From assembly GCA_015680905.1 (NCBI GenBank), contig CM027378.1, positions 5,685,001 through 5,749,000 on the forward strand: a stretch of 64,000 bases of DNA, read 5' to 3'. The notes below the pieces were generated by a model. The model was given only the letters and a program-made list of their open reading frames with translations. It was not told the DNA's origin and made no database searches. A program made the position numbers and the translations under genes. The stretch is from Coptis chinensis (lineage: Eukaryota; Streptophyta; Magnoliopsida; Ranunculales; Ranunculaceae). Of this stretch, positions 1 to 64,000 are shown in pieces. Positions within the stretch are counted from its first letter, which is position 1; every line of letters starts with the position of its first letter.

Positions 1-690
1 TGAAAGTTTGAGGGGAAAGGTTCCATGTGACGCGGACACTGATGCTTGGGTTAGTCGATCCTAAGAGGCGGGAAGCTTGGGCGAGAGCGTGCATCACGTG
101 AGCTTTGAAAGGGAATCGGGTTAAAATTTTTGAACTGGGACGCGGTGGTTGACAATAACATTGGGGGGAGTTTAGAGGCGCGCTTGGGCGCCGGGGAAGA
201 GTTATCTTGGATATTTAACAACTTTGCCCGCTGGAAATAGCTGGGCTTTGGAGGGAGGGTTTGATGGATAAGGGCGCGCCGACGCCTATGGTGCTTGGGG
301 GCAAAATGGAACAATGTAGTCAAGGGAAGTCGGAAAAATGGATCCGCTTGGGCGCTTTGGGGAAAATGGATTGGATCTTGGGCTTGGGCATGGGGGATCT
401 GAGTTCAACCGTCGGCGCGCGGAGGATGCTTCGAGGCGGCTTGGCGGTGGGATGCTCGGACGCATTGGGCGCGCTTTGAAGGCTTTGGGCGCTTTGGGCG
501 CTTTCCCTTGGATGTCGAACAATCGCTTCGAACTTGGACGCTTTATGGAAAGGGAATGGACGCTTAATTAAAATAAAGCATTATGATGGTCCCAGCAGAT
601 GCTAACGCAATGTGATTTCTGCCCAGTGCTCTAAATATCAAAGTGAAGAAATTCAACCAAGCGCGGGTAAATGGCGGGGGTAACTATGAA

Positions 691-730
<40 letters not shown>

Positions 731-1134
731 TGCGCATGGATGGATTAACGAGATTCCCACTGTCCCTGTCTACTATCCAGTAAAACCACAACCATTAGAA
801 CGGGCTTGGCAGAATCAGCGGGGAAAGAAGACCATGTTGAGCTTGACTCTAGTCTAACTTTGTGAAATAACTTAAGAGGTGTAAGATAAGTAGAGTCGCT
901 GCTGGCGCTTGGAAAGCTTGAAAATTACCACTACTTTGGGCGTTATTTTACTTATTCCGTGATGCTGGGCTTTGGGCGGAATGGGCCCTGACTTTGAACA
1001 AGTTTCGCTTTTGGCTTGGACCGATCCGGGCGAAAACATTGTCAAGTGGGAAGTTTTGGGGCGCACATGGGCGCTAAAAAAGATAACGCTTTGGTAACCT
1101 AAGATGAGCTCAACGAGAACAGAAATCTCGTGTG
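1..1134 (+). rRNA. 26S rRNA gene fragment, degenerate (pseudogene)
   Basis: The conserved core of plant 26S rRNA can be followed in order: GGTTCCATGTGA and GGGTTAGTCGATCCTAAGAG near the left edge, AATTAAAATAAAGCATT at about 567, TCTCTTAAGGTAGCCAAATG at about 690, ATTCCCACTGTCCCTGTCTA at about 753, GGGAAAGAAGACCATGTTGA at about 820, and AGAAATCTCGTGTG ending at 1134. The rRNA then stops abruptly, so about the last kilobase of a normal 26S gene is missing. Differences from the usual core are mostly C-to-T and G-to-A, as expected for a methylated, non-functional copy. The stretches between cores, where expansion segments belong (for example about 340-380, 400-545 and 885-1080), are shortened or filled with CTTGGGCGC/GGACGC motifs like those of the satellite that follows. 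The left end runs off the window. The identification is firm; loss of function is inferred. Confidence 0.88.
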
Positions 1135-4030
1135 TACCTTGTGAATGGGCATGGGTACCTTGGTTGCTTGGGCGCTTGGACGCTTTGGACGCTTTAGACA
1201 ATTGGACGAGTGCAATTGGACGGTTGAATGTGGACGCTTGTGCATGGGAGTGGACGCTTGGGCATTTGGGCTCTTGGGTGCTTTGGACCTTGGATGCTTG
1301 GGCGCTTGGACGCCTTGGATGCTTGGGCGCTTGACGCTTGGATGCTGAACATAGGCGCTTGTGCATGGGTGTAGGTATCTTAGGAGCTTGGACACATGGA
1401 CGCGGGCACTTGGTCGCTTGGACGGTTGGACGTGGATGCTTGTGCATGGGGGATGGGGCTGACGCTTGGGCTTTGAACATGGATGCTTGTGCATGGGCAT
1501 GGGTAACTTGATCGCTTAGGCTCTTGGGGGAGCTTGGGCTTTGGGCGGTTGATGCGTGGGCGCTTGTGCATGGACGCTTTGGTATCTTGAGCGCTTTTGA
1601 CGCTTGGGGGCTTTGATGCTTTGGGCTGCTGGCGCGCTTGGACGGTTGGACATGAATGCTTGTACATGGGCGTGCGTACCTTGGTCACTTGGTTGCTTGG
1701 ATGCTTGGTCGCTTGGGCGCTTGGACGCGGGCATATGGTCCCTAAGACGGTTGAATGTGGACATTTTTGCAAGGGCGTGGATATCTTGGGTGCTTGGGAG
1801 CTTGGATGCGGGCTTTTGGGCACTTGGACGGTTGGACATGGACGTTTGTACATGGGCGTGCGTACCTTGGTCACTTGGATGCTTGGTCGCTTGGGCGCTT
1901 GGACGCGGGCGTATGGTCCCTAAGACGGTTGAATGTGGACATTTTTGCAAGGGCGTGGATATCTTGGGTGCTTGGGAGCTTGGATCGCTGGGGCTTTGGG
2001 CGGGCGGTTGGGCTTGGACGCCTTGGGCGCTTGGATGCATGGGTATGGGTACCTTGGTCGCTTGGGCACTTGGGCGTTTAGACGCTTGGACGCTTGGGCG
2101 GTGGACGCGCTGGGCGCTTTGATTGCTTTGGGCTTGGGGTATCTTGGCGCTTGGATGCTTGGACGCTTGGGCTTTTGGCGCTTATGGCGCTTGGGCGCTT
2201 GGACGCTTGGGCGCTTGACGATGCTTTGACGCTTTGGATGGATGCATTTGATGATGATTTTTGGATGCTTGAACGGTTGGACGCTTTGGGCGCTTTGCAT
2301 GGACGCTTGGGTATCTTGGGCGATTAGGGGCGGCTTGATGCTTTGGGTGCTTGGACGCGGGAGTTTGGGATCTTGGGGGCTTGGACGCGGTTGGGCGTGG
2401 GGCGCTGATGTGCTTTGATGCTTACGCTACCTTGGTCGATTGGCTTGGACGCTTGGATGCTTTGCTTTGACGCGGGCGCTTGGACGCTTTGGATGCTTGA
2501 TGCTTTGATCGCTTTGGCTTTGGGCACTTGGATGCTTGGATGGTTGGACGTGGACGCTTGTGCATGGGCGTGGGTACCTTTGGTGGACGCTTTGGGTACT
2601 TGGGATTGACGCTTGGATTTCTTACGCTTGGGCGCTTGGGGATGCTGAAAGTGCTTGGGCTCTTGGGCGCTTGGACGGTTGAACATGGATGATTATGCTT
2701 GGGCGTTTGGGCATGTAGGCGCTTCGATGTGGGCGCTTGGACGCTTGGACTTGAAAGCTTGTTCATGGGTGTGGGTACCTTGGTCGTTTGTGCGCTTGGG
2801 CACTTTTACACTTGGGCGCTTGGACACTTGAACATGGACACTTGATGCTTGATGGGGGCGGTATCTTAGCGCTTAAATGCTTTGGCTTTGACGCTTGGCG
2901 CTTTAGACGCTTCGGCGTTTGGATGCTTGGGCGCTTGGACGCTTAGGCGTGGGCGCTTGTGCATGGGCATGGGCATGGGCATGGGCACCTTGGTTGATTG
3001 GGCGCTTGTACGCTGGCGTTCAAGCGCTTCGGCGCTTGGGGGATTGGACGGTTGGACGTGGATGCTTGTGCATGGGCGTGGGTACCTTGGTTGCTTAGGC
3101 GCTTGGACGCTTGGACGGGGGGCGCTTGGGCCCTTGGACGCGGGCGCTTGTGCGCTTGGATGGTTGAACGTGGATGCTTGTGCATGGGCGTGGGTATCTT
3201 GGGTGCTTGGACACATGCGCTTGGGCACTTGAAAAGTTGAACGTGGGCGCTTGTGCATGTATCTTGGGCGCTTGGATGCGGGTGCTTCGGCGCTTGAACG
3301 CTTGGGCGCTTGGATGTGGGCACTTGGACAGTTGAACGTGGATGCTTGTGCACGGGCGTGGGTATCTTCGGCGTTTGGGCGCTTAGGCACTTGGACGTGG
3401 ATGCTTATGCATGGGCGTGGGTACCTTGGTCGCTTGGTCGCTTGGGCGCAGGCACTTGGATGCTTGGACGATTGAACGCAGGTGCCTGAGCGCTTGGACG
3501 GTTGAACATGGACGCTTATGCGTGGGTGTGGGTATCTTGGGCGCTTAGGCGCTTGGACGGTTGAACGTGGACGCAGGTGCTTGGGCGTGGGTACTTTGCT
3601 CGCTTGGGCACTTGGACACTTGGGTGCTTGGATGCGGGCACTAGGGCGCTTGGGCCTTTGGACGGTTGAACGTGGACGTTTGTGCATGGGCGTGGGTATC
3701 TTGAGCGCTTGGGCGGTTAGACGCGGGTGCTTGGGCGCTTAGACGGTTGGACGTGGATGCTTGTGCATGGGCGTGGGTACCTTGGGCGCTTGGATGCTTG
3801 GACGGTTGAACGTGGACGCTTGTGCATGGGCGTGGGTATCTTGGGTGCTTGGGTGCATGGGCGCTTGGACGATTGGACGTGGGTGCTTGGGCGCTTGGGC
3901 TTTTGGACGGTTAGACAGTTGGATGTCGACACTTTTGCATGGGCGTGGGTACCTTGGTCGCTTGGCGCTTGGACGGTTGAACGTGTACGCTTGTGCATGG
4001 GCGTGGGTATCTTAGGCGCTTGGACGCTAT
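1135..4030. repeat. degenerate CTTGG(G/A)CGC satellite array attached to the rRNA fragment
   Basis: This is about 2.9 kb of GC-rich, strongly strand-biased repeat (G/T-rich on plus). The short unit is CTTGGGCGC, CTTGGACGC or CTTGGATGC, 8-10 bp long. A longer motif, close to CTTGTGCATGGGCGTGGGTA followed by CCTT or TCTT, recurs about 20 times at irregular spacing of roughly 55-200 bp, usually after a GACGGTTGAACGTGGACG-like stretch. The array starts at the exact point where the 26S core ends and stops near 4030, where AT-rich DNA begins. Long open frames on both strands follow from the near lack of stop triplets in the unit and are not genes. I do not recognise it as a known satellite. Confidence 0.85.
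1641..1985. repeat. 186-bp direct duplication inside the satellite
   Basis: The block beginning GACGGTTGGACATG at 1641 recurs at 1827. Both copies contain the unusual strings ATGGTCCCTAAGACGG and GGACATTTTTGCAAGGGCG, so this is a recent duplication rather than the general background of the array. Confidence 0.75.
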
Positions 4031-6233
4031 GCATAGCCTGTGCCCTTGCACCATGCCAACGGCCAAAAATTAAAATTTCGCTACCAAATGATTTCCAATT
4101 GGTCTAGTTCCACATGATTACTCGTTTTAGTCTAAAATAGACCCAAAACAAAGAAAAAACCGCACAAACGGACTACCGAACACGAAACCCCCAAAAAAAT
4201 CATTTTTGCTCAAATTGAAAGTCCAAACCATTCCAAATGGTTCCAATTCTTTTCTTATGATGCTCTATGTTTGAAAACACCCCAAATAATAAAAAAAACA
4301 CCCCGATCGGACATCCGAGCCGGAAGTTATGACCGTGTAAAGTTCATAACTCATTCAATGTTCCCTTTTGAATATAATGGAAAAAAGTTATTAACTATAT
4401 TAGGGGGAGAAGAGTTTTTTTGTGAGAAGGCTTCATGGCATAGTTACTCCCCCTCACCCAAGGTGCAAGTCCAAGGCGCTATGCCATCACGTCGGGTAGG
4501 CACCTCGACTAGACGACGTCCCATGTTGCCACTCGATACTGCCACCAGCCGCCATTCTACCACCGCCGCTATGCCACCACCAGAGGCCACCTCGTCCCTT
4601 TGCTAGCATGCCAAGATGCTATGCATCATGTCGGGTAGGCATGCCCCGACTAGACGTCCCATGTTGCCACTCGATATTGCCACCGGTTATAACTGGATGG
4701 CCTAGATATGGTATGCCAAGTAACAGAGCAGCAATTGATCATGGTGATCAGGTGATGCCTATGATAGGCCTCTCATTACTGCAGTATCCAGACTTCCTTT
4801 TGAACCCCACAGAGCCAGACCATAAGTGGTAATTAGCCTAACTACCATTACCACCACTTGGGAATAGAATCTATCTACTGAGTCTGAATGAAGTCAAATT
4901 CTTTATTGCTACTTTTGCAGTTGTGCTTCCACCTAAGGCTGTAAGAAGTAGTATTCTACAATTGAACAAAGATGCTTGGGTTCATGATGTTTCCGATGGT
5001 GGTTTATGAATTTCTCGTAGTTGCACTGAGTTTTCAAAGCAATGTTGGAAACCAAAATGCGGGTACCTCTCATACCATGTGTCTTGCTGAACATGAGTCT
5101 CCAAGTGTTAGCTGTGGAGGTGTCACGACAATCTCTTGCTAATTGGACTTGGTGGTTCTCATGCAATTGTTTGTTTATAACATGTACTCACAAAATTAAC
5201 GTACAACATAAAACAAACATTGTATATATGACAATATAATACATACCTTAGCATTAGGATTGGTCGGAATAACTGTAATAGTTGATTGTGGAGGTGTAAC
5301 ATACTACTACCTCATGAGCTTATTGGACTTGATGTGAAGGTATTTCTGAGGTTGACGAATTAGTACTTATGCGCTCTCTCTCTCTCTTCTTGTGCGTTGA
5401 GCCAACTTGTGCTTAGAAGGAGTAACACTAAGTAGAGTTGACCATGGAGGTATCTCGACAACCTCATGAGCTGATTGGACTTGATGGTTTTCATGTAACT
5501 GTTTGTTCATAACCTTTATTTTGTAATCTGTAAAAGGTTAAATACATAAAAAATTAACAATATTAACGTAAGCGAAAAACAAACATTGTATAGATTGTGG
5601 AGTTTTACAATTCATGTAAGAATAAAAGAAAAAAAAAAAACTTGATAAAATACCTCAGCAAATGCAACACGCTCACTGGTAGAAGTAGTTTGTGTCTTAT
5701 CCATGCTTAGGAGAAAATGGAAAATAATACAAATTTTATGAGAACATGGCGGACTACAAAATATTGATAATCAATAACTTGTTGAGCAAAAAACAAAATA
5801 ATTATGACTGCATTAAATACTAATCACTCACAACAGATTCAAGGGCCATATTTTAGGGAAGTTAACTTGCTTCACCTTTTTTTTTTCTTTCCTATGAACA
5901 TAGATACTATTAATCCGAAACCAAAAATAATCTATCTAATAAACTTTCCCTAAAAAGCGTTGATAACGAAGAATTCTTAGATAAGTTAGTAGTAATTCCA
6001 AAACCCTTCGTGTTTAGTTATATGAGTTTATAGTAAGTGTTGGGAGTTTCCCAATCACACTAATACTCTATAGAAAGTTTGCGAAGAAGGAACCCAACCC
6101 CTCTTTTGTGTGACATGATTATCCTGTCAACAAAGTCTAAGTTTGTTTTAGAAGTTTTGCATTTGGTGTAACTTGCCTTACTTTTTAGTTTAGCTGCATA
6201 ATTTATTCTTCTTTTCATAGAGATGATGGGAGT
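4031..6233. other. intergenic DNA with weak repeats; no gene recognised
   Basis: No convincing coding sequence is seen. 4040-4450 is AT-rich, with text such as GAGCCGGAAGTTATGACCG that reminds me of plant satellite or retrotransposon untranslated DNA. 4479-4550 is repeated at 4618-4686, sharing GTCCCATGTTGCCACTCGAT at a period of about 139 bp. A motif close to GGAGGTRTCNCGACAA followed by ATTGGACTTGATGG occurs at about 5117, 5288 and 5444, an old triplication. A (CT)n tract lies near 5380. The lower end of Helitron C should lie somewhere here or above, but I could not place it. Confidence 0.5.
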
Positions 6234-6683
6234 AACTTTAGATAAATTTAGATAAGTTAGAATTTAAATGAGTTAGATAAGTTTCATAAATTCTAGATAA
6301 GTTAGTAGTAATTTCTTTGAGTACGTTTTCATAAAGATTGTTTCCTAATTGGAATCAACTTACTCTTTAATCGTGACGGTCTACCGTCAGATGTACTGAT
6401 TGGATTAACTATTAGGCATCCGATGTAGGAGTTTGTCGATAAGAAGGTTATGAGGATTAATATCATCCGTACGTTAGAATTTAGATAACTTTAGATAAAT
6501 TTAGATAAGTTAGAATTTAAATAAGTTAGATAAGTTTCATAAATTCTAGATAAGTTAGTAGTAATTTATTTGAGTATGTTTTCATAAAGATTGTTTCCTA
6601 ATTGGAATCAACTTACTCTTTAATCGTGTCGGTCTACCGTCAGATGTACTAATTGTATTAACTATTAGTCATCCGATGTAGAC
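6234..6683. repeat. 253-bp tandem duplication (about 1.8 copies)
   Basis: TTAGATAAATTTAGATAAGT at 6238 recurs at 6491. The copies then run in parallel for about 190 bp (GTAGTAATTT, GATTGTTTCCTAATTGGAAT, GGTCTACCGTCAGATGTACT, CATCCGATGTAG). The short word GATAAGTT is further iterated inside each copy. The block lies just inside the 5' end of Helitron C. Confidence 0.8.
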
Positions 6684-6726
6684 TTCACACAAACCACTTA
6701 AAAACCAAGCTGTTTTATTATATAGA
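6234..6726 (-). mobile_element. Helitron C, 5' end (partial)
   Basis: Reading the minus strand from 6726, the sequence starts TCTATATAATAAAACAGCTT, the 5' terminus also seen at 11087 (Helitron B) and, slightly diverged, at 17507 (Helitron A). About 100 bp after the terminus match Helitron B. It starts exactly where the CTAG end of Helitron B stops, so the two sit head to tail. No 3' hairpin with CTRR end was found at lower coordinates; the lower bound given is only the extent of the recognisable repeat. Confidence 0.6.
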
Positions 6727-9341
6727 CTAGAATTTAACCCATGGCTATGCCACTCGAGTCATTACGGGTGAATTTAGCAAAATAAAATCGTGTCAATTTA
6801 TTATTTTAACCCCAATTTTATTGGGAAAAAATCAAGAGTGTTTCCACTATTATTTTACATTTAAATTGAACTTTTGTGCATCATACATACTCAATTTCAC
6901 ACGGAAATATGCCCATAAAAGTTATGCACCCACAAGTGCTTCAAATCTCATGAGTAAATATGTCTTATGCCAATAAAACCTGAATAGTTGTTAAGCCCCT
7001 TTATAAGAATTAGAAAATTAAATAAAAAGTCAATAGCAAACTCCTATAATCCAAGGTATATATTGCTATCAATAAGAACCTAAAGCTCAAGGGTTATACA
7101 AACACTGTTAGAGCACTATTAGGCTCTTAGTGAGAACTTGTCGCACATGTATACTTATAGTGAACATTGAAGCACACCCCATCCGCGTCATTAAGCAAGC
7201 AAATGCAATTTTCGCCAATGACAATCTTCTTGAGAGAAATTTTGTGGGTCTTTTGGCTTACTTGTTTTTAATCTTGCTAAATACATAGCGAGATTAGCTT
7301 ATTCATGAGCACAAAATTATTATCATCATATCAATAGTTCTGCAGATAGTCCTGCGGTAGAACATGCTTGGATCAAACAAGTAAGATCCCAAATTGATAT
7401 CAAATGTTTCCTGCTAAAGGACATGTTTGCAAGTCTACAATCCAATGGATTGCCAAACGAAGTGTCAACAGCCAACAACAAAAGCAGTAACTAATATGAA
7501 CTGCTAAAGTAACAAAAAGCTCTCAAGTTTTCTTAATTTTGTCAACATCAAAAGTTCGAAGACAGTAGCTAAATGAATTCAATGCATCTAATTAATCACC
7601 TCCATTACACAATTACTACAAAAATGCATAAGAGATCATATGTAAGATGCACTACAAATTATGCCATTACATTGAACAAACAAAGATATTTCAAATGACC
7701 AATATAGAGCACATGGAACTTCAAATCGGCCCAATTAAAATATGGCTACTGTAAACAAATTTATAAGTCTGCTACTCAAAGATACTACTGTACTTGGAAT
7801 TATTCGATCTGCCACTCAAAGATACCACTGGGAATAGGTTTGCTACTCAAATGAACTTCCAAAATTTGCTCTTAATGCCTCTAATACCCAATTTGCAAAC
7901 TTCAATGTGTGGGGAATCTGTCAGTTGCCAAAATATTGTCGTCTTTATTTCCTTCGTTGGATAGTTCCTGCATAAATATAATAATAGTGAAAGTCATAGA
8001 TCCATTAATAAGTAAAAATAAAATGGATCCTTGCTAAATCCAACATATATGCAACCAACACTACTGCGTAAGAAGCTAAAGACAGCCCACAACCAATGCT
8101 CAAGACAACATGGGGCAGTTTAGTAGCTAGCTATTAAGAAGTGAGCCCAATTGACAATGAAATCTGAAGTTCTGTAGCCACTTCTTGCAAACTAAATCTT
8201 AATCACAAAGTCATAGCCAACCTTTCACAATGCAATGATGAAAATATAATATTTTGTCAATCCGGCTACGTTCGTTAGACAATCCAAGGATATAAACCAT
8301 TAGCTTCCAAACTTCTGACCCAAATATGCAACTCAATTGTATCTGATGAGGAGGGTGCTTTCTTGCCTACCTTTATCTGCTACTTGTTCCAATCTTAGTG
8401 TGAAGTATTCTTCATGTGTCACATTCTCAAAATATTGGTTTCAATTCAACCCACAATCCTTTGTACCTTGATTTAACATAATTAATAACTGTCAAATGAT
8501 AACTAAATTCATATACTGTGAAGTACGGTTATGAAGCCCTAATAAGTGCACACAAAGTCACAATACAAAGAGGCCGAAAACATCCAAGAAACTACAACCT
8601 TAATATAAAAATTTATCGAAACTAAAATATCATATTAGAAATTATGAGGATTCAAAAATCTGATAAGAAGAGAGGATATTGATCCTCGATACTCGAGTGA
8701 TGATATCATAAGAAGTAGAAGTTCTACTTGTGCCTTGACTCATACTCTTTTGGTTGTTGTTGCATCCTTGACCATGCACCTATGCAACACAATAAACATG
8801 GGAAATGAGTCCAGCATAAACATTTGGGATTGGGAAACGATACATTCTTCTGCATTTAGTCTCTCACTCAACACGTCTTTACAACTACAAAATGCACAAA
8901 ATGAAGCATACATTTATAGACAAATAAGACATAGCTTTTCAAATATAAATAGTGAAAAATAACTTTTCCACTAACTTATTTGCTTCCATCATAGCTAATT
9001 CTTCACTCTTACATTTTCTTGTAACTCAGACACATTCTCAGTCATGCTGACTGAAAAAGTTCCCATTCAACAATACGTAAACCTTCCATTGATTAGCTCA
9101 ATCTTGCAAAAGAAGTGTTGAAGTCTCTGTACTCTGTACATACCGAAATGAATGTAGATTCTTTGTTGTTATGTGCATAGAAATAAACTTGAACAATTAT
9201 TAGCAAATGACGTTAAAATGTAATTGCTTTCACAACTGTCATTTAATCCCTAGGAATCTTATTCAATAAAAAAAGATTTATTCACGTATCAATAGATTTT
9301 GCCGAAATTCCATCCCGCCGAAATCCAAATTGAGTGTTAAA

Positions 9342-10186
9342 GGCATAGTTTTCATTAGAGTTTATGACCATTTAGTACTACGAACTTTCGTTTTTTTTCC
9401 TAAATGGTACCCGAACTTTGTTTCTTGCCTATTCGTACCACGAAGTTTCAATTTAGTACATCAGTTAATTTTCCATCCAATTTCACTAACGGCGTTAGCG
9501 TTATTCACGTGAACGGTGTTTTTTTCAAAAATTCAAATTTTGAAAACACAAAAAACACTATTCACGTTAACATTGTTTTCACTATTCACGTGAATAGTTT
9601 TTTTTTTTTAAGAATTTTTAATCAATCTTAAAAATTTATTCTTTAATGAAAAATAATAAAAAACGCTATTCACGTGAACAGTTTTTTTTTTTTTTTTTTA
9701 AGAATATATATATATATATGCTATGTAAGTTTTTATGATAATTTTTTTTTTTTGTAATAATTTAATTTTTAAGATTGATTAAAGATTATTACAAAAAAAA
9801 AACAAACAAAACAAAAAAACAAAACAAAACACTGTTCACGTGAATAGTATTTTTTATTATTTTTCATTAAAGAATTAATTTTTAAGATTGATTAAAAATT
9901 CCTTTAAAAAAAAAAAAAAACTATTCACATGAATGGTGTTTTTTGTTTTTTCAAAATTTGAATTTTTGAAAAAAACATTGTTCACGTGAATAGTGTTGTG
10001 TGAATAGTGCTAACGCCCAAATTGGATGGAAAATTAACTGATGTACTAAATTGAAACAAATTGAAACTTCGTGGTACGAATAGGCGAGAAACAAAGTTCG
10101 GATACCATTTAGAAAAAATGTGAAAGTTCGTGGTACTAAATAGTCATTAACTCTTTTCATTACACCCATAAAACTATGCACTGAAC
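9342..10186. mobile_element. foldback/MITE element with long inverted arms and CACGTG repeats
   Basis: The left arm (from GCATAGTTTTCATTAGAG at about 9343) and the right arm (ending GTTAATGACTATTTAGT reversed, then AAAACTATGC at about 10186) are inverted copies of each other for about 200 bp. They share reversed text such as ACTTCGTGGTACGAATAGGC and GATGGAAAATTAACTGATGT. The core carries at least five TTCACGTGAA-type palindromes and near variants, with poly-A/T runs between. No clear target duplication was found. It is nested in Helitron B. Confidence 0.75.
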
Positions 10187-10564
10187 CACTATGTAAACTA
10201 AATACAAATTAATATTACATATTGAAGAAGAGACTTAGAGTGGTGGAGAGAGCATGACGCAGTGGAGAGAACCAAGATAGATAAATCATGTTAAGAATTC
10301 TTCCTGAAGAAAAGAAGATAGTATTGAAGAAGGTTACTGAAAAAACAGTGTGGAAAAAGCAACAAAACTCACTGACAACAAAGTAATGAGATTTTTTTAC
10401 CTTAAACTGATAATTGCGTCGGGAGATCCTTGCACTCAAATGTGACAGGGTGAGAATAAGGGTGTTACCTTACTGGTTAGGAAGAATAAAGACGTGTAAG
10501 GTATCTTCGTGAAGATGAGGAAAGAGTGAAAGACGAAGGGTTTTTTTTCTTTTCTTTCGGTAAC

Positions 10565-10975
10565 TAAAAGTGATTTGTTTATTGGTAATGAAAAGAGATT
10601 GGCCCAGGATTCTTATTTTCTAATTTTGTGGGTATTAGTAAGTGTTATAATTACCGTCAGATCATCCCAAAACTAAAAGTGATTTGTTTATTGGTAATTT
10701 TGTGGGTATTAGTAAGTGTTATAATTACCGTTAGATCATCCCAAAATTGTTTTCTCCCTAACTGCTTGATATAAACGGTAACTAAAATTGATTTGTTTAT
10801 TGGTAACGAAAAGAGATTGGCCTAGGATTCTTATTTCCTAATTTCGTGGGTATTAGTAAGTGTTATAATTATGGTCAGATCATCCCAAAACTAAAAGTGA
10901 TTTGTTTATTGGTAATTTTGTGGGTATTAGTAAGTGATATAATTACAGTTAGATCATCTCAAAACTGTTTTCTCC
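10565..10975. repeat. two-part higher-order repeat, period about 221 bp
   Basis: GTGATTTGTTTATTGGTAA occurs four times (about 10568, 10679, 10790, 10897), alternating a long form that includes AAAAGAGATTGGCC with a short form that lacks it. Each is followed by GTGGGTATTAGTAAGTG and AGATCATCYCAAAA. The long-short pair is therefore duplicated. It lies just inside the 5' end of Helitron B. Confidence 0.75.
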
Positions 10976-12050
10976 CTAAGTGCTTGATATAAATACACCG
11001 TCAGATGTACTTATTGTATTAACTATTAGCCATCCGATGTAGGCTTCATACAAACCACTTAAAAACCAAGCTGTTTTATTATATAGACTAGAATTTAACC
11101 CATGGCGATGCCACTTGATTGTTATTATGGGTGAATTTATTGAATCAAATGCCATTTTACACCAATTTATTTTTAAAAAATTTGGCATGGTTTCCCCTTT
11201 TTTCTTACATATGAAATGAACCTGTATGTATCATATTGATATTAGACATGATATGGATTATAAATAACTTCACACGACAATGTGCCAATTTAGTTATTTA
11301 TAAATTCATTTTTCAAAGCATACAACAACTCAAAAAATGTCTAAGAAGACAATGAAAAGAATTACAGAGCAACACTATGAACTTTGACAATAACTTAACG
11401 AAAATTTCAAATCGTTATCATCAAGCAATTCAAACCACCAAGAACAAAAAATATATAGTAGGCACCCACATTAGTTATGATGGCACATGAAACCATATGC
11501 AAATCTAACTAATAAGCACCACAGATTAACGACAAGTATGGATAGCTTCCTTTGTTGATCAATGTTATTCATTTGTAATTTTGAAGTTGAAAAACATAGA
11601 GGCTTCATTTCATATTCATTTGATTCCCGACATCATCACACAACCAATTAAAAAATGGCAAAAAATAATCAATGTTCAAATGGTACCCCACAAAAACAGT
11701 AGTGCTTAGTCTTCATTAATCCTGCATATTCCTTAACTTTCTAGTGCATATACCTTTGATAGAAAGAGTGTGAGCATCCAACACAAATATCTTGGTGTCT
11801 AATGTACAATAGAAATTTTGAGATGAATTGGTGTTCCTAGCTTGGACATTCCACAACATAAATACATGGTACTATTGAACTAATAACCTTTTGAACTACA
11901 TTATCTCAAAGTCATACAAAGTATTAAAAATTGAGTTCATTCCTTGCATGAGATAACCTGCCAAAACACTTACTTTAAGTTTCTGATAAGTTCACGCATA
12001 CACTCATTTAGAGGTTCCATTCTAGATTGTAAAGTTGATCGATACAAAAA

Positions 12051-12079
12051 TAATAAATAATAATAATAATAATAATAAT
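12051..12079. repeat. (AAT)n microsatellite
   Basis: TAATAAATAATAATAATAAT-type run of about 29 bp within Helitron A. Confidence 0.9.
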
Positions 12080-13696
12080 CTAGCTAGCTTTCTCAAGAAA
12101 TATGGTGGATTGTAGTCGCCAGTCGGTATAAGTCGATGGGGTAGCATAAGTGAATTGCTAAGAATAAGGCAATAAGTTGACAATCAAACTAAGAATTAAA
12201 GACTCATATAAGATTTGGATGAAAACACCTTCTATTGCCGTTAGAAAATATTTTTTATATGTAAATTATTTGCATGAACGCAAAAGGGTAGATCTAAGAT
12301 GCAATGTGTTATTATAACTATTATGAGCATATTTGGTACATGCAGAACTTTAGAAGCTTAATTAGGTAGGCTTTGGCACAATCTAACTGCCTAGAGTAGC
12401 CTTAAGCAAGATGAAAAAACTCTAATACTAGTGATTGGAAATCGTATTGTTGGTTCTCATCTTTTGTTAAAAGGGTGGAACACCCAGTCCAACTGAAAAA
12501 CACTCAGTTCTTATCTTCTAGCTTGGATTCTGCTTACTCTTTCAAAAATCTCTCATCGAATCAGACCAAAAATATATGTATTAAGAAATTTATAGTTATA
12601 ATTCAATAAATTCTAGCTATAATTTTAACTATAATAGACCAAAAACTAAACGATACATATTTTCAAAAGATGTAATGGAGCAGCAGATGGACTTGCTAAC
12701 AATGCTATAAGTACTCATCACTGATCACACATAGTGGTGCACAATGGCAGACTTTATAAATAGCTCGTAAGATATCTAGAAATTTGTAAGGATATAGATA
12801 GATACATAACATATAGATTCTCATGTGCAAAAAAAGCTGCATAATCTATAAATAGATGTACACAAAACAGTATCTACTGAATTTACTTGAAAGAGCAGCA
12901 ATTCTCACACATTTCATTCATCACCAAACACATTAGTTTTAACCGTAATAGTACATCAAAGAGCTTAAACATGATCAAAGTACCTGAATGATTGGATTGA
13001 AGGGAGCCTGATCGAAAAAAGCGATAAACAAACAAAAACAAAATCCACAAAATTAAAGTTAGTACAATGACTCATAGCTAAATGAAAATTACTATTACTG
13101 CAATATGAGCATTTGAAATATATATTAGAAATATCAAACAACACATATTACTCAGGACATTAGCATTGTGGCCATAGTGCACTGATTTGATCACCTGCAC
13201 ACAACAGTTAATATTGTTAAAGGAAAGATATCTTAACAAAATAAGGCAACAATCAAAATAAGAATTAAGAGTGGATGCCCAACGTTTAGAGACAAAAAAT
13301 GGTATGAGTTGATGTTATAGTTTAGGCCCAGAGAAATAAACACGCATTTTTTAGGAACAGGGAATCCAAGTGATATTGATACCTAAAGTAAAAAAACAAA
13401 AATATTAAATACTGAAAGTTTAAAGAATATAACATACTAAAAAGGACAACGTTTACATAGTAGGACTCTCTTGTAGCTTTCTTCACATCCCTTAAATGAA
13501 AATCGATATGAAAGGGGATTGATTGAGTACTATATTAGAAAAGGCCAATATCTATTAGTACTCACAATCTGGGGAGTACCTAGGGAACTCATAAGGCCTC
13601 TACATGGAGGAAAAACCTGCTCTATGTGAAAATGGAAAAGTGCATTTTTGCATCAGGTACTCTTCTTGCTTTGTTAGCTCTTGCTTAAGATGTACT

Positions 13697-14963
13697 TGTA
13701 GGAACCGTTACTTTCAGAACAAATATTTCTACAAACCGCGAGAACCACGCGCAGCGGAATTAATGGGTTCTCACGATTTGGATAGAAAACATACCTTTTC
13801 GATCTGGTTTAGATAACTCTGAGAATCCAAGCTTTATGAATCCGAATCAACAATCACCCCTTGATCTTCTGTTGTATTCCTTTGGAATAGATTGGACGTT
13901 GTGTGGGCAACGATTTACTAATCCCCTTCTTTCTCATAAAGCTAGATCCAATTTTGGATCTATCTTTCCTTGCCTCTTTTTCTAATACAGTGAATAGTGA
14001 ATTCGGCCAGAGAGAGAGTATTCTATTTATAGGCTACAACAGGGACCATGAGGAGAAATTAGGGTTGGGCCTCCTGACAGGCTTGGGCCTCCCATGTTCG
14101 CCCAGAACACACAGCCCAAATCTGTCAACAAATGGCTTATTCCACTAAAGGTCATTGTTGCACTACCGCCCTAATCCCAAATTACGTGTCAGCGTTTATG
14201 GGCTCCATATTATATGCTCGTTGATCTCCCCGTATTTAAGATATCGAATGTCCGTTGATTAAGTCAAGTTACTGACAACTACATTAATCAACTTCTTATG
14301 TCCTTGAGTAGTACCACTCAACCTCATTGTTATATCGGAATAAATCCACCTGCAGGGTTTACATGACAATCTTTTTGAGCTCCTCAAAGGGACATCATCA
14401 ACCCGACTTCCTGCGGGTCACGGATTCCTTCTATAATCAACAGCACACCTTACATACAATGTCATTACCCAATCCATCGAGTTTGTTGATTCACAAATGA
14501 ATCTCACTCATTGATGATTTAAAGCAATGTACAATGCACGTAAGTGCCCATTATTATATCCAGATTAAGAGGACAAGCATCCATAATAATAGAGGCGTTT
14601 ATTATCTTACATAGTCAGTATAAAGAAAAACAACCTCACTTGGTCCTATTCAATACACACAAAGTGTACTAGTGTAATCTTATAGTCAAGATAGACTAAT
14701 ACCATATTATATTACAACCGTACTAATGGTTTGTCCAAATCCATCTAGGTTGTGAACGATTACTTATACTTTATAAGATACTGATGATATGATATTCTGT
14801 GTGTTCACACTATATCATCTACAACATAAAGTATTAGACACATGCATATAACTAATAACATATATAATATGCATAGCATTTGCCTATATGATTCTCATTC
14901 AAAATATAAAGAATTAGAGTTAATACAAAAATAATACTTTTAATTTAGTATATAACCCTATCA
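13697..14963. mobile_element. solo LTR, 1267 bp, with GTACT target duplication
   Basis: The element starts TGTAGGAACC and ends ACCCTATCA, the TG...CA ends of an LTR, and is flanked on both sides by the same five bases, GTACT (13692-13696 and 14964-14968). There is no internal retrotransposon sequence, so it is a solo LTR left by LTR-LTR recombination. Family unknown; length and ends would fit a Ty1/copia LTR. It sits inside Helitron A, so it arrived after that Helitron's sequence was assembled. Confidence 0.85.
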
Positions 14964-16545
14964 GTACTCTTGTCTAAGCTAGCTCTGTCAAGAGGTGCTA
15001 CTCTTTAGTGATTTAGTCTGCCTTGTGATCCCTACTCCTAAGATTGAATAACTAAGATTGTCGAAGGAGGAGCTATACATTATTTTTAGTAGTTGGTTTC
15101 TATTATATTTATACCATGTCAGATATCTCTTATTGTTTCTCTTATTGTTTTCAAAAAAATTGAAACTAACCTAACTCATTTCTTGGACTCCACCTTATTA
15201 CTATTTCTGAGCAAATATAAGCACAATAATAATATGACAATTGACAACCTTCCAACATTAACACTAAAGAACGGAACATAGCATATTGCAGCCAGCATAG
15301 CAAAATATTGGAAGCAACTTAGTAGCCAAGACCATTAGAGGGGCTATTAAACCCTCTCACAAACGATATGCGGGCATATTGGAGAGGTCTATGGTTGGTT
15401 TACAAACCAACAATTGTTTGAAGTACAAGGTAACTAAATACTTGTACGTACTCAACTGCATAGCAATTGTAAAGTTGACCCCCATGTAATGCATGGTGCA
15501 CGATATTTATACTCATTAAACAATAACAATCTACAATGTAAAAATGCTACATTTATAACCAAGTAATGATTGAATAAACAATACTTCATGTCACACTAAA
15601 ACGTTTACCTAAAGACTCGAGCTCTAGCACCCGATTTGTGGCACAAACAATTTAACTTTGAGCTTTCACTACCATGTTCCACTCCATTATTATTGAAATT
15701 GCTCCTCTTCTATCTAGATTTGACCACTCATTATTGAGATCAATCATATATTGGGCTTTAGGTGAAAATTAAAAATTAAATTCATGTGGTCTTAATAAAG
15801 AGAAGAGAAAAGTGTCCAAGACATAAATGCAAAATTTAAGTAAGATATATCATTCCCACGTCAGCACAAAAAAGGAAAAATAGTGTATGGTTGACCTTTA
15901 GTAGCCACTCCTGTAAAGTATGTTTTAGTTGCATATTAATTTTCGAAGCCTATTAACACTTAGAAGCCTCCCATACTATTACAATGGATTAGGATGAAAC
16001 TCTACTCTCTATTATCTTCGTAGGTAAATTGTAAATATATAGATATCATGAAACGTAGTGGTCTCCTGAGGGATACCAATCAAAAGTTCCTCTAACATTC
16101 CAACTTCTAACCAAAATCGATCTATGTTATATTAGCCGTATTTATTTATTTATATTTATCTTTTCTTTCACCTAACAGTTCTACCAATAATGTATGAACA
16201 ATATATGACAATTGCCAATCTTGGGAATGTAAGCTCCTTGATCCTTGATAAAAAATCAAAACTGCTCCAACATGACATTGTGTTTACAACAAAAGAATTG
16301 AGCTCAGATATTTTAAAAGACAAAAAGAAAAAATATCAAAAACTAAAACCTTTCGTACCTTTCGATTGCGCCAAACTCCAGTCTATATCTCTTGTTGAAG
16401 TTAATATACAGAGAGAAAAAAATCATCTGAGAGATGTGATACATATTCCTCCCTTCAATAAAATTCCTTAAGAGGTTGCAGTATGGATGAACCATAAAAG
16501 AAGTATCAGAAGATTTTCCTTAGATGCTAAAAGGCATGATGTTTC

Positions 16546-17046
16546 TCAATCAAATACTCTTTCTCTAGTTGAAAATAGTAGGAAAACGATTGAACTGAAT
16601 ATACAAAGGTACCCTAGTATAAAGCAGATCGACTTCCAACTTTCAGCACTTGTTAGGTCTGAATGAGTAGATTTTGAAGCTTCCAGTAGCTGACCTATGA
16701 GACCAACTCCGACTATACCAGCCAATGTACCAGCCGTATTAGATACTCCCATCAGTATTCCTGCATACCTTGGAGCAATATCCATATGATTTATAGCAAA
16801 TCCAGCTCTCCCTAGAGTTAAAAAACCAAGAGCAACTGAAGAACAAAATACAACCCCATCAGATGTTCTAAATAGTGGCAGTGCCATTAAAGCAAAGGAA
16901 GCAATAATGAAGTCGATAGTATTTAAAAGTTTTCTTGTCCTAGTCACAGATAAGATCGTTTTGGTGATTAGTCGGTCGGCTACCACCACACCTATATTGG
17001 AGAAAACGAACATATTGAGATAAGGAGTCATCTTAGAAGAACTCAT
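16546..17046 (-). pseudogene. captured C-terminal fragment of a PHT4;6-like (SLC17/MFS) anion/phosphate transporter
   Basis: The 166-codon frame matches the last third of plant PHT4;6 (probable anion transporter 5), a Golgi-located phosphate transporter of the SLC17 major-facilitator group. Family-typical strings include PYLNMFVFSNIGVVVAD near the start, FRTSDGVV, LGRAGFAINHMDIAPRYAGI at about residues 80-99, GVSNTAGTLAGI, and a terminal FLLFSTRE. Homology continues upstream in frame past an in-frame stop (about 17049, in the LQ-stop-YM position), then ends, so the amino-terminal half and any promoter are missing. The fragment lies 460 bp from the 5' end of Helitron A and on the same strand, consistent with capture by the Helitron. 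A chimeric transcript is possible but nothing here shows expression. Family assignment is from remembered family sequence. Confidence 0.75.
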
Positions 17047-17507
17047 ATACTACTGAAGAGATGAAATACTACCAGCCTTCTCATCAACAACCTTCTCCAA
17101 CCTCACAATGCTTGAGTGCTTGCATGAAGAAAAAAAAAAGTTTGAGTGCCTGCGTGAAGAGAAATAACAAAGGGTTCTTACTGATGATTGCTATTCAGTA
17201 ATGAGTTTTTTTTTTTTACCTTAAACTTAAACTGATGATTGGGTGTAGAGATCCTTGTGAGAGGGCGAGAAGAAGGGGTGTGCGAACTCGTGACGAAGAG
17301 GAAAAAGCGAAAGAACGAAGGGTTTTCCACTTTTCCTTTTGGAAATTTTTTTCTTTTTTATTTACAATTTTTCTTTCGGGAATTTTTAATAAGTGGGACT
17401 CTTAACAGTAAAAAAGTGATTCACCGCCATAGGATATCCGAAAATTGTTTTCTCCCTTACCGCTTGATATAACAACTTAAAAAGACCAAACTGCTTTATT
17501 ATATAGA

Positions 17508-18584
17508 TAGCATATCAAGACTCACAAGTCACAAGTCCTTCCTACTATTGTTTTCAACCTGTCCTCTTGAGGACCTGTATATACAAAATACACCCTTCAG
17601 GACCTCTTAGGGAGGGCAAGTAGTCAGCCTGCAGCTCTCTTCAGCTGTTTCTAAATAGCTCTAATTGAAGACGTTGTCACTAAAATGCTTCTACCTAGCT
17701 AGCCAAGAGAAAAAAAACAACACAAAAGACTGTCACTGGTTAACTTTGCATATCCATATATGATCATTCCGATACCAGAGCCGGCCCTGGGCCTCCAATA
17801 ATGACCCACTAATAAATGTAAACTGTGAGCCCTGCCTATGTCAATCTAAAGTAGCCCATTCGGTTGCCATGCCTGAAATCACTTTTTCGGTCTGCAAACA
17901 AAACGAAGCTACAATAACAAAATTGAATAATCGACCTCTTCATCTTCAATGAGATTTTAGAAGAAACAACTTTACCAATGGGCACGAGACTCTTTCATAG
18001 AATCTTAGGTATAAAATACTCAAAATATATAAGATACCTTCACAGTAAACTGTTTCATCATTCATCAATTCATCATGTGATCACAACTTCAGTACATAGA
18101 TATTGTAAATTTGTAAGTTGTAAATACAAGAGATGCAGTCATGCAGAGAAACACAGGCAATCATTGTTGTTGGGTTTGGATGTGCAACGTTTGTAACTAC
18201 AAGAAAACCCGAATTGTTCAATTCCCAACGTTTGTCAGTTGACACCATATGAGTAAAATGTTACCTACAAGAAGGATGTACGTGGGAAAATAAAATTCAC
18301 GAGAAAGTCTTTCCATTGTTATTGAATTTCTTGAAAAACGTGTTGGGTCTACATTAGAATTAGATCCTTGTTTAGTAAAGATAAACCTTTAGTTAACAGT
18401 GCTTATCCAAAAAAAAAAGAAAAAATAGCAGATAAATAAGGTTTAACAAGTAGAAGGAAAGATGATGTGAAGTAGAAGAACAAAGAAAAATAATTGCAGC
18501 ACACGCACTAAATAATAATTACAGGGTCGTAAGTTCACTCTTTTTGGATAATCACTGGGACTACATATGTTCATAAGATGTGAA
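17508..18584. other. intergenic DNA, nothing recognised
   Basis: AT-rich, unique-looking sequence between the 5' flank of Helitron A and the duplicated segment. I see no gene, RNA or repeat with support; short open frames here (for example 17978-18196) have no recognisable features. Confidence 0.5.
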
Positions 18585-19070
18585 GAAAATGAAAAACAAG
18601 TAAATGAACACACTATTGTCATGGGGAGCGATTTTTGTTGTTCAGGATATTTATTTTAAACTGGATGACTATAAAACTTTATATATTAATAGATTCTTAA
18701 ATATTTGTAGTTCATAGTCTAAGCATAGAGGGGGGAGGCTGCTTTTTGGCTTATAAAAAAAAAGTAAATGACTACCGGTTTAAAATCAAAATTAATATCC
18801 CAAAGTATGCTGTGTGTGGTGTCTCAAGAACACCGAAAAATACAGAGGGTGCAGTACAGAATTACTCATTTTACATGTAATCTCTAAAAAGTAAAAACTA
18901 GCAACCATGTGCTGTGAATCGTTATCCTGGTGACTAAGACTACCCAGAAGAGGACACGGATCATGAGCCACTTGTCAATAGAATAGATTGTCACGTCAAC
19001 AAAAAACGTGTTCTGGTGGATGCAGCGAGCCGATGCCATCTTTTTTTTGTTGGTTTTTGCGGTTTAATTA
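18585..19070. repeat. segmental duplication, copy A (unfilled)
   Basis: This segment (from about AACAAGTAAATGAACACA at 18595 to GTTTAATTATC) reappears at 31088-34811, shared text including CCCAAAGTATRCT, TGTGGTGTCTCAAGAACACC, CATGTGCTGTGAATCGTTAT and GGATCATGAGCCACTTGTC. Copy A lacks all three transposons present in copy B, so it shows each empty site. At about 18932 it reads GACTAAGACTACCCAGAAG, where copy B holds the Pack-MULE. Confidence 0.85.
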
Positions 19071-19257
19071 TCCCTTGATGGGAGGGATTATGGAAGCTCG
19101 AGTGTGAGTGAGGTTGAATTGTAACAGTGGTTTTTGTCGCCGATTTTACAACGTTTGTCTCTATTTGGATGATAATGTGGATGACACGGTCATTGTCTGC
19201 ATGGGTCGCAGGAGCTAGACTCTAGGAGTCGATTGTGTTGAACAGCTGGAGCGGGAG

Positions 19258-21888
19258 GTGATGAAGGTCGTCTCCTTGGTGACTATAAAAAATGAAAACG
19301 ATATTTGGTTGAATAACAGGCAAGATATTGGTGTTCATACTGTTGAATATTATAAAAAGCTTTTTGCCTCCTCTACTCCATCCATCCCTGACCATATTCC
19401 CTATATAGAAAGTATGATTACAGATCAAGATAATGACTTGCTAACGCAATCTATCTCATTATCCGAGATACATGATGCTCTCTTTGCTATGGACCCAGGT
19501 AAGGCTCCTGGCCCTGATGGATTTACTCCATTATTCTATCAAGATAACTGGGATCTGCTTAAAAATGATTTACTACATGTTATACATGATTTTTTCACTA
19601 ATAATAATTTGTTACAATCTTTTAACCACACAAATATTACTCTCATCCCTAAGATACCTCATCCTAATAAAGTCAGTTCCTATCGACCTATTAGTCTATG
19701 TAATATTGTTTATAGAATCATCTCTAAAATTCTAGCTAACAGGCTTAAGCCCTTTCTAGGAAAGCTAATTTCTCCTATGCAGTCTGCTTTTGTTAAGCAG
19801 AGGCAAATTTCAGATAATACTATCATCCTGCATGAGATTCTTCACAAGCTAAAAAAGAAAAAAGGTATTCATGGTTGTATGGCCCTAAAATTAGATATGC
19901 ATAAAGCGTTTGATCAACTTGAGTGGCCTTTCATTTTGAAGATGCTGGAGCAATATGGGTTTTTGTCGAAAATGGATTAGTTGGATTACAACTTGTTTAA
20001 CCTCTACTTCCTTCTCCATCAACCTTAATGGTTCCTCTTTTGGTAAATTTCTATCGTCTAGAGGTCTTAGACAAGGGGATCCTTTATCCCCTTTCATCTT
20101 CATTTTATGTTCGAAGTTTTTATCTAGGAAGATTTCCTCTCTCTGTTAACTCGAAGCATATTCATGGTATTCATATTTCTCGAAGAAGATTACTTGTTAC
20201 TCACCTTATGTTGTTGATGATTGTTTATTTTTCATGCGTGCTAATATTGCGAAGCACATCAATTTTAAATAGTTTAACCCAATATTGTGCTATGTCCGGT
20301 CAATCTGTCAATTTTAGTAAATCTTCATTGATTTTTAGTCATAACTTGCATCATAAGCATAAAAAATTATCTCTAAGATTTTCAAAATACCTTTAGCTAA
20401 TACTAGTAATTCTTATTTAGGTATAGACTTTAACCCGTGAAACCTAATCATATTAGTACCTCTCGCATTATGAAAAATGTGCTCTCTCGTATCAACAACT
20501 GGAATAACAAGTTTTTTTGTCTATGGCGGGCGTAGTACTCTCATTAAAAGTGTAGTATCTGCTCTCCTATTTATTCTATGCAAACCACTTTGTTTTCTAA
20601 GGCTTTTTGCCATTCTTTAGACATGATAAATGCTAATTTCTGGTGGGGGCATAATGAACATGGTAGTCATAAGCTACATCGTTAAATTGGAACTTTGTTG
20701 TCGTAAGAAGAAAAGCTTGGGTGGTGTCGGATTCAAGCATTCCCGGTTTCAAAATAAAGCTCTTATAGCTAAGTTATGTTGGAAGCTCTTGACAGAGCCT
20801 GAGTTGTTCTGGGTCAAGCTTATTAAGGCTAAATATTATCGTCATGTTCATTTCTTGCATGCGAAAAAGAGTAGTTCTGCTTCTAAGTGGTGGAAGAACA
20901 TTATCAAGGTAAGAAATGATATCTCTCACCTTCATTGTTGGAGAATAACTGATGGTAATAATATTAGCATTTGGGATGATAACTGGATCCCTTCTCTTCA
21001 TTTTAAGAAGCCTTTTGGACCTCAACCCAACCCTCTGACCTCTGTTAGATATGTTTCTGAGGTGATTGATAATGTTTCTCATTCTTGGAATACTAGTTTG
21101 TTAGATAAGATTTTCACTAAAGCTATTGTGGATGAGATTTTACAAACCAAGTTATTTCCTTTGGATTTAGAACAGAAAAAATTTTGGCCGTTAGAAAAAA
21201 ATGGGGTATTCACTGTCAAATCTATTTACAGTTGGTTTCTGAGTCAATCTCAGAATTGTATCCTTACCAGGTCTATGGTATCTGTTAAAACTATGTGGAG
21301 TCATGTTTGGAACACTAAAACTCCTCATCGTATTAAGCTCTTCATGTGGAAGCTGCTTAATGGTATTTTGCCTACTAGGAAGTTGTTATTTGAAAAGCAT
21401 GTATGTTACGTTTCCATCTGCCCTCGTTGTCGATCGGTGTGTGAGAGTTTAGAGCATGCTATTTTTAGCTGCCCTAGTCTTGATAAGATTTGGTTCGCTT
21501 CCCCCCTTGCCATGCGTTTCCAAATTTGGCCTCCCAACTTTTCTGTCTCTGATGTGGTTAGAAAAGTTATCTCCAATGGTCACTCAAAAGATAGCATTAT
21601 TCATAATTTATCTATTCTAGCATCTATCGCATACATGATTTGGTTAGATAGAAATTCTATGGTTTTTGATCCTCATTATAAGGCCATTTCTCATACTCAG
21701 ATGCTTAAGCAAGCACTTAGGAGTATTATTCCAAACACTCCTCCTATAGTTTTGAAGTATTTGATTCCAGAAGGGCATGTTTCTGAGCTTTTTATGCTTG
21801 CTTGTGATGGCAGTTTTGACCCCATCTCTTTGCAAGCTGGTGTAGGCTATACAATGAATAGATGGAATTCTGATATTTGCTATGCAGG
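19258..21888 (+). pseudogene. LINE (L1-type) ORF2 relic: reverse transcriptase, zf-RVT, start of RNase H
   Basis: This is a non-LTR retrotransposon ORF2 broken by frameshifts and truncated at both ends. 19258-19980 carries the first RT motifs (DPGKAPGPDGFTPLFYQ, SSYRPISLCNIVYRIISKIL, LKLDMHKAFDQLEW). The frame shifts, and GLRQGDPLSPFIFILC follows at about 20070. The catalytic box is altered to YVVDD (about 20207). 20630-21940 is one long frame with the carboxy-terminal zinc-finger RT domain (FWPLEKNGVFTVKSIY; WNTKTPHRIKLFMWKLLNGI; CPRCRSVCESLEHAIFSCP) and an RNase H start (LACDGSF) that breaks off at about 21888 where unrelated DNA joins. The endonuclease domain is missing. The upstream 19071-19257 is unassigned. 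Confidence 0.85.
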
Positions 21889-21889
21889 A

Positions 21890-24270
21890 AGCAAGCCCCG
21901 TCAAAGAGGATCAGCCGAAGAGGCGAGCCGCAAGCAGTAAAACCGGATTGGAACAAGCCCGTCGCCTAAGTGTTAGCAAAGTGGTCGTCTGTTCGATAAT
22001 AAGAGCATCGTCCAAATTTGAATGGAGTATCGGCCAGATGTTTCTTGGTCTTCATTTGGAATTTTGCAAGAGATACATCATCTCAAAACTAGTTTCAGCC
22101 GTAAAATTGTCTTTTGTCCTAGAGAGCTGATCAAACATGCCCATCTTATGGCAAAGATCGTCGTCTAATCTGTCGATAGTATGTAACGACCAAGTTCTAC
22201 GGCGGTGAAACTTGGGTTCTATGATGTCGATCATGTCCGTGCATCGAACTTTTGCTCTTGGTTAATGGAAAGGAAAGTTTGTGCAAAAAAAAAAAAAAAA
22301 AAAAAAAAGTGTGGCGACGAGTAGGAAACGGGGTTGGTTTGATGATGGGCGGGGCGACGGTTCGATTGATTGGACCGATGATCGCTCAAGCGGATCTTGC
22401 AGATAGTCAACAAATTCTGCTAACTTGCCATGATCTATCAAGTATTGGATGTAGTTCTTCAAGCCGCAGCATTGGTCGATGGGATGGGAGCGAATGTCGT
22501 GAAATTGACAGTAGGGACGGTCATCAAGAATTTCTCAGATAGGTCGAATATCGGGTTTAAACCAATTGGTGTTCTTGAAACGGTTGTAGATGTAGGACAA
22601 AGATCGGTTAAGAGGTGTGTACACGCGGGGTTGGTTACGAGGAACATGTGAAGAGCATGGGGGTGGACTAGTATAAAGCAAGGCCCAAAATATCGATATC
22701 GATGAATATATCGGTGTACCCAAAAACCGATATATATCGGATATATCGGATTTTTCGGATATATCCATTTTTTTGGTAACCAGTCCAAACTATTTAAAAT
22801 ATCGAAAATATCGGATATATCGGAAATATAATATCGGAAATATCGGATATATATCGGAAATATATTGAAAATATCGGATTTATATTTTAAAATGGTCAAA
22901 AAGTCAACCGATATATATCGATTATATCGGAAATATCAATTATATCGACGATATAAAGTTTCATATCGGAAATTCTGATATATATCGGAAAAAAAAGAGT
23001 TCTATATTCGGTAGATATATGTCGGAAATATCGATGTCGGTGTACCAAAATACCGATATATATCGGCGATATATCGGATATATCGGCGATATTTTGGTCC
23101 ATGGTATAAAGATCACTGTCAGGGTCTCTGGGGAGCTTAGGTCGGGGGTCATGATTTGATGTAGCTACAAAAGCTCAGTTCGTTCTGCGAGTGCGACAAG
23201 GCCACTTTCTTCTATGATATACTTGTCCACTTTTTTATAGAGATCACTCAAAGTGGTGGGGTCGCCTCGCAACAAAGAGCGGCTAAGTAGAGAAGTGAGT
23301 GTCAAACCATTCCTGAAGGCGATGATGGTGACCGATTCGGAGGTGGAGTGGTTGAGTGACAAAACAACTTTATTGAAGCGTTGGATGTAAGATTCGAGTG
23401 GTTCAGAGGGTCGTTGGTGGGTTTTGAAAATAGTGGCCATTGTGCGTGGGTTGCTTGACGCGATTATGGTAGAATTCCTGGGCAAAAAGTGTTTTGAAGA
23501 TAGAGAAGTTAGCAATAGAGGTGGCTGGCAGGTCAAAGAACCATTTAAGAGCTGGACTTTTAAAGGTGGATAGGAAAAGGCGGCATAATAACCTATCTAA
23601 GTGAGTGTACATCGTCAGATGCTGGAGGAACCTTTTGATGTGCTCAAAAGGACAAGTGGAACCATCATACATTGTGAATTTAGGTTGTTGGAAATGTAAG
23701 GGGGCAGCAGTCTCTTGAATTTCTTTAGTGAGAGAAATCGTCAAATTTTTGGAGGGTTTGCATAACGGCCTAGGACATATTTTTACTTTCATGTAGGTCA
23801 GTGATGGCGGGGAGACGTGAAGCAACATCTAAGGTGGCAGCTTCAGCTTGATTGTCTGCTTCAGAGCCAGTGGCAGGTGGATCAAGGTGAGTAGCCTTAA
23901 AGGCATCGTACTATTCCTGTAGCGACCATAGCTGATCGGCAAGTTCAGCGATGGTGGGGGGAGGTGGGTCAACTTCCATCGGGAAAGTGGAAGGGAGAAG
24001 TTGATCACTAGGGGGTAAAGTTGAGTGAGTTGTCGGATTCTCAAGGAATCAACCACAGGCAACGCCAAATGTAAATGTCTAAAATTATCCTTTGGATTAG
24101 TAGGACATTACACCAAAATAAAACTTAGCTCTTAAGTTAAGATGAAAGAAAATTATGGTTTTGTGTGTTGTTAATGGTTGCTCTTCATGTGGATGAAGAT
24201 GCTTACGTATCTAGTCTATATCTTAAGAAATAGTAATGAGGTGAGGGTTAATAATTTAGGTTAGGATTAA
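21890..24270 (-). pseudogene. minus-strand Ty3/gypsy gag relic
   Basis: Read on the minus strand, from about 23830 downwards, are gag motifs of plant gypsy elements: MYDGSTCPFEHIKRFLQHL, FKSPALKWFFDLPATSI, then after a frameshift RPSEPLESYIQRFNKVVLS. Near 22610-22440 come YTPLNRSLSYIYN and a CX2H-type string (YCQFHDIRSHPIDQC) leading to LKNYIQYLIDHGKLAEFVD, typical of the gag carboxy end. A PBS-like TTTGGCGTTGCCTGTGG lies at about 24070-24054, so an LTR should lie above it, cut by element 1. The gag is split by a hAT MITE (22679-23103) and ends near a 24-bp poly-A run (22285-22308). 21890-22250 is unassigned. No protease, integrase or RT is present. Confidence 0.72.
22679..23103. mobile_element. 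hAT-type MITE, ATATCGG family, copy 1
   Basis: Ends CAAGGCCCAAAATATCG and CGATATTTTGGTCCATG are inverted copies, and the element is flanked by a perfect 8-bp duplication GTATAAAG (22671-22678 and 23104-23111). The 425-bp body is almost entirely built of ATATCGG/CCGATAT words. It has no coding capacity. It is inserted in the gypsy gag relic. Confidence 0.9.
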
Positions 24271-24271
24271 T

Positions 24272-24749
24272 TGATCAAACTGGAATCACCTACGTGGCAA
24301 ACGTCCATTAGTAGGGGTCTCTATTTTATTCATTTAATCAACAGGGCTAAAGCCCAATTCGCAATATCATGGATCAATGTACAGGCCCATTAACTCATGT
24401 GTCTAAGGCTGAACCTTAGCCACGTGGCTTGCTACTAATATATATTGATTTATGTCCAAATTCATTTCTTATCAAAGAGATAATTATCAGTTGAGAGTTA
24501 TATTCTATCACAATTACTCAAGATACAAAAATACTTGAGCTACAAGGACTCTCTACTGTACCTATATAAATACCACATTATTTTTCATAAGGAACTACGT
24601 TGAAACTTGATCCCTAGATAATAGATCTTGGGTACGTAGGCAGCCATTATTTGGTTCAGTTTCATCTCTCCCAACATCAAATTCCTCTGTTTCTTAGTGT
24701 GTTCTTTACCATTGCTCTCGTTGTGTGGAAGTAGTTTACTTTCGAAACA
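24272..24749 (+). repeat. 5' LTR of element 1
   Basis: Nearly identical to 30162-30636 from GGCAAACGTCCATTAGTAG onward, ending CGAAACA. Contains a TATATAAATACC promoter-like box at about 24562. The first about 25 bases diverge from the 3' LTR, making the left edge uncertain by a few bases. Confidence 0.78.
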
Positions 24750-24752
24750 TAA

Positions 24753-24770
24753 TTGGCGCCGTCTGTGGGG
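24753..24770 (+). promoter_or_regulatory. primer binding site of element 1
   Basis: TTGGCGCCGTCTGTGGGG, three bases after the LTR end, is the kind of PBS found in plant Tat/Athila-type gypsy elements. Confidence 0.75.
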
Positions 24771-25004
24771 AATTTAGAATTCATTATCACGTGAAACAAT
24801 CAAGATAGTAAGCACAAGAAGCAGACCAAATAGTCAACATATTCCTCCTTCTAATAGGAATTGCAACCCTCGAAATTCAAATCGGCCAATGCAAGAACCG
24901 TTGACCAATCAAGTTGCTCCTAGTGGTAAGATCAATTCTCAACATCCAACCGTAGCAGCGCCACCGCCACCGCCACCACCACCTCCTCCGCTACAGATCA
25001 ATTC

Positions 25005-25560
25005 ACCAATACAATGAACTAGAAAATCAGTTTGTTAATCGTTTCCGCCACAATTGCAAGACGCCAAAGGATGTCGACTCACTTTTGAACATCAAGCAAC
25101 AACGTGACGAAAAGTTACGTACTTTTGTTACTAGGTGCCGAAAGGCAGCAGCACCTCCGCCGTCGTTACCACAAACGGCGGTACAAACGCATCCGAAAGA
25201 AGGCGTTGCGGAAGAAACTATAAGGAAAACCTTCATCCCAGACTGGACCGACCTGACAGGGAAGGCCGACCTCACAAATTTGAGGAAAATTGCCATCCTA
25301 GATAGGTCCGACCAGGCAGGGAAAGAAGGCGTCGCGGAAGAAAGTATAAGGAAAACCTTCATCCCAATTTGGACCGACGGCGGGGAAGGCCGACCTCGCA
25401 AATTTGAGGAAAATCGCCATCCTAGATAGGTCCAACCAGACAGGGAAGGAAGGTGTCACAGAAGCAACTAGAGGGAAGACCACAATCCCAGACAAACTAC
25501 CGACCTAGATAGGTTAGTTACACGCAAAGAAAAAGACAATCTCCAGTTGGACCCGAAAGT
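25005..25560 (+). pseudogene. gag relic of element 1 with internal tandem duplication
   Basis: A gag-like helical segment (ELENQFVNRFRHNCKTPKDV, then SLLNIKQQRDEKLRTFV) is visible at 25010-25135. After it, a block of about 125 bp with GCGGAAGAAA, AAAACCTTCATCCCA and ATCCTAGATAGGTCC is repeated (about 25205, 25330, and a partial third at 25455), which destroys the normal gag tail. Several stops and shifts are present. Confidence 0.65.
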
Positions 25561-25709
25561 GTGTACTGCCTAAAATCTCTAACTCTTGTAAGAGGTAATG
25601 GCAGGTGTCATCTTCCACGTAGGCTCGACCGGGGACGTCTGTCTGTTTAAATCTTCTGGGTGAAATGGATTTCACTCTTCAATACAATTTTTTCCGATCT
25701 GCTGGGAAA

Positions 25710-26068
25710 AATAATGGAGGCTTATATCGATGATATAGTCGTTAAATCGAAGGATACGGGTGATCATCTTTCCGATCTTTAACTTGTTTTTGATAGGCTT
25801 AACAAGTATAACATGAGACTCAATCGCGCCAAATGTTCTCTTGGGCCTCTCTTCTGGAAAATTTCTGGGATACCTCATGGCTCGTAAAGGTATTGAGGCT
25901 AATCCTGATCAGATACGCGCCGTTATTGATATGCCATCACCCAAAAATAAGAAGGAAATTCAACGACTTACTGATCGGCTTGCCGCTCTTCATAGATTTA
26001 TTTCTAAATATTCCGATCGTTGTCATCCCTTCTTCCGGACTTTAAAAGGCGACAACTTGGAACATTGA
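25710..26068 (+). pseudogene. reverse transcriptase relic of element 1
   Basis: EAYIDDIVVKSK holds the catalytic YIDD box (about 25720). It is followed, after shifts, by LVFDRLNKYNMRLNRAKC, FLGYLMARKGIEANPDQI and MPSPKNKKEIQRL, the typical downstream RT and connection region of Ty3/gypsy polyproteins. Everything before YIDD has been deleted. Confidence 0.8.
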
Positions 26069-26434
26069 TTGTGAGATGCCATTGCAACAACTGAAGAAAT
26101 ACTTGGTCAGTCCTCCTATATTGACAAGTCCTTCAACGGGTCAACCTAGTGGCATATACCTAGCAACTATAACTTAAGCTGTTAGTGCTGTTCTTTTTAT
26201 TAATGATGGTAGACCCTTCTTTTTTATCAGAATCAAGTAGATTAGCCGAATAGGAAAGTTATATTAATGCATATAGCAATGTCTTTGAAAGTCGTACTAC
26301 TGAAAAAGGATATGCTCTGGCTTCTTTGATAGCTGATTTTTCGATTGATGATTCTCCTATTGACGATTTCTTACGCCAGGAAGAATCTATGGAAGACATT
26401 CTGCCGCCGCTAACTGGGGGCGACGAAGACTAAC

Positions 26435-26928
26435 ATGAAAACGCAATTCATAATCCCATTGACCTATGGATTGTTTACTCAGATGGCTCCCATAGTAAAT
26501 CTGGATCTGAAATTGGATGTGTTTTTGTTAAACCCGGCGGAGAAAAGATTGGGAAATCTGTGCGACTTGGCTTCGCCGCTTCTAATAACGAAGCCGAGTA
26601 TGAGGATGCCATTTGTGCCTTGAGAACAGCTTTGACACTGGGGGCGCGAAAGCTCCAATTATACACGGATTCTCGCCTTGTTGCAAATCAGTTTGGTGGG
26701 TCTTTTGAAGCAAGAGATGAGCGTATGGCGGCTTATCTTAGTTTGATACATAGTCTTGCTCGACAATTTGATAGCATCTCTATCACTCAAAGACCCCGAA
26801 ATGACTTACGTCATGCAGATTCATTGGCTTATCTCTCCGCCGCCGTTAGAAGCGAAGGGCTTGACACATCACTTTTTGCGGTCATCTTTTTCGTCGGTCT
26901 AAGTTTGAGCGTTTTACATTTCGCTTAG
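26435..26928 (+). pseudogene. RNase H relic of element 1 (Tat-type archaeal-like RNase H)
   Basis: A frame with VYSDGSHSKSGSEIGCVF, then FAASNNEAEYEDAICALRTA, KLQLYTDSRLVANQFGGSFE and HADSLAYLSAA shows the D, E, D and late D residues expected of the second RNase H found in Tat-lineage gypsy elements. The frame shifts once near 26540. Integrase is not found downstream, where a tandem array starts instead. Confidence 0.78.
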
Positions 26929-27545
26929 TTCATTACTATCATTCTGAAAAAATCGGCCGAAGTTACCACATTTAGCTTTGTCGGTTTAAGTTTGAACGTT
27001 TTACGCCGCTTAGTTCGTTACTATATTTACGACAAAATCGGCGAAGTTACCCGTTTAATTTCGTCGGTCCCTAAGTTTGAACGCTTTTACGCTTTCGCTT
27101 AGTTCGTTACTATATTACGACAAAATCGACCCGGAGTTACCACGTTTAACCGTCGGTCTAAGTTTGAGCGTTTTTTACTCTCGCTTCGTCCGTTACTATC
27201 GCTACGACAAAATCTGGCGAAGTTACCACGTTTAATTTCGTCAGTCTAAGTTTGAACGCTTTTACGCTCGCTTAGTTCGTTACTATCGCTACGATAAAAT
27301 CTGACGGAGTTACCATATTTAGCTTCGTTAGTCTAAGTTTGAACGTTTTTTACTCTCGCTTCGTCCGTTACTATCGCTACGAAAAAATCTGACGAAGTTA
27401 CCACGTTTAGCTTCATCAGTCTAAGTTTGAACGCTTTTATGCTCGCTTAATCCGTTACTATCGCTACGACAATATCCGGCTAAGTCACCGCGCTTCTTTT
27501 CGTCAGTCTAAGTTTGAACATTTTTTACGCTCGCTTAGTCTATTT
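26897..27545. repeat. tandem array, about 8 units of 79-90 bp (mostly 86-90)
   Basis: The word GTCTAAGTTTGAACG (one or two changes per copy) begins at about 26897, 26983, 27062, 27152, 27239, 27328, 27416 and 27504. Each is followed by a TTTTACGCTCGCTTAGTTCG-like stretch, CGTTACTATCGCTACGA, and CGAAGTTACCACGTTTA. Such arrays are common in the 3' non-coding part of Tat-like elements. Confidence 0.88.
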
Positions 27546-27849
27546 TTGCCAAGTTAAGTCAGCATTGGGGGTGTTTTGCTTTACATGGGGGCGTATCGTT
27601 CTATTTTATTTCAACTACATAAATCTACAACATTGTCAGTTTTCCGCAGGTATGTTATCTGACACAACAACAATATTCAATAACAAACCCATCTTTATTT
27701 TTATTTTTCATCAAAAGAAGTTTTAGCTCTATGGTATTACATTCACATGATTACCTAATCAATTGTCTCTGTCAATTGTCTTACGGTTGTTCGATTAAAT
27801 CTTAATTTTCATCTTGAAATCTGCATTAAACCCGCTTAAGCTTTCGGTT

Positions 27850-28745
27850 AACTATTTTCATGATCATTCCTTTTTCTAAGGCATTGTGCCGCTCTTTCTC
27901 AACGACACTTCTGTCAGCTTCTTTAATTCATCTACGACATTAATTGACTCCTTTCTGTGCTAAACTTTTCTCCGTCAACTCTTTATGAATATAATTTGCT
28001 CGTAATACCACCGTTTCTCCGTGCGGCAAGAATTCACATTACGTCAACTTTCTTCGCGAAAACTTTATTCAGCTTCATTATTTTTTCTAAGGCATTGTGC
28101 CGATCTTTCTACGAAAAAGTTTCAGAGCGAAAATTTTCATCAACTTCATTATTTTTTCTAAGGCATTAAGCCGAACTTTCTGAGCGAAACTTTCCGAGGC
28201 TCGTACAACCGTTGTTTTTCCGTGCGGCAAAAATTCGCATTACGTTAACTTTCTAAGCGAACACTTTATTGAGTTTTTTTATTTATTTTTCTACGACATT
28301 GTGATCTTTCCGTTCGAAACTTTTCGCCAATATCTTTTGCTCGTAATTCCGCTGTTTCAACCTGCGACGAAAATACAAATCTTTTCGTTAGTCTTTCAGA
28401 CTTAACCAAAATTTGAAACTAACTGGAAAAAAAAATACTGACATACCTGTTTCATGCTGTCGAAGTTTTTTTGCCACCGCTTTGTCATATTCTCCGAACT
28501 TTTCTCCGTCTTCTTCGGCAACCCAAAATAACTCAATAATTGTGCAATTTCTTTGCTTAACGGAATTGCACTCCTGCAACTTAATTGTGAGTAACCCGTT
28601 ACTACTTCATCTTCTTCGACTTTCGTTTCAAATTTCTACACTTCGTCCATCTTAAATCTCTCGAGTGCTAATATTTTCCATAGTTCTTTAAGTGACCATC
28701 GTCATGGCGTCGTGTGTTCGTTGTATTTGTCACCTTCTTTCCACC
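27850..28745 (-). pseudogene. antisense coiled-coil ORF (aORF) of element 1
   Basis: Reading minus from about 28745: VRWKEGDKYNEH, then ETKVEEDEVV and YSQL, matching the ORF at 42184-41948 of element 2. Next comes GEKFGEYDKAVAKKLRQHET and a splice-donor-like GTATGT (about 28449). After a short gap comes an acceptor-like TTTTCGTCGCAG (about 28362). The downstream part has several diverged copies of a Glu/Lys/Leu-rich unit (AAAGTT, ACGTAATG, CGGCACAATGCCTTAG), as expected for a decayed coiled coil. Stops show it is dead here. Antisense ORFs between pol and the 3' LTR are known in Tat-group elements; the function is not known. Confidence 0.6.
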
Positions 28746-30148
28746 TCACCAAATCTACGATCATCATCAAAGATTATCTTTCGCCTGTTTAATACAGTCG
28801 TTTCTACCTAAAAAAAAAAACCGAGTCAGAAAGCACAAAAACTGGGTTCACTGGGCCATATTAAAGAAGCGCAGGTATGGTGCCCCTCCTTTACTGGCGC
28901 TGCACCATATCGTGTTTGTTATTTTCACTTTTAAATTTTGGCGCCGCCAGCACAGCGTTTCTTCTTCCACAGCGAAAACAAAGGTCAATTCCAGAGCTTC
29001 CTCCAAACTATATACAAACCAAACCAAATCTGTTTTTATACCGAGATTAATGGCGTGAGATAGTTCCTGCTTGTTAACGAGTAGACTAAAAACAGGTATG
29101 TGTTTTCATGCATATATGGCGTTAGACATATAGCGATAGTTGGTTGTTTTCATGCTCGCTGCCGGTTCCCTTAAGGAACTTGTGTATACACGCCAAGTAT
29201 ATGCTCTCCAATCTTGCTGTGTCAGGCAAGATGCACAAAGTTCTTTTCAAGGCGTCCAAGTAACAGGGCGAGCTTTTTGAAGAAGCAGTTTATTTCGTGA
29301 TCTTTCCGATCAGTTTTACTGGTGCGATAGTTAAGATGGGATGAAGAAGATGAGAAGAAGAGTTGCCTGAAACCAGAGGACCGTATAAATAGACAAACAC
29401 AGTACTAACCTTTTTTCGTCTTCGAAACCAACGACGGCACAGTACAGAAACTCGATGATCCCTGTCACAATGGTATAGTAGTTTTGGTAGAACGGTGATG
29501 TTTACTGGTTTTGGTTAGTGTTTTTCTCACGTTCCTTCTGTTTATATAGTTTTTCCCTTTCACGAACTTGCGCTGGTCCGGTATCTCAGTCCTGATATAA
29601 TTCTACCATCCAAACCGACTTAAGGTGGGAGACTCGATGATAAGCATTATCCAATCCCGATTTACTTTTGGAGTCTTAGTTTTCTATGGTGTTTTCACGT
29701 GCACATCTTCTAATTATATAAGCCTTTGTAACGATACTAGTAGGAATTGCTCTCACATGCAAACATAATTATTAGTTGCATGGATTTACTTTTCCCTTCC
29801 TCAATCTGTTTCGTACCACCTAATATGTATTAGTATTCTATTCCCTACAATTCCATATGTACAGTTTTCGCACTCCACATCCATGTTGTTATTCATCAGT
29901 TTACATTTCTTTATGCCCCCCTCTCACACTAATCGTGTTCATATTTTGGAACAAATTTTTGACTCTTGTACATTTTTCGAATTCCAATTATTTCGTTCAC
30001 AATAATTCACGAATTTTTTCCGATTGTCTATTTTCCTATCGTTTACGTTCACACGACACTTTGTTATACATTCCGCTTACTCTTTTCTTATTCCAAGTTT
30101 TCCTTGAATTTTCTTCTCTTCTTTGCCATGTGAACTTTGTTCGCATGA

Positions 30149-30161
30149 CAAAAAGAGGCGA
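30149..30161 (+). promoter_or_regulatory. polypurine tract of element 1
   Basis: ACAAAAAGAGGCGA immediately precedes the TGTTCGACC start of the 3' LTR; element 2 has CAAAGAGGGGGCGG in the same place. Confidence 0.75.
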
Positions 30162-30636
30162 TGTTCGACCCCCCACTCATTACGGCAAACGTCCATTAGT
30201 AGGGTCTCTATTTTATTCATTTAATCAACAGGGCTAAACCCCAATTCGCAATATCATGGATCAATGTACAGGCCCATTAACTCATGTGTCTAAGGCTGAA
30301 CATTAGCCACGTAGCTTGCTACTAATATACATTGATTTATGTCCAGATTCATTTCTTATCAAAGAGATAATTATCAGTTGAGAGTTATATTCTATCACAA
30401 TTACTCAAGATACAAGAATACTTTAGCTACAAGGACTCTCTACTGTACCTATATAAATGCCACATTATTTTTCATAAGGAACTACGTTGAAACTTGATCC
30501 CTAGAGAATAGATCTTGGGTACGTAGGCAGTCATTATTTGGTTAAGTTTCATCTCCCCCAACATCAAATTCCTCTGTTTCTTAGTGTGTTCTTTACCATT
30601 GCTCTCATTGTGTGGAAACAGTTTACTACCGAAACA
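30162..30636 (+). repeat. 3' LTR of element 1
   Basis: Starts TGTTCGACCCCCCACTCA and ends CCGAAACA (475 bp). Carries TATATAAATGCC and, near its end, GGGTACGTAGGCAG, as in the 5' LTR. Confidence 0.82.
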
Positions 30637-31360
30637 CAAGCCACACGTAATTCTTGAGGGTGGCTTTTATAGGCATTAGGAGTGTGCATCGGATGCGACA
30701 CGTATACTGATGAGTATAGATGTGCGGTCGAGATGAATGACATGCTTCTATAAGAGGCACGTGGGTAGCAGTTGTAGGTGTTTAGGCTTATCTGAGTTGG
30801 CATAGGGTGTAATGATGGTGAGTTCTCTATAATGGTGGTGAGTAGCTGTAATGGTGCGTGTATTACGGCGGAAAAGAGACTTAGGGATAAAGTTAGTAAT
30901 GATGACAGTAGCAGGTGATGATGTCATGAGATAGATTTAAGTGACGAGTCGTTGAGTCTTCTAATATAGCGAGTGCATGCTTGGAGTCGTCTATGAGTGT
31001 GACGGGTATCCATATGTCTGGGGTCACGTTATACTAAAAGAGTTGTTGTATGTGAGTCTTGTGCACATCATCACGTGGCCCTTAGAATGAAGAACAAGTA
31101 AATGAACACATTGCTGTCATGGGGAGCAATTTTTGTTGCTTAGGATATTTATTTTATTTCTTTAAAGTTGTTAAAGTTAGATGACTGTAAAACTTTATAT
31201 ATTAGTAGATCCTTAAATATTGTAGCTCATAATCTAGCATCTAGGGGAGGTCGAACACCTCCGTTTTTTTTGTTTGGATCGAGCTTCAGCAAAATCCTTG
31301 ATTGACCTTTGTAAGTGTTAGTCCCATTGGGGGAGTCTCTCTATTTTTGTGGAGGTGACT

Positions 31361-32213
31361 AGGGGTGCCAATAGGTACCCGATTACCCGGAACCAAACCG
31401 AAACCGAAACCGAATGTTTCGATTCTGGGTCTTAAAAAGTTAGACGAATTTAAACAGATCATTAAGAACCAAACCGATAAAGAACCGAAACTGTAGAATT
31501 GAATAGTAAAAAACTCCTGGGTACCCAAATCAAAACCGGAATCGATTATGATGATTTCGATATATAAAATTTAGTATTATATTACATTTAAGATAATCAA
31601 ACTCATACATTATAATATAAAATATATTTTTTATGTGTAAATTAAAAGTCTATTAAATATATATAGCATAATAATAAATGTGTGTTGTTAAATATATATT
31701 TTATAACAATACGTTAAACAAGTGTATCATAGATGTTAATAATAATGTCAACGTGTATATTATAAATTAACTAATTTATTTTATATTTATTAACTTATGC
31801 ACGTATATATTTAAATATGATACACATGCTTAATATATTGTGTTACACTCACTTATTATAAATCAATATGTAGTGTTCATATTAAAAATTAGTGATGAAA
31901 TGTAATTGTAAGACGCATGTACTCGCATGTTCGATTTAAAATGCGAGTTTATACACGTGTACAAATATATGTGTATGCACGTAAAATAAAAATAAAAACA
32001 AGTTTTAGTGTTTAAATGATTAAAATTGTTTAATAATCAAACTAAATAATAAATACCCAAATTAGAATCGAAACTGATAAAAAACCGTGGGTTTTGGATT
32101 GGGTTCTATAATTCTCATACTAAAACTGTTGATAACCGAAACTGATAGAACTGCAAATAGTAAAATACAAACCAAAACCGCTAAAACCCGACCCAAAACC
32201 GACCCATTGGCAC
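31361..32213. mobile_element. hAT-like non-autonomous element, about 0.85 kb
   Basis: Ends GGGTGCCAATAGGTACCCG and GACCCATTGGCAC are inverted copies. Both sub-ends are rich in AACCGAAACCGAA-type text. Flanks GGTGACT (about 31354-31360) and GGTGACT (about 32215-32221) form the target duplication, edge uncertain by 1-2 bases. The interior is AT-rich with no ORF. Copy A of the duplication lacks it. Confidence 0.72.
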
Positions 32214-32243
32214 GGGTGACTCCCTTTTTTGCTTATTAAAAAA

Positions 32244-33025
32244 GGGTCTTATTACTGCCGAACCCCAATTTGTGTTGGGCGGACTCCCACAAAAAAAACA
32301 ATTATTACAAGTATGTCATTGGTTTTAAAAAATCTAAAAAAAAAACAATTATTACAAGTATGTCATTGGTCTCCAAAAAATTGAATTCGAAACCCCAAAC
32401 TTAAACGACCCGGCTAGATCGTTTGGACTAAGTCCCAAACGACTTAACGACTTGGCCACACCGTTTGGGACTTAGTCCAAACGACCCGGCCAGGTCATTT
32501 GGACTAAGTCCCAAACGACTTGGCCACACCGTTTGGGACTTATTCCAAACGACCCTGCCACACCGGTCAAGAGCCCAAAAAATAAAACTTTAAATTTTTT
32601 TTCAAAGTTCAAATCCCAAACGACATGGCCACATTGTTTTGAACTAAGTCCAAACAGTATGACCATACTGTTGGAGACTTAGTCCAAACGGTGTGGCAAT
32701 TTTTTTATAAGTCCAAATCCCAAATGGCATGGCCACATCGTTTTGGGAGCGTATCGTTTGTTTTGAATTCAAACTGAAAAAATTCAAAGTTATATGTTTT
32801 GGGCTCTTGACGGTGTGGCCAAGTCGTTTGGGACTTAGTCCAAACGACTGGCGGGTCATTTAAGTTTTGGGGTTTCAATTCAATTTTTGGGAATCAATGG
32901 CATCTTGTAATTTTTTTTTTTTTTTTAGATTTTTTGAAACCAATGACACACTTGTAATAATCGTTTTTTTTTTTTTTTTTTTTGAGTCAGCCCAACACAA
33001 ATTGGGTCCGGCAGTAACAAATACC
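32244..33025. mobile_element. inverted-repeat DNA transposon, 0.78 kb
   Basis: The ends share inverted text (TTACTGCCGGACCCAATTTG and relatives). The flanks carry TTAAAAAA at 32236-32243 and 33026-33033. The interior repeats the dyad GTTTGGGACTTAGTCCAAAC and GCCACACCGTTTGGGA in both orientations. No ORF. It is absent from duplication copy A. Confidence 0.72.
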
Positions 33026-33258
33026 TTAAAAAAACAGGTAAATGAACACTAACTATGTTGAGCTTCAGTGGTGTTTGACCAATAACTACAGGTTTAAAAT
33101 CAAAATTAATATCCCAAAGTATACTAGTGTGTGGACGTGTGGTGTCTCAAGAACACCGAAAAATACAAAGGGTGCAGTACAAAATTACTCATTTTACATG
33201 TAATCTCTAAAAACTAGCACCATGTGCTGTGAATCGTTATCCTGGTGACTAAGACTAC

Positions 33259-33397
33259 GAGTCCATTTTTGCTGCAATTTCGGTGAGGCTTAGTTTGCTT
33301 CCAGCCCAATGGAAACATAACACGTGTCCATCTAACTAAACAAAAAATACTTTAAAAATTGGAACCGTTCCTAGTTGTTTTTCTTCCTATTATGCCC
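33259..33397 (+). repeat. left TIR of the Pack-MULE
   Basis: Inverted copy of 34535-34673; includes an ACACGTGT palindrome at about 33330. Confidence 0.93.
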
Positions 33398-33850
33398 TTG
33401 ATCTCTCCTATAGAGTTCACGTAGAAACTTCGGTTTTTCTGGAAGATTCATAAATTACATATAATGGCTCCATCCTCTTCATTGGTGGTCATTGTCACCG
33501 TAACAACGCACTGTAAAGTAACAGACTACATATTGGAATTTATTATCTTTTTCAATACAGAGGAAGGAAAGTAACAATTTTATTTGTGATTTTTCATTTT
33601 GCAGAAAGAAATAAAAATGGATGTGAGAAAAAAAAAAAAACTGATTTGGAGAGAATGGAATAAATCTTGGAATTGATTAGATTTTTATTAACTATAGTTA
33701 ATCAATAATTGAAGAGTACTCATAGGTGGAGATGTGATAGAGAGAGTACTCTGATGGAGATGTGCTGGAGACTTTTCGCTCATCGTCGTCGAGTGAAATT
33801 TTTCTCGTAAAAGGGGCTCACAATGCTGTAAGAGGACTTGACATTCAAAC

Positions 33851-34459
33851 ATGTTTCCTAGGTTCGTTTGGTTGTTTTTCTTAGCCGGTAGCGTTGCAAC
33901 TGCCTTAGAAGAACATGGTTTTATTTACAACGGCTTCAAAAATGCTAATTTGAGCCTTGACGGCCAAGCGGGGATCACAGGGAGCGGCCTCTTGAGGCTA
34001 ACCAACATCACCCAACTGACAATGACAAGTCATGCCTTCCATCCGAAACCATTTCAGTTCAAGAACCTGTCATCAAATGGTAGCACTCTTTCCTTCTCTA
34101 CTACTTTTGTGTTTGCAATTGTCCCCAAATATAGTGATTTAAGTGGTCCCGGTATTTGCTTTGTTATTGCACCATCAAGAAGCCTACCAGGAGCTCTACC
34201 AACCCAATATCTCGGCCTTTTCAATTACACCAGTAATGGGGATCCATCCAATCATGTTGTTGCTGTGGAGCTTGATACTATCGTTAACAAAGAGTTTGGT
34301 GACATAAATGATAACCATGTTGGTATTGATCTAAATAACTTAAGGTCAGCCATATCTGCTCCTGCAAAGTACTATCTCGATCGTACTGGTGGCAATTACA
34401 AGAATCTAAGCCTAATTAGTGGACAACAGATGCAAGTCTGGATTGAGTATGCCCTTTAA
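33851..34459 (+). CDS. truncated L-type lectin (LecRK-like) ORF inside the Pack-MULE
   Basis: An uninterrupted 202-codon frame with a hydrophobic signal peptide (about residues 1-19, ending TALEEH) is followed by a legume-lectin domain like that of plant L-type lectin receptor kinases. Diagnostic strings are FIYNGFKNANLSLDG, GLLRLTN, STTFVFAIVP, GICFVIAPSRSLPGALPTQY, VAVELDTI, DINDNHVGIDLN and QMQVWIEY. The family metal/sugar site residues D (in VELDTI) and N (in NDNHVGID) are present. A normal LecRK continues with about 60 more lectin residues, a membrane helix and a kinase. Here a small deletion after IEY shifts the frame to a stop, and a short homologous remnant (PIDAPKERGG) follows in another frame. 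The predicted product would be a short, secreted lectin fragment. Upstream 33398-33850 may be captured 5' sequence. Confidence 0.75.
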   Translation: MFPRFVWLFFLAGSVATALEEHGFIYNGFKNANLSLDGQAGITGSGLLRLTNITQLTMTSHAFHPKPFQFKNLSSNGSTLSFSTTFVFAIVPKYSDLSGPGICFVIAPSRSLPGALPTQYLGLFNYTSNGDPSNHVVAVELDTIVNKEFGDINDNHVGIDLNNLRSAISAPAKYYLDRTGGNYKNLSLISGQQMQVWIEYAL

Positions 34460-34534
34460 TTCCACCCATTGATGCGCCCAAAGAAAGAGGTGGGTCTATG
34501 GACTATTGAATTGCAGAGGCAAAAGGGAAGGAGA

Positions 34535-34673
34535 GGGCATAATAGGAAGAAAAACAACTAGGAACGGTTCCAATTTTTAAAGTATTTTTTGTTTAGTTAG
34601 ATGGACACGTGTTATGTTTCCATTGGGCTGGAAGCAAACTAAGCCTCACCGAAATTGCAGCAAAAATGGACTC
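34535..34673 (-). repeat. right TIR of the Pack-MULE
   Basis: Exact reverse complement of the left TIR by eye over 139 bp. Confidence 0.93.
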
Positions 34674-35289
34674 CTAAGACTACCAAGAAGAGGACACGGA
34701 TCATGAGCCACTTGTCGATAGAATAGGCTGTCACGTCAACGTTAAACGTGTTCTGGTGGATGCAGCGAGCCGATGCCGTCTTTTTTGTTGGTTTTTGCGC
34801 TTTAATTATCAATCCAAATTCTTTACGGACACATCCTTACCTGGTCGCCACGTCATAATTATGACGACATCCATGTGGTATTCGTGCCGCCGCACCTCAA
34901 TAGTAGAGCAAACTTCTTCAAAGTTGTAATCAACCGTAACATATTTTACCTATGAATTCAAGCAAAAATAAAAAATAAAAACTTTGCCTATGAAAAGAAA
35001 ACAAGCAAAAAAACTAAATGGACTTGCAAAATTACTACACTGACACTTAGATACTCAGGATGTATGCATTTCTATTTATCATTTTTATTTTATTTTTCTC
35101 GATTTATCTATCTAACAAAACAGAAAGGAGTGGGAGGACAGATTCCACGTGATAAGGTGAGACGTGCTCGACACACTCCCTAACCATAGCCACTCAAAAC
35201 TCATGGAGGGTGAATTAAAAAGCTTTTATGGGGTGGGTTAAACAGTTTTTCTCACCTCACCCACCCCCACACAAAATAATCAACATTGG

Positions 35290-36150
35290 ACAAAAATTTT
35301 ATGGGTTGAATCTTTTATGGGTTGTGAGACCTCAACGCGCTGGGGCGCTTACCGACGCTTCGATTTGCCGTTACGCGCCAAGGCATATGCGCACCGGCGC
35401 GACGAAAACAACTTCGTCGCGCCCGGCACAAAAAGTATATTGGCGCCCGGCTTCGGCTAAAAACAACAGCAAATGGCGCCAAAACCAAATCAAATTTGGG
35501 CTAACACCATGTCAAATTTGGAGGCCCAACAGTTTATAAGTTCAGACGCAATTGTTGACTTTTGGTTGCTTTTTGGATAGATTCCATGGTACTGATTTAG
35601 TTTAACAAAATTGTACAAACTCTTAAAACACTTGGATCTGCCAAGTCACAACTTGTGAGGATGAATTATAGCCGCCGGATAGGCCCATGCCTACGGCCCT
35701 TAAGGACCCCATGCCTACCCCCATTATTATCATATTTTTTTTAATTGAGCTCATACTCATGTTTCCAAGCCTATAAAAGATTCAGCCCATAAAAATTTTG
35801 TCAAGTGTTGACTCAATTAAAAAAAAATTGTAATAGTGGGGGTATGCATCCAAAAATCAGCCAAAAGTCAACAATTGCGACTGAGTTTATAAACTGTTGG
35901 GGCTCCAAATTTGACATGGTACTGCACAATTGGCTGACCCATTTGATGTTATTGGGCTTATGGATAATAGGCAATTGGGCTGGCATTGTCTTGCTGACGA
36001 GTTGTTTTCAGCCGAAAGCGACATACGCTATGCCGGGCGTGACGAGTTGTTTCGTCTTTCGGGTAGCGACAAGTTGTCGGGGGTAGCGTGGCAGGTGCGT
36101 CGAGGTCTCGCGGGTTGTAGGCACGGGCATATCCTAGTATTAACACACGA
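35290..36150. mobile_element. foldback element with long GC-rich inverted arms
   Basis: About 35440-35585 (GTCAAATTTGGAGGCCCAAC, AGTCAACAATTGCG reversed) and 35855-36010 are clear inverted copies. The homology weakens outward through CGACGAAGTTGTTTTCGTCG-like text, giving arms of up to about 300 bp around a centre near 35700. Edges are approximate and I found no target duplication. Open frames here (35228-35539, 35805-36220) are products of the arms, not genes. Confidence 0.65.
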
Positions 36151-36550
36151 CAGAGTTTTAGGCTCGCAATGGGCCGGTAAGTGGAATGCTAACACCAACA
36201 CCTGCAGGGTTGCCCTATAGCCAAATAAACAGTTGTTTAGGTCCCCACAGTCTAAGGGCCCCAGTATAATTTAGCTTACTATTGTTTTCAACCCATTATT
36301 GCTTTTCAGCCCACTCTTTTAATAGTTAAATAAAAACTAGAAATTACTTTAGTTCTAAATAGACTCTTTGTTTCTCTTACTTTATTTTCTCCAACATTTC
36401 TCTCGCCCTTCTCCAACCAAAAACTTCTTGCATTAATTGATCATTCGAATTTTGCTTAAGGCCTCCAATTGTCTTGAGTCGCCCCTAAACACCTGTCTCA
36501 CTAATGAGAATATATTCATTTTTCATTTTGATACTTAGAAATAGTATGTG

Positions 36551-36680
36551 TAGTGCAGATACCGACTAGTAAAATCGGTAAAACCTTTGGGTGATGATAC
36601 CAGAGGTCTAGGGCTTAAACCCCGCCAACATCAAAGAGTTACTGATCTCATTTAAAACAGGCTTACCAATAAATAAATAA
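36551..36680 (+). mobile_element. tRNA-derived SINE
   Basis: A 130-bp unit with a pol III B-box-like AGGTCTAGGGCTTAAACCCC at about 36605 and an A-box-like stretch about 40 bp before it ends in an AAATAAATAAAAA tail. It is flanked by AAATAGTATGTG (36539-36550) and AAATAGTAGGTG (36681-36692), an 11/12 target duplication. Confidence 0.65.
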
Positions 36681-36975
36681 AAATAGTAGGTGCGTAATGC
36701 ATTGTAACTTAATGAGAATGTATATTATGATCCAAATAATAAAAAGAGTTGCAATTGTTATTAAGCGTCACCAAAAATGAGTTTTAAAACAACATACACT
36801 TTATTATAGGCCACTTAGCAACATTGTTCTACTCAAGGTGTGAAGTTTTTCTTAAAAGGCTTTGGCACTAGTTCAAGTCTCCAATTCAGTTATATACTTT
36901 ATTGTGAACTCCAATGTGGACGGTGTGGGATTAATTTTGCTCCACACACACCCCAACATCTCCACTACTATGTCC

Positions 36976-38415
36976 CATTGTCACCAAGTACTTCGTTTTT
37001 TTAAAAAAACTCGTTTAAAATCTGAGAAGATGAAAATGAGTTTTATATTTGTTTAAAACCCGAGATTTCATTTAAAACCAGTATTTAACGATTAAAACTC
37101 GTTTTAAACGTTTTAAGTGCGTTTATTATGATATTTTCAAAATATCCAGTTTTAAACTTTTATATTTCTATTTTAAAAAATTATATAATTTATTATCGAA
37201 AACTTCCATATTCTTTTTTTCTACATTCTTTATGAAATTGCAACTTCTAAAATTGTTTCAATTGGTACTTGTTAATTTGTCTTGTAGTGTTGAGATAAGA
37301 AATTTTTAAATATCACTTATAAAATGACGATTTTTAAAACTTTTAGTTTAAATTTTGCTACATTTTCATTTGTGATTTCTTTCAATCATAGACAAACAAA
37401 ATTCCTATGTCTATAATTATTATTTTTTTCCCGTTTTTATTGGGTTTTTTACGTTTTATACCCATTTATTTTGCCAACGTTCTTTTACGGTTTTTTTTTT
37501 TTTTTTAATGAGATTTGTATTCATAATGATAACGAATTTTACAAATGATTAGGACAAGCGTGCAACAAGCTGCGCCGCAAGTCCTTTCTGAATATCAAAT
37601 CCCATCCTTCTAAAAACAAACTCGTTAGAACCAGTTGTCATAACGTTACTGTCAATAACTTTCTAAAGTCGCTTGAGGAGCTCAACAGACTGTTTTTCCA
37701 AGAAACCAAAAGTGTCGAAACTAAACGAAATTAAACAATATTGGTTAGCCCTGCAAGCTTCCTCATGCTTCTCCATCTTTCTTGTTGTTGCTCTCTTAGC
37801 TGCTTTTCCCACCTCAAAGCCATCATTCCCCAACCCTACCAATAGAGAGACTCCAGTTACATCAACACATGCATGTTTTCCTTCAGACCAACTGTAGATC
37901 AAGACATCCGCAGGGCGAAGTGTCAATCTGCCCTCATTTGGATCAGTGAGAAAGTTAACAGGAGCTTTTTTCTTTACTTGTACTCCAGCCCTCCAAAATG
38001 CATCACACAAAATATCTCTAACATGATCATGTCGGTATTTAAAACCCGAAAAATGTCTACAATGTGATGCATGGTCCCCATAAGCATTTAATATACTTTT
38101 TTTGCATACAGGGTAAAGACTACCATCAGAGTACAGAGGAATCATAAGACGATATCGGAGAATGGCACGATACTCCACCTGTGACATATGATGTCCGAGT
38201 CTCTCTATCGGAATAGCAAGTAGAAATTTGTTTGCATGTTCCGACTGCAAGCATCCAATGACTGCTTTCTGACGAGCAGATAACTCAAACTCCCTCTCAA
38301 GACTAACAACCATCAGATTTTTTTTTCATCATTTTGTTGAGCTTTTTGTTTTAAACCTGTAATAAACTTTTATTAAACTTCCCGTTAAAAACCTATCCCG
38401 TACTTGGTGACAATG
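36976..38415. mobile_element. hAT-like element with 16-bp perfect TIRs, carrying an RTE-like fragment
   Basis: The ends are CATTGTCACCAAGTAC and its exact complement. The flanking octamers CTATGTCC (36968-36975) and CTATGACC (38416-38423) match at 7 of 8 positions, as for hAT. The interior is AT-rich at both sides, with a minus-strand retroelement-type ORF (37663-38313) and a T-run at about 37491-37507. Confidence 0.7.
37663..38313 (-). pseudogene. carboxy-terminal fragment of an RTE-like non-LTR retrotransposon protein
   Basis: The 216-codon frame contains a Cys/His knuckle (CKKSILNAYGDHASHC, about residues 69-84), then RHDHVRDILCDAFWRAGVQV, RPADVLIYSWSEGKHACVDV and a Lys/Arg-rich tail. The pattern C...GDHA..C followed by PADV and a D in CVDV resembles the carboxy end of plant RTE-type LINE proteins. 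No RT precedes it. On the minus strand it runs towards an A-run tail (T-run at 37491-37507 on plus), which fits a 5'-truncated LINE copy. The assignment is by pattern only; it could instead belong to another plant protein family with the same knuckle. Confidence 0.5.
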
Positions 38416-38480
38416 CTATGACCTACATTTTACGGTTAAAAAATGTCAATTCTAGAAAAGGGGTCGCACAAACACACCCA

Positions 38481-38695
38481 CAACTGAATATATATGGCTG
38501 TGAATACGTACATATATATTCGTTTTAGGAACATACACTTAATTGTTTTTGCTTGTATGCAATTTGGCAAATAAGTGTATGTTCCTAAAACGAATGTATA
38601 TGGACGTTTTTGTTTTTGCTTCTACGCAATTTGGCAAATAAGTGTATGTTCCTAAAACGAATGTATATGGACGTATTCACAGCCATATTCAGTTG
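38481..38695. mobile_element. small inverted-repeat MITE with internal duplication
   Basis: CAACTGAATATATATGGCTG at the left is answered by the complement of CAACTGAATATGGCTGTGAA at the right, and ATTCGTTTTAGGAACATACA by its complement inside. The right-hand part is duplicated in tandem (GCAATTTGGCAAATAAGTGT twice, at about 38561 and 38626). Confidence 0.75.
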
Positions 38696-39657
38696 TCTGA
38701 CAGAATGAGGTTTGGTGCAGTATCGTACATTTACATAAAAGTTCATAGTTGAGCTATATATGTCGTATTAATCCGACGAATGTGACCGAGATTTGGAGCT
38801 TGGTTCACTCTCTCTCTCTTTTTCGCTAAAATTGGAGCCTGGTTCACTCTGGAATAAGCTTAAACTCAAATACATTGAGCAGTCAGTTTCTTAGTTTATC
38901 CTAGCTTAGCTCCTTCCAATGACTGCAATATAATAATGTTATCCACATTTTACCACCAAGGTATTTTCTAATTATTACATGATCACACAAAAGTGTCCTG
39001 ATTTTGCGAAATTAATCTCATGACTGTGGTGTTAAACGACGCATTTCCATCATTAGTATCCTTCCAGCTTAGTGAATTTGTCACTTGATACTTCAAATTA
39101 CTCCTCACAATTTGATATATGAGGCGAGTTTCTAGTTATTGATGGGAGGGAGACATATCATTTAATCATTTTCCTTCATATCGATAATGTGATGGTGTAC
39201 TAATTAGGATTAGCCGATATGATATCCAACCATGACTAAACCCAACAAATAACTTGTAGGCAGTGTTAAATTATTACAAACAAGAAGAAAGCTGAAGAGA
39301 CAATGGTGTGACATCTCATCTCTGAGATTATAAACAGCGCAAGATGCATCCATAGTAAACTCCTTGCAATATGCCCACACACACATCACACATTTATATA
39401 GGACCATTTCATGTTTCCAAATAAAAATCCGGTCTTTTTCCCTTTTTTTTTGTGTGTGGAGTTTTTGAACCTTTAATTTCTCGCTCCGTTTTCATTATTT
39501 ATTTTGGAATGATTAATTGATGAGTTGCTTAGCTGTATTCAGTATTCTTAGATAGTGAGTTAGTAACATATTGTAGGTTAATTTGGTTATTTACTTTTAT
39601 TTAATTTTTTATCTCATCTTATAAGCATCTTCCATCTAAACTGTATGCAGTTGCTTG

Positions 39658-40093
39658 CAAGGCCAAATATTTCGGGATATTAGGATATATCGGAGGGGCC
39701 AAAAAAAGATATATATCGGATATATCGATATGTCGGAGAGATAAATCGTTTTTGCCTATTTTGGTGATAAAATTAAAAAAAAACGAAAAATCGGAATATA
39801 TCGGAAATATCGCCGATATATAACGATATATATCGGGATATATCGGTCAACAGTCAACAAAATCGGTTAAAAGTCAAACTGTCCAACCAAGTCAAACGAT
39901 ATATATCGAATATATCGGAATATGTCGAAATATATCGCTGATATATATCTTTATATCGGTTTTACCGATATATATCGGTTAAAAAAATATCAAATTTTCG
40001 GAGCCGAAATTTCGGATTTTTCGAAGTCGGATGGCTGAAAAAACGATATATATCGGCGATTTTTCGAAAAATCGACCGATATTTTCGGCCTTG
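39658..40093. mobile_element. hAT-type MITE, ATATCGG family, copy 2
   Basis: Ends CAAGGCC and GGCCTTG, flanked by the perfect 8-bp duplication GTTGCTTG (39650-39657 and 40094-40101). The 436-bp body is dominated by ATATCGG words, more diverged than the other two copies. Confidence 0.88.
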
Positions 40094-40101
40094 GTTGCTT
40101 G

Positions 40102-40839
40102 AGCAATGATTGTGTGGGTCTTGTTATGGGTAAGTACAACATTGCCAAAATGGTGTCATCTTTTGGATATTCGTGAATTTGTTCTTATAGATATATCCAA
40201 GTACATGTCTGATAATCACCATTGGCCTACTAACAATGCAACATCATGTGTTCATAACTCCATAGCTCTTCATGTGTTGATCTTTCTTGTGAAATAATGT
40301 GGGGGAGGAATCACAACTTCACTAGAAAGTACATTCAAGTTAGATTTTACCGATCAGTTAGTTTGTAGAGGAATCAGTGAATCACATCACTTTAAACTTT
40401 TAAAGAATATGCCATGCCTATGCCTACGTACACATTCTTTTCAAGATTTTGACAAGTCACCATCTTATGTTTAGGAACTATTTATTTATTTTTTGATGGT
40501 AAAAACCGGTGAGAAACTCACGGGCTCCATAATTCATTCATTATTTAGAAATTGGTCTAAAAAGCCATTACAAACTTACACTTCAAGAGAAAACTCTGTA
40601 TTCCATGCCTATTTTGCAAGTGTGAACATAAAATATTACAAGGTTATGGGAGTAAATATAAACAAATGAGAATTGAAGCTACTTGATTGAAACAGAAGAA
40701 ATGTATAAGAGTGCTTACTTCCAAGTCCAGGAGGATGCTTTAGCTCTGTCTCCACGAACTTAGATTATAGTTTTGGCATCTCCTTCCAAAATGGTTTCCT
40801 GGCATTGCTTTCGCTGATGTAGAATATAGAGCTGGTTAC
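40102..40839. other. intergenic DNA, nothing recognised
   Basis: No gene or repeat with support; short open frames only. Confidence 0.5.
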
Positions 40840-41169
40840 TGTCTAATTTTGTTTAGTAAATCTAAGTTTACTAAAAATAAGTAATTTTCGTTTTTATTCT
40901 TTAATCCTAATTTAGAAGTGTCTAGAAGTATAGTTTATGGGTTTTAGTAGTCTTACAAGATTATTGTTATGATATAGATAGATTAGGAAAATGTTTCTTA
41001 GTGTTTTAGTAGGTTTATTTCTAAGATGATTTCAAGGAGTTCTCTAAAATAAATAGTTTTATGGACGAAAATTGTACATAATCAACTCTTCAATATTATC
41101 AATAAATTTATGTTTTAATTTATCTCTTTTATGTTTTAATAAACTTTTTATATCATTTTCATTACATCA
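40840..41169 (+). repeat. 330-bp LTR-like direct repeat, left copy
   Basis: Starts TGTCTAATTTTG and ends TTACATCA. It pairs with 48939-49268, with most bases identical (for example TAGAAGTGTCTAGAAGT, TTTTATGGACGAAAATT, TAATCAACTCTTCAATATTA). It is followed at once by TTGGTATTAGATTAG, like the initiator-Met PBS of copia elements. Confidence 0.78.
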
Positions 41170-41494
41170 ATTGGTATTAGATTAGTGGTGTCAAATCCGT
41201 TTTCAGAGAATATGACAAAGCGGTGTCCATGATTTTCGACAGCATGAAAAATGTTTGATAGTTCTTTTTTATCAGTTATTTTAAAATTTTTGTTAAGTCT
41301 GAAAGATTGACGAAAAACTAATTTTCTTTCTGCTGCAGGTTGAAACGACGGTATTACGAGCGAAATAAATTCATAAAAAATCCGTGAAGAAAAATTTCGC
41401 TTCGAATGATCTCAATGCGTTATAAGAAATAAAAAAAGGTGAAGATACTTAACCTAAAATTGGTGAAATAAAATAAAGCGTTAAGCGAAATCAA

Positions 41495-41752
41495 TTGAGA
41501 GTTAGAAAAAGAAAACAAATATTTAATCGAGAGGCAGAGCGGAGATCTTATGATGAATTTGGGAAAACCTACGATATAATGGAAGAACACAAACGCTTAA
41601 AAACAAAGGTGATAGAATTGAAGTTACTCGTGACGACCAAAGATCAGGAACTTAAACATGTGCAAAAAGAGGTAGAGAAAAATAACACGATGATGAAAGA
41701 TTTAAATGAGCGACTCGGCCAAGATCACGTACGTGCAAATGAAACATTGTGA
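41495..41752 (+). pseudogene. coiled-coil part of the element 2 antisense ORF, inverted
   Basis: An 85-codon frame rich in Glu and Lys (REAERRSYDEFGKTYDIMEE, then KLLVTTKDQELKHVQKEVEK) with a heptad-like pattern. Just upstream are GGTTGAAAC after an acceptor-like CTGCTGCAG (about 41339) and ATGACAAAGCGG (about 41210), the same order as in the antisense ORF of element 1. No known enzyme motif. Confidence 0.5.
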
Positions 41753-41947
41753 ATCGTCCGTAAGACAATTGACAGAAAATAATTTTATATATCCTTTAGT
41801 AAATACGACTTTCGGATTTATCAACGCAAATAATTCTTGAGCCCCGAACCTTCTATTATATTCATCTCATAAACGGTCCGCTCTTGTCAAAATTAACAAT
41901 AACAGAATTGGTAATTGTCCCGGTGCAATTTGCCACCACTCTAATAA

Positions 41948-42184
41948 TTATGCAATTTCTTTGATCAACAGAATTGCCTTCGCACACATTAATTGGGAAT
42001 AAGCCATTATAACTTCATCTTTTTCTTCTTTCGTCTCAAAATCATCGACTTCGTCCAACTCAACTTTCTCGAGCACTAATAGTTTTTGTATTTCCTCTAT
42101 TGATGTTCGTCGCGACCTCATGTCTTCACTATATCTACCACCTTCTTTCCATCTCTCAAATTCCATGATCGTCATCCCACTCAC
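41948..42184 (-). pseudogene. amino-proximal part of the element 2 antisense ORF
   Basis: A 78-codon frame (MEFERWKEGGRYSEDM, EEIQKLLVLEK, DEVDDFETKEEKDEVI) whose homologue in element 1 lies at about 28740-28560 on the minus strand. It is on the opposite strand from its continuation at 41204-41752, showing an inversion between the two. Confidence 0.55.
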
Positions 42185-42891
42185 TCGTTTCTTTTTTATA
42201 CTTAGTTTATTTTTCGTTCAAATTCTTGCAAATCACTTGATCGACTTCTAATGTTTTGCTCCGGTTTTTCGATCTAAGTATATACAATGCGTTTTTGTCC
42301 AAATTCATATGGTTTCGATCCTTTGGTAATGGCTCTCTTGTTATCCTATTATTGTTCGTAATCCAAGTGCTATGTGCAGTCCAATTCCAGTTTTCTTGTT
42401 AATATAGGATCCATGTCTTCATGTTAGCTCACGCACATGTTCTGTTCTCTTAAATTCCAATTCATACTTAAACTAATTAATCTCTTGTTATTACTCTTTT
42501 ACCCTTCCATTTAATTCAAATGCAAAAAATCATCCGTGTTTCTGTACATATTAAGAGTTTCTCTTTTACTTTCTACTGTTATTACGTTACTGACACTCCT
42601 TTAATGACATTTCCAACATTAATTTTCTCTTGCATGTGTGTAAACTGCAATTCTGACATTATTTCTAAGTCCTTCATTCAGTACACTTTGTTTGTTCACT
42701 TTTTACACTAGTTCTTTTTATTTTGTCGTCATGTGTTTCATTACCAAGCTTGGTCCCACACGTCTTTTTTCAAAAACCTTGTTTGCATGTATGCTGGGCA
42801 TGTTCCTATTATCCAATGGCCATTAGTCAATTCCCTTCCAAAGCTAATAAAATATTCGCATGTGTTATTTAAGTCTACGTATATGCAAACC

Positions 42892-42950
42892 AACTTAATT
42901 AGAGTTTTTATCGAAGAAAAAAAAATAAAAATAAAAACTTAATTAGAGTT
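42892..42950 (+). mobile_element. 29-nt LINE tail insertion with 15-bp target duplication
   Basis: AACTTAATTAGAGTT occurs at 42892-42906 and 42936-42950. Between them is only TTTATCGAAGAAAAAAAAAT and a short A-rich end, which looks like the last bases and poly-A tail of an extremely 5'-truncated LINE. Confidence 0.65.
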
Positions 42951-45900
42951 ATTATTTTCTTTTTTTGATAAAATCTTCATAGATATATTTATATTAAAAC
43001 ATGCATAATAGTATCTGGAGAATACATATAAACGTACTTTGGTCCATATGATCTAGCCCAGTTAGCCAAACTCATTGGCCAAGAGTTTCGTTACAGAAAT
43101 GGTTCTAAAACCAAAAAACGAAAAAGAACTTAAAGAGGCACGAGTGTTTTTTAGAATAGCATTCTAGGTTCAATTTGAATTCTTTTCAGGCTCCGTCAGA
43201 ATCCTAGTAACTTCTTTACTGGTCCCTTCAAAAGTAGCTTCCAATAGATGATTCTGCCTAGCCAAGTTCATTGCAAACTCAGCTACTAACAAATGTGCTT
43301 CTTTATTTGATAAAACTCTACTCTGTTGCGTAGCAGCAACAATACGTCCTCTATTCCAGTCTCTAATAATCACAGCAGACACACTTGTTTTCTTAGCACA
43401 CATAAACAAACAAGTGTAATTAACTTTAACCTTTCCGAAGGGAGGACCAACCCAATTCTCCTCTGTGCAAGGTAAAATAACAGAGATGTGAGATAGGTCA
43501 CTATCTACAGTCATCCACTCTTTCCAAGTAGAGAAAGTTTTCTCTAAGACAGAGATAAAGTTAGGTTTCATAAAACTAAACCTACACTTATTTCGATGCC
43601 ACCATATATTATACATAAGAGAGAAAACATATAGAGATAAATGTTCATAATTGCTATCTCTACTTCTAAAGTAATTAAACCAGTTTTGTGTTACAAAAGC
43701 ATCACAATCCACCCTTAAATCCAGCCAAGAGGATAACCAAAGCCTTGTAGTCCAAGGGCAAGTAAAAAAGAGATGTTGGAAGTCCTCAACATGATTATTG
43801 CAGAAAACACAACAGTTATCCACAGGAACATGGTGCTGCTCAAGAGTAGCTCTAGTAGATAAGATATTGTTTGCAATTTTCCATAGAAAAAGCTTCACTC
43901 TTGAAGGAATATTCAACTTCCAAATAATCATAAAATCATATGATTATTGAGCAGAAGAACACTAGCCAAGATTACTTTCCAACTTTCTAATATAATTGAA
44001 CGCAAATTTCACAAAAAATCTTCCATTAACTGCAGGGTTCCACATCAACTTATCTGAAGAAGATGGCCTAGCACTGATACTCACAATAGAGTTTAGAACT
44101 AGACTAGGAACCAGAGCACTGAGTCCCACACAATCCCAAGAACTATTAGGATTAATGAACTCATTAACAAGAAGATTAAGATCCACCAAAGGTGGCAGAG
44201 GCACAACCATGTCAATCAGAGAGCATGGTTTATCCATCACCTTAATCCATTGATCAGTTCAGAATTTCACAGAAGCACCATCCCCAATGCTCCAGATAGC
44301 CCCCAACTCTACAAATCTCTTAACTTTTTGTAAACCTCTGCATATAGGAGACACCCCAGAGGAGGGGTCAACATGATTATGAAGAGTCAGATATTTCTCA
44401 TATTTGGCAAACATAAGATCACTCCATAAAGATTTCTTAGAGACAACCTTCCATAATAGTTTACAGAGCATAGCTAGATTAAAGATATGAGAATCTCTTA
44501 GCCCTAACCCCAATCAGCTTTAGGTATACATAACTTTTCCTAGGTGCATAAATGAATAGCATTACTATCAGCATCATTTCACCAGAAATTACGACAAGCT
44601 TTATCCATTTTAGAGGTGATATCAAGAGGTAGATAAAAGGCAGACATGGAGTAAATAGGTTTTGCCTATGCAACAGCCTTAACTAGGGTAGTTTTACTTG
44701 CCTGTGAAAGCAGTTTTCCTTGCCAATTTGAGACAGCCCCTCGTACCTTATCCAAAAGAAAGCTGAAGTCCTAGATTTTTTATGTCGAGAAAATAATGGG
44801 AGAACCCAAGTATTTATCTCTCACAGACATAGGTCTCACCTGAAGGGTATGCATTACAACTTCTTGGATGTCTTGAGAAGTACATCTACTAAAAAGAACA
44901 CTGAACTTATCCAAATTCACCATCTGACCAGTGGAATTATAATAAAGGTCCATAATCTTTTTGATTTTGTGAACTTCAAAAGGGGAAGTTTTTCCAAAAA
45001 TAATTAGATCGTCAGCATAGAGCATATGTGAAACACTAGGTGCCCTCCTCGAGATCTTAATGCTAGAAATATATTGTGTAGCTTGGGCCTGAAGAAGAAG
45101 TCTTGACAAGGCCTCGATGAGAATGATGAAGAGATAGGGGGACAAGGGATCCCCTTGTCTAAGTCCCCCCAAAGGTGTGATAGTCCTAAGGTGGGACCCA
45201 TTCAACAAGACATTATACTTCACTGTAGATATGCATAATTCCACTAGACTTATCCACTTGCTCGAGAAACCCAGTTTAACCATGATAGCAAGAAGAGCTC
45301 CCCAATCAACTCGATTATAAGCTTTCGACATATCAACTTTAAAAGCAAACAAACCCAATTTATTCTTTTTAGCCTTTTATATTTTACGTACAATCTCATG
45401 AACCACTCCTATATTATCCCCAATAGATCTTTTGGGAGCAAAAGCCCCTTGATTAGGTGATATAAACTTGGGCATTAAACTTCTCAGCCTATTTGCAAGG
45501 ATCTTAGAAATAACCTTGTAAGAGACATTACAGAGGCTAATAGGTCTATAATGAGAAGTATTTGAGGGGCAATCAATAATCTTAGGAATCAAATAAATGT
45601 AAGTTTGATTGAGGTATATTCCAAACATGCCAGTATTGAAAAAATATTGTACCATCCATACTCTGTAATGTAGGAAAGTCATCATGCCCAAGAGCTTTCA
45701 AACCACCCATACTCTTCACCACCTTTCTAATCTTAGTTCTAAATGGACATCTAGTTAGAGAAACATTTTCAGAGATAGAGATACAAGGTTCAAACAAATC
45801 TAGGATGATATCAAGGGAGGGTAGAAGAGCTGGATTTGGTGGAGGTCTAAAAGTATCCTCGAAAGATGAAATGAACACTTGTGCAACTTCTAGTCTAGAA

Positions 45901-47043
45901 GTAACCCAAAGACCTACTTCATTATGAATTTTGTCAATACTATTCCTTCTGCTTCTGAAACTAGCATTAGAATGGAAGAATTTAGTATTGTTATCAGCCT
46001 CCAGAACCATAGAAGTATTTGAGTGCTGCTTCCAATACGATTCCTCCTTTTTGTACAACTCCAAGATATGCTCCTTTATAATTCTAATCTCCGCCAGCAC
46101 GAGATCAGAAACCAGGCCAACCAGAAGAGAAGAGAGAGCAGATTCAACCTCTTTAATTTGAGAAAAAATATTTTCAAAATAAGTTTTGTTCCAAACCCTC
46201 AAAGAGGATTGCAGCTCAACAAGTTTAGAGTTCAGATTAAATGAAGGAGACCCATGAACATGAGTTTGCCAACAATGTTGAATCACCTCCATCTTTAGTC
46301 CACATCTCATGAAACCTAAAGGGTTTAGGGTCATTATCAAACTTCCCAGAAACATAAACAACTAAGGCAACATGATCAAAAGAAGGAGTAGTGACATGAT
46401 CCATAGAAACCAGAGGAAAGAGATTTAACCACTCAGCAATAGCAACAACACGATCAATCCTCTCCTTTATATTAGCAGCCCCTAATCTATTATTAGACCA
46501 AGTAAAAGCAGAACCATAATAGCCAAGATCAGCCATCTCAAGATCCTTTATCGGGGAAACAAAATCATCAATATACCTAAAGGGTGTGGGATTCCCACCC
46601 TCCTTTTCAGACAAACTAGAAATGGCATTAAAGTCACCCAGAATCAACCAAGGCCCAGAAAGAACATTTCTCAAATATCTTAAATAGTTCCAAACAACAA
46701 TATGTTTATGAGCAACAGGATCTCCATATATAAAATATACATGCCATGAAACATTCGAGAGGTAATTTAAAAACGTACCAGAGATGGCATTTTTGTTCCC
46801 ATCCACCACTGAGAAAGAAATGGTATCCTTATAGAGAACATCAAGGCCTTCACTTCTTCCAACATGATCAACTACAAAAACTTGAGGATACTTAAGCTTT
46901 TTCTGTACATACTTCAACTTCTTATATAATAATTTAGTCTCTACTAAAAATAAAACATCAGGATCAAACTTCTTAACTAAAGCTAAAACACTATGAATGG
47001 CCTCTGAAGATCCCATTCCCCGATAGTTTCAGGATGTAATCAT
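42951..47043 (-). pseudogene. LINE (L1-type) ORF2, near full length but with many frameshifts
   Basis: Read on the minus strand. The endonuclease starts at 47043 (ATG, then a TGG-to-TGA change inside the usual SWNYRG motif) and runs to about 46237, with FLVETK, LILGDFNAISS and a late SDH-like SFDH. The linker and RT start are at 46361-45377 (YRPISLCNVSYKVISKILAN). The RT core 45358-44780 has FKVDMSKAYNRVDWG, GLRQGDPLSPYLFIIL and the catalytic YADD (about 45022-45011). Further pieces lie at 44673-43962. The zinc-finger RT and RNase H part (IIWKLNIPSRVKLFLWKIAN; CCVFCNNHVEDFQHLFFTCP) is at 43931-43170. The 3' end is marked by the complement of TTTTCTTTTTTTGATAAAAT near 42955. The 5' leader probably extends to about 47920. 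It is inserted in element 2. Confidence 0.85.
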
Positions 47044-48471
47044 GACTTCTTCAGGAAAGCGTACAGAACCCAACTAACTCACACTTATACAACTTCAATC
47101 CTCCTTGAAGAAAACAAAGACGAAACCATATGAACTCCGATAATAACAGAAAGAATCAAATTGTAGTTCACAATTGAATTCACAAACCCAGAAGATAAAG
47201 ACATTCAATCACTTTCTTATCACCCTCCAAAAGGCTCATCGAGAAGTTATACATAAAACTGAATATGGATCACTGCATCTGAAAAGTACTTCAGCGAGAT
47301 CATCATTAAGTGATATTCTTCTACCAGCTCATAAAACCCGGAATAGGACTAACACTTCACCACAAGAAAGAGCCCAGCTATCAATGGAAAAAATCTCTTT
47401 TCAGCAATTCATCCCTAACTAACACACAAGAAATCAGCGAATCAAGACCTAGTTTCCTTTCAATAGAGCGTTATGTATCTCAATGGTATTAGCGTCACTT
47501 GTAACCCAATTCACCATTGATATAAACACACCTAAAAAAGATGCACCTCCACTCCAAACTTTATACAGAAGAACAAGACTTGAAATTCAGTTGAAATAGG
47601 CAATTTCGGAGAAGGTGGAAGGAAGTGATCGAGTTAATTAGCTACTAGGATCAGAATTCATCATCTTAAACAACTAGAAAATGGCCTAAATCTAATCGGA
47701 GTAGGCCTAAAACTCACCGAAAATACTCTGGATGGCCGTAATTTTGGGATACTCTACCACCTTAGGCAGGCACTGCCATCACACTGAGAATAAACTAAAA
47801 TATAAAGTTGCAAAGTTGTCTTCTTCCTAAAGTTCATTCCCTTTTCAGTTCAGATCTCAAACCGGCTACCGCAGATCTCAAACCCTAACACAAATTAAAC
47901 AAAACATAAGAAACCCTGGTGTTTATTATATACAATTGTAATACACTTACCCAAGCAAAATTGTGAAGAAGAAGGAGCCAAGTCAGTGTAACTCGGACAG
48001 ACTCGGTTCAGAATCAGTGTAACTCGGTTGGACTCAGTTCATAATCGGTTAGAGTCCTTACTTGCATGTGGCGGGACGTTGGATTTCTTATTGCCTACAA
48101 AGTCATTCCCACAATATGTTCCATGCCAAATACCGTCATTTGGGTCTATTTTTCGCCACCCTCCCATTTTTTCCAATCCTTTCTATATTTCTAGTTTACA
48201 TTTTTTATGTTATGTTTTGAATATTTCTTATTTTGCCTACATTCATATTAATCATATTAATATTCAGCCTCCCAAGTTATTTAGTTTACATTGATTCATG
48301 CATATTTATCATATTTATCGACATTACATTTTCACATATATCTATTCGTTTAAATTCATATAACCCCTTGTTATTCATTCTGCTTATTTTTTTTCTCATT
48401 ACTTTTCCTCGCTAATTTTCTTCTCTCTTCTTTGCCATATGAACTTTGTTCACATGCCAAAGAGGGGGCGG

Positions 48472-48936
48472 TGTTTCGACCCCCACCTATGTGGCAAACG
48501 TTCATTGGTAGGGATCTCAACTTTATTCGTTTAATCGACAGGACTAAAACCCAATTTGCAATATCATGGATCAATGTATAGGCCCATTAACTCATGTGTC
48601 TAAGTCTGAACCCTAACCACATGGCTTGCCATTTACGTATATTAATTTATGTTCAGATCCGTTACTTAGCAAAGAGATAATCATCAACTAAGAGTCATAC
48701 TTCATTACAATTATTTGAATTACAAGAAATCTCTATTCTACACATATAAATACAAAACTATTTTTCATAAAGAATTACGCTCTTGAGACTTGATCCCATC
48801 GATAATTTGGGTACGTAGGCAACCGAAATGTACAATCTCATAATTCTCTTAATCACCATCACTTTTTTCACTACTTTTCTATGTTATTCATCTCTTTCGT
48901 CACCACTTAGTGTTTTGATCATATTTGGTCGAAATA
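48472..48936 (+). repeat. 3' LTR of Tat-like element 2
   Basis: Starts TGTTTCGACCCCCACC after the purine tract CAAAGAGGGGGCGG, and contains ATATCATGGATCAATGTA, GGCCCATTAACTCATGTGTC and GGGTACGTAGGCAACC as in the LTRs of element 1. It ends about CGAAATA, next to the 330-bp repeat. Confidence 0.75.
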
Positions 48937-48938
48937 AT

Positions 48939-49268
48939 TGTCTAATTATTTTTAGTAAATCCAAATTTACTAAAAACAAGTAATTTTCGTTTTTATTTTT
49001 TAAGCCTAATTTAGAAGTGTCTAGAAGTCTAGTTTATGGGTTTTAGTAGTCTTAGAAGGTTACTATTATGATATAGATAGATTAGGAAAATATTTTTTAG
49101 TATTTTAGTAGGTTTCTAATTTAAGATAATTTCAAGGAGTTTTCTATATAAAGAGTTTTATGGACGAAAATTATACGTAATCAACTCTTCAATATTATTA
49201 ATAAACTTATGTTTTAATTTATCTCTTTTATGTTTTTATGAACTTTATATATCGCTTCCGTTACGTCA
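48939..49268 (+). repeat. 330-bp LTR-like direct repeat, right copy
   Basis: Same length and order as 40840-41169, starting TGTCTAATTATT and ending TTACGTCA. The outer 5-mers (GTTAC and TCTGC) do not match, so a single clean insertion is not proven. Confidence 0.75.
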
Positions 49269-49335
49269 TCTGCATTGGAAACTTTACTAGTAACTCTGTT
49301 GCTAGAACTTCTGCTTTACCAGGAGAAGTGGCTTT

Positions 49336-50160
49336 CACTTTGCTGACCATATTGGAATCTTGAATGAAATTGTGTCCTCATGGGTTTGAACCCATGACCT
49401 TATGTCTCTACTACTCTCTAATGTGGGGGGCTTTAGTCCCACATTGGTTACTAAACTTAAGTCTCTTAAGTTTCTATTGGTTTGTGTCCTTATGGAGGGA
49501 TAGTGTAGACAGATATAAGGAAGTGCTTGCGCGCACACAAGGCCACCTTGGTTTGAGGGCTCTCGAGAGGTGGGAGCTCCAGAAAATCTTAGTGCATGGC
49601 GCGCGCAGGGGGGGGGGGGGTGCAAATCCACCGATTTGGGCTTCGCGTGGGTGCGAGTATTGGGCTTGTTTTTGCGGAAAATATCTTTTGGTCTTCTTTC
49701 CAAAACTCTTTCTCCTTATTTCCAAAAAACTGTTTCCACTTCTTTCCTTATCTGGTCGAGTCAACGAGATCCACTTTTCTCTCCATATTAAAACTTGCCA
49801 GCAGAGTCGTGCCTTGATGCACGAGAGTGATTCTCGCTTTCAGTTGCGAGTGCAAGTTATATAAAAAGAAAGGTCTTTCTGTTTTAGAAGACACGCTGAT
49901 TTCAAACAGCTATCCTCTTCCAAAAATAATGTCTGGAGTACTGAGAGTTCCTACAGGGCAGGTCGTTTGCTGGTGACTTGTTCTTCCATTGTTGTATCTG
50001 GGAGGCGTGCGCTTGATGCTGGCACCATCCATACCGGCGGCGTTTTTCATCTTAAGGAAATTGTGACGAGCACAATCCTCAGTGATAAGTTTTATTTGCA
50101 TTCTTATTACTATTTTCAGTACTAGTTAAATACAATCTTAAGACGAAAAAAATTTATTAT
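49336..50160 (+). other. probable copia leader/LTR region
   Basis: Between the 330-bp repeat and the copia gag start. It includes TTTAGTCCCACATTGGTTAC, a 13-G run at about 49608-49620, and pyrimidine-rich leader text. It probably holds the 5' LTR and untranslated leader, but no second LTR is present to fix the edges. Confidence 0.4.
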
Positions 50161-53066
50161 CTAGTATTGTATTTGTGCTCGTTTGTTCTTTATACTGCTG
50201 AAATGGAGAAACCTAGTGCTAAGTCTGTCAAACCTGAGATTTTTTATGGCAGAAATTTCAAGCGCTGGCAGATGAAAATGCATTTTTATCTGACTAATCT
50301 GAAACTAGTTGAATGGATTTCGACTGAGAAACCCATTTCAAATGACAATGAAGAAGAATCTGGTCATTCTGGTGGTGTGGAAAGATGGGAAAATAAGGAT
50401 TATTTATGGTGAAATTACATAATTGATTGTCTTTCTCTTGAATTGTATGATGTTTATGTTGTGTGTACGACTGCTACAGAGTTGTGGAATTTACTTGATA
50501 AGAAGTATGCTACTGAAGATGCAGGTTCGAAAAAGTTTCTTGTAGAAAAGTTTCTGGAATTTAAGATGGAAGATGGGAAATCTGTTGTTTCTCAAGTGGA
50601 GGAGCTGCAAATAATTATTCATGAGATTTTCCAGGAAGGTTATAAAATTTGCAAAGGTTTCTAGGTTGCTTCCATCATTGAGAAACTCCCTTCTTCGTGG
50701 AAGGAGTACAAAAACAGTCTTAAACATAAGAAGAAATAGATGACCTTAGAAGATCTGATCGTCAACCTTCGGATCGAGGAGGATAACAGGAAGGCTGAAA
50801 TCAATGTGGAGACTTCATATATGAAGGCTAAGGCTAACCTGGTTGAAGGTAACGTTGCTAGTTCTTCTAAGTCTAAGTCGTCTAAATTCCAAGCCAAAAA
50901 GAAACCATATGTGAACAAAAATAAATAGTCCCAACCTCACTTCAAAAAGAAACCTTACAATCCTAAAATTCATTGCTATGTGTGCGGATCACGAGGTCAT
51001 ATAGACCCGGACTGTAAATTCAAAATAGGTCCAAATGATGGGAAGAAAGATAAGGCACAAGCAAATGTAGTTTAGGATGGTAACTTTTCTGCTGTGGTAA
51101 CTGAGGTTAATTTGGTGAGTAACATGACTGATTGGTGGGTAGACACTGGGGCTATCAAACACATCTGTGGCACTAAAAGTGCATTTGCGTCCTTCACTCT
51201 TCTGGGAGAAGGAGAAAGCCTGTTCATGGGTAACTCATCTGCTTCTAGAGTTGAAGGAAAAGGGACTGTTAATTTGAATTGAAGTTAACTTCTGGAAATG
51301 TTCTTAATTTGAAGGATGTTCTTTATGTTCCTGATATTAGGAAAAATCTGGTTTCTGGTTCCCTTTTAAGTAAAAAGGGGTTCAAACTTGTCTTTGAGTT
51401 AGACAAATTTGTTCTGACTAAGGGGGGGAACCTTTGTGGGTAAAGGTTATTTAGATGAAGGCTTGTTTAAGCTCAATGTAACTGATTTTGAATTTAATAA
51501 ATCATCTACTTCTTCTTATATGGTTGAGTCCTTTGATCTGTGGCATAGTAGACTTGGACACGTTAATAATGTTTCGATTAAAAAACTGATGCATCTAGGT
51601 AACATATCCAAGAATACTATTTCTGAAAACAAGAGATGTGAAGTATGTGTAGAATCTAAATATGCTAGGAAACCTTTTAAAAAGGTAGAAAGAAACACTG
51701 AGTTGTTGGCATTGATTGACACTGACTTATGTGATCTTAAAGGTTACATGACTAGAGGAGGTAATAAATATTTTGTTACATTCATTGATGATGCTTCACG
51801 TTTCTGCCATGTTTATCTTCTTAAGAGTAATGATGATAGCTTAGCTAGATTTATTTCCTTTAAAACTGAAGTTGAGAACCAGTTAGACAAGAAAATAAAA
51901 ATAGCTAGGTCTAATAGAGGAGGTGAATATTCTGGTCGTTTCAATAAATTTTGTGAAGATAATGGTATTGTACATGAGACCACTGCCCCTTATGCTCCCC
52001 AATCCAATGGGATAGCAGAGAGGAAAAATAGGACTCTCAAAGATATGATCAATTCAATGATCAATAGCTCTGGGGCTTCTATGAACCTATGGGGGGGGAG
52101 GCTTTGCTAATGACCTATTATATTTTGAATAAGATACCTTTTAAAGACACAGATAAAACTACATATGAGATGTGGAAAAATAGGACATCGTCTTATAAAT
52201 ATGTTAAAGTGTGGGGGTGTTTGGCTAAGGTGTCTATACCAACACCCAAGAGGACTAAACTTGGCCCTAAAACTGTAGATTGTGTCTTTATTGGGTATGC
52301 ACAGAATAGCAGTGTCTACAGGTTTTTAGTTTTCAAATCTAAAAATAAATTTGTTGATGATTATTGAGTCTAGGGATGCTGTCTTTTTTAAGGATAAATT
52401 CCCATTTATTGAGAGATCTGGAGGGACTCTGAGTTCTTCAAGACTTGTTCCTAGAGTTTGAGAAGATTCTTCTGCTGAAGATGAAATCGAACTCATGAGG
52501 AGCAAGAGACCTAGGACTAACACCTCTTTTGGATCTGATTTCCTTACTTTCTTGGTAGAGGATGATCCTCAGACCTATTCAGAGGCCATGTCATCTTCTG
52601 ATGCTGTATTTTGGAGGGAGGCCATTCTAAGTGAATATGAGTCCATTATAACCAATAACACTTGGGAGCTGGTTGAGTTGCCCCCTGGTTGTAAAACTAT
52701 TGGAAACTATTGGTTATTTAGAAAGAAACTTAAGGCAGATGGATCCATTGATAAATATAAAGCGAGATTAGTAGCAAAAGGCTATAAACAGATAGAATGG
52801 TTTGATTTCTTTGATACTTACTCTCCTGCGACAAGGATTACATCTATCAGAATGTTAATAGCTTTTGCTTCTACTCGTAATCTCGTAATTCACCAAATGT
52901 TAAAACGGCATTTCGAAATGGGGAATTATAAGAGGATATATATATGGATCAACCAGAAGGTTTTGTTTTAGAAGGCCTTGAGAGAAAAGTTTGTAGACTA
53001 AAGAAATCTCTTTACGATCTCAAACAAGCTCCTAAACAGTGGCATGAGACATTCCACCAAAAAAAG
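50161..53066 (+). pseudogene. Ty1/copia polyprotein relic (gag, protease, integrase, partial RT)
   Basis: Gag starts MEKPSAKSVKPEIFYGRNFK at about 50203 and is broken by stops at 50410, 50664 and 50738. A zinc knuckle CYVCGSRGHIDPDC lies near 50973. The protease site is WWVDTGAIKHICG (about 51133; the usual DSGA is DTGA). The pre-integrase zinc part (LWHSRLGHVNN, then C..C) and the integrase follow at 51436-52110, with DTDLCDLKG, a D in TFIDDASR, SNRGGEYSG and the late E of GIAERKNRTL. RT begins near 52590 (FWREAILSEYESIITNNTWE, YKARLVAKGYKQ) and stops at about 53040 after SLYDLKQAPKQWHE, before the YVDD box. RNase H and the 3' LTR are absent. It is dead. Confidence 0.88.
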
Positions 53067-53210
53067 AACTAATTTGATTTACCATGTAATGGTTTTTTTT
53101 TTGGTTGGCTACCCTGTAATGTTCATTTAACATCAACCCAACTATATAAAATTGAGTGTGACATATAATATTATAAATATTCGTGCGAAGTTGGAAACCT
53201 TTTAAAATAA

Positions 53211-53965
53211 GGGGCGTGGTATTGGCACCCCACTTTATGGGATTGACACCCTTTTAACAAAAAATAAAACAATAATGGTTATTTCTTATATGTCTTTTTA
53301 CACCCCACATGCCCTATAGTTCTACGGCATTGGGTTGCCACAAGATCCCAAATCCCACGGCAGGCAGTTGTTGCGACAGAGATTGCACAATCTACGACAT
53401 CGGGTTGTTGCGAGATCCCATATCCCACGACAGGCAGTTGCTGCAGAGCATTTTTTTTGTGTTTTTTGTTTTTTTTTTCACTTCAAAATTTGAATATTGA
53501 ACACACACGACATATGAATACCTCATTTTCTTCTTTAAAACTTCTTTATACACTCCAAGAACAACACTAAAACCATGACAAAAAAAATGTACAATCGATG
53601 CATAATTTTGCTATCTCGGGGCAAATATTTTCAAATGCTATAAGAAAAACTTGTGATCAAATTAATGAAGAAGAGTTTTGATAATTAACACAAACAAATA
53701 CTCCATTTTAGTGAATACAACCATCTCGCAGCAACTAACTTTTTTTACGGTGGCTATTAAAAAAAATTAAAAGAAAAAAGGACTCACGACAACCACCTTC
53801 CGTGGGATATGAGATCTCGCAGCAACCCGATACCGTAGATTGTGCGATCTCGCAGTAATTTCTTGTTGTGAGTGTTTTTTATGTGATTAATGGAGGAGTG
53901 CCAGTACTTTTGAATTAGTCAAAAGAGTGTCAATTCCATAAAGTGGCGTGTCAATTCCGTGACCC
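53211..53965. mobile_element. hAT-like inverted-repeat element, 755 bp
   Basis: Left GTATTGGCACCCCACTTTAT and right complement (ACACGCCACTTTATGGAATT reversed) form imperfect TIRs, flanked by TAAAATAA (53203-53210, 53966-53973). Inside, a block with GATCCCAAATCCCACGGCAG, CAATCTACGACATCGGGTTG and related text occurs twice directly and once inverted (about 53330, 53385, 53805). No ORF. Confidence 0.72.
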
Positions 53966-53973
53966 TAAAATAA

Positions 53974-55170
53974 TGGCAGTTATATATTATTTTTTCATTT
54001 TTCTTTATTTTCTCCAAAATCTTTTTATCTTATCCAATCTACTCTTCCATATGAGAGGCAAAAGAAATGATCTCGGATAAAATTAAAGCAAGCATCTTCA
54101 GTCCATAAATGCGCGCATAACGCATATCTCTTTTCGACCATCCACCGTTTGGCTAGGTAATGCAGTATCAGTCAACTCTACTCTTCTCGTTAGCCGTGCA
54201 CCGTTCCCCTCAAAAGTCCATTGTAATGTTTAGTACATAGTTTACTATGTAGTTCTATAATGCACACATTCAAACTCGTACCTGAGTTAGTCAATGTGCA
54301 CCACTCTAGGAAGGAGGCCGGTATCATGGTCGAGTCTCTTTGGGACCTGAGGTTGTGCCTAGCCTTCGGGACTGAAAGCCGATTTTAGCATCTGCAGCTC
54401 GAGTATAAGAAAAGAGAAACAGAGAGAAAATTTACATACTAAATAGCATTTCACACCGCAAGAGTGTTTCTTGCTAGAATTTATTCTAGACAAGCAATTA
54501 AGAAGATCTCGACACCATCGGATCATACCAAATCATGAGCTCATTTGGAGATCTTCATAGAGTGATCAATGTCATTTAAAAAAAAATTAATTACCCGGTG
54601 ACAAAGGTACATTGTGTATTTTAAGCAAAAAGATGGCCTAAACAGCTAGAAAGTTAGTGAAAATTAAGAAGAAATTTAGCAAGGTTAATTAGAAATCTAA
54701 AACCAAAACGTACGTTATATATATGCCCATAATGCTAAAACAATGATGCCACATGTGGACTTACAAATTCTGTTTCATTTGTTGGCTAGACGATTTTCTG
54801 TCTACGCAGTTGAACCACTTGAACGTCAGAAACACACATTTACCGTAATCTTGTGACAAACCGTATAACTAATCGACATATCAAACACGACAGGACATAT
54901 TAGTGGAAAAGTTGATATTAATTACTTCACGACAAAACAGTGGAAAATTAAAATAAATCACTGACACATACAGTATATTAGCCTTAACAATTTAAGTACA
55001 ACTTCTAAAATTTGAATGTAAAAGAATAGAGCTTTGAAAAGAATATCCATATTATTTTATCAAGTTATTTTTGTTCTTAAGGTATAGTAGCATATTCTTT
55101 CACACACTCACTCATCTTACGTACTACACTACTAGCATTACATTTGTCATTTTTCGAGCCTCTTCTGCCT
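53974..55170. other. intergenic DNA upstream of the PQ-loop gene
   Basis: Nothing recognised apart from AT-rich unique sequence; presumably contains the distal promoter of the gene at 55254. Confidence 0.5.
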
Positions 55171-55180
55171 TTAAAACCGC

Positions 55181-55186
55181 TATAAT
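55181..55186 (+). promoter_or_regulatory. possible TATA box of the PQ-loop gene
   Basis: TATAAT 68 bp before the ATG, followed by a pyrimidine-rich patch (CCCTTCACTCTCTC) at about 55191-55204, where plant transcription starts often lie. Confidence 0.4.
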
Positions 55187-55253
55187 GTAGCCCTTCACTC
55201 TCTCAACAACAAACTCACTATACAAAGGAGAAAAAAAAGAGAGACTAAAAACA

Positions 55254-58200
55254 ATGGTGACTGCTTCTACTCCTTACTGCTCTAAGCAACACAAACCATG
55301 TGTTATATGGGTACACAGAATTTTCCAAGACTGCCTTTGTGATTTAAGTGATGAAATCTCTTTTTCCTTTGGTCTTGTCAGTCTTGTCTGCTGGGGTGTT
55401 GCTGAAATCCCACAAATCTTCACAAATTTCACTAACAAATCTGGTCATGGTGTTTCTCTTGCCTTTCTTCTCACTTGGGTTGTTGGGTTAGTTTGTTTCC
55501 AGTTCTCCTTTAAAACAACTTTTAAAACAACTTCAATATATACCAACAAATATTATATATGTTCTTCTTTTCTTGATTTTTCATGCAGTGACATCTTTAA
55601 TCTAGTAGGTTGTCTTCTTGAACCAGCTACGGTAATTTTCTTGCTTTTCTTCATTGTTGTATATGTACGTAGCTTAAAGCGTTAATAATGATGTTATGTA
55701 TAACTTATGTTATAAAAAGGTTTCGCCACCTTTTTCGATTTTCCACAGCTTTGTGTAAGATACTAGTCTAACTGAAACTGTTTTTTTTCTGCTTTTGGTG
55801 GATGCAGTTGCCGACTCAGTTCTACACTGCTCTGGTAAAGATAAGATCTTTCTAGTTGAATAGTTTTGGTGCATATCCTGATATCTGTACAATTTTTGTT
55901 ATTTGTGAGGTAACTCTGTTTTCTAGTCAATCATAATGACCCCCTAATTCTTGCTCAAACATAAGTAACTCAGTGAAATTAATTGAAATAGCTACTTTAG
56001 AATTGATTTTTCCTTTCAATAATGATATGAGTGTAAGGCTTTAAGCTTGTACTAGAAGAATAAAAAGGTTTCAGAAAAGGAAAAAAATTCAATGGTCAAT
56101 GGCACCCTTTTGGGCAAGGCTATATCTTGTTTGAACATGAATTAGGGTGGTCAGACTAATTAAGTAATCATGAAGAGAACAAGGGGGTATCTGAAATTAG
56201 TCTTTCTTCCTTAAGTATACAGAATATCCTTTGTTGTCATTTCATTTTTTTTTTCCCTTTATACTTCTGTTCCTTGTACATTACTAAATATGTATTGGTA
56301 TATATTTATTGCATGTTCTGCCCCAAAGCTCTATACAATCAGTACAATCGTCTTGGTATTGCAAAGCATATATTATGATTATGTCTGCAGATGGTGGAAG
56401 AACAGAAAGAAGCGAGGAGGTTCATCAGTATGTGGCTATGTCCATAATTTTATTTTCTTTTCCTAATTATTTAAATGAATTATTTCGGTAAGTAACATGA
56501 GTTCCTTCCCCTATTAGGTTGAAGGAGATGAAAAATCACCTCTCAAACGAAAGCCCCATGATTCGAGTATGGCCATACCAAGTGCTCCACTCAAAGTATC
56601 ACAAAGAAAGGATGTATATTTTACGTATGTGTACGATTAATTTTGCTTACATTTTTACGACCTTTTGATTTCTCTTTCCATAGAGGATTGTACTTCTGTA
56701 TTGAGTATTTTTGTTGTTTAATTTTTTGTTTTTCCAGTTCAGCGAGATCTTTGGCTAGTAGTGGCACCCCTCCATACGGTTCCTATCTTAGAATTGCTAA
56801 GAGTGGTCCCCCAGTATTGGAAGATATAAACTCTTCATCCGAAGATGAGACAGATCCAACTTCTTATACCAAGCCCATCTCAATTCCTCGCTCGGTAAGT
56901 AAGATAGTTTTCTTTACAAAACACACCCAATTTTATTAGATGGACTATGAATGGTTATCTTTTAGTGCAACATTCAATTGATCCCCTGACCCATTAATGT
57001 GGAATACCAACTTGATTCGAGGGAGACGGGATACAAATTGGGAGGTCTAGTAGCATTACAAAATTATTTGAATAGGCAGGATACCCAGCCATCCCAAGCA
57101 AGGCCCAAAATTTCGATATCGGTTAATATATCGGTGTACCCAAAAACCGAGATATATCGGATATATCGGATATCTCGGTTTTTTTGGTGACCAGTCCAAA
57201 GTTTCTAAAATATCGGATATCTCACCGATATATCTCGGATATCTCGCCGATATATCTCGGATATATCGGATATTTCGGAAATTTCAATATTAAATTATTA
57301 ACAATTGGTCAAAAAGTCAACTGATATATATCGATTATCTCAGAAATATCGATTATATCGGCGATATAAACTTTCATATCGGAAATTCCGATATATCTCG
57401 GAAAAAAAAGGGTTCAATATTCGGTGGATATATATCGGAAATATCGATATCGGTGTACTAATTTACTGAGATATATTGGCGAGATATCCGATATCTCGGC
57501 GATATTTTGGGCCATGATCCCAAGTAGCCATCCCGACTCAAAATGGTAAGCTTGCAGAAAAAATTACGAGCTTACTTTTTGTGGATATGATCTAAAGCAT
57601 ATGATCTTCCCATTGTTTAGATCATATCCACAAAAAGTAGCTCATTTGTTATGTGTGGTAAAAAGTGTTAGGGTGAACTAGCGTTACCCCCACTAGATGA
57701 GCCAATTAGGATTTCCCCCAATTTGACTTTTTTTTTGTTTGTATTTAGGGGAGACTCTAATTTCTCATCTAGTTGGGGAAATCCTAATTGGCTCATTTAG
57801 TGGGGGTAATATTGGTTAACCTAAAATATTATTGAAACTGGAGAAGAATACACCGTTAGGTAAATTCTTAAACTTCAGCACATCTTTTGTGGATATGATC
57901 TCCACATTTGGGAGAACATACTCACAACCTTTAATTCCATGTACAAGTCTACTTTTGGGTTGGGGTGGCTGTTTGGGATGGCTTGTTATCCTGCCACTTA
58001 TTTGATTGGTCGCAGGGGAGGGTGGGTCACCTGAATTTCCCAATCTGCTTTAATCCAATATATCATCTGAGTTGGTACTGCACTTTTTTGCTTTCTTTTA
58101 CAAAAATAGTAAAATTTGGAGCTATATGTTTGCTCTGTCTCTGTATAATTATACCTAAACTAGTGTTACCATATGGATATGTACAGGTGGGTTATGGAAC

Positions 58201-58765
58201 ATTCCTTTTTACATCGGCCAATATTCCTTTTAAAAGTAAAGCTTTGGTTGAAGGATATGCAAAATTGTCTGGAAGAAGAATGCTGAATGTAAGCCGAGTT
58301 GATTTTAAATAAGGTGCCTTCAAGTACTTGTTTAAGCAATGTAGAATTTATACCTAATAGAAGTGGAAAATATGTTCATTTTAGGAACAACGTGATGTGC
58401 ATAGTGTGTATGGAGTGTGGCTGGGGTGGATGATGGCTGCTATCTATATGGGTGGTCGTATACCACAAATATTTTTGAATGTGAGTATTAACTTGATCAG
58501 ACAGTACTTGCCAGTTTTTGGTATTAAACTAATGTTGTATATTAAGAAATGGCATGGTTTCTAATTATTTGCTATGGATTTCCATGACCAGATCAAAAGA
58601 GGGAGTGTAGAGGTACTTACTTTCAGTGTCTCTATCATATAGAAGCAAAATTTGAAGTATTTCAATCCAATGCTAATATTAGTAAATATGCCTGAAATTG
58701 CTTAGGGATTGAACCCTCTCATGTTCATATTTGCGTTTGTTGCCAATGCCACCTATGTAGCAAGG

Positions 58766-58798
<33 letters not shown>

Positions 58799-59160
58799 TG
58801 TGTGTGTGTGTCTGTCATCATCTATTTTTTCTGTAATGATATCACCATTCAATTATGAACGAATTGATGCAGCATCCTTGTGAGAAGCACTGAATGGAAG
58901 AAGATAAAGCCTAACATGCCTTGGTTATTGGATGCTATAGTTTGTGTTGTCCTCGACTTATTTGTATCCTTTGTTACCTACTTGGCCGAGATCATCTTTC
59001 AGTACCTCATACTTTTAGAGCACTAATTCGCTTACCTTGTACACCTTGACAAAATTTCCAGATTATTTTGCAGTACATCTATTACAGATTTCTGCGCAAG
59101 GAGAAACCAAGAAATGGCCAAGACTATGGAGATTATATGGAAACTGAGAAACCAGTTTAA
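55254..59160 (+). CDS. PQ-loop repeat transporter (SLC66/YPQ-like, probable vacuolar basic amino-acid transporter), 12 exons
   Basis: Exons: 55254-55486, 55589-55631, 55808-55834, 56329-56427, 56518-56624, 56738-56894, 58187-58288, 58385-58480, 58592-58612, 58706-58764, 58873-58963, 59062-59160. All introns are GT-AG, and the joined frame is 1134 nt (377 aa) with no stop before TAA. The product resembles plant PQ-loop proteins related to yeast Ypq1-3 and animal PQLC2, seven-helix carriers that move cationic amino acids across the vacuole or lysosome membrane. The two PQ motifs are AEIPQIFTNF (P53-Q54) and GRIPQIFLNI (P283-Q284). Exon 2 gives DIFNLVGCLLEPAT; exon 10 onward gives NPLMFIFAFVANATYV and WLLDAIVCVVLDLF. 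A hydrophilic loop of about 100 residues (about 125-255) separates the halves. Exons 3 and 9 are micro-exons of 27 and 21 nt. The 1.29-kb intron 6 holds a hAT MITE and two hairpins. Exon edges were chosen by eye from homology and splice sites. Confidence 0.9.
57099..57516. mobile_element. hAT-type MITE, ATATCGG family, copy 3 (in intron 6 of the PQ-loop gene)
   Basis: Ends CAAGGCCCAAAATTTCG and CGATATTTTGGGCCATG, flanked by the perfect 8-bp duplication ATCCCAAG (57091-57098 and 57517-57524). The 418-bp body is built of ATATCGG and ATATCTCGG words. Confidence 0.9.
57568..57643. repeat. short near-perfect hairpin in intron 6
   Basis: CTTTTTGTGGATATGATCTA and its complement (arms about 57568-57596 and 57616-57643) with a 19-base loop; CTTTTGTGGATATGATCT occurs again at about 57885. 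Confidence 0.8.
57667..57826. repeat. inverted repeat in intron 6 (MITE-like)
   Basis: The arms share GATGAGCCAATTAGGATTTC reversed with GAAATCCTAATTGGCTCAT, extending to ACCCCCACT / AGTGGGGGT and to the outer GTTAGGGTGAAC / GTTAACCTAAA. The loop is T-rich. Confidence 0.75.
58765..58812. repeat. (CT)n(GT)n microsatellite in intron 10
   Basis: TCTCTCTCTCTCTCTCTCTC-type run followed by GTGTGTGTGTG, starting directly at the splice donor of exon 10. Confidence 0.9.
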
Positions 59161-60248
59161 CCACGTTTCAAGTGGAATTAGTCATCAGGAAATGAAATCT
59201 TAGGCAAGTATCACTTTTAAGATTAGTTCTTCTTCTTCTTCCAATCCTGTTCTTTGTACTTGTAATCGGTATTACATTATTGTATGTAATAGTAAACACA
59301 AGTTCTTGTAAATGGGCGATCCCTGCGCAGGTATCGTCAAAAGGGTAATTCTATTGGGCAGTAGTGGATTGTACTGTTTGGTACATAAGCTTATACTGTT
59401 TCAACTTTCAAGTATTAGAATCTGTTTTAGACAAATCATGTTATAGAAGTATAGAACAAATCTTATAGATGGGATCAGGCGACTCTATGAGGAGGAGAGA
59501 TTTGATTCTCTGTTCTCTCTTTCCGCCATTGTTCTTCTATTGATCTATTAAGTGTTGGTAAGGCTTCAATTCGGCCTTCCTGTAATGAGCCCAGCCGAGA
59601 AACTGGTTTTGTTCCCTCAAGCAACTCTCATTCTAGTATATGACCTGCTTCTGATCGTGTTCATTTAGTCAATCTTACTTTTGTTTCCATAAAGACACGC
59701 AGTATGTATTTCTGAATCTGATTTGCTATTTGCGCATTGAAATTGCAGAAAGTGATCCTATCTCTCTTGGCTCCATAGGCAAAAGAATACAAAATGAGCT
59801 AATCTCCCAAGACTATACATAAAGTTCTTCTCACTCACATTCTAATGTTAACTCCAATTATGTGCAGTTGATAGTGATACAATTTGCTAACTCCAATTAT
59901 GTGCAATTGATAGTGATACAATTTGCTTTGTGCAAGTGCTTTGTGAGAAAATATTGTGCTAGAAAACTTTTTAAAAATACACGAGTGAAAACTCTTTAGG
60001 CGATTCTAGTGAGTTTCGACTCACGCGATGCTAGTGAGATATAATATACTAAGAACATACATGCACAGGCGGTTTACGATGCTGCATGAGTGGTGTTTTC
60101 CTTCTCATCATTTTGGGTGTCTGCACCTCAAAAAATATAAGCATGACCTCTTGTTCTGCTCACTCAAATTCCATTTGGTTCCTTGTTAACTTCAAATTTT
60201 GTTAATAAAGTATGATGTACATGAACTAAAGAGGGGAGCGGTAAGTCA
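59161..60248. other. 3' flank of the PQ-loop gene
   Basis: Probably holds the gene's 3' untranslated region (polyadenylation-type AT-rich text at about 59265-59300). A 39-bp direct duplication (AACTCCAATTATGTGCARTT) lies at 59849-59927. Nothing else is recognised. Confidence 0.5.
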
Positions 60249-60608
60249 TTGCCCAACACAGACTACAGTACAGAGCTGAAACAACCAGTTGAGTACAAGT
60301 TTACAAGAGGAAAAATCAACAAGACCTATAATATTGATTATCATTTGTCAAGACATGGGGGGCTTACCCTCATACAATATGGGTTCAATTGCTTGTCTGA
60401 TGTCTCCATCCCTAGCTACAACATCTGCAGAGAAGTAATTAACCTTGTCAACACACATAAGGTTTACAAACAGCAACCTCTCCAAGCAAGTTCCATCTTG
60501 CCTGCAACTCCTACGGAACCAAAGGCTTCTACCTCAGCATCTGAGTCAGATTCTATATATCCAAATTATGCATCACCCTTTATACCTAGCCACTTCGGTA
60601 CTACTTAG
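60249..60608 (+). CDS. unrecognised 119-codon ORF next to element 3
   Basis: An open frame with a Ser/Thr/Pro-rich tail (PATPTEPKASTSASESDS) and a middle part KFTRGKINKTYNIDYHL followed by HGGLTLIQYGFNCLSD. The composition looks protein-like rather than random, but I do not recognise the family and see no membrane segment, signal peptide or catalytic motif. It ends 24 bp before the outer end of the element 3 LTR, so it may be the last piece of a gene or older element cut by that insertion. No start context or splice site supports a complete gene. Confidence 0.35.
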   Translation: MPNTDYSTELKQPVEYKFTRGKINKTYNIDYHLSRHGGLTLIQYGFNCLSDVSIPSYNICREVINLVNTHKVYKQQPLQASSILPATPTEPKASTSASESDSIYPNYASPFIPSHFGTT

Positions 60609-60631
60609 TATATTACATATATAGCACTATT

Positions 60632-61312
60632 GTCGGGGTAAAAACCGATCTACCCAGACACTCTTAAAACAGAAACTGACCTTCTGAATATCACCACCTT
60701 CTGTAAAACGATTTCAGAACTCGCGCACCTTGTTGAACTTGTTGCATAGGAAAAAATGTTCTTGTTGTTGGATTGAACCACTTTTTAGTTCGGTGGCTGC
60801 CTACATACCCAGGAGGGATCAAGTCTCGAAAATCTCCGAGTATAGAGTTTTTCAATGTAGTTCGTTGGTGAAAACTCCTCATTATGTAACGATCCAGGAA
60901 AACTAGAGAATCCCCGGATATGGATCCTTGTCCTAGTTTTCAGTTACATTGGATAGAGAATCTCTGGATATAGATCTTTATCCTTAATTTTCAGTCACAT
61001 TGGATAGAGTCCAATCTCCAGATTCTGCCAGGTCTGGCTGGGCCTTATTTTCATCTGATTACGGGCTTATAGTGAGGCTTGGCCCACATGCCATGTTGGG
61101 CCCGGCTCTGAACCGGGCTAGGCTTCTGCAGATATGTAGGGTCCGATCCGGGTGTCATGTCCGAGAGATCATGCCCAACTGGTCCCCTAGCGGCATTGTC
61201 TTTGGCGAGCATTAGATCCAGTTGGATGTCTCACTGCACAAGTTGATCCAACGAGGCCACAAAAGAAGAGGATCGGGTAATGCCATGTGGACCATTTATG
61301 AGGGTCCACACA
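60632..61312 (-). repeat. 3' LTR of Tat-like element 3 (minus strand)
   Basis: On the minus strand it starts TGTGTGGACCCTCAT at 61312 and ends ACCCCGACA at 60632, with TG...CA ends. It is preceded by the purine tract GATGGGGCGA (61322-61313, minus), as in elements 1 and 2. Like those LTRs it contains GATCCC followed by GGGTATGTAGGCAGCC (about 60820-60790, minus). Confidence 0.72.
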
Positions 61313-61498
61313 TCGCCCCATCATCTCATTCGCAGCGGAGCGCCCACGTGGCGTAGAAGAGAAAGAGAATCCGATAACGTTTCTTATGCTTTCCCAAGAT
61401 CGGTATGGTGGAGACTTCCCTTGGGGAAGGTGATGTCTAGATTGCTGAATTGGTAGGGGATTGCACCTGGGCAAATGATGATCCTGTTTTACTAGGTA

Positions 61499-64000
61499 AT
61501 GAGCCGAGTCCGCTACATCCGTCAATCTTATGGCATCAGACTTGGAACAACAGAGATGTATCTTATGCTCAGGCCTAAGAAAATGATTTTGAAGGACATT
61601 CCTTTCTTCACCGTCGACTTTGTTTCTTCGGATAGGAAGTTCACCCATCCCCCCACTCATTACTTAACATGGCATACACCCGCCTGCAGAGTTCAGGGCT
61701 GGGCAGGTCGCAGAATGGATGTTCCAAATAATTTCTCAGGTGAGCTTAGGGATGTCCAAACGGGTACCCGACCCGGCCCGAACCCGATTTTTCGGGTTTT
61801 GAACGGGTATCGGGTTACTCGGGCCCGACCCTATTCTTTGATGGTCGGGTTCGGTTCGGTATTTGTTGGATACATGTGACCAAACCCTACCCTAACCCTA
61901 TATTTCGGTGCCGTCGGGTTCGGGTTGGGTTTTGGTATGGTAAAACCGAAATATATAAAATAAAAGAAAATTAAATCTCTTCATCCGGGGAACGTCATTT
62001 TCAGGTTATTAGATCTCAAGATCTCAAGAAAAACCTCTTTTTCATCTAATTAATCAAAAGCCATCTTCTTTTATTGGATTTGATCTCGTTTTAACTTTAA
62101 CATCGTAAAGCCACCCAACATGTCATCAAAGATTCAAAAACACATGGATTGCATTTTTGAAAAGCAAAAGAAGAGAAAAGTAGAACCGAAAAAGCAAGCA
62201 ATTCCAAGACAATAACTCAATAAGATTGATGGTTTTTGGGAGTTTCGACTTTTGTGGTGGTGTGAATCGACTGTTGATTTGACAATAAGATTGATGGCTT
62301 TTGGGAGTTCGGTTTCTTGTGGTGGTGTGAATCCGACTGTTGATTTGCTTTCGACCTTGGTGACCACATTTAGAAAGAGATATTTGAGGAGGTGCTGCAA
62401 ATTTTTTGAGTGAATGCAAACTTAGCAGCACCATCAAACCCACCAATCTCTTCATCATGAACGTGTGATTGGGTTGTCTTGTTCTTGGGGAGTTGTTGGA
62501 GGGAAGAGAGAGAAGAGTAGTAAGGGTACGGTCAAAGGTAATTTGTCTTGAAGACCAAAAGTAAATAGTAATGAGCAAAAGACTAAAAGTTTGTTGAAGA
62601 TAAATAGATAATAAATGAAAATATAGTTGTTGGGAATTATGGTCTGGTTCGGGTTCGGTTTTGGTCGGGCATTTTACCCTATATAACTGGATTTTGGGTT
62701 GGGTTGATGCGGATATGGTTTCGGGCTTTTAACCCTTTTAACGAGTTTAGGGCCAAATTATCGGGTCGGGTTGGTCGGTCCAGGTTTAGATAGTGTGACC
62801 AAACCCGACCCTATGTATTTCGGTCCGGGTTCGGGTTCGGTTTTGTCGGGCTCGAGGGCGTGGTTGGTCGCGGGTTTTTTGGGTTTTGGGCGGGTTTCGG
62901 GTTTCGGGCAGAATGGACATCCCTAGGTGAGCTCCTTAAGAAATTATCTTCTTCGTCCACAGATACTTGGATTTCTCCATAGTTTTCTTTGTTTTGTAGC
63001 TCAATTTAGTTCTTTCTCTAACAGATACTTGGATTTCTGATGCTGTGGTGAGTGAAGTTGATGAAAATACGGTTCAGCATAACCTTCAAATCTTGTTTGG
63101 TCTCCCAGAGATTATTAGGGACTTAAGTTACCCTGATACAATCGTTGCATGGGCTGTCGCATACCTTGTTCATCCTCTTCAGTCTGTGATGCCTGACACC
63201 GCTGGAGCTTCAGAAAAGGGAAATGAAGTATGTGTTAAACCTATGGCATCGAGGAGGCTTCCACGTATTGCTCCTTCAGATATTATCCCCCCTGGCTCAT
63301 TGGGTGATGGTGCTCAGAATTCTGACATAGGTGATACAGTAGAGAATCTTGCACGGCGTCGGTGTTACATCTATTATTCTTCTGATGAAGACAATGTTCC
63401 ACCGACTATCACGAGGCATCCTGATCCTAGCTTGAGATCCCACAACTCGTGTTTGCATTCTCCATGAGCCACCATTTCCAAGTCTACTTCTATTCCACCT
63501 TCTCCAGTCGTTATGCGAGGCTCTGGAGAACATCCACATGCTGAGGGTGTTGTTGAGGTCACTGCCTCTGGTGTCGTCGCTGAGCAGAACCATGTTAGTA
63601 CCGATGTGAATGGAGGGGGTACTCGTTATGTTATTCTTGATACTATGGATGATGTACAGTCGGTTCACTCTGTCCATGTCTCTAGTCACTCCGGGAACCA
63701 CAGAGTGAGAGGCAATTCTGCAGATAATTGCTCTGCTAAAAGAGTTAGAAAAAACCCTTGTTCCAGTTTGGTATCATTTTCACTATCTTTTCAGCATGCT
63801 GAGGAGGTCTTGATTAAGTCCTCCACCCTTTTTCGTGAGGCTTGTGTCGAGGCTGAGCTAGAATCTCAACGTTCACGAGACCACGTTACCACTTTGTTAG
63901 AGGAATGTCGTCGACTTAGAGAAACAATGTCTGCTCGTGATGAGATAATTGCGTCTAAAGACTTAGAACTGATTACTTTAGCTGATAAACTCAGGGAGTC
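61499..64000 (+). pseudogene. antisense ORF of Tat-like element 3, broken, runs off the window
   Basis: 61499-61740 (LRPKKMILKDIPFFTVDFVS, LTWHTPACRVQGWAG) is interrupted by a hAT element (61747-62925). The frame resumes as GELLKK at 62926 and meets a TAG near 62979, at an 18-bp direct repeat (62959-62976 and 63021-63038). It then runs from about 63021 (DTWISDAVVSEVDENTVQHN) to 64000 with only one stop, a TGA at 63465-63467, and stays open for 177 codons after that. The last about 75 residues (EECRRLRETMSARDEI and flanks) form a clear coiled-coil pattern. Position between pol side and 3' LTR, opposite strand to the element, and the coiled-coil end all match the antisense ORFs of elements 1 and 2. 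Function unknown. Confidence 0.55.
61747..62925. mobile_element. hAT-type element, 1179 bp, inserted in the antisense ORF of element 3
   Basis: Inverted ends TAGGGATGTCC and GGACATCCCTA, with a perfect 8-bp duplication GGTGAGCT (61739-61746 and 62926-62933). The sub-ends are rich in CGGGT / ACCCG words (GGGTACCCGACCC at the left, GGTTTCGGGTTTCGGG at the right). It contains a 68-bp direct duplication (GATTGATGGYTTTTGGGAGT at about 62223 and 62290). The open frame 62578-62126 (minus) has no family features and is not called. Confidence 0.9.

Follow-up and report, generated by a model that had tools for sequence, protein, structure and literature searches.

The window analysed here is a stretch of 64,000 nucleotides from Coptis chinensis (contig CM027378.1, positions 5,685,001 to 5,749,000), and it carries at 33259-34673 a 1,415-bp element, target duplications (TSDs) excluded. 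We consider it very probable that this is a non-autonomous Mutator-like (MULE) chimera, which was built from two donors and moved in trans to at least four sites, and that its 202-codon open frame (ORF) is most likely a neutral passenger. The element is of a known type; as a case it is new and well resolved, with a structure followed almost to the base. In this single genome one can follow how a gene-carrying transposon captured and fused sequence from two donors, multiplied and began to decay, and the case illustrates how an ORF that seems designed for secretion may come about accidentally.

Structure of the element and its insertion site

With both TSDs, from the start of the left to the end of the right one, the span is 33249-34683. 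This is exactly the interval given in an earlier note on the same DNA. The repeat CTAAGACTAC stands on both sides (33249-33258 and 34674-34683) as a perfect 10-bp duplication, as that note had described. The left TIR (33259-33398, plus strand) and the right TIR (34534-34673, minus strand) are 100% identical. The note was right about the identity of the TIRs and one base short in their length, which it gave as 139 bp; we measured 140 bp. Between them lie a 1,051-bp piece of an L-type lectin receptor kinase (LecRK) gene at 33401-34451 and a 48-bp piece of a UDP-glycosyltransferase gene at 34451-34498, both on the plus strand. Base 34451 is compatible with both donors. Beyond 34498 the sequence is common to other elements of the TIR family. 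Two of them (C5:69134353-69134533 and C3:20512018-20512193) match this subterminal MULE sequence (34499-34533) from element position 1241 on. TIRs, subterminal sequence and the two captures leave over only 2 bp of the element (33399-33400), and its interior is free of transposase.

Pack-MULEs are defined by a TSD of 9-11 bp, and a perfect 10-bp TSD was found in all four full copies of the element. The TIRs, at 140 bp and 100% identity, are longer than the approximately 100 bp expected of a Pack-MULE. Host-gene donors were located in a LecRK array on C6 and in a glycosyltransferase gene on C9. Judged by its sequence, the element is a Pack-MULE, as had been proposed, and a chimeric one, with a superfamily assignment that rests on TSD length and TIR form.

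The joined flanks of the element match an uninterrupted segment at 18767-19072 (plus strand) in the same window, with 89.5% identity over 315 aligned columns. At 18904-18973 the target reads through with one CTAAGACTAC only (18934-18943), and 69 of the 70 bases are the same as in the element flanks. The in-window empty site of the earlier note is therefore real. In a search of the genome the target segment was found at just two places (three matches, two of which are the halves of the occupied site), and 18767-19072 is a paralogous segment, not an allele. For this reason the empty site proves the insertion and has no dating value, and we rejected it as a date.

Three further features of the window were noted. 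The intervals 18588-19072 and 31086-34810 form a short local duplication, the second copy of which seems to have been interrupted by the Pack-MULE and by some 1.8 kb of other sequence. Directly left of the Pack-MULE lies an inverted repeat whose arms are about 200 bp long and match at 84% (32249-32445 and 32821-33017), perhaps another TIR element or a foldback. Positions 1-4030 hold part of a eukaryotic LSU rRNA (Rfam RF02543, 386.7 bits) and, after it, degenerate tandem repeats of the CTTGGGCGC type, and look like a 28S end with spacer repeats within a chromosome-scale contig.

Two donors and the open frame

The LecRK capture, at element positions 143-1193 (window 33401-34451), has its matches in L-type LecRK genes that form a tandem array at C6 91.37-91.57 Mb. 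Seven array paralogs were matched, with a top identity of 94%. P2 (94%) and P4 (92%) match the capture over its full length, P5 (93%) and P3 (91%) over most of it. The captured piece consists of 450 bp upstream (33401-33850, plus strand; nearest paralog P2, in L052) and the first 200 codons. With this array the parent family of the frame was located, which agrees with the earlier reading of a LecRK-derived frame. The similarity to C6 ends at 34451 in all seven paralogs. It starts 2 bp inside the left TIR for P2 and P4, which reach furthest upstream, and at element positions 203-566 for the others. Among the matches listed, none was a TIR at the C6 array.

P2 has a frame of 672 codons between stops, in which both the lectin and the kinase domain are complete. 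Two of the seven paralogs (P1 and P2) were seen to have frames of about 670 codons; in the rest the frame is shorter or broken up, and that of P2b also runs into the end of the stretch examined. When the nearest paralog was determined in 75-bp steps, it was P2 over most of the upstream portion, P4 at 601-825, P2 at 826-900 and P5 at 1051-1125, with differences of a few bases. Because the nearest paralog changes along the capture and none is nearest throughout, the exact donor gene is not fixed. The true donor is, we infer, an array gene that was not sampled or that has since undergone conversion. As an observation on the array itself (L051-L056), dN/dS over the first 200 codons exceeds 1 in 4 of the 21 pairs of paralogs.

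From 34451 the match switches to C9 (29653383-29653430), with 95.8% identity over 48 bp and a genome-wide E of 5.1e-13 for 47 bp. A second, weaker match (91%) lies on C9 2.4 kb further on. The C9 frame holding the match scores against Pfam UDPGT (E = 2.2e-20). This donor frame reads GPLVPPIDAPKERGG at the match; the element uses another frame, and the fragment is out of frame relative to the LecRK part.

The uninterrupted 202-codon lectin-type ORF that the note had reported is indeed open at 33851-34459 (plus strand). It starts at the ATG of the donor and follows the donor for 200 codons, and its final two residues and stop come from the glycosyltransferase scrap. The product matches Pfam Lectin_legB with E = 4.7e-54 over profile positions 3-172 of 250 only, about two thirds of the profile. 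In five scanned array members the profile match reaches position 249. The ORF thus lacks the last third of the legume-lectin domain, which a functional L-type lectin would have complete. A hydrophobic N-terminus is visible by eye in the product. In the best-matching solved lectin, the Asp of ditsDglaf, which we take to be sugar-binding, is aligned with a Pro in the ORF (dlsgPgicf). The ORF protein gave no match in the plasmid collection. The ORF is a truncated ectodomain closed by an out-of-frame fusion.

Sister copies, age and selection

The genome to which the window belongs (116 contigs with 935,630,033 bases) was searched for related Pack-MULEs. Three sister copies were found, which gives four full-length copies: A (the window copy, C2 5.7 Mb), B (C2 22.9 Mb), C (C3 24.6 Mb) and D (C3 105.1 Mb). 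They are 99-100% identical and each has its own perfect 10-bp TSD, all four different. The element has therefore moved repeatedly and recently, and the three further TSDs exclude chance. Substitution divergence over the six pairs of copies is 0.14-0.43%, in line with the recent movement claimed before. At an assumed rate of 7e-9 substitutions per site per year, this divergence would correspond to an estimated 0.1-0.3 million years. Both TIRs are exactly the 140-bp sequence in A, B and C; D deviates at three TIR positions, 8 and 84 in the left repeat and 1313 in the right one. At C8:9896195-9896729 (L057:1196-1730) lies a fifth copy, which is heavily rearranged. It has the same fusion junction, and unrelated sequence separates its exact blocks, as might result from abortive gap repair or a fault in the assembly.

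Ten further loci with TIR matches, namely the C8 copy and nine with TIRs 71-89% identical, were surveyed for TSDs of 8-11 bp with a shift of up to 3 bases. Perfect repeats of 10-11 bp were found at four of the ten (L058, L060, L061 and L065), a perfect 8-bp repeat at L059 and one with a mismatch at L066; none was found by this survey at L057, L062, L063 and L064. These loci show that the TIR family is wider than this Pack-MULE. At L058:840-3769 (C5:86393339-86396268) we observed an element of 2.93 kb whose TIRs are related and whose 10-bp TSD is perfect. This is the one longer TIR pair, and it holds no stop-to-stop frame above 96 codons. MULE transposase domains are abundant in the genome (150 of 4,347 candidates were scored). 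When these 150 places were compared by eye with 42 TIR matches (40 of 103 candidates scored), none were close together, and no autonomous partner was found among them.

As assembled, the ORF keeps its 202 codons in A and B, and stops after 47 residues in C and after 139 in D through deletions, which are read from the assembly only and may be assembly errors. The products of A and B are one residue apart (M58 in A, V58 in B). Window position 34022 distinguishes A from B, C and D. Mutation events were counted by hand across the copies. Five fall in the ORF and 7-9 outside; from its length the ORF would be expected to hold 5.2-6.0 (binomial P 0.79-1.0), so there is no depletion within it. Inside the ORF the copies are told apart by only two substitutions; selection tests thus have almost no power, and dN/dS among the copies is uninformative.

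Against the paralogs, dN/dS of the element is 0.59-0.98 for P2-P5 and 0.36-0.72 for P1, P2b and P6. The range among P2-P5 themselves is 0.64-1.84 and overlaps that of the element; the value of 0.59, against P4, is slightly under the lowest of these. The proposed check of dN/dS against the parent is compatible with neutral decay, at low power. Relative to P2-P5 the element has seven private coding changes (five nonsynonymous, two synonymous) and none in 368 upstream columns. Two of these changes, N53I and K55Q, adjoin an indel with poor paralog alignment and are probably artefacts, and the P5 change list was left unused because it counts multiply-hit codons. The private changes, tiny as their numbers are, would seem to carry no sign of frame constraint. 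In a simple simulation the ORF stayed open in 91-97% of trials after 1-3 random substitutions, and in about 20% after one indel. Given the youth of the copies, open frames in two of them need no selection. The whole pattern, from the few changes available, is what neutral decay would look like.

Origin of the frame and comparison with known systems

To account for the observed structure, donor families, four insertions, low divergence and breakage of the frame in two of four copies as assembled, we propose the following mechanism. A non-autonomous Mutator-like element would have copied 450 bp of upstream sequence and 200 codons from one member of the C6 LecRK array, and 48 bp of the C9 glycosyltransferase gene, between its 140-bp repeats. 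Capture was presumably by copying during gap repair and probably involved template switches to the two donors; template-switch models of capture are described for Pack-TIRs in the available part of PMC8277862. Transposase supplied in trans would then have carried the completed chimera to four or more sites, with a fresh 10-bp TSD at each. The 202-codon frame would consist of the intact first part of the donor gene and would end where the fused fragment happens to supply a stop. It would be open only because the copies are young, and most likely it is a neutral passenger with no function as a protein. In rice, by the portion of PMC4858842 consulted, about 20-40% of MULE-derived putative genes are expressed, and for about 4% Ka/Ks is significantly lower than 1. 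Together with the data here, this base rate makes a neutral passenger the likeliest reading.

Transcribed copies could also be processed to small RNAs that silence the parental LecRK array, upstream region included, and we regard this as unlikely. The window copy and the P2/P2b stretch have 593 of 1,392 exact 24-mers in common (278 of 427 upstream, 300 of 578 coding), although such sharing is automatic after any recent capture. For rice, the same portion of PMC4858842 reports small RNAs on both the interiors and the TIRs of MULEs. On the other side, five of the seven detected paralogs have frames below about 670 codons, so there may be little left for small RNAs to regulate. That the dispersed copies act in trans on the array through promoter- and transcript-matching small RNAs, a young transposon thereby tuning an immune-receptor cluster, would be quite improbable. 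The element nevertheless offers a specific target for small-RNA and expression work on the LecRK array.

The earlier note had further suggested that the ORF product could act as a secreted decoy or new effector. Here the 202-aa protein would be made and secreted, and would compete with LecRK ligands or partners. The parental start codon, hydrophobic N-terminal stretch and upstream region were captured together, and the frame is open in two of the four copies. However, the lectin domain is without its last third, the stop comes from an out-of-frame fusion, the frame is broken in the other two copies as assembled, mutations are not depleted in the ORF and the dN/dS ranges overlap. We did not retain the suggestion and consider it very unlikely. 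A segmental or retro-copy of a LecRK, flanked by a palindrome by chance and with no transposon, would explain merely the presence of host gene sequence and was rejected as hardly credible, since four copies have different perfect TSDs, the empty site is clean, the capture takes in 450 bp 5′ of the start codon and its 3′ end shows no poly(A) tail.

Comparable systems are known from other genomes. Rice Pack-MULEs were reportedly described by Jiang et al. in 2004. The consulted portion of PMC4858842 covers cases that resemble the present element in their TIRs and long TSD, captured pieces of host genes and multiple copies, and it gives the share of MULE-derived putative genes in rice with at least two parents as 5-10%. 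The genome is another one here, and the captures consist of a LecRK upstream region, start and ectodomain with a glycosyltransferase scrap. Rice captures are GC-rich, whereas GC here is 0.42 in the LecRK coding piece, 0.34 in the upstream piece and 0.36 in window 6001-60000. A GC preference in the captures here is weak at most.

Animal Pack-TIRs, in the available part of PMC8277862, are alike in copy capture between TIRs, template-switch models, multicopy families and distinct TSDs. They are mostly hAT and TcMariner, and that study, as far as this part goes, identified no Pack-MULEs in its animal reference genomes. Lectin sequences in DNA transposons are on record in the part of PMC2846932 consulted: one rice Gal_Lectin gene to which an element of MULE-like type contributed exons, and a Lectin_legB gene of soybean that lies within a Helitron. 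Neither is described in that part as a multicopy Lectin_legB Pack-MULE. Compared with the L-type lectin receptor kinases themselves, the element is without a complete lectin domain, transmembrane part or kinase part, and has in common with them the upstream region and the first 200 codons.
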